This document shows, piece by piece, positions 1 to 64,000 of a stretch of DNA of 64,000 bases. The translations under genes and the position numbers were made by a program. This DNA comes from Tubulanus polymorphus (lineage: Eukaryota > Nemertea > Palaeonemertea > Tubulaniformes > Tubulanidae): assembly GCF_964204645.1 (NCBI RefSeq), contig NC_134030.1, positions 6,632,278 through 6,696,277 on the forward strand, written 5' to 3'. The notes below the pieces were generated by a model that was not told the origin of the DNA, did no database searches, and was given only the letters and a program-made list of their open reading frames with translations. Positions within the stretch are counted from its first letter, which is position 1. Each line of letters opens with the position of its first letter.

Positions 1-28
1 ACCCACAATCTAATTGCAGTACTTTTAC

Positions 29-3000
29 CTGTTGTTTTTGTTTCAGTTTTTTCTCCGATTCGACCGCTCGTTTCTTCGATGTTTGCACGTCTTGTTCGGC
101 CTGTTTTAACTCTCGTTCGCGATGTTCCTTTTCGTTATTAATCTTATCTTCCAAATCGGCGACTTTCTTTTTAGCTTTCGCGACCGTATCTTCCGACTCT
201 TTCAACACTCTTTTCTGTTCATCTGAAATTACATCCACAACATACATATATTACTGCTGTCTCTTGAGCCTTATTCCCACAGTAGATTGTCCACTTTCCG
301 CCCATTTACAAATAAATCCCCTGATTTTTCCATGTGATTACACAAAATTCCTTGAGTGAATTTTCTAGGTTTAAAATGTTACAATCAATTCATTTTTCAT
401 TGAATCATGTACTGCTAAATATGTGGTCAATAGCGTCATCCGAATTCCCTACATTTTCCAGATTTTTGGTAAAATTTGTCTAATTCCCTGAGTTTTCACT
501 GAATTTTTCTCGATTTTCTAAGTTTTTCTGAATTTTCTTGGTTTTCCAGGTCAGTGGCCCCCCAGTGGCCTACTCACCGATAGTAGTTTGTAACTGATTG
601 ATTCCCTCGAGTCCGACATGGTGACTACTCGATTCTAAACGTTCTTTCAGTAAATTAGCTTCGTGTGATTTCAGTCCATATTGCTGATTTAACTGCTGAA
701 ACCTAGAAATATAGATCAAGATACAGTAAGTGCCTCAAATCAATCAATATCTATCACCGGGTCTGGTCGTAGTTCAGACAAACCTTTCAGCCGTTCGATT
801 AATAGACGACAATTCTTTCTCGACGTGATTCAATTCTGCTTGTTTTTGTTGTAATTTTGATTCGGCTTCGTTCAAATCGGTCAAACGAGCTAATATTGCC
901 TGATTCTGTGAGCGAGAACCTAAACATCAGAGATATAAAACAAATTTTCATTTGTAATACTTGAACTCACTTTATTTAGATGACTTCACTAACGGACCGA
1001 GAAAATTTATCCCGTTCATGGGGAATATTGATTAAACATATTTCATATATGTTTATGTAAAGGTGTACCATAGAAAGAATCCAGATTAGATCAAATTCCT
1101 GATTAAAATAAATCAAATTAAGCGGGTTTAAATGTATAACATTACGAAAATTCTAAGCCAGTCATTATTTCACCAACCTCCTGTCAGCGTGCCAGACGGA
1201 TCGAAACTGTCACCGTCTAGTGTCACCGTTCGTTTCATGATTTTCGGATCGAAAGTAACTTTACGAGCTTTATCCATATCAGCACAGACAAAACTACCTC
1301 CGAACACGTACTGCATCGCTCTCTCGATATCCTTATCATAACCAACCAGCGATAACGCAGTCTGAGCATTTCCTTTACCAACCTGAATTTGAAATTAAAC
1401 TTAATGGAAAACAAGCGCGTAATTAATTCATCCCGAGGGCTAACTATCTTTTAACACACAAATAAGAGGCACAATATTTTTCAGGATCATTTCATTGAAG
1501 TACAAGAAAATGTTTACGTTGGTCAGTATTTTCGATGGTAAAACCTTTTGTAACATCAACATGAATCGCAAATTTCACATTCAGGATGGATGCGACTTCA
1601 ACTAGCTTAGTAGGGAGGTTACCCCGGTAACTCACCAGGTTCTCAGCCGTTCTAACTGTTGCGTTGTCGATCGGCCGACAGTTGATTTTATTCAGCGGAA
1701 TGATCGTTACGCGGCGCCGAAGTTGACCGTTTTGTAAGAGTTTCTTCCCGGTAACTTCCGAATCGACGATCACGTTGTATAACTGTGCGAGACAAATAAA
1801 TCAATCGTTTAAAGTTTCCGTTCCATTAATCAATTATGACAGACTAGATATTGTAATGAAACATGAAGATGTATAAATTCTAGCTTACAAAGACAATAAC
1901 TATCAATAAATATTGTCAACCCCCGATATATTTCCCCCCGTCTAAACACCAGGGGCCAGTTACTCAAATGTTGGCTAATTTAGCAGTAAATAGTAGACAA
2001 ATAAACATTAATTGTTACTATGGTATCTATCAGCTGGTTAAATCATTAACCAACTTTGGAGCAATTGGTGACAGGTTTTTTTTTTTTGAGAACAAAACTG
2101 TTGTATTCTATCTTGGAACATTTTAAAATTAACCTCCAATATCGCAATTCTCTCTATAGCACCCACATTTTCAATCACTGATGATATGGGCAGTATATCA
2201 GGGGTTGTCTGTTAATGTATATGACTGTACCTTTCCACCAGCTGCTACCTCCAATGCAGTAACTGTTTTCGGATCTTTAACCTGAATCAATTTCGCGACG
2301 AGACCTTTCACTTTCGAACGATCAAAATTCTTTTCCGGATCACGATAATCGAACTGTAAATTTGCATTCCTAGAAAACAACAAGGGAGGTATATGGAGAT
2401 TTGCACCATGACCCAATAGAAATTATAGAAACTGAAGTTAATTGATACCTTACCTAGCTCCTAACGTTTCAACTCTATCTCGAAGTTTTCCAATTTCCTG
2501 AGATAACGTTCTCTTCTGCGCAACGAGAGTCTCTTCTTTCCCTTCTTCATAATTCAGATTTTCCAGCTCAGCTTTCAATTTGTCCACTTGTTTTTGCACG
2601 GCTTCAAACGCCTGTTGATCTTTTTTATATCCTTGTTCGGATTTCTTCATTTCCTGTTGTTTTTTCTTGATTTCCGTCTCGGCGTGAGTTAGTCGCATTT
2701 TCGCCTGTTTTTTCTCCGTTTCAGCTGTGCTTATCTCTTTCTTCGACACTGAAATGAAGCGAATAAAAAAATATCAAAAGTTGTGCTATAAGATCAGCCA
2801 ACTGATGATTGCAGTAAAACTCACTAATAAGTTGATCTTTCAGTGAAGCAGCTTTCCCGTCCTCGTTGTTTGAAAGACCGGCTGAAACTGCGTGAAAATG
2901 TTCCTGAGCTTCAGTTACGGCTGCTTTGTCATTTTCATGTTCTTTCTGCAGTTTCTCGAAATTCGTAGAAAATTTTTCGATTTCTTTCTGCTTGGAGGTT

Positions 3001-5723
3001 AGCACTGATTTATCCTAAATTAAGTAAGTAGTAACATGATTTTATCTATTTCAGTTGCAATCTAATTAAGCTATTTGAAACATTACCAACCTCATCTCTT
3101 GAACGAGTTAGCTCCTTGTGTTTTTTCTGTTCGGCTTTCAGACTTTCTTTCTTATGTTTAAGGTTTGTTTCAGCTTTCATGTCGGTCATCTGACATTCCT
3201 TCAACATTTTTTCTAAAGTGGCCATAGCGCCTCCGGCTTCCTAGATCGATCAAAATCAAAATGTTCGCAAATGATTACATGTATTTCGTTGAAGACTGAA
3301 AACCAATCGAAATCCTAATTTCCAAAATATACCTCATCCCTTTTCTTCTGAATATCCTTCATAACTTCGATGAATTCGGCAATTTTCGTGTTGTTCTGTT
3401 CCAATGTAGCTTTGTATTTTTTTTCCTGCTCTTTCATTTCGATCAAATCTTTTGCCGTATTTTTCTTCATATCCTGCAAACAAACAACAACTTAAAAATA
3501 CAATCCCCTATAATTTTGTGGAATCCTAACACACATTTTCAAACCATTAAAAGATTTACCTCAGCGCACATAAATTGGTAAGCTACGTAGAGCTTCTGAA
3601 GATGTTCGAGTTCGCGGACAATTTTCTGATATTCGAGGTAACTTGACCGTTCCTCTTTCAGTTTCGTCAACGTTGGAGTGATTTCTTCGCGCAATATCTG
3701 ATAATCGAACCAAAAAAAAACCCATGATTTCCATCCAAGACCCACCGAATCGACGATAGGTTTCTTCATTAAGAAACGCCATTCTTACCGTTTCTATTTC
3801 TCTCAGTTTAGCGTCTTTCTTCTCGATAGTTTTCTGAGCCGATTCTTTCTTGCTTTCGTACAATTTCGTTCCAGCTGCTTCTTCAATCATCGACAAAATC
3901 TACGCAAAATTCAATTGCCAATTTAGATAATCCATAGAATGGCAATAAGAGCTAGTACATAATCAGCCAATTGTTCAAAATTGACCAATCATAGTCAGCC
4001 AATTGTTCAAAATTGACCAATGACAATTCAGAATGAAGCAGAGTTTGTTCGCAATACCAGCCAATCAGGAACTGTGTCATTCACATGACGGTGTGCAGCG
4101 AATAAGAAATATCAGCTATGAGATAACTCAGAACATTAAATGCATCAACAATAACAGGGTGGACATTTTTAGTCGACTTGCTTTTCCATTAACTATTCCC
4201 TGACATTCATGTTGTTTTTTCCCTGACTTGATTTGCTAAGAATCCAATCAATTAACACAGTCAAAAATGTACAACATAGACGGAAACTGTTTGATCTTAC
4301 ATGTGATCCAGCAAGCTCAAAAAATTTTCCATGCTTTTTTTTACAAAATTCTCTGACTATTCCCAGACTTTAAAAAAAAGAAAATTCCCTGGCTTTTCCC
4401 CGATTTCCAGGTATTGGCCACCCTGAATAACTTAGTAAACCCCTTAACTGCTGATATAGTGCATACCAAAACAATAACAATCAAACTGAAATCATTCTTG
4501 ATTAACTTTTTTGTGATGCCGGCCCACCAACTTACTTCAGGTGGTTTCATGTTGAGAACTTTCGTGATTCGACCTTGCATAATAAGGAAGTGTGGATTAT
4601 TGATATTAAGTTGAACCGATCGGAACATGTCCTGAACGCGTGTATTCGTAGCATTGCTTCCATTTATTAGGTACTTATTCTTCCCACCGATAACAACCTA
4701 GAGAAAAAAGAAAAATATTCGCCAAGATATAATCCGATACTATTCAAAATGTGATGGAACAGATGTGGTGAATCACCTGTCACCCATCTGTGATCCAAAT
4801 CTATTTAAAACAATAATAATATTCAGCCTAAAATCCGTAATGCTTATTGGCTAAGTTAAAAAAGAACAAGAGAATATTTTGAATAAAATAGGTTACAAGA
4901 ATAGTTAAAAATATTGATTGAAGGACTAGATCTAGACAATCCTTTCTTGGATTTTTAGCTCCATTCTTCTGAACATAATAATCAACGATTTTGTTCCGAT
5001 CGCACTTCATCTATTTTAATCAAAATTTTACATTCTCTGCTGTTTATCCAAAACCTTTCACCAAATAGAGTAGTCTGTGGGTGTCAGAGAGGACGAACCT
5101 GTCTTGTAACTGTTATTTCATCGTATTGTTCATAACCGAGTGGACTTTGTTTTTTGTCTGAATTGTCGAATGTTATGCTGACAGTTGCTTTCGTTACACC
5201 ACCTTGTCCACATTTGTACACCAGATCCTGAAGGTTGGTCGCCCGAACCTGAAGTCAAATTACAAATCATTGTATATATTTTAATCGGTGATCATAGATG
5301 ATTATTGGCAATATCGCACCGCCCGGCCAAGATAACAGGTATGTGGTCGGGAAAGAAGTGTGCGTACATTAGTTGGCCCTTGCGAATTTAAATTTCTGGA
5401 TTCTGTTCCATTTCAGCAGTCTCACAGCATTCGGCTTCTTGATTAGAGGTAAGCTAAATGTGTCACTCAACCAGTCATAACCGTCATAACATTAAGTAAC
5501 TTTGCGAAACCAGAAAACATGAAAAATAATGGTTTGATGGTAGTAGAATGTATACCTGTTGGAGATTAGTTATGCCCAACAAAAAACAAATCGAATCCAA
5601 AATGTTGGATTTTCCGCTGCCGTTTAGACCGGTAATCGCGTTAAACAACGGATCAAATCCATTCACTTCAGTTCTCTGAGCGTAGGATTTAAACCCGTCA
5701 ATAACGAGGGATTTGATATACAT
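29..5723 (-). CDS. SMC2: SMC2, condensin core ATPase subunit (3' part beyond the left edge)
   Basis: SMC2 pairs with SMC4 in condensin to compact mitotic chromosomes. Fifteen exons can be read on the minus strand: 5723-5556, 5248-5099, 4697-4536, 3899-3789, 3697-3560, 3473-3333, 3240-3091, 3014-2825, 2748-2454, 2369-2231, 1782-1636, 1382-1178, 919-784, 702-578 and 222-29. The N-terminus starts [20 protein letters not shown] and carries the Walker A loop [28 protein letters not shown] and [11 protein letters not shown] follow, both characteristic of SMC2. A long Lys/Glu-rich coiled coil runs from about 3900 to 2450. The hinge is encoded at 2369-1178, and the return coiled coil begins after it. 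The C-terminal signature and Walker B lie outside the window. Introns at 281-566 and 4155-4425 contain hAT-like elements. The gene is divergent from SEM1. The choice of SMC2 over SMC4 rests on family knowledge of the N-terminal and hinge sequence. Confidence 0.95.
281..566. mobile_element. hAT-like MITE in SMC2 intron, copy A (degraded)
   Basis: The interior words AATTCCCTGAGTTTTC and the end GGTCAGTGGCCCCCCAGTGG match the family described at 17005-17262. This copy is in the opposite orientation and its left end is eroded. It sits wholly within an SMC2 intron. Confidence 0.55.
4155..4425. mobile_element. hAT-like MITE in SMC2 intron, copy B
   Basis: It is bounded by CAGGGTGGACATTTTTAGTC and GGTATTGGCCACCCTG, which are inverted. 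The interior carries the family's repeated TTCCCTGAC-type words. It lies between SMC2 exons 3 and 4 and has no coding capacity. Confidence 0.65.
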
Positions 5724-6620
5724 CTTCTAATTGCGTTTATTTGCCTCAAAATATCATGACCGTACGGAAATTTGAAATTTATCTATGGCGCCATAGAAGA
5801 TATTACTTCCGCGTTAGGGGCAGCACGAGCGTTGAGTAACTGCAAAACACGGCTACCTTCGCTTACCAGGGCTGGTGGCGGTTGGCGGTGCAGCGCTTCG
5901 TACATGACTGATTGGACATTTCTAATTACTCTGAAAACCATTTATCTTTTATGATCAAACTTAGCTCCTCATCAACAGTAATGAATAAAGTCAGTCATTC
6001 AAATTCGCTGTAGGTGAGTCCGGCCCACCCACAGGGGCTCAGAGTTATAGGTAATGTAAAAACGATAATCCGTTATAAGAACGTATATAATATATATAAA
6101 ATAATGTTAACGTTAATAATAGTTATTTTATATATACTATATACGTTGGATTAACGGATTATCGTTATTACATTACCTATAACTCTGATACGAGCCCCTT
6201 GGGCCCACCCAGACTCGGAGCCGCAAAGCCCGGCATCCGATTAAAAAGCACCACCAACGATTAGGTAACTAACTAATATCGATGAACTCCGCTGACAATT
6301 ACCTAATTATGATATTATTCATTCATAAAGTTCCCTGCGCGCAGTAATTAGTATTCATCTTTGTTGAAAAATTACAGGCTTACAGGTGAACAAACGACGC
6401 TAGCTAGCAAAAATCACGGCACATTACGTGAAGGAGGCCTTTGGGTAGATTTATCCGTTATACAATTTTTATCTTTCCGATGTTGTAATTTGCCCAATGT
6501 TGCAATAAATATAAATTTAAATTGAATTTTAGTTCGATTATGGTTGTGAGGGATTCAAACGAGTACATGGTTGTAACGGATTGAAATAAGTACCTTCACT
6601 TCATCGTTTAATTTTGAGAG
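5724..6620. promoter_or_regulatory. Divergent SMC2/SEM1 intergenic region
   Basis: These 0.9 kb separate the start codons of SMC2 (leftward) and SEM1 (rightward), so they must hold both promoters and 5' leaders. I see no clear TATA box or other factor site that I could defend. The middle is occupied by a 170-bp hairpin element at 6032-6200, listed separately. The short reading frame at 5772-5954 lacks any recognisable domain and I do not regard it as a gene. Confidence 0.5.
6032..6200. mobile_element. Foldback MITE with CAGGGGCTC ends
   Basis: The sequence is a near-perfect palindrome. CAGGGGCTCAGAGTTATAGG at the left is matched by its reverse complement at the right (ending CGAGCCCCTT), and the arms stay complementary inward through the TAATCCGTTA segment to an AT-rich centre. 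The direct repeat GGCCCACCCA flanks both sides (6022-6031 and 6202-6211) and looks like a 9-10 bp target duplication. That size is typical of Mutator-like elements, so the class is an inference. There is no coding capacity. Confidence 0.75.
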
Positions 6621-7067
6621 ATGGCAAAAGATCAAACTACGACGAAAGATCCGAACAAAAAACCGGATTTAGGTTTATTAGAAGAAGACGATGAATTTGA
6701 AGAATTTCCAGCAGAGGGTAACATAGATTTCACTCTTTAAATCAACACGTTTCATCGAATAAACCAAACAATCCATCCTGTCATTGTCAAGTTCAATTCA
6801 ATACTTTTTATTTGTCTAATCATTGCATATGATATTTTCAGATTGGACCGGAGCCGAAGAGGAGAGCGGTGATATAAACGCTTGGGAAGATAACTGGGAC
6901 GATGATAACGTAGAGGATGATTTCTCCAACCAATTACGGTGAGAATTTGAACTGGAATTTATTGGGATAATTAAGTTAAGATAAATAACAGTTGAAATTG
7001 CTTATCTTTTCTTTATAGGACTGAACTCGAAAAACAGGGTCATAAAACGGAGCCAATGAAGCATTAA
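6621..7067 (+). CDS. SEM1: SEM1/DSS1, 26S proteasome lid and BRCA2-associated acidic peptide
   Basis: SEM1 (DSS1/Rpn15) is a very small, intrinsically disordered acidic protein. It is a subunit of the 19S proteasome lid and also binds BRCA2 and the TREX-2 complex. Three exons (6621-6717, 6842-6938, 7019-7067) join in frame to about 80 residues. The protein has the family hallmarks: an N-terminal basic stretch, the acidic block [15 protein letters not shown], the second Trp-containing acidic motif [17 protein letters not shown], and a short amphipathic C-terminus [15 protein letters not shown]. Length and motif spacing agree with animal SEM1, which is about 70 residues. Each exon is too short to be noticed as an ORF, so the gene is easily missed. 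AATAAA at 7573 is a plausible polyadenylation signal. Confidence 0.95.
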
Positions 7068-9313
7068 TTCATCCGAGTCCTTATGGATTTATTTGGAGAT
7101 GTTTTCCATAGAGTGAAATTCAAAGCCAATATGTTGATGATGATAGTCGTCATCTTCTGATTGAGACTTTTAACTAAGCGTTCTGTGTGATGCGTATTTT
7201 AGTACAGGCTGATGATTGATTCTCCTCAACTCTCGCTTATACAATGGGATACCGGCGACGCTACAAACAAGGATTCAGTGATCATCCGCCAGGATCGATG
7301 GTGGTTACTCGGTTACCGCGCTTAATTTCCTTCTATATTTCAATTTAATTTGAGTCAACTTTTCTCATTAGTAAATGAATTTTCAGTGAAATCTTCACCT
7401 TATACTGAGTTAGAAAGCGAATCTTATATCTTTTCGCATAAAAAGCATAAAAATCAAGTTCAAATTTCATCAAAAATGAACTGATTTTCACTACAAATGT
7501 CAAATTTTTTGTTTAGCTATTTGGTGAGTGCCGGTATCCCATTGATTTGTCATGTGTATCGGTCATTGTCTGAATAAAATAATCATATTGTATTTCTAAA
7601 GAAAGGTGATGTTTGTCATTGTTAATTACTTTGCCAGGGTCTTCTGCTCTTTTTGTTTTTTCATCTTTCCACTCAAAATAACCTGAATTATTTATATGGC
7701 CCAGGCTACAGAATCTTAAGTATTTAGTTCAATTCTTAGCCTGAACAGGACATATTGGAACTAAATATTCCTGTAAAATTAGTGTATCGTCTTGTGTCTC
7801 AGTTGTCGATGGTACAGATGTGTGTAACAAGTTCTTACAATTTTTTTAATTAGTTAATTTAACTCTTCATTAAGTTTTTCATGTGTTATGGTCAGGCAAA
7901 AATCCAATAGGGTCTTAGTCTTGGGAAACCAAAAGAGCAATCGACGCTAACAAGTGGGCTGAATGCATCGCAGGGACTAAATAGGACAGGCACAGAGGTC
8001 AGCAAAAAAATTACTGATAGGAAATATATGTTGTAGGAAAGTAGGCTAAAAATGCAAAAATTACCAATAGAAAATAATATTTATGGAATTCCTCAAGGGC
8101 CATACGACTTACGATTTACGAATTGCGTTTTACGAATTACGTTTTACGAGTTACTAATACATTTCCTTCAATACGTTACGACTTACGTCTTACGAATTAC
8201 CCGTTTCAGTCCCGGAGTTATTTTAGATATATTATAGGCCAGTGTGTGATAGTTTTCTGAAGGGCCTGACCTACCCAGTCAGCGTTAGGATCCCGATTCT
8301 ATTGTCTCTGCTGTTATTTTCTGTCATTCAACTTGTCAAGGACTCCAGACCTAAGGATCCATCACACATCAGCCGCTTTCCTTTGAACCCTGGCTAGTTT
8401 TAAATGACCCAAAGTCCGGGTGGCTCTGGAGATGACCGAAGCATCCAACCTTTGGTAATGATATCAGATGTGTCAATTGAGATATTCTATGTTTTCTTGG
8501 GATGTAAACCTATTATAGGTAAGTGCTTATCAATTTGTGGTGATAAAATGCCGAGATTAGAGGTTGTGGTTGTAGGGAACAATAAACCGCATTACCGTAA
8601 TCAAGCCGGCTGGGATTCTGAATATTCTGTGAATGTTTCAGTGACTTACGATGCGTATATAAAAATCCCCTCAAAATTTTCTTTAGTGAGTGCTTAACAT
8701 TTTAATAGTGTACTTCGCTAGGTCTTTTGGGGAATATGAAAAATTTGAAATTATGCCTTCAATCGGTGCAAAAATTTAATACATTTTCATGATAAGTGTA
8801 CTATGACAGCGCTCATAGTGGTCCTTGAAAGTCATGGAATGAGACTGGTCATGAAGACTATGAACCCTGCTATGATTTCATTGTTAAATGCTCAATGTTC
8901 TTAATGAATCGCTTTTACTTAAAATTTTCTACAAGTCAACAAATTCAATTCAATTTTACGTAGCATGAATCCTAGGGAAACAAATCAACCTGAACAATTC
9001 ATTGCTGCGACATCTTCTGTCGACGTTAGTTGAAATTATTTACTGGTTCTTCTCTGAAAATAGTATTCCATATCAGCCAATTCAAAGAGCACTCGTGGTT
9101 ATATGAGGCTTACCGGTATGTATATAGGGAATCAGTTAGAGATCTGTATCAATTCAAACTCAATGCGAGCTCTGTCAGATATTTTGATTTATTTATCAAT
9201 TCATCTACAGTATAACGTTACCATTATCATTAAGCATTTTTGGAAATGGATATTAATTACTCGTCTGGTGAGACTCGTTGACCTAGTTGCAAACTACATG
9301 TCATCATTGCTAC
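7068..9313. other. Intergenic, SEM1 3' flank; no gene recognised
   Basis: This holds the 3' end of SEM1 (AATAAA at 7573) and about 1.7 kb without a supportable gene. A simple degenerate repeat of the form TACGANTTACGA lies at 8100-8200 and recurs in inverted orientation near 13640-13690. Reading frames at 8052-8237, 8404-8697 and 9103-9366 have no recognisable domain or flanking splice signals and are probably chance. Confidence 0.5.
8087..8200. repeat. Dispersed TACGACTTACGATTTACG repeat, copy 1
   Basis: The block GGAATTCCT..CCATACGACTTACGATTTACGA begins here and degenerates into several TTACGA-type units of 10-11 bases. The same sequence occurs reverse-complemented at about 13640-13705. 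Two inverted copies about 5.5 kb apart suggest a transposon end or dispersed minisatellite, not a coincidence. Confidence 0.6.
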
Positions 9314-12128
9314 TTAACTTGCGACAACGAATTCCAAATTTCTCTCGTGTTTGTGCGGTTGGTTGACCGCGTATTTCACTTGTGAACGCTGGAATGGTAC
9401 GATCGAATTCTCGAACAAATCGAACCGCGCCAGACGCACTCCGCTTCGGCATTTCCAAATTTCATCCAGTTTGATGACATTTTGACATTTCAAATGAACT
9501 TGTAACATGCCACGTAGATAATTCAGAAATGTTGGCCATGTATCTATATAATTTTCATTACACAACATAGCTTTGATTTCAGCTGTTAATAGGGCACCTC
9601 GAATGACCGGCCGTCTGCCGGTCCAGTTCATCAGTGACGTCATTAAAACCGCGTGTTTATTTTCGGCATTCAAACGCGGCGCCATGTCGTCGACGAGCTC
9701 GTATAAACCGTTGTTATAATCTGCCAGGTTCGACGTGGCGATTCGGTCGAATTTTCGGTCTTGCGGCACATATCGGTCGATGTATCTGTAATCGTCGACG
9801 ACGAATTTGACGTCGATGCGGCGATAGTTTTCGATCGCTCGGCGTAAAACGTGTCTGAAATACGCGTCGAACATGTCGACGATGTCGTTGCTGTCGCGGT
9901 GTTGTCGTACGGCGTCGTATTTCCACCAGACCGGCGGTACGCTATCGTCCGTAATTGCATACAACATCTCATCCCGGTAGTTCGGTCGTGGATAGCGAAT
10001 CAACAAACTTCGTATCAATAATGCATTCTCTTCTGATTCATCGCGCCACGGATTAATCATCGTTAGGGTCGAATTCGGGAATTTCATCATTTCTCGTTCA
10101 TCCGTGTCCCTGGTCCGCGCGAATAATCCGTCTTCGAACCACTTTTTGCATGAATTCACGTGACGTTTGGGTATCGAAGCCAGATAAACATCCATTCCCA
10201 CTCGGACTTCATCTTTGCTCATCATTTCCTTTCTAGATGATTTCATTGCTCCCACGGCTCTGCCATCAAATGCAAGGTCCTTCCATTTTCGCCAAATTTG
10301 TTTTAACGATTCAAATTTTCCTCCCAATACATCTGAATTTTCCTCCTGCACGATGAGCATATCCAGAGCTGAGACCAAATAATTGCGCGCGTCCAGAGAC
10401 AGACGGAGGGAATACATGATCTGTGACATCAAGCGACATGCCTCGTCAGTTGTAAATGTGTCCTTGCTGCATTTTGTACCACTTTCCTTGCTGCATTCCT
10501 GGTGTGTTTTTGCTTCAGTCATTATCATATAGTGAAAGAGCACATTTCTAGCCATTATGTGCGGACAAACATCGGCCAAAACGAAATTCACCTTGTTCCG
10601 GAACGCGTCTGGTATGTTCGCCGTCGTCAACAGTACTGAACCAAGGTTACCGCATCCAACGCTCAGAACGCTGATGTCGCATTCGTAGTCGGCGCCTTCT
10701 TTATTCGCTAACTGTAACCAATCTACGGCGGTCTGATTGCCCCAGTACCATGGCAAATCAGCAGATATGAATGATAGAGCATCAATAATCATACCAGCTC
10801 TTGAAATCCTGGAAAACAGGAAATTAGTTGTAATTTTTTCAAGGCTTTGGAAAAATATTGCGACTTTAAGTTAACTGTATGAAGCTATGGAATTATCAGA
10901 AACCTAGTTCCTTCTTTGTGTATTATGATGTTTTGTTTGTCATTTTCATTTATGTGTTGATTAGTTCGTTCATCATAGTTTGAAAAAATAAATTTGTCAG
11001 GATAAGGAATTAGCATTTTTGACCCGAGTAGCTGGAACACAGGGACTTCCATGGACCAGAAAATCTGTTCATTATAACACAACATCATTATTAGGACAAC
11101 AATCTTAAGTTCGTCGAATCAGATAAATCGTCAAATCAGAGTTTGTTCAAACGAGGTACCACTGAATGGACAGTTAGATATTTGGCCTTTGAAAAGTTAT
11201 GAAAAATCGAAGACTGCAAAGGTTACGAACTGTACGGATGCGCGAAAATCATGGCGCATGTCGGCGTTGAATTTGTTACACTCTTGTTTATGCGACGGCC
11301 AGTGTTTGCGTTGACAATCTCTCGAACAGTAACTGACGTTTAAACATCGACTGCACAACCACGTCGGTTTCACCACCTGGCAGAAATCGCATGGTCCAAT
11401 TTTATTGGTTCCCAAATGCTGGCAATCGATCTAGACGAAATTAGAAAAGAATTGAAAATACTGTTAAATTGAAATGATTTAATCTAATGTTGGTAGTTAT
11501 GGGTCAAAGATGAAGCTTGGGAGATATTGACGATAGTAAGATAACTTGATGATAAATTGAAAATGAATCAAAACAGTGTATACAAAGTAACTTATGTTTT
11601 ATCGACAACATAATGATTATTGAAGCTGTGCCGCCTATGCGTGAGACACGAGATGGATCTTAAAATGTTTGATCCGAGTTAGAAATAAGAAAATGTACTA
11701 CAATTTCACAAAATGGACCGAGATATTTTATCCGAGTTCGACTTAATCGTATATTATGTACCATCTTATTCCCTAATAGACTGATGGGACTTAAGGGCCC
11801 AGTTTCATGAAAAAAATTCACAAAAATTTTTGGTATAATTGCTTTTGGTTACTTCCATGTTTTCAATGAGGACAACAATTCAAACTTAACTGATTTAGGC
11901 TTAAGCTTTTTCATGAAACCGAACCCTAAAATTGACCGACATCAGCGTATGTCCGAGTTGAGTGTATTCGACCTATGCGTACTCTACTGTAATATTCAAT
12001 ACCTTATGTTTCGCGGCGTCTGCTTTTAAACATTGGTCTGTGCAGTATTTAGCAATTTTACACCTGCTGCAGGTTTTAACATCCTGCGGTTTGTCGCACT
12101 TCCAACAACATCCCTTCGCAGTATCCAT
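9314..12128 (-). CDS. MYND zinc-finger protein with DUF4470-type region
   Basis: Four exons are read on the minus strand: 12128-12003, about 11434 to 11244-11253 (two possible donors), 11064-10904 and 10808-9314. The start [20 protein letters not shown] opens a first MYND finger (CxxC, CSRC, YCTDQC, HKIDC) that is split by intron 1. A second, complete MYND finger follows in exon 2 ([24 protein letters not shown]). Exon 3 and the start of exon 4 resemble the DUF4470 region, including [31 protein letters not shown] and [17 protein letters not shown]. The methyltransferase-like glycine motif GCGNLG is suggestive, but enzymatic activity is unproven. The remaining 350 residues have no family I can name. 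MYND fingers usually bind proline-rich partner peptides. The start is the first Met before the first zinc finger. An in-frame upstream exon cannot be excluded. Confidence 0.8.
11790..11932. mobile_element. Non-autonomous element with GGGCCCAGTTTCATGAA ends
   Basis: GGGCCCAGTTTCATGAAAAA at the left is inverted at the right as TTTTTCATGAAACCGAACCC. The interior is AT-rich, about 140 bp, with no ORF. It lies in intron 1 of the MYND gene. Related ends occur at 15316-15430 and 57428-57562, so this is a dispersed family. The superfamily is not assigned. Confidence 0.65.
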
Positions 12129-13784
12129 CTGAAATAAAAACAAAATGAAACGTGTTTGATTAATGTTTTGATATGGTGGGTGAATCATTTCAGCACCTTA
12201 AATTCTAGCATATAATAATATTTTTGAATACCGTTGTTTGCCTTGGTTTAAGAACAGACAATAGCCATGTTCAACTGCGTTACTTGGAACTGTCAAAATT
12301 TGTCCCGTTCCAATTTAGAACGGACCAAGTTCACTGGTCTGTTCTATTTTAGGCCGTTCCAGGTCCGTTTAAAACGGTTTAACTTTTGCTAGTATGAACA
12401 TGCTTGATAAATTCGTACCTCCTACCATTAAATACGGCTTTTTGTTAGCTCGGTTGGTCCAGTAATTCAAATCCTTATCAGCTAATTAGATGGACCGCAA
12501 TATGTCTTCCATTTAATGTGTTTTCAAAATGGACTGGTTTTCCCCCTTACAGAGTATGATGTGATCCTCGAATAGACTGATGTTTTGCCTGTTTTCCCCT
12601 GGTTTTCCCCCATACGCAGTACAGTTTCATATGCGGTGTGCCATACGTTTCCCTCCTAAAATCAATACTGTATTTTCAATATGAGGCCACAGGGGTTTGG
12701 CGATGGGCTTGGATTTTATTTCCGGGTTGTTGATGATCTTTATGCTTAACACTGAATACTTACGACGTCAACTTCCCTTGAAGTAATAATTTGCATGTTT
12801 TTTCAGATGCGTTTAAACCCTGCCGAAAAGCCTCCTCAATATCTGCATCGACTATAATCATTTCTCAGTGTTAAGGAGCTGGCGCGACTAGGGGACAACG
12901 GGTGAACTAGGCGTGGACAGATATGCCATCTAAATGGCCCATGCTAACTTCTATTTAACAAACAAAAACCACAGATACAGTAAACCTTGCGTAAGTCGGA
13001 TCTTTCGGGACCAAGAAAAATCCCCCGACTTTTGAATGATTACGGATTTCCGGCCTTTAGTCCGAAAACTATGACTCGAGAATTACGGAAACTGAATCAA
13101 CAAGAAATGCTTTATTCGGGTTTATTTTTCTTTTCTAATACACTAATCGGAACTAAAATAACAATTGTTGATGTAGGCCTATATATCGTTAATTTCAAGC
13201 CAGGGAAGAAATCAAACTGCAATAGGAAAAAGATAGCCCTCCGACGACTTTCGGTCATTGATTTTTCATTTTGGGACCAAGAAAAGGCCACTACGAGATA
13301 AACGAGTTACCGACTTTTGGAATATAAATTTCTTCGAAAAAGAAAAGAAAAATAGAGGCGCAGCTGCCCCCCAATGTAAATTAAAATTATAAAAGGACCG
13401 ACCTTCACTTCACAGGCGCAACGTAAAAAGTCGCACATTGCAATTTTTTCCGTGGTTTTTACTAAAAGTTTTAGCCTTTCACAAAATGTCAGATTAAGCT
13501 AAATAGTCTTTCTACATTTCATTAATAACTTGAATTGTATTATTGTAGTCCTAAGAAAAGGATACATTCCATTTTTCAAGGAGTATCGGTAGCCGTTTTA
13601 AACGTGTATTTGTACCGTTGTATTTCTTTTCAAATTATGAAGGAAAGTCGTAAATCGTAAGTAGTAAATCGTAAGTCGTATGGCGGTCCAGGAATTCCAT
13701 AGATATTAGAAAAACAAAGTTATTTTTATTTGAGGAATGCTCCGACTTATTCAGTCCATACCCTCATTTAGGGATATCCACAAT
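12129..13784. other. Intergenic between the divergent MYND gene and nicastrin; pogo-like remnant
   Basis: This holds both promoters. From 12978 there is CAGTAAACCTTGCGTAAGTC preceded by TA. It is the same terminus as the intact pogo-like element at 37794-38266, so this is a diverged or truncated copy running to roughly 13330. An inverted copy of the TACGACTTACGATTTACG repeat lies at 13640-13705. The open frame at 12987-13301 lies inside the element and is not a gene. Confidence 0.55.
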
Positions 13785-16700
13785 ATGGCCTCTTGCGACA
13801 TCATGAATCACAAGTTTGTATTCTTCGCCGCAATAATTTCGATTTATATATCGCTCGGTGAGTCAAAAATTACAGTTTATTGTCGTATTGTGATAACAAT
13901 AAAGTTGTTTATAGTATGATAAAATTTGGTGTGGGATATATCATCGAATTCCTACAAAATACAGTAGTTTTTTGGGTATTTCCGTTTTACTTCCGGGTTA
14001 TAATAAATACTACTATTACTAACTACTAACTAGGCCTAACCCGTCAGTAGTTTATTTTTTCGGTCCGATATTTTCACAAACCACATAAGTTGATATTTGC
14101 CTATTCGATTATTGAAGCTTACTACCAACAATCTAGATAATCCCTATGTTATATAGTTCTTTCATTCATTGTTACTAACTGTGACAGCTATATGTATTGT
14201 AAATGTAAAGCCAGTGTAAGTTAGTTGTCTGATTAAATTGAATTTTATGTTGCAGGCTGTAGCGATCGAATTCATAAGAAAGTTTACGTCGACTTCAATG
14301 TAGTCGGTGCTTGTTTTCGGAGATTGAATGCCACACAAGAAATTGGATGTGCTTGTAAGTCATAGTCATAATTGCAACACTGCCCCTCCTGATAATGGTC
14401 AGTTGTTTGTTTAATGTGATCTTACAAGTAGGCCTAAAGCGTTTCTGATGTTTCACTTGAAACCCTAATCCAATGATTGATTCTGCTTTGTATAGAATTT
14501 CTATATCTAGTTTGAGTATCTCAGGCTCAGATCCATGGGGTGCTTTTTAGTACAAGAGCAACCCCTCTTTGAAAAATTTTCTTTTGTATTATTTATTTTC
14601 AGGTTTTCAACGCTGCATTTCACATGGCACATTTTAGATGTATAAGATTATTAAGCAGTGCCTAAAGACCCTCAGAATGCATGATAGACTAATTTTTCAA
14701 AATTTTCTGGTGGATAACCAGTAGAACACCCTCTTCCACCCCTGTATCCCCTAGTATAATTCGGATTTAGTGCAACTAAATGGCTTCATTTTGTTTCGGA
14801 TCTTTAAGCTAGTCGAGGTGGTGATGTTGGAGTTGTACATTATGTAGAAACTAAAGATGATTTGAACTGGTTGATAAATCATGGTCCTCACAAACCGTAC
14901 GTTGTCGTATTACCACAGAAAAATTTCAACATGTAAGTAACTGAAAAATAAAACAAGATATAGCCTAATTCTTATGTTTGAAATTGATCTTCCCCCTGTA
15001 ACGCGGTGAAGTCAAGTTGAAAAAGTGGTTTCAATACATTTATCAATGATTCATCTTCATCATATTGTAGGCAGTTTTTGAAGAATCTAACTGAAAGCGG
15101 GAAAGTAAATGGAATTTTGTTGACAAATGCGAACCACTCTGTCGGTCACATCCCTGAAGGTTTCTCCCCTGACCACTCCTGTCCTAATGATAGATACGGT
15201 ATGACGTAGCTTGTATCATTGTATCTTTATACATTTGTCGTGAAATTATTTTCTGAAAGTCTTCAAGTCATTGAATGACTTATTATTTGCTTTCGTACTA
15301 GATACTTCGACGTTAAGGGACCAGTTTCACGAAGCAAAATTATGATTACCGTAGTTGTTTAGGGCAAACTTCTAATTTTCAATGACTTTTCAGTGATTTG
15401 ATTGTGCCTAGCTTTGTGTAACGGGCCCGAGGTGTTTCTAGGATGTTGAAAATCTGTTTTATTTTTCGAAAATAGGATTAAATGTGTTGTAATCTTATAT
15501 TTCAGGTTTGTATAAAGGAAATTCTGAATACGGTAGCTGTAAGAAAACTGCTTGGAACAAATATGGCACCGGCATGGCATTTATGAATTTCAAAATGGCC
15601 GTAATGGCACTTTCGAATCAGTCCGAGGTCGATTTTCTGATTAACGACTGTTATCGGCGTTTCAACGAACCAATCGTTAACAAGAATGGTACGATTACAC
15701 CACGAGATTTTCCATTATGCGCCGCCGAGGTGAAAACAGCCATGGACGGTGCTGGCGACACGCCAACTTGTATACGCCGCTCCAATCATATTACTAATCT
15801 AAATGCAGGTAAAAATCATTTGCTTTCTTTTAGTTGTTGTGTTGTAAAAATCATTGGCTACCTTCATTTTTTCAACGCTTACAGATCGATATTGTGACCC
15901 ATTAGGAGACAATAACATATTTACGACGATGAAAACTGTAAATAAAAGCAGCGTTGAACGGCAAGAAAAATCAGTGATAGTAGTCGCGACGAGGGTTCGT
16001 ATATTCTGAATACTGTGAAGTCGGGTTTAACTGTGTATGCATCATTTGGGATGGGACCAATTCACCAGGTTTATGAGAAATATGTATGAGAAATATTGAA
16101 GCTGAAAGTTTGAGGGGGTTTTTACTATGATTGACGCAACAAATTGATATATTTGCCCAGTTAAAATGGATTTCTCGAAAAAAGTTTCTGGGCGTGATAG
16201 TAAAAAGATTCATTGTTTGTATTTACAGTTGGATTCGTTCTCGATGTTTGACCAGATGGCGCCGGGTGCCGACAGTGTAGTAACCGGTGTCGTTACTGTG
16301 CTGGCCGCTGCGCAGGCCATCGGTAAGGTGAAATCAGATATCCTAGACAGCGGCTCAAAGGATATCATGTTTTCATTCTTTCAAGGGGTAAATGACAACT
16401 TCATCGATAAAGCGTGTTGGAATCGGCCCAAATTGTCAACTATGATTTTACCGGCATTTCATTGCAGGAAGCTTACGATTACATCGGTTCAAGTCGAATG
16501 GTCTACGAAATGGAAAAAGACTTTTTTCCGCAGAAGATTTCGTCCGACTGGGACGGCCTAGCTAACATCAATTTGACTCACATATCAGAGTTTATTGAGG
16601 TGTCGCAGGTCGGCTTTCCTGAAAATGGCAAACTATGGCTGCATACGGATCCTGTGAGCCAAGCCGATAGCGCTGTAGCTAAACAGGTAAAAACCCAATC

Positions 16701-19086
16701 CTAGTACATATAAATTACTTTGCTACAGCTGGTATTTACGATGAACCTTCTATTGCAGACTAATGATCTAATTACTAAGATGAAAGCTGAGGGAAACTCA
16801 TTGAAAGTTACTATCGGTACACCAGCCCAACAGGGCCTGCCTCCCGCTTCATTCCAGAGTTTCCTGAAAAAACATAACATCTCCGGAGCAGTGCTCACCG
16901 ACCACGAAGGCATCTTCACCAATAAGTAAGATAAAGCAACATCCCCGTTCTTTCTTCTGACAGTTTTATGAAAAAGTGGTCGATATTAGCTTTTAACTAT
17001 TACTAGGGTGGCCACTGACCTGGTAAACGAAAACTCAGGGAAACATAAAAATCTAGGAAAAAGTCAGGGAAAACTGGAAATTTGATGAATTTTACCAAAA
17101 ATCTGGATAACTCGAACTGGATAATACTATTGACTATGTGTTTAGCGATATGCGAAAAATTTTACATTTTAAACCTAGAAATTTCTCAGATACACTCAGG
17201 GAATTTTGTGAGCAACTCAGAAACTCAGGGGATTTGTAAATGGGCAGAAGTGGATGCCCTGATTACTATAGCCAATGACTTAATGAATACAACAAAATTT
17301 GAAAGTTTTCGTTTTCTGTTGGCAGATATTATAACAGTCGTTTGGATTTAGCTGAAATGCTACGGTTGCGATACCCGGCTGGTATGAGCGAGGCGGATAA
17401 ATATAACTACGTCACCGATATCGCGAAACGTTTGACTAATGTCGCCACGGTCGTCGCGCGAACTCTCTACAAACGCGCTACGAATAAATCATCGAAAATA
17501 GAAGCGGACAGCAAAACTGTGAGTTTACTTTTAATCAAGATCCAGTTCTGAAGTTAGAGAATTAGTTCATCTCAATGAGTTAACACTGAATAAAATCTTC
17601 ACTCTATGGAACTATGGAACTGGGTCCGGTATTACACTGAAATACTAAGTTACTTTGTTATTTCGCATTCATTGATCCATTAAATTGATGGAAATCCTTC
17701 TATTTGCTGAATTACATTCTGAAAACATTGTACTGTTGTCTTTTTAAAGGTAGCCAATCTGCTTTATTGCTATTTGATACGCGTCAACTGTGAACTGGTG
17801 CAGACCGTCATTGAAACTAAACAGGACAAATTCCTGAAAGTCATAGGTAATCATTGCGCAATCAGTTTCAACTATTCAATGATTGGTAATCTTCAGCGAT
17901 CGTAAATATTTTGGTCGAAATTTTACAGAGAAACAACAAGATCCGGTGAATCTGTACGTAAGCGTCGAGAAATCATCGAATGGAAGCACGTTGATTACGC
18001 GTAGTTTGTTGGCGTATTTCACATCGGATGTCGTCGTCAATGCTACGAAGGACAGCTGTAAAATGCCTGATAACAATCAGGTAAAGATGATGTGAAATAG
18101 ACGAGAGTACGGTAGAATACACTTGCTACTGAGTCTATTACTTCAGATAATCTTGTGCTCTGGAAAAAAAATATGAAATTGTATGATCGATAACCCATTG
18201 TCACTCCTACTGCCTTAGTATTTGCTGAAAATCTATTGGTCCCCATGAGATCTGAGGCAAGCGGAGTCTATGGTAGTTGGTCAACTTCTTTCCAACATAA
18301 CAGAGAGAGCATTCAGCTGATACATGTAGTTTGGATTATTGTACTTTTGTATCATTTCAGATTTACAATTATTTCTGGATTCGCGGTAATCTAGAAGCGA
18401 ATAGCACGAGTAAACGCATTCCCGTATGTCTACGTTCGCTGACGAACTATTCAGTCGCCGTTTCCCCGGCTTTTGAAATAAAAGGTAAATTCCAATCAAT
18501 CACTACTGCCCGCGAGGTTCGCCGATGTACTGACTTTCGTTAATGTGTACCGATTATTGTCGAATATTTAGATTACGATTGGAAATCTGGTTTATATTCA
18601 TCGTGGACAGAAAGCGTTTGGGCGGTCGACGCGATGAGCGCGCGGGTATTTTTAATACCTAGTCAAAAGCAAAAGGTATGTACCTATATTCAGGTTCACA
18701 AAGATTTCAACTAGGTGTAAAAAAGAATCAAAATCTGTAATATGAAAGTAACATAATAATTTGATAATAGCAATAATTTGATAGTAACAGTTTGATAATA
18801 ATATTTTATTTCATCAAAGAACTTTTTATTTTTGTTACATACAATAAAGTTTACCGCATTAAGTCACTTGGTGAGGACACACCTTTAGGGAGACATTGTT
18901 AAATCATAGATTTCTAATAAAGTGTCTGCTAGAAATTTTCTCCAAAAATACTGATTTTGAAATTGTTCTATTGAATCTTTTCAGACTGTGACATTATCTG
19001 TAGGTGTGATCACGTTACTTGTTGTGATGTTATTGGTTTATTTCGTCAACGGACGAGCCGAAATTCTATTCCGTAAAGTTCTATGA
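13785..19086 (+). CDS. NCSTN: Nicastrin, gamma-secretase substrate-receptor subunit
   Basis: Nicastrin is the large glycoprotein of gamma-secretase (with presenilin, APH-1 and PEN-2), which cleaves Notch, APP and other type I membrane proteins. Fifteen exons join in frame to 717 residues, close to the roughly 700 expected. The N-terminus has a hydrophobic signal peptide (core KFVFFAAIISIYISLG). The ectodomain has conserved Cys, many N-x-S/T sites, VVLPQKNFNM and NDRYGLYKGNSEYGSC. The aminopeptidase-like fold is marked by VIVVATRLDSFSMFDQMAPG and by EAYDYIGSSRMVYEMEK, the family's DYIGSS-type motif. One transmembrane helix (TLSVGVITLLVVMLLVYFV) lies just before the short tail NGRAEILFRKVL. Exons: 13785-13857, 14256-14354, 14809-14932, 15071-15198, 15506-15808, 15885-15994, 16229-16387, 16468-16686, 16759-16925, 17326-17518, 17750-17846, 17929-18080, 18361-18484, 18572-18675, 18985-19086. 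In-frame Mets at 13737 and 13803 are alternative starts. 13803 gives the most typical signal peptide. Confidence 0.96.
15316..15430. mobile_element. Non-autonomous GGGCCCRGTTTC element in nicastrin intron
   Basis: It starts AAGGGACCAGTTTCACGAAG and ends GTGTAACGGGCCCG. The ends resemble those of the element at 11790-11932. It is short, AT-rich and non-coding. Confidence 0.45.
17005..17262. mobile_element. hAT-like MITE in nicastrin intron (GGGTGGCCACTG end)
   Basis: It opens with AGGGTGGCCACTGACCTGG and closes with a degenerate inverted end, GGATGCCCTG. The interior repeats CTCAGGGAAA-type words. Four other copies in this window (281-566, 4155-4425, 20997-21252, 60421-60667) share the GGCCACC terminus and the same interior vocabulary. 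Short GGGTGGCC-type inverted ends without an ORF suggest a non-autonomous hAT element; the class is an inference. Confidence 0.65.
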
Positions 19087-20555
19087 TCAGATCGTGAAAA
19101 TTAAAAAAAGAAAAAAACTAGACGAGACATTGTTTTCCTTCCGAGTTGCCATCAATTACATAGAATTATGGTATGTTGTAATGCTTTGAACGGAGATGCT
19201 CGGGTAGAATATGTGTATAACAGTTCATATTAACTCAAGGGGCCATAAATCGGGGATGCAGGGAAAATCAAGTTAAAATTTTCACAGGTAGGCCTGTTTA
19301 AACTAGAAACGTACATAAGAGACAATTTACATTCCATGATTGTTTGATGAGCATATGAATAGTGAATGTGAATGTCTATCCGATTACGCCTAACTTGGTT
19401 TAGTCTGAACTGGGGTAATTCTAGGATAACAAAAAAATCATGGGCAACAGTGAAATTAATCCAGTTTATGATAAACTAGTATTGGAAATCATCAATAGGT
19501 CTTAGGTCTGTTTCTTTAATTGATCTGAATTTAATTGCTAGTTTTACTCTACACAGAAGAGATTAGAAGTGTTGGAAAAAGAACAATTTTAAATGTATTT
19601 CGGTGTGAATTTTGGGATTTTGAATACATGTCTTTGTTAAAAATGTATTTAAAGCGATAAATACGTAAAATAATTTGTGCTTAAAATGTGTAATTCATAT
19701 TTGTGTATATTTTGTAAATATTGAACAACTGCTTCGGTAAATAATAAATTATGTGTATATGTACAATTTTAAACAATTTGTGTTCAATATTTCCATCGGT
19801 AGATATGAGAGGGTTTCTGTTGTCACCAATAATCTTTGCACAGCCCAGTCTGGTCGACTCATTGGTCCCGGTAGGCCTACCGTATATGGTCTCAAATTAT
19901 TACTGTCGCATTCCTAGGTCAACGATGCCATGCAATCATAATACAGAGACAATACATTTTTCACTGTAGTGATGCAGTTAAAACAGGCTGATAAGCACTT
20001 AGGTTCAGAGAGGCCATGATCACTTATTTAATGTCTTGAGACAGGAATCCTTAATTTTCCAGGCATTCTTATAATCACTAGATTTTAAGAGCTGTAACAG
20101 TGAACTTGTATCTCGGATCTGCAGATGATAACTTTGGCATCAGATGCCAAAGCCCATGACAATGATGTAAGGATTTTAAAGCCCATTCCATGATACTCAA
20201 AGCCTTGAATTGACCCATTCCCGTTTCAAAACATTTAAGGACCTTCAAGGACTGCTATGAACCCTGACCACTGCACACAGCCGTCAATACACCAGTAATA
20301 ATTAATATACAGCTCGTCACTGGTTTGAAGCACATACAATAGAAGAGAGGGAAAAGAAGTTCAAATTAGTTATATCCTCATAATTCATAAACAATTCCTC
20401 GTGATTCAAAGAAATGTTTCTCCTCGTTATCAAGAGAATCGATTCCTCGTGATCGAAAGAGAGATAAATGACGTACAATGAATATTTGAACTACTGATAC
20501 TTGAAATCTATTCTACGAAAAGCTGCTTTATTGACATTGATCACAACACATTTAT
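19087..20555. other. Intergenic between convergent nicastrin and SNAPC2-like genes
   Basis: About 1.5 kb holding both 3' ends. AATAAA-type signals occur near 19740. The reading frame at 19751-19969 shows no domain and no splice context. I see no further gene. Confidence 0.5.
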
Positions 20556-23500
20556 TTATTGAGGTAATTTTGGAATTGGTAACAGTTCGGTACTGACTTG
20601 CAACGGGTTCATCGTGTAAAATCTTGATGCCATTTTACGCATCGACATCGAATAAGGTCTGAACAAATAATCTCGACGCTTATGTTTGCCAGGCACTTTA
20701 AAACAGTCGGTCGATTCTCTTCCTCTAGTACTACGTCGACGTCTATCCAGAGTATCCTCACACTCCGTTGAATTGTTTGTTTCCGTTGCAACTTCGTTCG
20801 AATTATTCTCTGCGATCAATTCTGTGTCTGATTCATCGTCTTCGTCTTCGTCGAGCAACATCGGTTCAAATATAGACAGAATACCTCTCTCCTTCCTTTC
20901 AGCCGAGCTCGATGTCACTGGTGTACTTCCAACTGAAATCATAGAAATAGACATCTCATAAATTGCCTGAAAATGCAGAAAGTTTTCATCATATATGAGG
21001 TGGCGCTACTCTCAGCCAATTTACAAATTCCCTGAGTTTTCCCTGATGTTATAACATATAATTCCCTGAGTAAATCAGAGGAATTCCTTGGTTTAAAATG
21101 ATACAATTATTCATTTTTTATGAATCCCGTAGTGATAAAGAAAGGCGTGATCAATTACATATCCAAATTCTCTGAGTTTTCCTGTTCTTTTGCAAACTGA
21201 GTTTTCCCTGATTTTCAGATTCCCTGAGTTATTCAGCATCATTGGCCACCCTATTATAAGTTTTAGGATAGGAAGCGGTTTTGGGCCATTCATTAAGTAC
21301 GCATGTATATAAGGGGGATTGAGTTTGTACAATAACTTTCAGTGCATCTACATCGCAGTGCTGAGTATAAATCAGTGATGAACCTTGCTAGTACACCGCA
21401 TTGCGGTGTGTTGATGTAATTAGTAATTAGTTATTATTTCTATTGAAAGATACGTAATGATAAAGCAACTTAAATACACTAATAATACAAGCCCATAGGC
21501 ATTAAACAATACACTGGGGTGGAATTGATCAAAATTTTCATTCACAATCACTTTAGGGTAACAATTACTGTAGTCGGCGCTGAATGGGTTGAAATCAGCA
21601 AAATTTGTCATCCGTACTTCATGAAGTATGGATGAAATAGAGTCTAGTCCACCGTGTTTAAAACCTGTCATTGTTATAATTTTACGACTAACCTCTTAAT
21701 GCAGTTTCTACATCGTTGTGATTCATTCTAATTTGATCATTATCCCAGGGTTTATTCAATAATGTGAATTTCTTCACCATCATTTCGGTAATCTGCTCTA
21801 AGTTCGACACTTTTAAAACTTGCAACAAATCATCTACCAATGACATAATGACTTTACTCTCTGAAAAGATTAAATCAAGATACAAATTTGATCGTCTTCC
21901 CTGATCTAGCTGTTTGGCCAGAGAACAGCGAGTAAAAACACAATCGGCTAATAAATATGTGAGAGTGAATATAAATTTTGTTTTGTAGAACTCTGTCCCT
22001 TGCAGAATCAAACCTGGTTTGATTAATACATACCAAGACAGTTGAGCACTGGTGCAGGTTTTCTATTAAAAAGTGCGGCGAGATAACTGTAGATGATCGA
22101 ATAATCTGGTTTCGCATTCATATTGGTGTCAGGTGGAGGAGGCTTATCAGGGTTCTTTTTGGTGTAAGTCTTTTTCTTTTTCGATACAGTTGTTTTCTCC
22201 CGGGGTGGTCCGTGTTCAATAATTCCAATCGATTTTATGACCTACGAAGAAAGAAAATAATAAAATTAAATCAACTGAATTATAAACCCGTTAACCCATT
22301 TGCTCCATTTACACGCGTATGACCCAGTTCCTGGTTGGCTGGCAATGTGAACTAACTCTACTAAATTCACCATTTTGCTTGGATATCATTTTGTATATAG
22401 AATGTTGGAAATCTTATTTGTTCCTCTTGTCTTTTGTTACCGGCATATTTCTTATTCTTTTGTAATGACACTTCTGTTTTCTTTCTTTCTCTTTATGGTA
22501 AAAAGCCAATAATGTTAACCATATAGGCCTATTAGGCTACAGTGCAACAAGAATAGAATTGCTCAAAATAGAATTGGATACGCAAAGACCTCTATTACCA
22601 GAGACAACTCTCAATAAGCAATGGGGAAGAAACATGGTGGCGGCCAACTAGTTAAGCACATGGATCTACGGCAGTTTGAATCTTACCTTTCCAGTAATCA
22701 ATGACAGATCAGGGACATGATTAAACACCAGATTTTCGGCAGTTCTCAACCAATACTGAAACGAAAATTAAAGAATGAATCAGTGAACGTATCAAATATG
22801 ACTTGATTACTTGAAATATACTGATATATGATAACTTCACATCAGGAACTTACATCAATCGGGGCAAATTTGTACACCGGAGCTTGCGTGCTCAACTTTC
22901 TTTCTACAAAAATAAAAATATTTGCATCAGTGACATCAGTGTAGGTTTATTTGGCAACTAGACAAGTTGGCTCTCTTTAAACCATCAGCCAAGTTTCTGC
23001 CAAATATACTCTACTTACGAATATGAAATTGTCGAAGATGGCGCACATACGTAGCAATCTGGAATCAGAATATCATTGAAAATCAGCGCAATCTTACATA
23101 GGTAGCTACAATAGAACTTCAGTTATAGTTCTATGGTAGAATGAATGGTTTGAAGGTTTATTCAGAATACACGTACATCCTTAGGGTCTTTATGCGGAAG
23201 ATAATTCTGAAATAATTTCACATCACTCGAAGCAAACCTGCAATATATCAATGAGGCTGTTGTCAGTAACTGGATGAGGGTATCAATCATCAGATGAAAA
23301 GGGATTACTAAATTCAACCTCAATTGGATTAAGCAATGCAGAGAGCTGTCCTAATAGTGGCAGGGCAGTGGCTTTGGTCTTCAAACAATCAAAATGGCTA
23401 TTCACACGGAACCGTACGTATGACTCTGAAGGCAGATCATTACAGAATTGTACGGATTACTCAGGTTAGGTTATACATTATAATGAAGTTAGGATTAGGG

Positions 23501-24136
23501 TAAGGCTATAAGTAGTAACAGTTCCCACAGTAACTTTGGTAGCTCAGGTGCCGTGCTAAGAACATTCGTGGTTGATATTCGAATCCGATTCTTCATTGTC
23601 GGTTCAGCATGAATAGCCTTTTTCTCAAACAATTTATGACATGACTAGAAGGGGTTTGCTTAGTCTGAATACCAGTCGTTGTTACAGGTCCCCTACAGTT
23701 GTTTGGGGAACAACGGCTAGACTAAGGGTTTGCTTCACCAAGAAGAGCCTTATTAGTGTCTGATGTACCACAGAGTTGGTTACACACTAGGATTGTGGTG
23801 GAAACAACCAGTCCCAAGGGGTTCGCTCATACCATGGACCGGACGTATAAACTAGATAGACCCAATGTTTTACGTGGCGTCTACTCACATTCGCATTGCT
23901 GCAAACAGCTTCTTTTTGTCCTCGAGAGTCCACGACATTTTCCACGTTATATATTTCTTCGGACGTCCAGTTGGGTTTTTTTTCGATTTTTTTGGTTTTG
24001 CCATCGCATTCTGTTCTGGTTCCTTATCCATCCTCGTGTATAATGCACCACGCAAGGCACCGACCTGTCAATTTAATAAAATCGGCTCAACGACCTTGGG
24101 TGTATCCTGAATTTCACTATTAGACGTATCGGACAT
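20556..24136 (-). CDS. SNAPC2: SNAPC2-like subunit of the snRNA-activating protein complex
   Basis: SNAPc binds the proximal sequence element of snRNA promoters and supports Pol II and Pol III snRNA transcription. SNAPC2 is its poorly conserved 45-kDa subunit. Eight exons were traced in frame. The N-terminal part has a basic Lys/Pro linker, then a SANT/Myb-like start TWKMSWTLEDKKKLFAAM and continuation KDPKDVIATYVRHLRQFHI. YWLRTAENLV..LITGKVIKSIGIIE follows, then the Lys-rich/Pro-rich SKKKKTYTKKNPDKPPPPD. Next come a helical block (YSIIYSYLAALFNRKPAPVL), MSLVDDLLQVLK, and a C-terminal acidic stretch ending in the motif YTMNPLQVSTELLPIPKLPQ. The order of these elements matches my memory of vertebrate SNAPC2 (ARELRG/FLQQLKG, YKYLSS, LDLLMSLPEEL, LNPFLVPLELL). 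Overall identity is low, so the name is likely but not certain. The start ATG is at 24136, preceded by a 12-codon upstream ORF (24197-24159). Confidence 0.75.
20997..21252. mobile_element. hAT-like MITE in SNAPC2-like intron
   Basis: The left end AGGTGGCGCTACTCTCAGCC is degraded, while the right end CATTGGCCACCCT is well kept. The interior has AATTCCCTGAG and TGAGTTTTCCCTGATTTTC, shared with the other copies. It lies in the last intron of the SNAPC2-like gene. Confidence 0.6.
23560..23745. repeat. Dispersed repeat, inverted relative to 27870-27960
   Basis: GAATACCAGTCGTTGTTACAG and TGTTTGGGGAACAACGGCTAGA here are the reverse complement of the block at about 27870-27960. Both copies are intronic. 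The class is unknown. Confidence 0.55.
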
Positions 24137-25049
24137 TACAGTTTCTCTATTAGACGTATCAAAAGATAGGCAGAATGGGTTTCGAATCCGCCATCATAGT
24201 CAGCCATCAACAATAATAATGAACAAAAACAAAAACTAAGAAAATACAAACGATTTTATATTACATTATGTTTATTGATTTCATTTTATGTATCAAAAAC
24301 AAGGTTATCAGAAATTAGGAGTTTCAGTGTTTTTAATGTACAATAATCAGCATTAAATGGAAAAGAATCACGAAATACATTTTGATTCTTACAAGATCAC
24401 TGATTAATAATTCAAATATAGTGTAAATAATACCAGCGAATGATAATTAGAACACTAGGTTCAGTTCGACAGAAGTGAGTTACTATAAAATCAAATTTGA
24501 ACGGCCATCCTCTGGGATTAGGATGGGCTAAAGCTAAATTTTTAGGCACATTATGGTTTCTCACCGAAAGATGTTGATGATGGTGTTAACAGTGAGTTAA
24601 AATCATTTTCAATGAGTACACTCGAAGTCAAATCTCAACTCCGACAACCGCGGAACTGGGTCCCAATAACAGCTTTTACCTGAACTATTTGGAAATAAGC
24701 AGTGATAAAATTCTAACCCGGTTTATGAGTAAGTGGTACTAATAATCATATTCTAATACATCTAAGTACGAGTGGACTGTAATGCTTTTAAATTACATTG
24801 AAATCCAGATTTTTATTCAAATCAGACTTATCTCACAAAAATTGTCATCACACTGCAGGTGTGAGTTTTGTACGAACTATTATACCAGGGTTCAATTGTA
24901 TAAATATAATTTGTATCGTTAACATAAATTAATATAAATGTAAATCTTTAAAGTATAACGCGCCAAATTAATTCGGTAAATATTGGTAAGTACAATTTTT
25001 CTCTCTAAAACTACAATAAAAATTGCCGGCACTAACAACACCATATAAA
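24137..25049. other. SNAPC2-like 5' flank and ACADL 3' flank
   Basis: About 0.9 kb, with both genes on the minus strand. It holds the SNAPC2-like 5' leader and promoter near 24140-24250 and AT-rich sequence after the ACADL stop, with several possible polyadenylation signals. No other gene is seen. Confidence 0.5.
24159..24197 (-). promoter_or_regulatory. Possible upstream ORF in the SNAPC2-like 5' leader
   Basis: ATGATGGCGGATTCGAAACC opens a 12-codon frame (MMADSKPILPIF) that ends 22 bases before the SNAPC2-like start codon in another frame. If the transcript begins upstream of it, it could lower translation of the main frame. The transcription start is not visible from sequence. Confidence 0.35.
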
Positions 25050-28000
25050 CTACGCGGTAATCTGACGCGCGATCAATTCTTTCATTATCTCGTTACTTCC
25101 TCCGTAGATGGGTTGAACTCTCGCGTCGACGAAAGCTTTCGCTATCGGATATTCCCACATGTATCCCCATCCTCCATGAAGCTGTAAGCAGCGGTCGGCC
25201 ACTTTATTTTGTAAATCGGTGACGCTGAAAGTAACAATAATTTTCATAACAATGATCACCAGTGACTAATTGAATGTCATCTTCATACCACCGCAGAGCC
25301 GTCGGAAGGAATTTTTCAGTGGCGAGGCTTATTTCTGAAGGGGTGCTGGGGCCAACCCCTAGAAAAATTTTGAAAATTCAATCGCCGGAGATGCGTTTTG
25401 GGGCTATTTCTTGGTCTCACAGAAGCATGAGAAGTCGAGAACCAAACACCTAGTACAGAGAACGACGAGCTGCTGCGCGGTACAGCGTGCTTTTGATAAA
25501 AATTTTGTTAAGCAAAAAAGTGGCTTTGGCCACCCCTGTTCCCACAGCCCTGCACCGCTATAGGTTTGAAATCATATGGGCATTGCTAGTTTCTATATAG
25601 TTTCCATAGTTTGTATTTATCGAAGATTTGTATGTTTATAGATACCAATATGTTATCCATCTTAGGTCACTTCGAATTCTACCCGATAGGGGGAAATTTT
25701 CTCGAAAACGTTCGCAATATACTTAGCTTAAGCTTACTCATTCGAAAATGAGATTTATCATCTTTCACCAGGTTGTATTGAAAAAACAAAGGTATACGCA
25801 CTAATACTTAGCCATAGATGCCATTCCTGAGTCAAGTTTCTTTTTTGAGTGCAAGTCGTAGCACTGATCAACGAATGCTCGCGATACGCAAATTTCGGTT
25901 TTAATCTCAGCCAGTTTGTGTTGAATGGTCTGGAAATTTAACGAGTAGATATTGTCACCAAATTCAATGTCTAAACCTTTTTCAAACTTATTCCTAAAAA
26001 CTTGTGATCGATGTTCAGTATATTGTTAATAGACCCTGAATCTCAGTAAATAAACTGACCTGTAAATGTGAAATAGTTTTCCCGAAGGCCTTTCTTTGTT
26101 TGACGTAATTTCTCGTTTCTTCGAACATGAATTCAGCATTCGCCTGTCCGATTCCCGCTATCAGTAAACGCTCCTGGGGTAACTCTTGCATCAGATAATA
26201 GAATCCTTTATTGGCCTCGCCAAGCAGAGCCGACTGCGGCAAGCGAACATCTTCGAAGAACAACTCTGCCGTATCCTGAGCGAAAAAAGACGTAACAAGA
26301 AGAATTTCTCATCAATATCACGAAGAATTTTCGAATGTTTTCATCAAAAATGTCTTCTTCACTGACTTGAGCTTTCAGTCCAATCTTGTTGAGGATTTTT
26401 CCCTTTTTGAAACCTTCCATTCCTTCCTCGACGAGGAATAAACTGATGCCGTGAGCCGGCGATTTCGATTCGGGATTGGTAACGGCGACGACGATCACCA
26501 CATCGCAGTTACCGCCGTTCGTTATGAATACTTTACTACCGTTCAGGATCCAATCATCTCCGTCGCGTTTCGCATTCGTACGAACTCCTTGCAGGTCGCT
26601 ACGAAAAATAGAAGGAAATCGATTCAAAACATTCAGATTGTATTTGTTAAAAAAACAAAAAATTTCATGCACTACGGTAGAACTCGTTAAATTCGGATTA
26701 TTCAATTCGGTCTTTCACTTAATCGGGATGAAATATTTGGTTTCACTTATTAATAATTCGGATTTTACTCAATTTGAAGAAATCTGGGCTGTCCCTAGTC
26801 GTCCGAATTACAGTGAGTTCTACTGTACAATATACTACCCACCAGTTGAATCTGACTTTGTAAGGTTACTATTTAACTCAGATATTCTAACAACTTTCCC
26901 TGACCCTTCCGTCCATATGGCAAACATTTTGATTTTTCAGGCCATCAATTTACACAATAATCCCAAATCTTCCAGCATGGAAATTCATATTTACCAAATA
27001 CCTACCTACCGGCTCCCGGTTCTGTCATGGCGATTGCACCTATGCATTTACCAGCAGTCATAGCTGGTAGGAATTTATCCTGCTGTTCTTTTGTTCCGTA
27101 GTTAGTGATGTACGTCATTATGATATCAGAATGCAGCGCAAAGCCTGGACCTGTGCAGTTTGAGTAACCCCTAAATACAAGAACGTTTTGATAATCAATG
27201 TGTTTAATGCGGGCTAATGGGTTGATAAATTCAGCTAATAAAATACATACTGTTCTTCCCAGGTGATTGCTGCATAAAGAATATCAGCTCCGAGACCTCC
27301 CAATTCAGCAGGTGTATTTACCCCCAACAGACCCTGACTGCCAGCTTTCTCCCATAACTAAAAATATAAATGTCTGACTGTAGTCAATCCCGCCAAGATT
27401 GTCTTATATTGCAAAATTGGGATATAAATATTTCAACAATGAGGACTCAGTAGTTGAGTCTGGCAATCGGATTTGTGGCAAGCAAGGATCCATCCACCAA
27501 GCGGTGCTAGTGTGCATGAGCCATAGATGCCAGATTTCAAATATCAAATCTATAATTCATAATTTTCATTGAGTTGTCGGATTTAGTGAAGTTCGGTAAG
27601 CCATCTATCTGACACAATAGCCGGTGCAACAAGGCTGAAACAATTTGTTAAACACACATCAGCAAAGGTTATTATCAAGGATCTAAACATAGGCCAACCT
27701 ACCTCTTTTGGACAGCGACCAACCTTTTCCCACCTACAAAATCAAAAACAAATTCTACTACATAGCCTACAATAGAACTTGCATAATGTAAACTATTATT
27801 CATTATTTGGATTTAAATTAATGGTCATCCGAATTACAGTGAGTTCTACAGTAGTACACCCTAGATAGTCTAGAAGGCCTACCTCTAGCCGTCGTTCCCC
27901 AAACAACGTTGTAGGCCGGGAACCCATAACAATGACTGGTATTCAGAATAGCATCTAAAGGGTGTATGTTGTAGTTTAAGATATCACTAAGTTTATAGCT

Positions 28001-28733
28001 GGAGTGGGAAATCTGTAAGAGATCAATTTGGTACCCTGTCTCAATTTTTTGAACCCCTTCTTGCCACAGGGGCTCGTCACGATAGCTGGGGGTCCAAAAT
28101 CAAAGATTTGACCCAGTATCCTAGGTACCACTTCTTTTTTTATAGGTGGTACCTAGGATACTGGGTCAAATCTTTGATTTTGGAACCCCAGCTATCGTGA
28201 CGAGCCCCTGTGACAAGAAGGGGTTCGACTAGACTACACAGGGGCTTGTTACCATAGCGAGGGGGGTCGAAAATCAATGATTTGACCCAGTATCCTAGGT
28301 ACCACCTATAAAAAAAAGATTATTAACGTTTTTTATAGGAGGTACGTCTAGGATACTGGGTCAAATCTTTGGATTTTGGACCCCCGCCAGCTATCGTGAC
28401 GAGCCCCTGTGACTAACTTACTCATCGTGATGTGGTACAACTTCCTCTTGAAAAAACCGGCGGCAAGTTTGTCGAAAAATATCGTGGTCTTCAGTGAATA
28501 GCGATCTCGTCCCGAAATCCGTAAGGGCTGACGACTGGCCGATCTCTGGGCGGAATGATGATGAATTTCTGTTGGAAATTGGGAAAAATTGAGTGGGAAA
28601 TGAGAATTATAACCGACGGCGACTTAAAGTCTATCAATAATTACCTAAGTTGCTGCAGCAATGTTGAATGGAATTTAGTGCGAGTAAAACAGCTCGATAT
28701 GGAGTGTATCAATCTATAGTTCGAAATTGCCAT
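25050..28733 (-). CDS. ACADL: Long-chain acyl-CoA dehydrogenase, mitochondrial
   Basis: ACADL oxidises long-chain and branched acyl-CoAs to 2-enoyl-CoA in mitochondrial beta-oxidation, passing electrons through FAD to ETF. Exon 1 (28733-28645) encodes MAISNYRLIHSISSCFTRTK and beyond, with Arg/Ser residues and no acidic ones, a good mitochondrial presequence. It splices in phase to exon 2 (28568-28422; FRPEIGQSSALTDFGTRSLF). Later exons give ITNYGTKEQQDKFLP, AIAMTEPGAGS (flavin/substrate motif), WILNGSKVFITNG and the C-terminal LHGGWGYMWEYPIAKAFVD. The LCAD-specific catalytic Glu lies in FMFEETRNYVKQRKAFG, while the position used by MCAD is Gly (VQPIYGGSNEIMKEL). This pattern separates LCAD/IVD from other ACADs. 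The splice between MAS-MAK and VTDLQNK (25800/25225) is slightly shorter than the family expects and could be refined. The stop is at 25050. Confidence 0.95.
26675..26825. mobile_element. Tc1/pogo-like MITE in ACADL intron
   Basis: CGGTAGAACTCGTTAAATTCGG at the left is inverted at the right as CCGAATTACAGTGAGTTCTACTG, and TA flanks both ends. It is 151 bp with no ORF. A second right-end copy (CCGAATTACAGTGAGTTCTAC) lies at about 27828-27855. The TA duplication supports a Tc1/mariner/pogo origin. Confidence 0.7.
28051..28225. mobile_element. Perfect-hairpin MITE, copy 1 (CACAGGGGCTCGTCACGATAGC arms)
   Basis: The arms are complementary over about 80 bases: GAACCCCTTCTTG..CACAGGGGCTCG, then GATTTGACCCAGTATCCTAG, then GGTACCAC. 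They meet at a short T-rich loop near 28130-28145. It lies in ACADL intron 2. Its outer sequence shares CAGGGGCTC with the 6032-6200 element, but the interior differs. Confidence 0.8.
28236..28412. mobile_element. Hairpin MITE, copy 2, adjacent to copy 1
   Basis: Same family as 28051-28225: CACAGGGGCTTGTTACC opens and GTGACGAGCCCCTGTG closes, with GACCCAGTATCCTAGGTACC in one arm and its complement in the other. It is more diverged (extra bases in the loop and right arm) and ends only about 10 bases from ACADL exon 2. Confidence 0.75.
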
Positions 28734-28794
28734 TTTTTACAACGAAAACTTAGCTAAATCTATTGAATAGGGCCTACGTAAAAAAATTAAACAG

Positions 28795-29565
28795 GTTAAA
28801 CTGCAGCTATGCAGCGTGTCCCGTGAGAGGACCTGGGGCCTGTGACGGGACATCCTTGTCCCGTCACAGGTCCCGATAGAAAATGAAAACTTTGCATTTC
28901 ATAGACGAAATGTCGAAAGAAACTGCACTCGATTGGTTACTATATACACTCAAAATAATGTTAAGAACATGTTAATAATCGAAAGTTGTTCGTAATTTTA
29001 TTATTTCAGATCAATGATATCATCAAATCGAAACATTAAATGTAATAATGAAGATCGGATCAAGAGAAGACAGAACCACAGCTATCGAAATTTCAATTTT
29101 TAGTGTATAGACTGACTCATATCGAAAATAAAGTGAATGTATCTTGACAATTTTGGTGCCAATGGTGTTAGTAACCGTTTGTTAAGCGTTACACTGCAAA
29201 CAAAAGTAAAAGTGGAGGGGGCAACTTAATGGCCCTACTAGATCACTAGTCTCTCGAGAGAATTCCAAGTGAGAGGACCCGATTCAACACACTGTCCCGT
29301 GAGAAGACCCGATTTCACATACTGTCCCGTGAGATGACCCGATTTTAAATACTGTCCCGTGAAAGGACCCGATTTTGAATACTGTCCCGTGCCCGGTTTC
29401 AAATGTCCCGTGAGAGGGCCCGATTCAACACACTGTCCCGTGAGAGGACCCGATTTTAAATACTGCCCCGTGAGAGAACCCGAATCAACTTGCTGTCCCG
29501 TGAGAGGGCCCATGTCCCGTCACAGGCCCGGGTCCTCTCACGGGACGCTGCAGTTTAACTCATAT
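28795..29565. mobile_element. Inverted-repeat element carrying a 30-bp minisatellite
   Basis: TTAAACTGCAGCTATGCAGC..GTCCCGTGAGAGGACC..GCCTGTGACGGGACA at the left (28795-28870) is repeated inverted at the right (29515-29565), ending CTCTCACGGGACGCTGCAG. The interior holds the minisatellite at 29265-29515. The element lies immediately upstream of the ACADL first exon. No transposase is seen. Confidence 0.65.
29265..29515. repeat. Minisatellite, about 8 units of 30 bp (TGTCCCGTGAGAGGACCCGA)
   Basis: Units begin TGTCCCGTGAGAGGACCCGA and end in a variable A/T/C-rich 10-mer such as TTTTAAATAC or TTCAACACAC. One unit is shortened to about 21 bases. Because the unit length is a multiple of three, it makes open frames on both strands (29238-29513 and 29359-29646), but these are by-products of the repeat. 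Confidence 0.9.
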
Positions 29566-29848
29566 GAAAAAAATGTACGCCAGTGTAGCTGTCATCAGAT
29601 ATTAACCGTCACGTGCTGCTCCTATACGTTAACGGCGAATATGTGAACTAGATTTATATTCGCTTGCCACAGTTAGTAACAATTTTTTTTACAATTTCAA
29701 TTTCAATTTATTCATCATAAATCCAAAGTATAAGATTGTGAATGAAGAAAACAACAATAATAACAAACAGACAAAAACAAAAATGTGTGACACAAAGATG
29801 TGCACTAACAGAAAAATAATAAAAGGAGAGGGAACTAATACAATGTCT

Positions 29849-34141
<4,293 letters not shown>

Positions 34142-36584
34142 TGGCCGTGTTATCAATTGATTGGTAGATTTGGTTTTATTTGTTTTGATTTGGTGCCACT
34201 ACACATTCCCACCACACACCTGCCTGATTTTGAAATCGGAAAACAGACTCTTAAGGTAAATGAGGTTTTCCTGACACTAAGTCCCGTAGACTTAAATTGA
34301 ATACGCATTAGAAAACAGAACAGCACTGAAACTTGGAATGACAAAAGATGCACTGCAATGAAATAGACATAAAATGAAAATTATTTGTAAAGTTACCTGA
34401 ATTTCAAATCAATTTGAAAGGAGGCGTTTATGCGCATATTTCATATTTTAAATGGCTCTCATGTATAGCTATTGTTGCAAATATGGAAAAATTCATGAAT
34501 TTCATATACCCCAAAAATGGCGGCTAGCTAACTGTAGAATGGTTACTTCTTTCTAAATAATATTTGGTGGATTGTCATACACCGCAAGGGGGCTGATGTG
34601 CACCCACAGGGCAATTACCTACACTGGGTGTGACATCTAGACATCTCAGTTACCAAGAAGCGAGGAATAAAGGCATTATATCAAAACTGCTAGACCCATC
34701 CTTGGATTATACATTAACACATTCTATGCTATTACACAATGAGTTCCAGTAATTCCTTAATTTAAGGTGAGGCCTGACTCAATCACAATCCGCAGATGTT
34801 ACGCCAAATTGGAAATAACAAATTTATTGTCACACTATTATGTGACGAGATTTCTAAAAAAAACAAATTCTTTTAATCATTGGTAAGCTGCGCTACGCTG
34901 TGTGACGAATCAGTGTCGTATCAATTTTTTCGTGGCTCGGTTTCACTTAACTTAGTTCCCGCTGACGACCCGCGAACAGTTGTTGTTAGAGTTCGCTGTC
35001 TCCTCGATGTCGAGCTCATGATATGACACACCGCAGTATTATATCGATGGATTCGCATCAATGCTGAAGGTACGTAATATGTATTTTTTTTCGTTTATGT
35101 TGTCACGTTTCATTAAAGATGTTGCGTTCTTTAAATCAAACACCTTTCTTTCATGCTTTAACGCTTTTATAATAAAACGCGTGGGTAGTTACGTAGTATT
35201 CTGCAACATTTTCTCCGTTGAGTCGGCTCTTGGCTCCAAAATACAGTGCTGATTTTTATTGAATCAACATATTGTTATAGCAATCATACTTCTGACAGCG
35301 ACAAAGAATGTTTCTCAAAATATATGCTCGCGGTGAAAATTTGGGCCCAGGTAAATCCCATAGAACTCAAATACATTTTCATGGTAAACCCATGCTATGG
35401 AATGCAGTGGTGAATCCGTGGGGGGGGGGGTGACTGGACAACCCCCTTATATGTCGCGGTCTTTTAAAATTCCATCTTCAAATATTCTGGACTGAATATT
35501 TCCTGAAGAAAGATACAAATCAAGATTGTACAACTGAAAAAATTACCTAAATTTTGTTGTAACAATTATAGGTATCTTACCAAATCTAGACGGTCTAAAA
35601 AACATTTTGTGGTTTAGGCCCTAAATTTCTTGATAAAAGCCGGCATCCCTCCCCCATTTCCTTTGACCCAGTATCCGCCCCTGATGTAAGTAGTTCACCG
35701 CGTGAATGCGTGCAATTAGTCCAATCCATTAAAAGAGCGATTACACGAAAGAGATTACACAGCAGCAAATCACCGCTATTAATCACCGCTCACTACTACT
35801 CATCGGTATAATTTGACACTATTATTAAATTGATCTTAATCAAATGAAACAAATCTACGATAGAAAGTAATGCATTAATGTGTTTTTTAAAGGGTTTGAT
35901 GTGTGCATTATGATGAAAAGAACTATAAAGGAAAAAAAAGTGTTGGCCAGTTTATTTATTGCAACATTCTAGGCAGAACTAGGATTATATTATACCTAAA
36001 AATATGGCTTTGAAGTAACAAATAAACTGCGACCAAAACGTTTTTCTCTTTTAGTTGTTATCAGGCACATGGCCGGATCATACAAAAGCTCCCATCATTC
36101 GTGTCACAACAAAAAAAACAGGTTTATACATCATTCTCTCCAAGATTTGTGGTGATCACATCGCTCTACTACCTCGGAAGTGTTTTAGTGTCCATGGTTA
36201 CAACTTCAACAGGATTCCCGTTAGAAGTACTAACTTAGGACCATCCTCTAATTTGACGAAGATGAGATATGAGAATGAATGGCCGATGTGGCTAATCCGC
36301 GGGGTAAATTCGACCTTTTGTCACTAATAATCTCAGAGCGCACATCAACGCACGTTTCTAGTTAGCGTCAAAGCGACTGGTGAGTGAATGGTTGCTTACG
36401 GCCATGGACGTATTAACTAGATTATACGTCCATGCTCCGGCCTAGAACCGATGCAGCGAAATCGATATTACCTTTCAAAAAGTATTTCTAAGTTCAAGAT
36501 GATTCGTTTCATGACTGATAGATCTATGTAAGGGATGCCCTGCTTAGCTATTGGATTGAAAGGTTTTGTTGTTTTAAGCATTTA

Positions 36585-36882
36585 CAGATCAACAGTATTA
36601 AAAACCGATGATTTATTGAATCAAAAAATATATTTAAAGACACACGACGTTCCGAACTGGTTTTTCTTCGCATAATTCTCTTCTTTGAATGTATATATAT
36701 ATATATATACTTCATGCCTTGCCGTAACCGCTAATTCTCACTCAGAAATCCCCCAACCCTGTATGTTCTTAATAAGTTATCCCTCACACCTGACGATGAT
36801 CTCGGGAGAGTTCGAAACGTCGTGTCTTTTGATATATATTTTTTGATTCAATAAACTATTTCTTTTTATACTTTTAATCTGT
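36585..36882. mobile_element. Foldback element with hammerhead-like core, copy 1
   Basis: The left arm (CAGAT..TATTGAATCAAAAAATATAT..GACACACGACGTTCCGAACT) is inverted at the right as AGTTCGAAACGTCGTGTC..ATATATTTTTTGATTCAATA..ATCTG. Between the arms lies CTGACGATGATCTCGGGAGA, giving the hammerhead-like motif at 36790-36826. A related element is at 41886-42067. No ORF. Confidence 0.7.
36790..36826 (+). ncRNA. Candidate hammerhead-ribozyme-like motif
   Basis: CTGACGA fits the hammerhead box CUGANGA. A 6-bp stem GATCTC/GAGTTC follows (one U-U mismatch, loop GGGA), then GAAAC and a GTC trinucleotide (GAAACGTCGTGTC), in the order of a hammerhead with a very short helix III. One extra U separates CUGACGA from helix II, so activity is doubtful. 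Short-helix-III hammerheads are known in Penelope-like elements and animal retrozymes. Confidence 0.35.
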
Positions 36883-37793
36883 GAAAAGTCGGTTTTTTAT
36901 TATATCGTCTAGACTCCACGTTTCATCGTGGCTATTCTACCATGAACTTTTAGAATCCACGGTGAAATCGATTGTATCTCCTTTTCGAGCCGAACATTCC
37001 ACTTCGCATTGCTGTTTAGCTATACTTGATTGAAGGGGAGTAGTCGAATGAATCACTCTAATCCTGATTGAAAGTTTTGTTGTTCTAAGCGTTATGAGAA
37101 GTCGATTGTATTTTCGAGTCGGCCGAATAACGCAAATACGGTTAACATAACTAGCGTCAGGAAACAACGCGTGTTGATTCCTTTTGTTCAAAATTCGTTG
37201 CGCTAATTCGCATTTATTTACAAATAATGGATGAAAAGGCTAATGGTATTTGCATATTTCACTCGCACACGCATTTCTCAGCGAGTCTATGTCAATAATC
37301 ACCCGCAAGGGATTTGAAGACCGTCAGAAATCAGTGTATTTATCAGTTAAAGGAATCAATGACGCTATTTTCGTACGCTTGTTTTTCGTCCATTTCTATC
37401 ATCCATCATCACCAGCATTGAACTTTCATCCATCATCACCAGTTTTCATTGTATGACCTCGGAACTAAAAATCACGTGATAGATATTTTGGTTAACTCTG
37501 GTATAAATCGGATTTATAACGTGGATATTTATTGATAAATAAATGAAATCGATTTTCTATGAAACTGAAACTATAAGTCAGATATATTGTATCGGCTCTG
37601 GCAGGGATAGATTTGCCTCATATGGATCGACGGTGACATTAAGGTGGGCAGGAGTAACCAGAAACGTTAGAAATACGAGTTCGTTCACAATTAGGTTCAT
37701 TCGACTACTGGGGAATCGTTCGTGGGTGGGGTGTGGGTTATACCTCCACGCCTATTTCATTCTTTTATAATCTCTTTTTGGACATGGGAATTA

Positions 37794-38266
37794 CAGTAAA
37801 CCTCGCATAAGTCGAATCTGCAAAAGTCGGATAAACGGACAAGTCGTATAAATTCAGAGGTCTCTTTTTTTCTTCTTATTTTCAAGTAAATGTGTCCGTC
37901 CCAAAGTCGGATTTTACTATAGGCGGAAACTCGCCTATGTCGTAGTGTAAAGTGTGATCCCAAAATATAAAATCTATACAAATTGTTGTCTCAAAGTCGG
38001 ATCATATATTAATCATGTATAAAATTACACTATTCGTTCAAATGTTAAAATAGGCTTCATCATAACCAGGATATTATGTTGAAATAGTAAATAAATAAAC
38101 ATGTGAGTTTCATTCATTTTCATGTTTTATTCTTATTCCATTCAGTGATGTTTTTCAATGGCCATATCGGATTTTTCACTAAAAAAGTGAAAAATCCGAC
38201 TTGCCCATATTCTTACTCGGATTTCGTTGCTGGTCCCAAATGATCCAACTTATTCAAGGTTTACTG
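37794..38266. mobile_element. pogo/Tigger-like MITE (CAGTAAACC ends, TA target duplication)
   Basis: The left end CAGTAAACCTCGCATAAGTC is inverted at the right end as CTTATTCAAGGTTTACTG, and TA flanks both sides (37792-37793, 38267-38268). Internal copies of AAGTCGGAT and AAATCCGAC occur in both orientations. It is 473 bp with no transposase, so it is non-autonomous. It ends about 120 bp before the GPCR start codon, so it may sit in that gene's promoter or last 5' intron. Confidence 0.8.
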
Positions 38267-38389
38267 TATTTACTTCGATTAGAATTGCGTAAAAATTGGC
38301 ACATTATACAATTCTTAATCATCGAACTACGTACTCTGAAATATTAATGTATTCATTTTGCAACTATTTGCAGGTTCGTGCATCGCAAA

Positions 38390-39637
38390 ATGGAAAACTC
38401 GTCGACCAAGTTGCTGCTAGCTAATGAAACTTTATCGCCACCCAATTCTATCGATACACAATCTAACAAACGAACAGTTTACGATATAGCGATCTACGGC
38501 GTTTTTCTATTCGTTATTATGATGTTTAGCATGTTCGGAAATATATTCGTCATTATCGTCACCTTCAGAACGCCGAAACTTTCAGCGCAAATCGCCAATA
38601 TGTTTTTGATCAATCTCGCCGTGACAGATTTGTCTAATTCGGCGCTCGTCATGTTACCGTCGTTTGTGGCGTTAATACAAGACAAATGGATGCTGACGTT
38701 CGCAATTTGTCAACTTCAGTGCAGCCTTAATTACGTTTTCATTATCGTCTCCATGTTGACTTTGGCGTTCATTAGTATTGATAGGTACGTCGCTATTGTT
38801 CATTCACTACGATATCCCGTACTGATGAAGAAATCCTACGTGATAGGGCTAATCGTGTACACGTGGTTTCAGGGCGTTCTATTCGCCATCGCTCCGGTTA
38901 TCGCCGATTGGGTTCATTTCGACTATTGGGAAATCGTTTGCGCCATAGACTGGTTCGTAAAGTCTAACGGGATCATCGTCTACGTTATCGTCGCCAACCT
39001 GTTATGTTTTATGGCACCCGGGGCCATCATGGTGTTCACCTACTATAAGATCATAGCGGTGACGAAAAAGCTGAAGTCGCAAGTTTTCGACGTCCGCACT
39101 AAACAAATGAAACGTTCGTTAACTGCTTCGAAAACGATCACCAGTTTGATCGTCGTGGTCGTCGTGTTTTTCATATGTATGACGCCGTTCTGTTTGACGA
39201 AGCTTTTCAAGTCGATTTTTCGCACGAACCTGAACGCGGTACCTCCGCATTTGAACACGGTCAGCGCTCTGATTCAATACACGGCCAGCGCTACGAATCC
39301 TTTGATTTACGGTATTTTCCGCAAGGACTTCCGCGCTGCCTTCATCAAACAGTTGCAAAAGATCGGATTGTGCAAAACTTTGACACCCGACGACGATTCC
39401 TTTCCGTACGCTTCGTCGTCAGCGCACATGAATCGTATTGGGAATATTGGTCGCGGTATTGAAGCTTCCGGTCACATTGAATCGGTTAATCCCTCCGAAT
39501 GTGTCGTCGTCACCGCAGACAGGAAAATATTCCAAGAAACTCCCCGGGATAGAAATGGCAATAGTGATCATTCGCCCGTTATCAGCGACGGAATAATAAG
39601 CGGATCAGAAATCCTATCGTCAAGCCCGAAAAAATAA
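38390..39637 (+). CDS. Rhodopsin-class (class A) G-protein-coupled receptor, ligand unknown
   Basis: A single exon encodes 415 residues with seven hydrophobic segments. The start ATG (MENSSTKLLLANETL) lies 17 bases after an acceptor (TTTGCAG) and gives an N-terminus with two N-glycosylation sites. Class A landmarks are present: TM1 GNIFVI, TM2 NLAVTDL, TM3 Cys (FAICQLQC) and DRY (SIDRYVAIVHSLRYP), TM4 Trp, an ECL2 Cys (EIVCAIDWF) for the TM3 disulfide, TM5 Pro (FMAPGAI) and TM7 NPLIYGIFRKDFRAAF with helix 8. TM6 reads FFICMTPF, so the usual CWxP toggle Trp is Met. The third intracellular loop is short and basic, and the tail has Ser-rich stretches. Overall it recalls amine/GPR161-like orphan receptors, but I cannot assign a subfamily. 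Confidence 0.92.
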   Translation: MENSSTKLLLANETLSPPNSIDTQSNKRTVYDIAIYGVFLFVIMMFSMFGNIFVIIVTFRTPKLSAQIANMFLINLAVTDLSNSALVMLPSFVALIQDKWMLTFAICQLQCSLNYVFIIVSMLTLAFISIDRYVAIVHSLRYPVLMKKSYVIGLIVYTWFQGVLFAIAPVIADWVHFDYWEIVCAIDWFVKSNGIIVYVIVANLLCFMAPGAIMVFTYYKIIAVTKKLKSQVFDVRTKQMKRSLTASKTITSLIVVVVVFFICMTPFCLTKLFKSIFRTNLNAVPPHLNTVSALIQYTASATNPLIYGIFRKDFRAAFIKQLQKIGLCKTLTPDDDSFPYASSSAHMNRIGNIGRGIEASGHIESVNPSECVVVTADRKIFQETPRDRNGNSDHSPVISDGIISGSEILSSSPKK

Positions 39638-40974
39638 ACTCGTAATAGTCTGAGCCTATAAACAAACGCTGCGTAACCACCTGTAGCAAACTAAAATCGT
39701 ATTCTGTTCTCGCTATAGGGGCTGAGCCCTAATGTCCCCGTCTCTCCCAACGCACTGATCAAACTGATGTATTTTAATTGTGCCTTAGTGCCATGTTGTA
39801 CTTCTTATGTATTGAATAGATATTTGTTTATAATCGTTTAAGTAAGATTTCTTGTTGCGAAGAGATATGTATCAGCCATGGCACTGCCCGGATCTCTTAG
39901 GTGGCCTGACAACCTGTAGAGCGGTGAAATAACGACAATCCCCTCGCGAAAAAAGATGAATTTGAACAACCGATACAACACGGCATCGTTCAAGTAAATA
40001 TTCTTTATTCAAATTATGCAATATGTCAGTATACATAACTTATATTACACATATAAGAAAATATTTAAAAAGATAACATTTCAATAAGGTTAACTACTAC
40101 ATACAACCTCTTCGTACAAAATTGGGGTCAATATCACAGATCAGCTGGAAAACACGTTTATATTAATTAAATCATGATTAGACGCCTTTGGGTTGTAGAT
40201 GGGAAAGCATTAAGTGAAGCAAATTATGATCATTCTATTATCATTATTAGTTTAGCTATGATATTCAAAACACTTAGAGATAACTAAACTCGTTTGAAAT
40301 ACATAATTCGATATTTAAAAAGGCTTAAAATACACGTGATTGATTACATTCTTGAGTTGTAATGCTAGAGAACGAGGCGAATTTCCAATTCAAGTGCTAC
40401 TTATCATTTTATCATTATTTAACAGATATGTGGTCTGAGCGTGATAAATGCTGAAAACGCATTGGAAGAAATTAATCATTTGAGGCAAAACATCGATAGA
40501 ACTAAAGAGAGTCCTCTGTCAAAAAAATGCGATCAGTGCATGTCACTTACCCGCGCGTAGTCATGGAGTTGCGTGGTGTACCAATGAACGAAACTTCCTT
40601 CCGCATCATGACATGATGTTGTCGTAGTTTTTTAGCAAATATTATAATGTTCCTACACCGTGAATCTGATCGATGGCTGCTTCACTAAGAAACATACGAT
40701 GATTTATCAGTAAAAACAACAAAAAAATGAGGATCTTGATTTGATATAAGATATTACCACGCAGATATATGGAGGGGACGAATTGACATTTGTATGCGCT
40801 TAAACTAATTGAGATACGATCTCAAGCTTTGAACAGCGATTTACGGAATAGGTGTGCCATGGTATTATCTTTAAACATAGAATTTTCAGTTTCACAGGCA
40901 TTATTGTTTAAATATCCGTTTAACCATTTTAACATTGCGCGGACCCTCCGAAAAGTTATTTTTTTTATTTTTGT
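39638..40974. other. Intergenic between convergent GPCR and CRAL-TRIO genes
   Basis: This holds the 3' ends of both genes. It is AT-rich, with no repeat family or coding sequence that I recognise. AATAAA-type signals occur on both strands. Confidence 0.5.
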
Positions 40975-43364
40975 TTATCGTTTCGCAACCTGTGGCGCTA
41001 CTGGTACTTCGATGTTATCATCGACATCCTCTGATGACGCATTCCAGAATTCCGCAGCTATCAAAAAAGGAGATTTAAATCTCAGAAATAAAACCCAGAA
41101 GAAAGCTTAGATTTTACACAGTAGATATACTCGATCGTTACTCACGTGGTTTCGCTGCCTCGTTGAAGCTGATACACTCCAATTTCGTGAACTCCTTCAC
41201 GTTTCGGTACATTTCTTCTTTCCATTTTTCTGTTAGTTCATCGAAGAATAAAGAATCAGCAAAAACCGAGTGCAACGTATAGGATCAGATAGAAACGAAA
41301 TAACAGTGGCAGTACGTACGACAGAGTTCCTTCATCGTGCCAGCAGTTCCTCCGTATTCTTCGGGCAGAGCTGATTTCGGGAGAACTTTGTGAAGTCGAT
41401 CAAAATCATGACCGTGGCTGACAACCTGTTCAATCGAAAACAACCACATTAAAAAAACTGGGTTTTATCGATCTGATACATTTATTTCCATTAAATCATC
41501 GTTTTCTGAATATACAGAACAACATAATTCGATTTGATTGATTTTTCTCACCATTTTTCTATTACTTTCTGACATGAAATATCGAATAACGTCGAACAAT
41601 CGATCCATTATCGTTGGTAGTTTCCAATAGTTCGAGCCTTGGAAGATCATCGGATATACATCCTGTAGATAAATTACATTCGCTCAATACTGCACGGACG
41701 TAAAGCCAAACAAAAAAAAACAACAACAATGAACCCGCGAAGGATATAATATGGGTTTTATGGGGGTAACCCAGCAGCTACTCTTCCGGTGGGTGTTGTG
41801 GCTAATTCAACAGTGATTATCTTAGTAGAATGACCACGCTCAAACATGGAGTATAGATGATATAATAAAAACACACTATCATGTACACAGATTCAAACGT
41901 TTTAAAACCAAGAATTGATTTATCAAAAATGTTTAAAATGACACGACGTTTCAACTCTCACTAAACAGATACCCGACGATGATCTCTAGTCAGAGTTCGA
42001 AACGTCGTGTCAGTTTGAAATTTTGAATTGAACAAATTCTTAGTTTTAAAATCTTTCAATCTGTACATAGTGGGTTTTTATCATATCAGTAACGATATCT
42101 ACTTATTGTATGGATCATCATTACCTGCCATGCGCGAACAAACTTTTTCAAATTGGTTGGCGTCCAGTATGCCACGTGGGAGAGAGTCCAGTGTGAGCAG
42201 TCCAGTAGATATATGAATCCGTTTACTTGGTTTTTTTCATCCATTAACATTATGTCGACACACATGTACGCCGCCCTCATTACGTCATCCATAGAAACAA
42301 CGCGTGGATCGTAGTTCCCTAGAATTTAAAAAAAGAACACACTCATGGATTGAAATATTCTATGAAGCAGGCACATTCTCTGGATATAATTTGAGAAGTC
42401 GTCAAGTAATTTTTGAAACAGAAAAATATTGTTTTTCCTAAGCCCTCGTGATATATACATGTGTAAGACAATTTTTCAACGTAATTCGTGAGTTAATTTA
42501 TGTTCAATGTAAAAACATTATCACGTCGCGAGCTTGTGAAATATCCGCGACACATTCATAAATCAGGTTCCACACGAAACGGATGTATTAAGCGTAAATA
42601 AATGACGTCACACATACCAGTACAGACGACGATTTTTCGACCTTCACTGTCTCGTTCTGGTAATGGGACGAAAAATCTGAATAGACAAAATAAATCAACA
42701 ACTTTCGATAGCTAATTGTTCAAGTCTTTGTATTCCATTGTCGAAAAGACAAACTGAAAGAAAATTATTTTTGAATTTCTACCGGGAATGGCGTATGGCC
42801 ATTTTTCCCCGCATCCCTCTCTGGAACTTACGCCGTGTCTATCAATTCAATTATTACTGGGTCGTCCATATCCTGGCGTTGGAACCATTTCGGTACCCCG
42901 TGTTTGGGGCTCGTCCTCACGGTACAGTAAGCTTCCAATAATTTCTGCGCCCTCAGCATCGAAAACTTGGAACATCGAAGGAAACGCAAGAGAAAGTTAT
43001 CATCTGAGGAAAACAAAAGGCACATTTATTATATAAATTAACATGCTGCTAACATACTGGAGCGGTGTGGCCGAGCGGTTAGAGCGTTCGACTCTGGGAA
43101 GCCAGGTCGTGGGTTTGAACCCCGTACAGTGTCCTCGGGCAAGATACTTACCCTCATTGCCTCTCTCCACCCAGGAGTAAATAGGTACCTGGCCTGATAG
43201 ATGACTCCTGAGCGTTTGTTAGCAGCTCGGTGTTACTTCTCCCCAGGGAGAGATGACTGATACATGTTAGATTATAAAATTGGCCGGGGTATCGAAATCG
43301 ATAATATCGAAAAATGTAAAGCGCTCTGAGCAGCCTGGCTGGATTTAGCGTTATATAAGACATA

Positions 43365-43439
<75 letters not shown>

Positions 43440-45026
43440 TGTTTAAATATTGCCTGAATCGTTTTTTTTTTCTTCATATAAGTACGCGTAAAGTATATTT
43501 ATTTGTACAAGTACGTGTATTTTTTTCGAAGTTAAATAAAATGTGTTTTCTTGGTTCGAAAACGGACTCCATAACCCGGATACCCATTCAGGAATAAGTA
43601 CAAAATAACAGATTCAAATCCATACAAATACATTCATTAACAAAATATTTTTAGAACAGACTATTTTCAGCAGACTATAATGGCAAATTCTATTTATAGA
43701 TATTGTTTCATTCAGATAGAAGATTCATACCGTCAAATTTTAAATACGTAGGATTTATTCTTTTGTATATAGGAATGTATTTTATATGTTGAACTTTGAT
43801 GAACGGAAATGATATTTCCTTATATCAAAGACAATGTGACCGATAATTTATGGACCTGGTAGCCTTAGTTTAACCCCTGCTAACAATCTGACGCCTGGGG
43901 AAATCATTTGAACGTCTACTAATTGTAAGACTAATGGATCAGGATTCTAAAATCCCCCTCCCACCTTCCTCTTTCGATCCAATTAGCGCCTATGTAACGC
44001 CGTGGATTCTGAAACATTCTAGAGTCCATGGTAACACGAAACACCACTAGAGAGTGTATCATTCCTGTTTCAACCAAGGTGACGTCAAATTACCTTAGTC
44101 CAAGGTAGGGAGTGGCAATATTTAAATGCTCGTAGGTATATTAGTCCCGCGTATACACCTTAGAACTACGTATATATAATGATCATAAGTTCTGAAAGGT
44201 CATATATCAGTATTCATCATGCTTTTCTATTCTTAGATATCATCTCACAGAAAGACAATAAATGGGAAGATAAAGAGGTTATAGGCCTTATAAGAACAAT
44301 CTTTCTGAGCTACAAATGCACTCGATGTTGTGTTGGCGTGGCAGGTGCAATCAATGATTATTTTAGGATTTCCGAAAACTTCGAAAAAGAATGTTTTCAA
44401 AGTCATTGTTGTGACGGATAACAGATAATATACATATCTGCGTACATACTACATAAGTTCTTCGGGTTTGTTCGTGTTTATAAAATTGTTAAGCGTATTG
44501 TTTTCGTACAGACCTCAAATATAAAAACTTCGATTACAATCGCCACTATTGTATGCGGTGTTTCTATTTAGTTATTTTGTAAATCCAATAAAAGTCTAAT
44601 TTCTAGTCTAATTGATTGTTAACAAGAAAATACATGTAAACGATAAGATACGACATTCGTGTACCCTTTACAAAATGTTTCTTTTTTCAATCATTCTTCT
44701 TTACTAAAATTCTGTAAATGGTGTTTTCGAGAAAATAATCTCCAAATTATCAATACAAAATATAAAACACTAATAGAGACTAGTCTTAATATGTATATAA
44801 TATCGTTCAGCTTTCAATGCTCGCAAAATTGGTTTATGCCGCCAAATGTCAGAAAATGTCGATTAACGTTACCTGTCGGTGCTGTAATGTACTGGTGTTC
44901 CTCGACCCATTCCCGAAACGATTCTAAGGCGTCATCTTTTTCATCTGGATCTTCGTTCAATTCGACCATCGCTTTTTTAGCGCTAGCCTCATCTAGGCTG
45001 TAGTCATATTCCGAGTAAGTTGCCAT
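40975..45026 (-). CDS. CRAL-TRIO (Sec14-like) lipid-transfer protein, alpha-tocopherol-transfer-protein/clavesin type
   Basis: CRAL-TRIO proteins carry tocopherol, retinoids or phosphoinositides between membranes. Eight exons are readable. The first (45026-44873) has the CRAL-TRIO N-terminal signature AKKAMVELNEDPDEKDDALE..LREW-like FREWVEEHQYI. The second starts DDNFLLRFLRCSKFSMLRAQ. Then come FFVPLPERDSEGRKIVVCT, NYDPRVVSMDDVMRAAYMC, the core VNGFIYLLDCSHWTLSHVAY, VYPMIFQGSNYWK and the lipid-domain end HGHDFDRLHKVLPKSALPEE followed by YGGTAG. A short tail ends EVPVAPQVAKR at the stop (40975-40977). The start Met precedes ATYSEYDYSLDEA. An in-frame Met at 45122 is an alternative. The long first intron contains a SINE and the intron at about 41.7-42.1 kb a foldback element. 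The exact paralogue (TTPA, TTPAL, clavesin) cannot be decided by eye. Confidence 0.88.
41886..42067. mobile_element. Foldback element with hammerhead-like core, copy 2
   Basis: The arms CAGATTC..GACACGACGTTTCAACTCT and AGAGTTCGAAACGTCGTGTC..AATCTG are inverted copies. The core CCGACGATGATCTCTAGTCA followed by GAGTTCGAAAC has the same helix (GATCTC/GAGTTC) as 36790-36826 with a different loop, but the first box is CCGACGA instead of CTGACGA. It is intronic in the CRAL-TRIO gene. Confidence 0.65.
43060..43438 (+). mobile_element. tRNA-derived SINE ending in (TTA)n
   Basis: The head TGTGGCCGAGCGGTTAGAGC has a Pol III A box (TGGCCGAGCGG), and GTGGGTTTGAACCCC is a B box about 45 bases on. A conserved-looking body with GGGCAAGATACTTACCC, CTCCACCCAGG and AGGTACCTGG follows, and the element ends in about 70 bases of TTA repeats. 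It lies in the first CRAL-TRIO intron. Partial copies are at 47965-48045 and 49365-49525. Confidence 0.85.
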
Positions 45027-46850
45027 CAGGAGACCGAGAGATTTCTTTTTGCTATTTTGGTGTAAAGTTTTGGTTATCTTTATGTATAAATGAATCGCAG
45101 CTAGATGACCAGCCAACTTCAAAACCTGTATTTTCTGATTTTACGGCAGCTTTTCGAATCGGTTGCAAGAAATTGTTCAACTGTGAACTGTATTTTTCAA
45201 ACTGATATTACGATTAAACAGAACCCGTTTAAATAACAAGCTTCAAAGAATGTCTTTCACTTTATGACATTCATTGACACGAGTTTTTGATTTGTGAGAG
45301 TTAGCATATGATACGACTGAAAAAACCTATTCATAAAACAGCTAAATCGTAACTTCGTCGATTATTCGGGTTTGCTTTGCGTGCCAAGTCAGTTACAATA
45401 CCGACCAAGATTGTAAATTCGCTAGTCTTTTATAGTTTATGTTTATTATGTCGAGGGTACCGGTACATAAAAAAAACCTTTTCTAAGATCCAAGGACAGG
45501 AATGTTTTCTCCGGAAAGCTGTACTTAAGTACCAACCTGGCCGTTTCTGAGAAAGCATAATTTCATTGTACAAAATGGTCCATCGTTTAAACAAGAAAAT
45601 ATTTCTTGGCAGAGTTTTTTTTCTGTCATGTGTTTTCTTAAACATGCTATGACTGTATCTATGTACACACGCCTTTATAATTAAACTTTCACAGTTTAAA
45701 CATTGTATTTTTCATTCAATTTAGAAATATGAGCGCGTGAGCAAAATCTACAGTTGCAGCATTTATGAAAAATTGCTTTGTTTATTGTCGAGTGATTTAC
45801 GATGTATGCAATTAAGTATATACGTTATATGAATAACTCAGAATCTTTCGTCGAATTTTGAAGGGCTTCTGTGAATGTCTGTCACAAGATGACGCACATG
45901 TAAAAATTGGATTTGAAAGAAATATGTATACGGAGACGCAAAAAGCAACGTATCGCATCTTGGAGTTGCAAAGTCAACTTAATTATGAATTGTGTCTTCA
46001 ATATCAATAATTGATTAGATAAAATCATTCCACCCTCGATTCGTAACTTCGATAATTATTTTGATCTAGGCTATGAATTTCATATTGGTTTCAGTTTGTA
46101 GAGGAATCAACAAGCGATATAGTTGTCCAAAATACGGGTGTTGTCACAGCACAAGGTGACCTTAAACGACTCGTGATGTGAATAAGTAAAGTTTTTGAAA
46201 AATTGTATGCGTTGTATTCTTACGATGTCAACCTTTCTGTTCCTTTAGTAGATTTCGATTCATAACCGCACAATCAATCGTGCGGTACGTTTACGTTCTT
46301 GGTAATTCAACGTCAATTCTAAGAAGGCATTGTGTATTCTGGGAAAAGGCCAGCTGAGGTCCTGAGAAAAATTTCTCCCTCGACTTGTTTTGCACGCGTG
46401 TCACTTTCGTTTCAATTTCAAGCAGTATCATAGGCGGCTATACATTTGACAAACAAGTGCGTGATACATATATCAATTATGTTATTTCTATGTCTTCAGT
46501 TTTGATGACTCCTCCCATTCGCAATTCTAAGAATCCCTTCTGTTTCGAATCTATACAAATTTCGAAATGAACCTCGAAAATAGCGAATGAGCACACGAAA
46601 GTAGACTAAAACAGTTTATTATGTTTCATAAGAATATGCATTCAATACAATGGAAGACAACATACAATATTCAGCAGTATCAATTTTGATCACTTTCAGC
46701 AAAAGAGGATAACTAATAAATTTGCATTTAACTAACTGCAACATCAGAGACATACAGTTTCACTGTTTTAGCTGATATTAGATTAACTTCTTATTTGATA
46801 TAACAAACTGTCTTTAATGATTCTAGGGCTGCTAGTTTCTAGATTCTAGT
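45027..46850. other. CRAL-TRIO 5' flank and ANKS3 3' flank
   Basis: About 1.8 kb between two minus-strand genes. It must contain the CRAL-TRIO promoter and the ANKS3 polyadenylation site. I recognise no coding sequence, RNA gene or repeat family. Confidence 0.5.
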
Positions 46851-49800
46851 TTACTGCTTTTTGCGCAATTTCACAACAATAGCACGTGCCTCTGGTGCTA
46901 CCGTCTGAATCTGCGCCAGAAATAACGGACCTGGCTCCACATTTAGAAGTTCGATAGATTCAACTAGAGTCATCAGTTCGTTGATTTTTAGAAACGGTTT
47001 CAGATAATGTCTAGTTCTGAATAAAAATACGCATAATAAATGAGTCTACGATTGATACTGATTTGAACTATCTTGACCGAGTAGTTTATCCATATTCACA
47101 GTCGATAACGTCACTGCTCTTTTGAACTCATCGTAATAATAACTTAACGAGCTGTGTAACTGTTCAAGTGTTAGTCCTTCGAGATTATTAACGTCGGTTT
47201 GTTCCGCGTTCGAACTGGAGGAATAAATGCGATCAGTTTCAGCGCGGTTTGGTCTAGACGTCTGTTCTCCTTGACGATGCCGCTTCCAAATCTCTTTCTG
47301 ATAAATGCTGAAAAACGAACGTTTACATGAGGAAAGTACATAAAATACTAACATCTTCACCGGGTTGGTCATTAACCGAGCGTTTGTATAAGGTATATTC
47401 GTAGTAGTTAAATAAGATATCCATACCTAATTTGTTGCAATGCAGCAGTCATATCGCTACAGTGATGTCTTGTTTCTGTAGCAATTCGCTGCACTATTTG
47501 CCAAGAAGCTCTAGTTTCCATTAGACAACCCTCTGCTACTGAACGAAGCTCTCTCTCTTGTAAAACCTGTGCTTTCAATTTCTCATTTTGTTCATAGCCC
47601 TAATAAAAAACAGTTAACAATCCAATTCATGAAAATAATGAGAGTTTTTTAAAAAGACGAACAGGTTTGTCTTACCCTTTGTAGCTGAATGGCCATTTCT
47701 TGCATTTCAGCCTCAAGTTTATCAGCATAAGAATGTTCCAGTGAGTTGCACGCCGGACACGCATTACTGTGCCAGCGAGCTATAGCATTAGTCATCTTCC
47801 GCCGGGGACCAAACAATCTACAAAATCATTTAAAAACACCACTGAGTTATGTGCAAGTTGTGTTAATTTACCTGTCTTTACTTAATTGACTTATACTTGA
47901 ATGTTTTAATTATAAAGTCATAATGTTTTGTATCATAACATAGGAGTACAAAAAATTGCCGAAGAGAGGTTAGAGCAGTGGGGGTGGGTCTGATTTGATT
48001 GTTTGACTCTGGAATGCCAGATCAGATTCAACTCAGGGATACCAAGTTTTGTAGTTTTTTAGTGAGATGGCGAGTATTTGATTCTCTACATAGTACGTAC
48101 TTGATACCGATTTCTTTCAAGTCGTTGTCCGTCAATGAAAGAAACACTTGTAAATCTACGTCCTGTTCTTCGAAAACCGTCAAATATTTCGTTAACCCGA
48201 GCTGTTGCAACAGCGTCTTCAAGTCTTTCATCTGATACGTGTTTTGTTGTAATGAATGAACGGGATAGCTATTGTTTGCGATGTTAGCTACTGTTTGTAC
48301 GGTTGAATCGATCAACTGACTACTGTTCGCTGTTGTTCGTTTCAGTGCGTCTGCTAGATTTTTACTGTCAGCTGAACCGCTTTTGATTGTCAGCGCGCCC
48401 GTTCTTGAAAATGCATCATCTTCCTCTTCAACATCCACATCTAATGATCCTGCCATTCAGAAATAATTCAACAAATTCATATGAATTTTGAAGAAATTTA
48501 CACAATGTACTGATAGAAATATTTCTTACCTCTGCTTGAACCTGATGAGCTTGAAGTATCTTGTTTATGATCATCTGAATGGATTGGTGATGTGAGTTCA
48601 CGGAGATTTGGTGACTGTCCTGTATTTGAAACACCTGCAATCACATATATACAATAGCAGATTCCCAACCACAAACCTTGGATACAACAATCTTCTCCTT
48701 CAGATTATACTCACCTGATTTGAGAGCTTCCTCTACTGTTTCGCTGTTTGACTTTTGTTTTTGAATCAGTTTAGCGAACGCGTGTGGGCCATCAAGAATA
48801 CTAGGACCTTTCAAGGAGATTTTTACTGGCCGGTTATTGGCAACATTTTGGTTGAAGTCAGATGAGCTTACATCACCTGAAATACATATCACAAATTCTT
48901 GAAATTCATGAAAGGTAAGGTGTTCTCAAAGTTTCTAACTCTGAAGAAAATTTTCACCAATCCAAGAAATTAAGAGCTATTCAGCAAGGTATTCAACTAC
49001 CTGGTTTTAGTCGTTTTTGAGATGCCACATGATAATCGATTAAGGAAGCCACCTTCGTATAACCCTTCATCAGAGCTAATGTGCGTGCATTACTATCAGA
49101 GTTATTCTTCAAATTTACATCTACACCCTAATAATATAAACAAGAAATTGAAGAGAATTTTGTGGGATCGTTCAGTGAGTTTTGTGAAGTCAAGGTAGAT
49201 TCAATTTGCTTACATTCTGAAGAAAGTATTGCACAATGATCTCATGACCTTCTGAAGCAGCCTCCATAAAAGGTGTCATTCCTTTATTAGGTTCCCTGAA
49301 AGGATAGATACTGCATAATACGGGTTGACCTGAATATTTCAGTGATGCTAATACTCATGCCAAGGTTTCAACCCTGTACAGTATGGTAGTGTCCCCAGGC
49401 AAGACGCATCCCTGTTGCATCTCTACACACCCAGGAAAAAGGGAGACAACTTGTGAGTACCAGGTATTGTGGGTTGGAGGTTTTTTGCTCTCCAGTGAGA
49501 GATGTTTGGTACACAACTACTAGGGATAAAAATACCAATGCAAGAAATCACAAATTGTCTATAAATTTTGGTTTTTTACCTGCTGTTCATATCTGCTTTG
49601 TTTTCAATGAGAAATGTTACCATGTTTTGATGGCCGGCCGATGTGGCATGAAATAAAGCTGTCCAACCTGAATTATCTTTGGCTTCCAATTCGGCATCAG
49701 CCTGAAAACGCCAAGAAAAAGACATACATTAACAAAACAGACAAGTCAAGACTAGCGTTAAGTTAAACGTGTGGGGGCTAACTTAATTTACTTATAATCA

Positions 49801-50349
49801 AGTTAGCCCCTGGGTTAAAAAGTCAATACCAGTCCTTAAGACTGGGCCTTGGTATTTTCAGTATTAATACGTTTAATTACAGTACCTTCAATAAGAAATA
49901 ACACACAGTATCATTTCCACAGCTAGCTGCCAGAATCAGCGCCGTTTGACCTTTGTTATTGCGGATGTTAACATCAACGTTCGCTCGTAATAAAAGCGTA
50001 ACGATGTTTTCATGTCCGATGTAACTCGCATACATCAACGGAGTCCAACCACCTGAATTCCTCCTATGCACGGACATTTCATCACTGAAAAGAAGGATAA
50101 TGATAAGTTGAAGTTCTGGAATTAGAGGTTATTAGAATCAATATAAATCAGTTATCTAAAATGAACTTACTTTTGTAAAGCATTATAAACACAGTCATAT
50201 TGACCGATACTGGCAGCTGTGTAGACGTCTAACTGGGCAGCATACGATTCTTCGGCTGATAAACCAGTCCACATTGACAGCGATGAATCGAACATTTCCG
50301 ATTCGGATGAATATCCTGACGAATCATCGAATTCAAATGATGAAGCCAT
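46851..50349 (-). CDS. ANKS3: ANKS3, ankyrin-repeat and SAM-domain ciliary scaffold
   Basis: ANKS3 is a scaffold that binds ANKS6, BICC1 and NEK7/NEK8-pathway proteins and acts at cilia in kidney and left-right patterning. The start Met precedes ASSFEFDDSSGYSSESEMFD. Ankyrin repeats follow in successive exons: LDVYTAASIGQYDCVYNALQ, GGWTPLMYASYIGHENIVTL, KGQTALILAASCGNDTVCYF, SGWTALFHATSAGHQNMVTF, KGMTPFMEAASEGHEIIVQY and a degenerate last one (ARTLALMKGYTKVASLID). A low-complexity Ser-rich linker leads to the SAM domain (MKDLKTLLQQLGLTKYLTVF, SLTDNDLKEIGIKLFGPRRK). A C-terminal coiled coil (YADKLEAEMQEMAIQLQRGY) and a final exon (46851-47015) ending ARAIVVKLRKKQ follow. The donor after SSN-CA joins the last exon in frame (Q-T-R-H-Y-L). 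Domain order and length fit animal ANKS3. Divergent from the DNAAF8-like gene. Confidence 0.92.
47965..48045 (+). mobile_element. Degraded tRNA-SINE head in ANKS3 intron
   Basis: CCGAAGAGAGGTTAGAGCAG and TTTGACTCTGGAATGCCAGA resemble the A-box region and the tRNA arm of the SINE at 43060. The body is missing. Confidence 0.5.
49365..49525 (+). mobile_element. Partial tRNA-SINE body in ANKS3 intron
   Basis: GGTTTCAACCCTGTACAGTA followed by GTGTCCCCAGGCAAGACGCA and CTACACACCCAGG tracks the B box and body of the SINE at 43060 with about one change in six bases. The head is mostly lost and there is no TTA tail. Confidence 0.65.
49755..49820. repeat. Short palindrome GGGGCTAACTT / AAGTTAGCCCC
   Basis: GGGGGCTAACTTAATTTACT is followed by ATAATCAAGTTAGCCCC, with TTAA-containing flanks on both sides. 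It is probably a tiny deleted foldback element in an ANKS3 intron. Confidence 0.5.
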
Positions 50350-51419
50350 TTCCGTCACAAGAGGCTCACAATATTGCGACTACCACTGGAATATTCTTGA
50401 GCTGTCTTCCCGAACCCAGGGTTTCACTGGTAGGCCATGAAGCCCGATCATCTGGCTTATTCAGTCAGGCCTAACTGGAAATGGAATAGGAAAAAATATT
50501 TCATTAATAATCAAACAACGATCGTGAATCTATCAGAGAATGGATAAGAGGTGCCGTGACAGAGGCCCGACACAATGAAAAGTTTTTGACTCAAGTAACC
50601 TAGTAAGATCTAGGTACTAGGCCTATATCTTTTTCTAAGCCTTGTATAGGCCTACTGGTACTGGGGTCAAAAACTTTTTGCATCTGCCGTCTTGCCCCTG
50701 TGGGCGAGGTAACAAACTGGTCACCAAGAACCTCTGGAAGAATGTCTGGGTGAGTGGGTGCACTAATAGGATCGTAGAGCAATGTAGATCACTGTGGAGA
50801 CAGCCACACGGCCAGGACTTGGTGAACTGGTGAAGTGGTTTGAATTTTGTTTGTTTGTGATGACAAGTTCAGAAAGTCAACACATTTATTCAAAATTGAG
50901 TGTATTCATCCCTCCTAAAAAACATGATAACTGTCAAAAATACATTCACTGACTTCTACGCAAAAACTCATGTATTTTCTAACCCATAAAAGCAATGTAG
51001 CAACCTTTTTTTGAGTGATCTTCATTTTTTACAAATATTTGTTGACATATAAAGTTCAACGCCACCTGTTTGCTTAAAGTCCATATCCGTGTTTTCAATA
51101 CCTTCGAATAATCCCGATCCGTGTTTTTATCCTGATATCCGGGTCCGTGTTTTCGTAGTGACATCTCAAAATATTTTTCTATTTCTGACAGGCGTTGTAA
51201 ACCTTTTTTTTTGATGAAACGGGGCAAGAGACCACCGGCATTTTAGAATCAAAGTAAGGTAAGATGATGTTCGTTTATGATAGTGGAGCCTTTAAAGGTA
51301 TATTGCTGAATAAACTCACATGAACGTGCCAGAATCGTCTGTATTTGTAAATTCAAATTAATTTTAGTTTATTGACTATTTACACTTATGTGATCGGGCA
51401 TGTTTTCGTTTATTTTAGG
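50350..51419. promoter_or_regulatory. ANKS3/DNAAF8-like bidirectional intergenic region
   Basis: 1.07 kb separates the two start codons. AGAATCAAAGTAAG followed by GTAAGATG at about 51245-51265 is a good 5' donor, and TATTTTAG directly precedes the DNAAF8-like ATG. A non-coding first exon ending near 51258 is therefore likely. I searched by eye for an RFX X-box (GTNRCC spacer RGYAAC) and found only a weak half-site (AGGTAAC at 50708-50714), so RFX control is not demonstrated. Confidence 0.6.
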
Positions 51420-54400
51420 ATGGCTTCGGATAGTGAAGATAGTGATCTGAATTTGAGTTCGCTTCACTCATCCCTTTCCGGCAGGTCGTTGTTGAAGCCA
51501 AAACTCGATACCATTTTCTCTGAGGTCACCAAAAATTTGCCCGATATCAGTTTTGATGATGACGGCTCTGATGTAAGTATATTTTGTTTTACAGACGTTT
51601 TTGTGCACCTGAACTTGATTTTCTCATCCTAGAACCCTTGCAAAGGACTCTAATCCTGAACTTTCTCTTTATGCCTATCCTAATACCTAACCAAACCCTC
51701 AATCTTATCAGTACACTAATCCACCCCAACCCACTCAGGATTAGGATAAGCATAAGGATAAGAGATAGGTTAAACTTATCTAAATACACCAAAATGTTGA
51801 ACTAGAGAAAGAACCTGGAATGCATTGAATGTTCTTTAAAAGTGACCTTGTATATATTTATTGCATTTGGTTGATAAGATAAGTTCTGAAGATGACGAGG
51901 CAGAAGTTCAAATATTCCAACGCCAGGTTGCGTGCGCCAGCGTTAATATCGATCATAAAACCCTCGTCCAAGACATCGATAAAGATCTAGATGAAAGTAA
52001 CGAAATCGTTAATGACGACGATATCGCGTCGTTTATAGCTGATCATCAGAAAAAAACGTCAGTTTCTGCCGGAACGAATGCCGATATCGGAGTGAGGAAA
52101 GTGAAAGCGAATACTACGGTTAGCGTTGGAACAAACTGGCACGATTTACAACCACCTCAACCGAAGGTAAGTTAATATTTTTCAATCCCAAAACCTAAAT
52201 ACGCGTAAGGGGAAACCGATGACTTGGATGACGCTTTGTTTGCTTAACGACCTTCAGATCGTGGTTTCCTAAGACTAACCCTATGGGATTATTCATTTAG
52301 CCCCATGACAAGACTGTCTTTGAAGTGTTGCTTGTAAACTGTAAGCAGCCATCTGGACTCGAGCCCACTTGTGACTCAGCACTGATAGTGAATGCAAAAG
52401 CTCCATGCCTTATCCAACGTACTGCTTACTGGTGAAAGGATAAAAAATGTCTATTTCATAAGTCATTAAATAGAGGCTTAGTGATTTGAAAAGGGTTTGA
52501 ACCCATGGTCAGGGATCGCGGAGTCGAACCACTCATCAACACACCGCTCGTCCATTTTACAGGTTAACAATTGGGTCGCTAACAATGACTCGACTTCGGA
52601 AACGAAGTGTGAAATAAACCGACAGGACAGCGACGAAGGAATAATTCCAGACGTCGGTGATCATTGTCGCGTTTCATCCGATCAAAGAAAACCGAATAAA
52701 CTAAAAACGAGTTATTCCGCCGAAGATTCGAAACAACTGGTATCGATGTATCTACCTTCAAACGCCCCGACACTTTCTTTCAATAATATATCACAGTTTG
52801 ACATCGGTAAGTGATGGTGTTCTAGTTATCAGTTTACACGGTGTGCCTTAAACTCCTTGATTCCTAAAAAATTCCTTCTTATCGGAAAATGCTCTTTAAG
52901 GTGATTGAAACTCCTTTAATTTAGCAAAATTCCTGAAACTCCTATAAAACACCTTTAATTTTGAGAAATAGGCAATTAGAAATTTGTACAGTAAACTATG
53001 CTTGAATCAGTACAGTTGGGATTTGTTTTCTACCCTATAAGCCTAATTAGAAACTGAGTTTAGATAACCTCTGACTATTCCCAATTTTGATGATTTCAAA
53101 CGAGCGCTTTCCTATTCAAAATCTTACAACATTTTACAACTCAGCCCATGCGCCGGAGAACATTGGTCACGATGAAATAGGCTCGGTTTATTTAGTATCA
53201 TTATAATTATTTATTTAAGATGAAGTTTTAGAAAGTGTTGATTCGAGCGGCACGACCGTAACGGAATCGATATACGACATCGGAGATATGTTGAATTCGT
53301 CATCGGCGGTGACAGCCGGAGCAGACGACGGAGCCGGAGAACAACGATCGATCATCGAACGACTGGCGAGTTTGTCGGCGAGTCACCTCGGCGAAGAGAT
53401 CAACGATATCGATCCTCGTACGGGAGCCATATCAAAGAGAAAACCGCAAACAAAAGAGGAAAAAACAGCTCGTAATAGTAGCAAAGTTACTGGTAATTGT
53501 CAGGGCTACTTTTGGGCGTCCAGTTCCCTAAATTAGCATATTGCTTCTCAGGCGTCCGTCCTTTCTGCCTGTCTTTCAGCGATTTAGCTTTCTTTAATAG
53601 TGGGTCGATCTTGATGAAAATTCAAAAAGTTGTCTTGACAAAATTCTGCTATTGGCCCTAGATACAACGTATCCATAATGCAATTGCTAACTAACGCATG
53701 GTTCTAGATTCCAAGGACCATTGTCGCCTGTTGCAACTAACTTCTTGATACTTTTTCAGCCGAAGGACAAAAACCAAAAACGAGTTCATCAGGGACGAAT
53801 ACGAATGACTTGGCTAATTATGCTAAAATTGCTCATACTTGTAAGTTTTCAACATCAAATCGTTTCGCGCTTATCATATCATATAATAGGATGTACGAAT
53901 AAATGTTCTATGGTTTTGCAGCGTTGATGCCACACAGTTCGTTATCGGCGTCGAACATTAAAACGAGCGACACGATTTTCATCGATTTACGAAATTTCGA
54001 TTTAATCAAAGAAGAACAACAGCGTAAAATAGAAGCGGTGCAACGCGTCCTAGGAATCGAACAAACTAACAAGTATGTAAAATACAATATCAATTCCGCT
54101 CAGCTCAAAATATCACCTGGTTACCTGGTATTTACTTTTTGCATCCGTTGGAAATATTGAACGGTTTTAAATTTTCACAGAGCCGAGTCGTCTGATGATG
54201 ACGACGACGATGACCGCAATGACCATGAACTTTGGCACGAACAAAGGCGTCGAATTAAGCAAACGTTGGCTTCAAAAGGAGTTCTTCCCGATGTTCTTCC
54301 ATCAAAACCTTCTCCACCGACGTAAGTATACATCGTTAATTATAGAGAGGGCAATCGTCAATTTTACCTTGAAATTCTGGACCGTATACAAACTAATGTT

Positions 54401-57400
54401 ATCCATAATTCAGTATTTCATGATGTAAAGTCGACGTATGTTTTTCCTCATTTTCCTGGTGGAAAAATGTTTGTTAACATATATCCTACATGCAAACTGT
54501 GAATAGATACGGGACTTGTTTAAATGTGATTGATTAAATCTTATGTTGAAGATTCCAACAACCAAAGAATAGAAAACAAGAACCGCAGAGGACTGAAACC
54601 AAAGTTGCCGTTGAACAATCCGCCCCAGCGGCACAGAATACGGCCACGTCAGAGATAACCAAACCTGATGTTGCTGATCGGAAGTTGGCACTGGCAGCTG
54701 AAGAGAAACGTAAGAAGTTCGAGAAAGCCAGGTGCGGTATATTCCATGTTGTTTCGAATAATGTTCTGGTTGGATTCTAGTACCTGAGAATGAAGTATTG
54801 TAATCTAATGTATTCGGTACAGGCGGTTGAAAGAACAAAAAGACCACGAACAGAAATCTCGCATTCGCCTCGGAAAACGTCTCGAAGCTTTAAAACCCAT
54901 CACGTCAATAAATGGTAGACAACCGATGGCTGAGGCTACTCCGACCATGTATCACGAGGTATAGTACACCCTCCAAACTTAGAACCTCTGTACCTGAATG
55001 TCATTCATCTTAAATCTCTACGCATCAGTCCGGGTAAATCTGTTTCTATTTTAGGAAGCTTCGTACGAACCGGAGCTTGACAACTTACCGTCGAATCTAC
55101 GCGAGGATAAAGAATGTTGTCTGATAACTGTTTTATTGTCGAGTAACGGAGAGATCGTGACTCATCGCGGACATGTGAATAAAAGCGTCGATTCTGGTAT
55201 GTATTCAACTTCATATATCAGTAAGCTGCTTCCTTGCTTGTATTACTGATGAATAGTGCTTAATAATCAAATAGAGCTTAGCTATATTGTTATGCTTCAG
55301 GAACCTAATTTCCACATCCAGCAAGAGGATTAAATTCACACAGATGTCTATTATGCATGATATTCTGGTATATTTTCACAGGTCAAGGTCTTTCGGCTAG
55401 TTATACTACGTTATTGACGTGGTTGTTGTCGCTTGTTCCGAATGATTTCACGTTCTTACAAGAAGAACCGAAACCTCGATCTACACATGCTGCTGCTGCT
55501 GCTGCTGATACGAGTTGTACTGCGCCGTTCCACGTGATTGGACTGCAGCAGATGTGGGCGGACGAACAATTGAAACTGGTCGTCGCGGTAACTGCAAACG
55601 CCGCTATGAAACCACCATCCAAATCTAGGAGAAAGGTAATATTCATTATTTTAGCATAAACACATCCTTTGAGTGTTGAAAAAACAGGACTTGCCTGTTA
55701 TGTAAACCCAATCACAATAACTGTAAAATCTCAAAGTCAATGAGGGAAATGAAAGGTTGCCCAAAGTAGCTGATCATGTTTATATTGGATGGAACTGAGT
55801 CCTAAAAACTTGTTCTTGATACTTTGAGCGCCAGACTATTATGTGTGAAGATATGATAGCTGTGCTATAAATTGATCATCTGGCAAAGCACTAGGTTAAT
55901 GCAGATTTCCAGGTAAACATATGTAGGCTGTTGCTTTGGGTATCTGATTGGGCAGTGGAGAGGTTATTGGGCATGCAGATGTACCCGGTAGATGTTTTCG
56001 GTTCAGTACTCAAGGCGTTTAAGAGTAATCTTATTCAATCAGTAGTTGTGATAAACATCACGTTCTGAACAGATGATTACTCACTGAATCTATAGATAGT
56101 GATTGGTTCGTTGTATATATTGTAGACGAGAGAGGAAGGGTCGACTCCGTTCCAGCAGCAGTTGATTAAATACCTCGCTATGAATACTCTACACACAGTC
56201 TGTCCATGGCTCGCGAATCTCGTATCGTTGGACGTTACGAATCAAGACGGCGACCATTCGTACGTTTATCGACCGCCGCTGCCGAATATCACGACGAATC
56301 CGCTGTCGACGTTCATGCAGATTGTTTCTAACGTCGACGCCGCGCGCCGAATCTTCGCCGCGCCGGTCGCGTTCTTCTGGCAGACGATCGAAACGGACGA
56401 ACTCTACCCAGATTTGGACGTCGACGAGACGAAACTCGACCACGACATGCAGAACACGATGTCGCTGATTTATAAAAATATCTACGTCGAACCGACGGCC
56501 ATGATGGGTATTTTCAATCGCGTTTTACAGGACGGTTTAGACGTCGCCGGCGTACGCCTCGTCTATCCGTCGACGGCTTACATCACGGCGAACTCCGGCA
56601 GCGTTCCGTCGCAACTTGGCCGACAATCGCGATTAGAAACGTTGAACAACATCGGACCGGTATTAGCGATCGTAATTCGCGGTACGTCGGCGCGTACGAT
56701 CTGGCTCGATACGATCGGACCGGCCGATCCGGTGCTCGCGCGGAAAACCGACCCGAATTCGGTGTGCGCGTTGTACGGCGGTGAAACGCGAGATAAAGTG
56801 TTGATTTTCTGTCCGCGTACGGCGACGCGGATATTCGTCGAGCTCGTCAGCTGGTTCAGCGGACGCGTGCCGTCGAACGGCGTCATAGACGTCGGTAAAC
56901 TGCCCGCCGCCACCGCACGGAAACGCTCGGGCAGTCCGAAATCGAGCGGCAAGAATAAGAAAGGATCGTCGTCGGAAACGGAACAAGATGAATTGTTAAT
57001 ATCACCGACTAAGCCGGCGGTTTTATTAACAGCTACGACGCTCAGCGATATCGTACTCGTACTGTCGCCTCTTCTACCGATCAGATGTTTCGGATTGATT
57101 CTAACCGTGTGTCAGCGACGCGGTTATTCAGTGCGTGGTATTAAACGTATGAAACTCACCACGAAAAAAGCGACCAGTTTAGGTAATCATTTTGTCATCA
57201 GTTCAATGATTAAGAAGGCTTAAGATTCGCTTGTTATCAATTCGTATGTCAGTGTGGATCAAAGGCACAGTTTTACGGTGGGGCTCGAAAGTTGGTTCGA
57301 GTTAATCCTCACAAAAATACCATGGTTATAATGAAATTGTAATTATCACTCTATCAACTATCTACTTGTTAACTCTAACCACCTTAAGAGCAACTGACCC

Positions 57401-60400
57401 CTGAAGCCTTAGTTAAGACCCGAGGGCCTGGTTCCTCAGTTGAGACTTAAGTCCAAAAACGGTCTTAGATTTTAAGATTGGTCTTAAGTTAGATTGGTTA
57501 CAGGACTAAGATGGTCTTGAATTGGTCTTAAGTCTAAGTCATGACTATGTTAACTGGGCCCTGAAGTTGCTTAAATCTTATTGCTAGAATCCGACTTTAC
57601 CATATTCGGTAAATGTTATCACTATTTTGTAGGTCTTATCGGTCAACAGACGGTAATGTTCAACCCTACGTCATCGCTTTCTCCCACCGATGATAAAATG
57701 TTCGATTTTTCTGATAATTCGATCCCCGAAATTCACCAACCTTGTACGCTGTTACTGCTGAGGAAGGAGAATGCTGTGCATACATCTGCCAGCCTTATCG
57801 AAGCATTTATGGTGCAGATGTCCATTCTTGGACTGTTAGGTAAGGTTACAAATCTAACGATAAAAAGTTCTCATCATATGCAGATGTCGTTCACGTTCAG
57901 GTTATGTATTTGCTGTATATATTTACAGGTCCGATTCAGCATTCTATTGATGTTAAGCTTACATCGAGACTGCTGTTTCATTCTGTTGGATTTACAGAAA
58001 CATTACTCAATAATCTAGGAGGGGATTTCAGCAAGGTATGCAGTGCATTAAAATCTTGATTGTTTATTTGTTTGTCAGTTCCTTCAAAATAGGCCTATTG
58101 CATCACTTCTAAAATTAACGGTGTTTATGATTTTTAGATGCCTGATAATGAAATTCAGCCGAGTCCGAGTTACATAGCGCCGAAAATGTACACAAATCCG
58201 GAATTAGAAGAGATTGTTGTGATAGCTTTAACCGGACACCAAATGATGAAATCTATGGGTATATTTGTTGGTACGTGTTCTGTAAGATCCATAGCAAACG
58301 GCATTAATAATCTGCTTTCAAACATGTTTTATTGTGGCATCCTTTTCCATTGTGTATCATAGTATAGATTTGCTTTGTGTATACCGGTAGTATTTTGTTA
58401 CTTGTGAATTACTATAGCCTTTTATCTATCTGTCTTTTTATCTGTCTTGTCACCCGACAACCTTTGCTAGTCTTGATCTTGGTTAAACAAATATTGCTGA
58501 AAATGTAGGATTTGAATTGTCCTATGTCTTAGCCATAAAGCAGGCATATGCCGCTTAGTATTCCGATAAACTACGACATTTTATCTAAAGCAATTTTTTC
58601 TGTGTCTCAGACCGATTTTCATTGTGTTTCTGTAGCTAAACTGTTGAATCTGTTGCCGTACGCGAACAAGTCTCCACCGTCGTACGTACGAGAAGGCTTC
58701 GAACTGCTCGGTATGAAATGGTTGTCGGGTTTAACGCCGAACCAAGCTCGCGAACTGACGCCGTACGAAGTCGGCGACAAGAACTGGAAGAGCAGCATTC
58801 ATACATTGACATCAGGTATAATTAATTCGCTTTAGCCAATTTATCTAAAAAGCATTTAATTGTAGTTTTATCGCTTAAGCGGTTCATGAATGAATATTCT
58901 ATTTGTAGAGCCAGCAATGATTTTAGTCGTTCGAGGAGAAAATGCATTTCAACGAGTAGAAAATATCATTGTTCCGAAGTCTATTTATCAAGTGAGTTAC
59001 GACTTCATCTTAATAGCTATCAATCTTTCACTCATCTTGTTATTGAATGGTATAACAACAGAATTTCAAGAATGTAGACATGTTGTTTGGTTGTTTTCTC
59101 CCACTAGGTCACCGATTCAAATTTACCGCTCGATAAGATGATGTCAGCTACACCTGAACTGGCGTATCGTTACGCGACAATGTTTTTCCATGAACGAGAA
59201 CTGTGGAGCGATCCGTCCAGTAGACCGTTGTTACCTTACCTCCCGCCTTCTCGATTCACGGCATCGGAATCTGATAAAAAACATTTGACAAAGTAAGACT
59301 AAGAATGATTATGATTTGGTGCTTACGATATCTGTAATATATATATATTCAACCCCTTTAAGGTTTTGGATGTATGTTAATGTCCTATGAGTTCGTTCTC
59401 AAACATCTTCACCCGTCAAGGTTCGAACCCACTACGCTAAAGCTGTTCGCCGAACCCCTTGACCTCACGAGTCGTTGGAGTCGTTACTAGCCGACCAGAA
59501 TCCGGTCCTACCAATCACAGCGCTCGTAACAAACCGTCAGTAGACTTCTGTTGGTTTTCCCGTTAAATTAACCAATCAGCGAACGTTTTACCGAACAAGG
59601 AAGTATTTCGCAAATCGATATATGACGTCATGCGCAACAGCGCCAGTAATGAAATCGTGCTTCGTGAGGCCAGGGGGCTGGTGGAAGCGAGTTCGAGAGT
59701 GATACCGGACCCCTGTCAAGCGAAGATGGTTCTCAAAGGGTTTTGTACATATACATTCATGTCAATACCTATCACCTGAGTGTTTCATTAGAATTACCCC
59801 GGTAAACACCCTAGCTGTTATTTCGATTGCCTGACATCCGAAAGATGTTGTAAGAGTCTTCATTCAAAGCAAACAAGGGTAAGACGGAATATTTACACTA
59901 AACGTAGTGAATTTTGTACAATTGAAACCCTGCAAAGATGGACTCAAGAAATAATTGAAACATGATTGAAGGGGTAAAAGGCAATAAATGGCAGTCAGCA
60001 TGAGAATATAGATGCGAGGGGTACCGGTATATAGCGGGGTAAGTTCAATTAGTCAATACCTATTAAAAATTGTCTTTCTCTTCATTATTGCATCATTAAC
60101 AGAAAGAAAACTCGTGGTTCACAAGCGATGAAATCGAATAGTCAAACTGCTATCGAGGACGAGCACATATTCCAGGCGATGTTAGCCGGCGCGCAGCCGC
60201 TGTGTACGATGCTCGTCGTAAAACCAGACGCGATGAAACACCTGACTAAAATCCTACGGCGCGTCGATTCGGAAGGTTTCGAAATCGTCGCGATGAACAT
60301 GCTCGTCTTTACGAGATCTCAGGCCGCGTACGCTATTCCGAAAGAAGCAGAGGAGGTGAATTTTTATTTTGAACTTTACTTTCACAGATCAGAAATTTCG

Positions 60401-62735
60401 AAAATGTCGATTTTATTCATGGTGGTCACTTGTCTGGAAATCAGGGTAAAGTCGGGGAATACTCAGAGAAAATCTGTAAAAACAGCAAAAAATTTAGGGA
60501 AATTTGTTGAGATTGCAAGATCGAGTTTCAAATCAAACAGTTACCAATCTCTGTGTTACGAATTTGACTGTGTTATTTGATTGGATTCTGAGCAGATCAG
60601 GGAAAACTATGTGCATTTTAACGTGCAATAGTTAGGGTAAAAGCAAGTCAACTAAAAGTGGCCACCCTTTATTTCCACAACTGCGAAATTCTTATTTCCG
60701 GAGAAGTCTTTTATGAGCTGTACAACGAATTGTGTATTCTACTCTTTCAGGATGATGTTGAATTAAAGAAACACGTTGAACATTTGACCGCTGCGCCGAG
60801 CATGGTAATGGTGTTGAAACGTGAGAATGCCGTCAAACGATTGGTCGATTTGCTCGGGCCGACTGATCCGCAGGGAGCTCGTCGTCTCAGTCAATTCTAC
60901 TGGAGGGGTGTGTTTGGAACGACTAGTATTTATAACGGTTTACACGGTAAGGACAAAATCTTTTTCTATGGCTATGATAGTCTTTAGCCGAAACTTGCTC
61001 AAATATATATATAAATTTCTATTCAAGAACTTTACATACTTGGTTGATTTATTGCTGAAATATCATCTTACACGGATATTGTAAATGTGTTTCTTCTCGA
61101 CTCAAACGTATTCATATGCCTCCCTCTTTCAAGGATAGTTTCTAATTTCAGGTTCCGTTACATATACAAAGGCGGTTGAAGGAATTAAGACATTTTTCCC
61201 CGAAGGCGTATGCTGTCAATCAACATTAAACCTTCACGCTGATGAGGTAGATAATTTGTAGTTTAAAATCATGATGGTCCTGCGATCAAAAGCAATTTTA
61301 TTTGGGGGGTGTGTGTGGGAGAATATTTATGTTCTCTTTTGATATATTAGATGTTACTAGTTCGCTATTTCAAATGTGTTCCTCTACATAACTCTTTGCA
61401 TGGCTTGTTAAGTCAACTAAGTGCCACTAGTGCAACCTTTTGGAAACTTGATAAGGTCTTAATTTGTGCAGAAAAGTGCATACTTTCGCTACAATTACTA
61501 CAAACCATGGTTTTTTCATCATCTATGTATTGTTTCAGATTCCGTGCCCGGCTATTGATCCCGATATATCGATCGACCAATATCGACGTCGTCGATTAGA
61601 AATGAAATCGCCGGAGGATGGATTGATCAGTTCGGCGATGTCTTCCCCGGGATTATTACACGTATCGTCCCTTACGCAGACTACGTGCATCGTGTTACCT
61701 CCACGCATCATTAACGGCAGCGGCCAAACGACGAAACATTCATACGTTGAAATCATCGATGGCTTACTCTCGCACGGGTATGTACTAGCTCTAGAGAACA
61801 ATTAAGGGAAACTCAATTCATCTAAAAATGTCCTCGTAGTGTGTGGTTAGTAACAGTAGGCACCGCTCGAGTCAGATGATTTTAGTCCTTGAAAACTTTT
61901 CCGACTTGAGATCTGATTTCTGGGTTCTGAGATTCAACTTGTGCTTTAACAAAACGTTCCTTTCACTCGTTCAAGGTTTGAACTAGTTGGAAGCAAAATG
62001 GTCAATTTGACGCAACAACAATCAGAAGACCTCTGTCATATCGTCGAAGCCGGAAATTTCCATCAAGTAAGTAACTACTTAATTCTCAATTTCTGTATGG
62101 GTAAAAGCCTAGGTCCATCTCAATAATGTATTTTCTTCGATAAAAACTGCTATAGGTTTGTATGTAATGGTATCTTGTATTTAAAAATTTCATTTGCGCT
62201 GTTTTTTCAGGTACCGATGTTAACGTCTGGTCCTAGTTTAGTTCTCGTATTACAGCGTGATAATGCCGTCAGGGGATTTCAGACGCTTACAATGAGGTAT
62301 TTAAGAAATATTTCTTCAGCTTTGCTCACTAGAATCTAATGAAATGTAATCGATAACTAGCGCCTGTTCTCCTGCTTTAAGGCCACAGAAGGCATCTTAG
62401 TAGTTCAAGTTGTTTGTTCATGTCCTACCAAATTATCCACACACATCCATTTGCATTTTCTTTGAACAGCAATTTGGTTCAGTTTTATTATCGAGCTAGA
62501 GATACTTTGATCCAATGCGGACATTGGAAAATTTCATTAACTTTTCAAAACGTATTTTTACTTATGTTTCAGTGTGATCATACGCGGTGAATCACTGAAC
62601 AAACGCTACGGCGCCGAGCTACTCCGTCCCCGAGATCAAAAACAATCCAATAATATGATACTGTACTTCTTCAACAATTTACCAACCGAGGGTCAAGTTG
62701 AGATACGATCAGCTAGCACTAGCGATACCGGTTAA
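51420..62735 (+). CDS. DNAAF8: DNAAF8-like axonemal dynein assembly factor fused to tandem NDK-like modules
   Basis: Twenty-five exons join in frame to 1705 residues, and the coding sum of 5118 bases is divisible by three. Residues 1 to about 600 are acidic and low-complexity, with the segments EAEVQIFQRQV, FDIDEVLESVD, RSIIERLASLSASHL and SDTIFIDLRNFDLI plus an Asp run and ELWHEQRRRIKQTL. These match my memory of DNAAF8/C16orf71 (dynein axonemal-associated protein 1, which retains dyneins in assembly condensates). A Gln/Lys-rich linker follows. The rest carries five modules with the NDK strand 'P.L.LVLRGENAV': GPVLAIVIRGTSARTIWLD (exon 12), PCTLLLLRKENAVHTS (13), PAMILVVRGENAFQRV (17), PSMVMVLKRENAVKRL (20) and GPSLVLVLQRDNAVRG (24). 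The fourth also has VVKPDA, GPTDP, WRGVFG and NGLHGS, so the catalytic His and most partners are present. The others lack them. Exon 12 (1057 bases) is GC-rich. Head to head with ANKS3. Human DNAAF8, as I recall, is about 520 residues without NDK. Confidence 0.85.
57428..57562. mobile_element. GGGCCTGGTT..AACTGGGCCC element in DNAAF8-like intron 12
   Basis: It begins GGGCCTGGTTCCTCAGTTG and ends TTAACTGGGCCC, with internal repeats of GGTCTTAAGTCTAAG in both orientations. About 135 bp, non-coding, with ends similar to the elements at 11790 and 15316. Confidence 0.5.
59293..60102. other. Long intron 18 of the DNAAF8-like gene, unclassified repeat-like block
   Basis: From about 59400 to 59740 the sequence is noticeably richer in G+C than the introns around it, with GGTTCGAACCCACTACGCT near its start and GAGTTCGAGAGTGATACCGG near its end. 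It looks like an inserted repeat, but I found no second copy or target duplication in this window. Confidence 0.35.
60421..60667. mobile_element. hAT-like MITE in DNAAF8-like intron
   Basis: The ends are GGTGGTCACTTGTCTGG at the left and AAGTGGCCACCC at the right. CAGGGAAAACT-type words fill the interior. It lies between exons 19 and 20 of the DNAAF8-like gene, splitting the NDK-like module that keeps most catalytic residues, but only in intronic DNA. Confidence 0.6.
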
Positions 62736-64000
62736 ATACGTACGGTTGTTGAAAATCTATATCTACATCTGATCTACATGAAATTCACTTTTGAGTGTAA
62801 TTTGTTTGTTGTTCCATTTTGCACGAAACGTTTGTTTTGAAACGGTTATTGTTATTTTTCTGCCGGTGTTTTTAAATGATGATTTATCTCTTCGTGCCAG
62901 TTAATCGAATTGTACATGCGTTGATGAAGTGGTAGAACTAGCTAAGAGTGAAAGCTCATGTTTTGCCAATGCAGCAGCGGTGTAGCTCTGTGTTGCTGAT
63001 ACAACAGCAGTAAAGCTCCATTTTGCTTATTGTTACAATAACTGATACAGTTCTGTTGAGCTCTGAAGCAGTGTCAGTAGTAGCTCCTGATCACAGAGTT
63101 AAGTTTTAAAAAATCCGTCCAAAAATGATTATTTTTATGCATATATTGTACGCTTACTTTTTAAGCACGGTACTGCATGTACATCTACCTGTGTTCTACA
63201 CTTAACATATTTGAAAAATTGGTGTTTCTTGATATTGACACCATTTACTAAGATATAAACTTTTGTAGATAAAATACTGAATCAAAAAAGTTATATGAGA
63301 GAAACTTCTTATTCAACTTTTTGCATGTATGTAAAACTTTGGAAGTGATTTTTTAATTGAACCGTAAAGTTGAAAAATTGTAGAAAATGATAGTGAATTA
63401 AACTGATTTTTTTACATGGAATTTTACATAATTCTATATTCACATCGTCATTCTACTACTTCAAATATTCCGTCCAATGTAAGATCATCTCATTTTGACG
63501 TATTCATAGAATGGCTGAGCTACCAGGTAATAGCTGAACTAAAGAAATACTCTTGATTTGATTATATAATTGATTATTACGAGTTTACATTATACGGTTT
63601 AAAGATGAACCATTTTAACTCACTGCTCTATGCGAGTTGACAGTCAATGACTCATTGTTGTTTAACAAATGTTTATATATTTTTGCCTATGTACGTTTCA
63701 TAGTAGATTATTTATTATTGCCAATAAATTTGAGAATGTTGAATTTTAAATTATGGCTCGGAATTCTTTCGTAGCTTGGAAATAATTCGCATTTGGTCTT
63801 GACTTTTGATTTTTTAATCAGATGAATGGCTAGTTATATCAGTGGACGAGAGACCCTTGACTTGGTCCGGGGTACGTGGTGGCATCAGTGACCACCAAAA
63901 TCCATAGACTTCTCAATATTTTCTATTAAGACGCAACATTAATGACGTATTTCAGATTTCATCGACTACTATGAACTGTCATATTGCAAGTACCAGGAGA
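62736..64000. other. 3' flank of the DNAAF8-like gene
   Basis: AT-rich 3' untranslated and intergenic sequence. AATAAA at 63723 is one possible polyadenylation signal. A partly repetitive stretch at 62960-63090 has AGCAGCGGTGTAGCTC and CAGCAGTAAAGCTCC. No further coding sequence is recognised. Confidence 0.5.

Follow-up and report, generated by a model that had tools for sequence, protein, structure and literature searches.

Within the window, that is, the whole 64,000-nucleotide stretch of DNA analysed, a plus-strand gene raises the question of whether an acidic N-terminal half and a row of NDK-derived modules belong to one protein, and whether that protein is a counterpart of the long form of DNAAF8 (Daap1/C16orf71).

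Gene structure

The gene model comprises 25 exons (51420-62735, + strand) that join in frame into 1705 codons. All 24 introns of this DNAAF8-like gene are GT-AG, and the joined exons hold a single stop in the coding frame versus 92 and 115 in the other two. The exon list of the preliminary description was confirmed (start 51420, end 62735, 25 exons, 1705 aa), and the locus reads as one intact animal gene. The in-frame join, the stop counts and the NDK module scores also fit the earlier claim of a single gene with both halves, and the sequence thus supports a gene whose N-terminal half is acidic and whose C-terminal half derives from NDK. The predicted layout is given below.

51420..54958, + strand: acidic, mostly disordered N-terminal half, residues 1-549, exons 1-9 (gene model, charge-hydropathy)
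55055..56437, + strand: folded-looking segment X, residues 550-785, exons 10-11 and start of exon 12 (composition)
56459..56869, + strand: M1, NDK-like, residues 793-929, exon 12, catalytic site lost (Pfam, PDB, hhalign)
57017..58035, + strand: M2, degenerate and marginal, residues 979-1138, exons 12-14 (hhalign, HMM, strand motif)
58204..59206, + strand: M3, NDK-like, residues 1161-1303, exons 15-18, catalytic site lost (Pfam, PDB, hhalign)
60200..61216, + strand: M4, NDK module, residues 1365-1503, exons 19-21 (Pfam, PDB, hhalign)
61674..62681, + strand: M5, NDK-like, residues 1559-1688, exons 22-25, catalytic site lost (Pfam, PDB, hhalign)
62733..62735, + strand: stop codon TAA of the single gene (gene model)

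NDK-derived modules of the C-terminal half

Residues 793-1688 carry NDK-derived modules, with M1, M3, M4 and M5 clear and M2 marginal. Profile comparison by hhalign used an 11-row NDK alignment without M1-M5 as target; the score of each of the five modules was reached by none of 100 shuffles, while three N-terminal segments and segment 550-785, used as controls, scored at most 0.3% (0.11% for segment X, which is not NDK). The best-preserved module, M4, is a full-length Pfam NDK match of 78 bits (E 8.2e-22, cut-off 27 bits) with NME7 as its best PDB match (E 1.9e-26; hhalign 99.6%). M5 also passes the cut-off (32.5 bits; NME7, E 1.1e-4; hhalign 96.7%), so that the profile check proposed earlier for the C-terminal part came out in its favour. 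Both M1 (16.7 bits, or 21.6 in the longer exon frame; NME7, E 1e-6; hhalign 95.5%) and M3 (19.4 bits; bacterial NDK 2hur, E 0.0054; hhalign 93.5%) lie under the Pfam cut-off. M2 gave no Pfam match; its hhalign probability was 16.7% across 31 columns, and two profile HMMs scored it at 8.8 and 6.3 bits, in each case higher than any of 200 shuffles. The five NDK strand motifs reported previously are readable in all modules, but a strict pattern, written after the modules had been seen and contained in none of 1000 shuffles, catches only M2-M5, of which M2 (QPCTLLLLRKENA) is marginal by hhalign; the M1 motif, GPVLAIVIRGTSA, deviates from it.

Alignment further revealed a three-residue insertion, separating NME5/7/8 from NME1, in M1 and M4; in the Kpn loop, such an insertion marks the human group II members (PMC7024210). 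In the module tree, where branches were long and 2 of 13 inner branches were firm, M1-M5 were neither placed nor joined together. Structure prediction yielded poor models, with a mean pLDDT of 33.8 for exon 12 alone, and of 51.5 (pTM 0.45) for M1 modelled with 17 bacterial Ndk rows. Searching Foldseek with the M1 model returned nothing at E<=0.001 among the best 50 of 314 rows; these include NDKs and axonemal assemblies, a partly circular outcome that we gave no weight because the modelling alignment itself consisted of NDKs.

Ten active-site positions were tabulated, and no module holds the full NDPK set. As described before, K12, T94, R105, N115 and H118 are all kept only in M4, which also retains S120 (six of ten sites), though Y52, F60, R88 and E129 are lost. 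M1, M2, M3 and M5 lack both the catalytic H118 and K12, the His column being a gap in M3 and M5. With both residues lost from four of the five modules, the label "nucleotide-binding array" is not supported, and the residues point more to a mostly non-catalytic platform, hardly to such an array. M4 may still bind nucleotide; phosphotransfer is improbable, since active-site residues have been lost.

N-terminal half, neighbouring gene and identity of the protein

Charge-hydropathy analysis called five of the six 100-residue blocks of residues 1-600 disordered and placed the disorder-to-fold transition near residue 600, with a folded-like composition from about residue 601. Segment X showed a single Pfam match (E 0.015), below the cut-off of that family, while residues 1-549 matched no Pfam family above its cut-off. 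All nine matches of the N-terminal half in the organism's own genome fell within the DNAAF8-like gene itself, and no second copy was found there. LD-like stretches occur at residues 29, 228 and 1089 of the protein; separately, an LD motif in human C16orf71 has been graded as highly likely on experimental grounds (PMC7703752).

The Pfam DAAP1 model, PF15773 (DUF4701, 505 positions), gave no match at E<=10 to residues 1-681 or to seven shorter stretches (six within about 1-563, one at about 556-800), in searches whose reach is limited by HMMER filters that drop most matches above about 0.1. The whole own genome likewise returned nothing at E<=0.001 or at E<=10; the control genomes were also without a match, and this null is therefore no proof of absence. 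The DNAAF8 match claimed earlier for the N-terminal half thus found no backing from the profile. The motifs on which it drew do exist (IFQRQ at residue 63 and TIFIDLRN at 364, besides a seven-Asp run at 402), but their assignment to DNAAF8 drew no support from the profile comparison. By profile search, which the preliminary description had itself named as a refuting test, the outcome is against DNAAF8, though gene order favours it:

48028..50379, - strand: neighbouring ANKS3, head-to-head with the DNAAF8-like gene; three ankyrin frames and a SAM frame examined (Ank and SAM Pfam matches)

The SAM frame has ANKS3 as its best PDB match (4nj8, E 2.1e-13), and the first ANKS3 ATG, located by eye at 50349, lies about 1.07 kb from the start of the DNAAF8-like gene. 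A scan for X-boxes recorded 15 motifs with no more than one mismatch in the window as a whole and, in 50300-51450, two with a single mismatch, a signal too weak to use. A gene list covering part of cattle chromosome 25 (PMC12075139) names ANKS3 and DNAAF8 one after the other, and the comparison concerns gene order in that list. Other DNAAF8 neighbours of cattle were not recognised by eye in the 20 kb to the right (frames of at least 75 aa; 22 and 20 frames) or among 66 frames of at least 85 aa to the left. The layout, a disordered front and an NDK-bearing back, agrees with the description of long-form DNAAF8 (PMC7785291). Adjacency to ANKS3, this layout and the lack of a second genomic copy of the N-terminal half together support the DNAAF8 label, and we consider the 1705-residue protein most likely a long-form DNAAF8 counterpart.

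Comparison with known systems

According to Lee et al. 2020 (PMC7785291), all non-mammalian vertebrate Daap1/DNAAF8 orthologues combine DUF4701 with a long C-terminal NDK extension, which the mammalian protein is described as lacking, and depletion of Daap1 leads to loss of outer arms. The short form as a derived state has thus largely been published already. The earlier proposal, that truncation gave rise to the vertebrate protein, had the right direction but the wrong scope, the short form being mammalian in that account. Shared with the published long form are the disordered N-terminal half and the long NDK-homologous C-terminal part. The description of that form gives it a single NDK domain resembling those of Nme8 and Nme9, whereas the present protein has four clear modules and one marginal, with NME7 as best solved match; its N-terminal half also fails PF15773, and its host is probably non-vertebrate. 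What is new here is a probable non-vertebrate DNAAF8 counterpart and the presence of several NDK modules instead of one; neither a non-vertebrate nor a multi-module DNAAF8 form was found in searches of the open-access literature. Mammalian DNAAF8 (520 aa as tabulated in PMC12633730) likewise adjoins ANKS3 in the cattle list and is largely disordered; it differs in the reported lack of an NDK part and in being less than a third as long.

Among axonemal proteins, NME7, with two NDK domains, gave the best solved-structure match for M1, M4 and M5 and shares the group II insertion, but has no such N-terminal half. NME8/TXNDC3, an outer-arm subunit in which thioredoxin and NDK domains are combined, shares tandem NDK domains and a link to dynein. 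Genes for both exist separately in the own genome, where an NME7-like gene (L108), an NME8-like gene (L106) whose three NDK domains keep His118 and Arg88, an NME5 gene and two NME1-4-like genes were named by eye. A search of that genome for COX1 found none. A role in dynein assembly or transport has also been suggested for the Tetrahymena protein Q22MS1, an NDK-domain protein called Tetrahymena-specific (PMC12633730).

Alternative explanations

Two separate genes, one DNAAF8-like and one NDK-encoding, with a boundary in intron 18, ahead of M4, or in intron 11, ahead of M1, would account for several properties of intron 18: it is the longest intron (810 bp), the exon 18 frame runs into a TAA directly after the donor, and plus-strand AATAAA (59983) and ATTAAA (60062) signals lie in it. 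Much of this intron is explained otherwise:

59404..59728, + strand: high-copy repeat of 325 bp inside intron 18 (genome matches)

The repeat has at least 46 matches, the query included, of which 40 show 95-97% identity; 40 of 1171 first-look candidates were scored. Without it the intron measures 485 bp, comparable in length to introns 11 and 12, and the promoter-like motifs, two CCAAT (59511, 59572) and TGACGTCA (59623), belong to the repeat, which weakens the two-gene reading; AATAAA and ATTAAA, both outside the repeat, and the TAA remain. A boundary at exons 11-12, which the preliminary description had named as a refuting outcome, was rejected, intron 11 being single-copy and without plus-strand AATAAA or ATTAAA. 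Splice phases fit at junctions 11-12 and 18-19, and the same fusion is published in vertebrates (PMC7785291). Two genes are thus very improbable.

One gene could also join a group II NDK array to an acidic protein that is lineage-specific and has nothing to do with DNAAF8, and lie beside ANKS3 by chance. The failure of PF15773 on every N-terminal stretch and the recognition of ANKS3 alone among DNAAF8 neighbours would fit this. Against it, disordered regions evolve fast and PF15773 may rest mostly on vertebrate sequences; moreover, the adjoining gene is the DNAAF8 neighbour of the cattle list (PMC12075139) and the two-part layout is that of the long form in print (PMC7785291). We regard this chance association as unlikely. 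Slightly less probable still is that M4 acts as a nucleoside diphosphate kinase or as a nucleotide sensor timing dynein release: the six retained residues and the full-length NDK match speak for it, while the four lost ones and the reported lack of measurable NDPK activity in group II members, NME6 perhaps excepted (PMC7024210), speak against it. Autophosphorylation has been reported for some group II members (PMC7024210).

Proposed role and implications

Overall, we favour, with some reserve, a long-form DNAAF8 whose C-terminal NDK part would be a non-catalytic platform for outer-arm assembly. The disordered acidic N-terminal half would concentrate the protein in the cytoplasmic compartment of dynein assembly and retain outer-arm subunits there, by analogy with findings in Xenopus on the DUF4701 part. 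The group-II-type NDK row, for the most part without catalytic function, would serve as a binding platform that provides extra contacts in outer-arm assembly, perhaps to subunits that themselves bear NDK domains, for example NME8/NME9. M4 would possibly bind nucleotide, probably without phosphotransfer. For the row as an assembly platform perhaps contacting NME8/NME9, our confidence is tentative, somewhat short of even. Dnai2, Dnai1, Dnah9, Nme9 and Ruvbl1 are the printed Daap1 partners; the bait is given as the N-terminal part (1-527) in the methods and as Xenopus C16orf71 in the results (PMC7785291). If it was the N-terminal part, binding of these partners does not depend on the NDK part, which counts against the array being where they dock; with the bait so named, we draw no support for the NDK part from these partners.

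A broader and more doubtful possibility is that pre-vertebrate DNAAF8 was a large scaffold whose four to five mostly dead NDK modules dock NDK-bearing outer-arm dynein subunits, that vertebrate modules beyond M4 have been overlooked because their scores lie below family cut-offs, and that mammals dropped the platform; the later mammalian loss of the C-terminal part is itself published (PMC7785291). If our reading is right, DNAAF8 would be no vertebrate invention, even though DUF4701 has been described as specific to vertebrates, and the original protein would have contained a multi-module NDK-like platform. The role of the C-terminal part where it is kept, and what replaced it in mammals, would then become testable questions.

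A 25-exon gene encoding a two-part protein

The earlier gene model for the DNAAF8-like gene proved correct: rebuilt from the raw sequence, its 25 exons (51420-62735, plus strand) splice into a coding sequence of 5118 bases (1705 codons and a stop), with GT-AG borders in 24/24 introns and phases that fit at every junction. The coding frame holds one stop, against 92 and 115 in the remaining two frames, and GC content is 47% in exons versus 36% in introns; judged from its sequence, the gene is intact. By charge-hydropathy, five of the six blocks of residues 1-600 are disordered, while the eleven 100-residue blocks of residues 601-1700 are folded-like. Segment X (residues 550-785, 55055-56437), between the disordered half and module M1, has a folded appearance along most of its extent; it matched no family above its cut-off and is not NDK.

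NDK-derived modules

Five tandem NDK-like modules had been proposed for the C-terminal 1000 residues; they are treated here as M1-M5 (residues 793-1688). M4 (78 bits) and M5 (32.5 bits) exceeded the Pfam NDK cut-off, M1 (16.7 bits; 21.6 in a longer exon frame) and M3 (19.4 bits) fell below it, and M2 gave no match. Using hhalign against an 11-row NDK alignment (NME8-, NME7-, NME5- and NME1-4-like domains of the same genome, E. coli Ndk, human NME1 and the NME7 segment of 7ung_5), M4 reached 99.6%, M5 96.7%, M1 95.5%, M3 93.5% and M2 16.7% over 31 columns, compared with at most 0.3% for three N-terminal segments and segment X. Shuffles attained the real score in 0/100 cases for each module and in 18 to 95 of 100 for these four controls. 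With filters off, an own-genome HMM ranked the modules M4, M5, M1, M3, M2 and a mostly bacterial HMM placed M3 above M1; with both, 0/200 shuffles scored as high as any module. Based on the Pfam, hhalign and two-HMM results, four modules are secure, whereas M2 is a weak candidate, suggested by a faint profile signal and the strand motif.

The other NDK genes of the genome, named by eye, are L106 (NME8-like, three NDK domains), L107 (NME1-4-like), L108 (NME7-like) and L109 (NME5-like). The NME1-4-like genes are two, in tandem, and their proteins are identical to human NME1 at 86/135 and 75/135 aligned positions. This is less than would be expected of a vertebrate and suggests a non-vertebrate animal; a search of the genome for COX1 found none.

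In NME1 numbering, M4 retains K12, T94, R105, N115, H118 and S120 and has lost Y52, F60, R88 and E129. H118 and K12 are absent from M1, M2, M3 and M5, so that M4 alone carries the Lys, Thr, Arg, Asn and His previously ascribed to a single module. H118 and R88 are kept in all six own-genome NME8-, NME7- and NME5-like domains. M1, M4 and NME5/7/8 share a three-residue insertion relative to NME1; in the available text of PMC7024210, a three-residue Kpn-loop insertion occurs in all human group II members, and the group II members tested, with the possible exception of NME6, showed no measurable NDPK activity. Between M4 and the first domain of the genome's NME7-like protein, 39/132 positions are identical, and NME7 was the best solved match for M1, M4 and M5. 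For M3 it was 2hur, E. coli Ndk; a tree did not place M1-M5. Given the lost active-site residues, the shared insertion and the NME7 matches, we interpret the array as descended from group II and for the most part non-catalytic, rather than as the nucleotide-binding array first envisaged.

One gene or two

Two genes would require a boundary in intron 18, before M4, or in intron 11, before M1. Intron 18 (810 bp) has a TAA after its donor, promoter-like stretches, AATAAA (59983) and ATTAAA (60062), but its two CCAAT and its TGACGTCA sit inside a repeat:

59404-59728, intron 18: high-copy repeat of 325 bp, identified by genome matches

The repeat search gave 1171 first-look candidates, of which 40 were scored; among the 46 matches listed, query included, 40 have 95-97% identity. 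Some listed copies are tandem, e.g. on contigs C1 and C3. Minus the repeat, intron 18 measures 485 bp, similar to introns 11 (490) and 12 (450); it retains its AATAAA and ATTAAA. Intron 11, near the exon 11-12 boundary named in the preliminary description as a possible division, is single-copy, has no plus-strand AATAAA or ATTAAA, and its phases fit. The earliest such hexamers 3' of the stop codon lie at 63397 and 63723. Two genes are thus less favoured, and one gene is the better reading, although not proven.

Probable identity as DNAAF8

The N-terminal half had been said to match DNAAF8. The DAAP1 profile PF15773 found no match at E<=10, subject to HMMER's filters, in residues 1-681 or seven shorter stretches; under the refuting condition set in the preliminary description, this counts against DNAAF8. 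Across the whole genome (268 Mb, 77 contigs, with the window at C6:6632278-6696277) it gave none at E<=0.001 or E<=10, and prokaryotic control genomes likewise gave none, so absence is not proven; we do not treat its membership of the family as established. Residues 1-549 returned nine genome matches, all inside this gene, which therefore has no second copy as a better candidate by sequence. Its neighbour is:

48028..50379, minus strand: ANKS3-like gene (first ATG by eye 50349), ankyrin repeats and SAM domain, ~1.07 kb from the DNAAF8-like gene

The best solved match of this SAM domain is ANKS3 4nj8 (E 2.1e-13), above BICC1 and ANKS6. A cattle gene list (PMC12075139, as available) runs NUDT16L1, ANKS3, DNAAF8, ZNF500 consecutively, as order without orientation. 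A single conserved neighbour is not proof of orthology; still, because ANKS3 adjoins and the two-part layout is the same, DNAAF8 is the best reading of the gene's identity.

Other features of the window include:

9314-10870, minus strand: open frame of 518 aa, matched by Pfam DUF4470 (E 4e-16)

DUF4470 is known from DNAAF3, and the frame may encode another dynein assembly factor within the window. At 30132-31610 and 32233-33711, three minus-strand frames with identical translations are repeated at exactly 2101 bases, adjoined by long TA-repeat runs; this recurrence points to duplication in tandem, or else to an artefact of the assembly. Downstream of the DNAAF8-like gene, frames at L117:9232-9962 and L118:63-446 resemble, by eye, the protein-primed DNA polymerase of a Maverick/Polinton-type element.

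Relation to published DNAAF8

In the available text of Lee et al. 2020 (PMC7785291), Xenopus Daap1 pulled down Dnai2, Dnai1, Dnah9, Nme9 and Ruvbl1, occupies the outer-arm portion of dynein assembly particles and is required for outer arms, its N-terminal DUF4701 part sufficing for localisation. Since the pull-down construct in its methods was the N-terminal part (1-527), these contacts may bypass the NDK part, which makes it less likely that the array simply serves for docking. The same text calls DUF4701 vertebrate-specific and gives mammals DUF4701 alone, and all non-mammalian vertebrates an additional, extended C-terminal part bearing an NDK domain. The central evolutionary proposal, a truncated vertebrate protein, was thus already known, except that the short form is mammalian rather than vertebrate. 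The earlier observation is sound and its idea sensible, most of both being anticipated in print. The open-access literature searched showed neither a non-vertebrate form of DNAAF8 nor multiple NDK modules in a row. Whereas the published long form carries an NDK domain, the Tubulanus polymorphus protein carries several modules; the remaining value lies in a probable non-vertebrate counterpart of DNAAF8 and in a putative multi-module platform.
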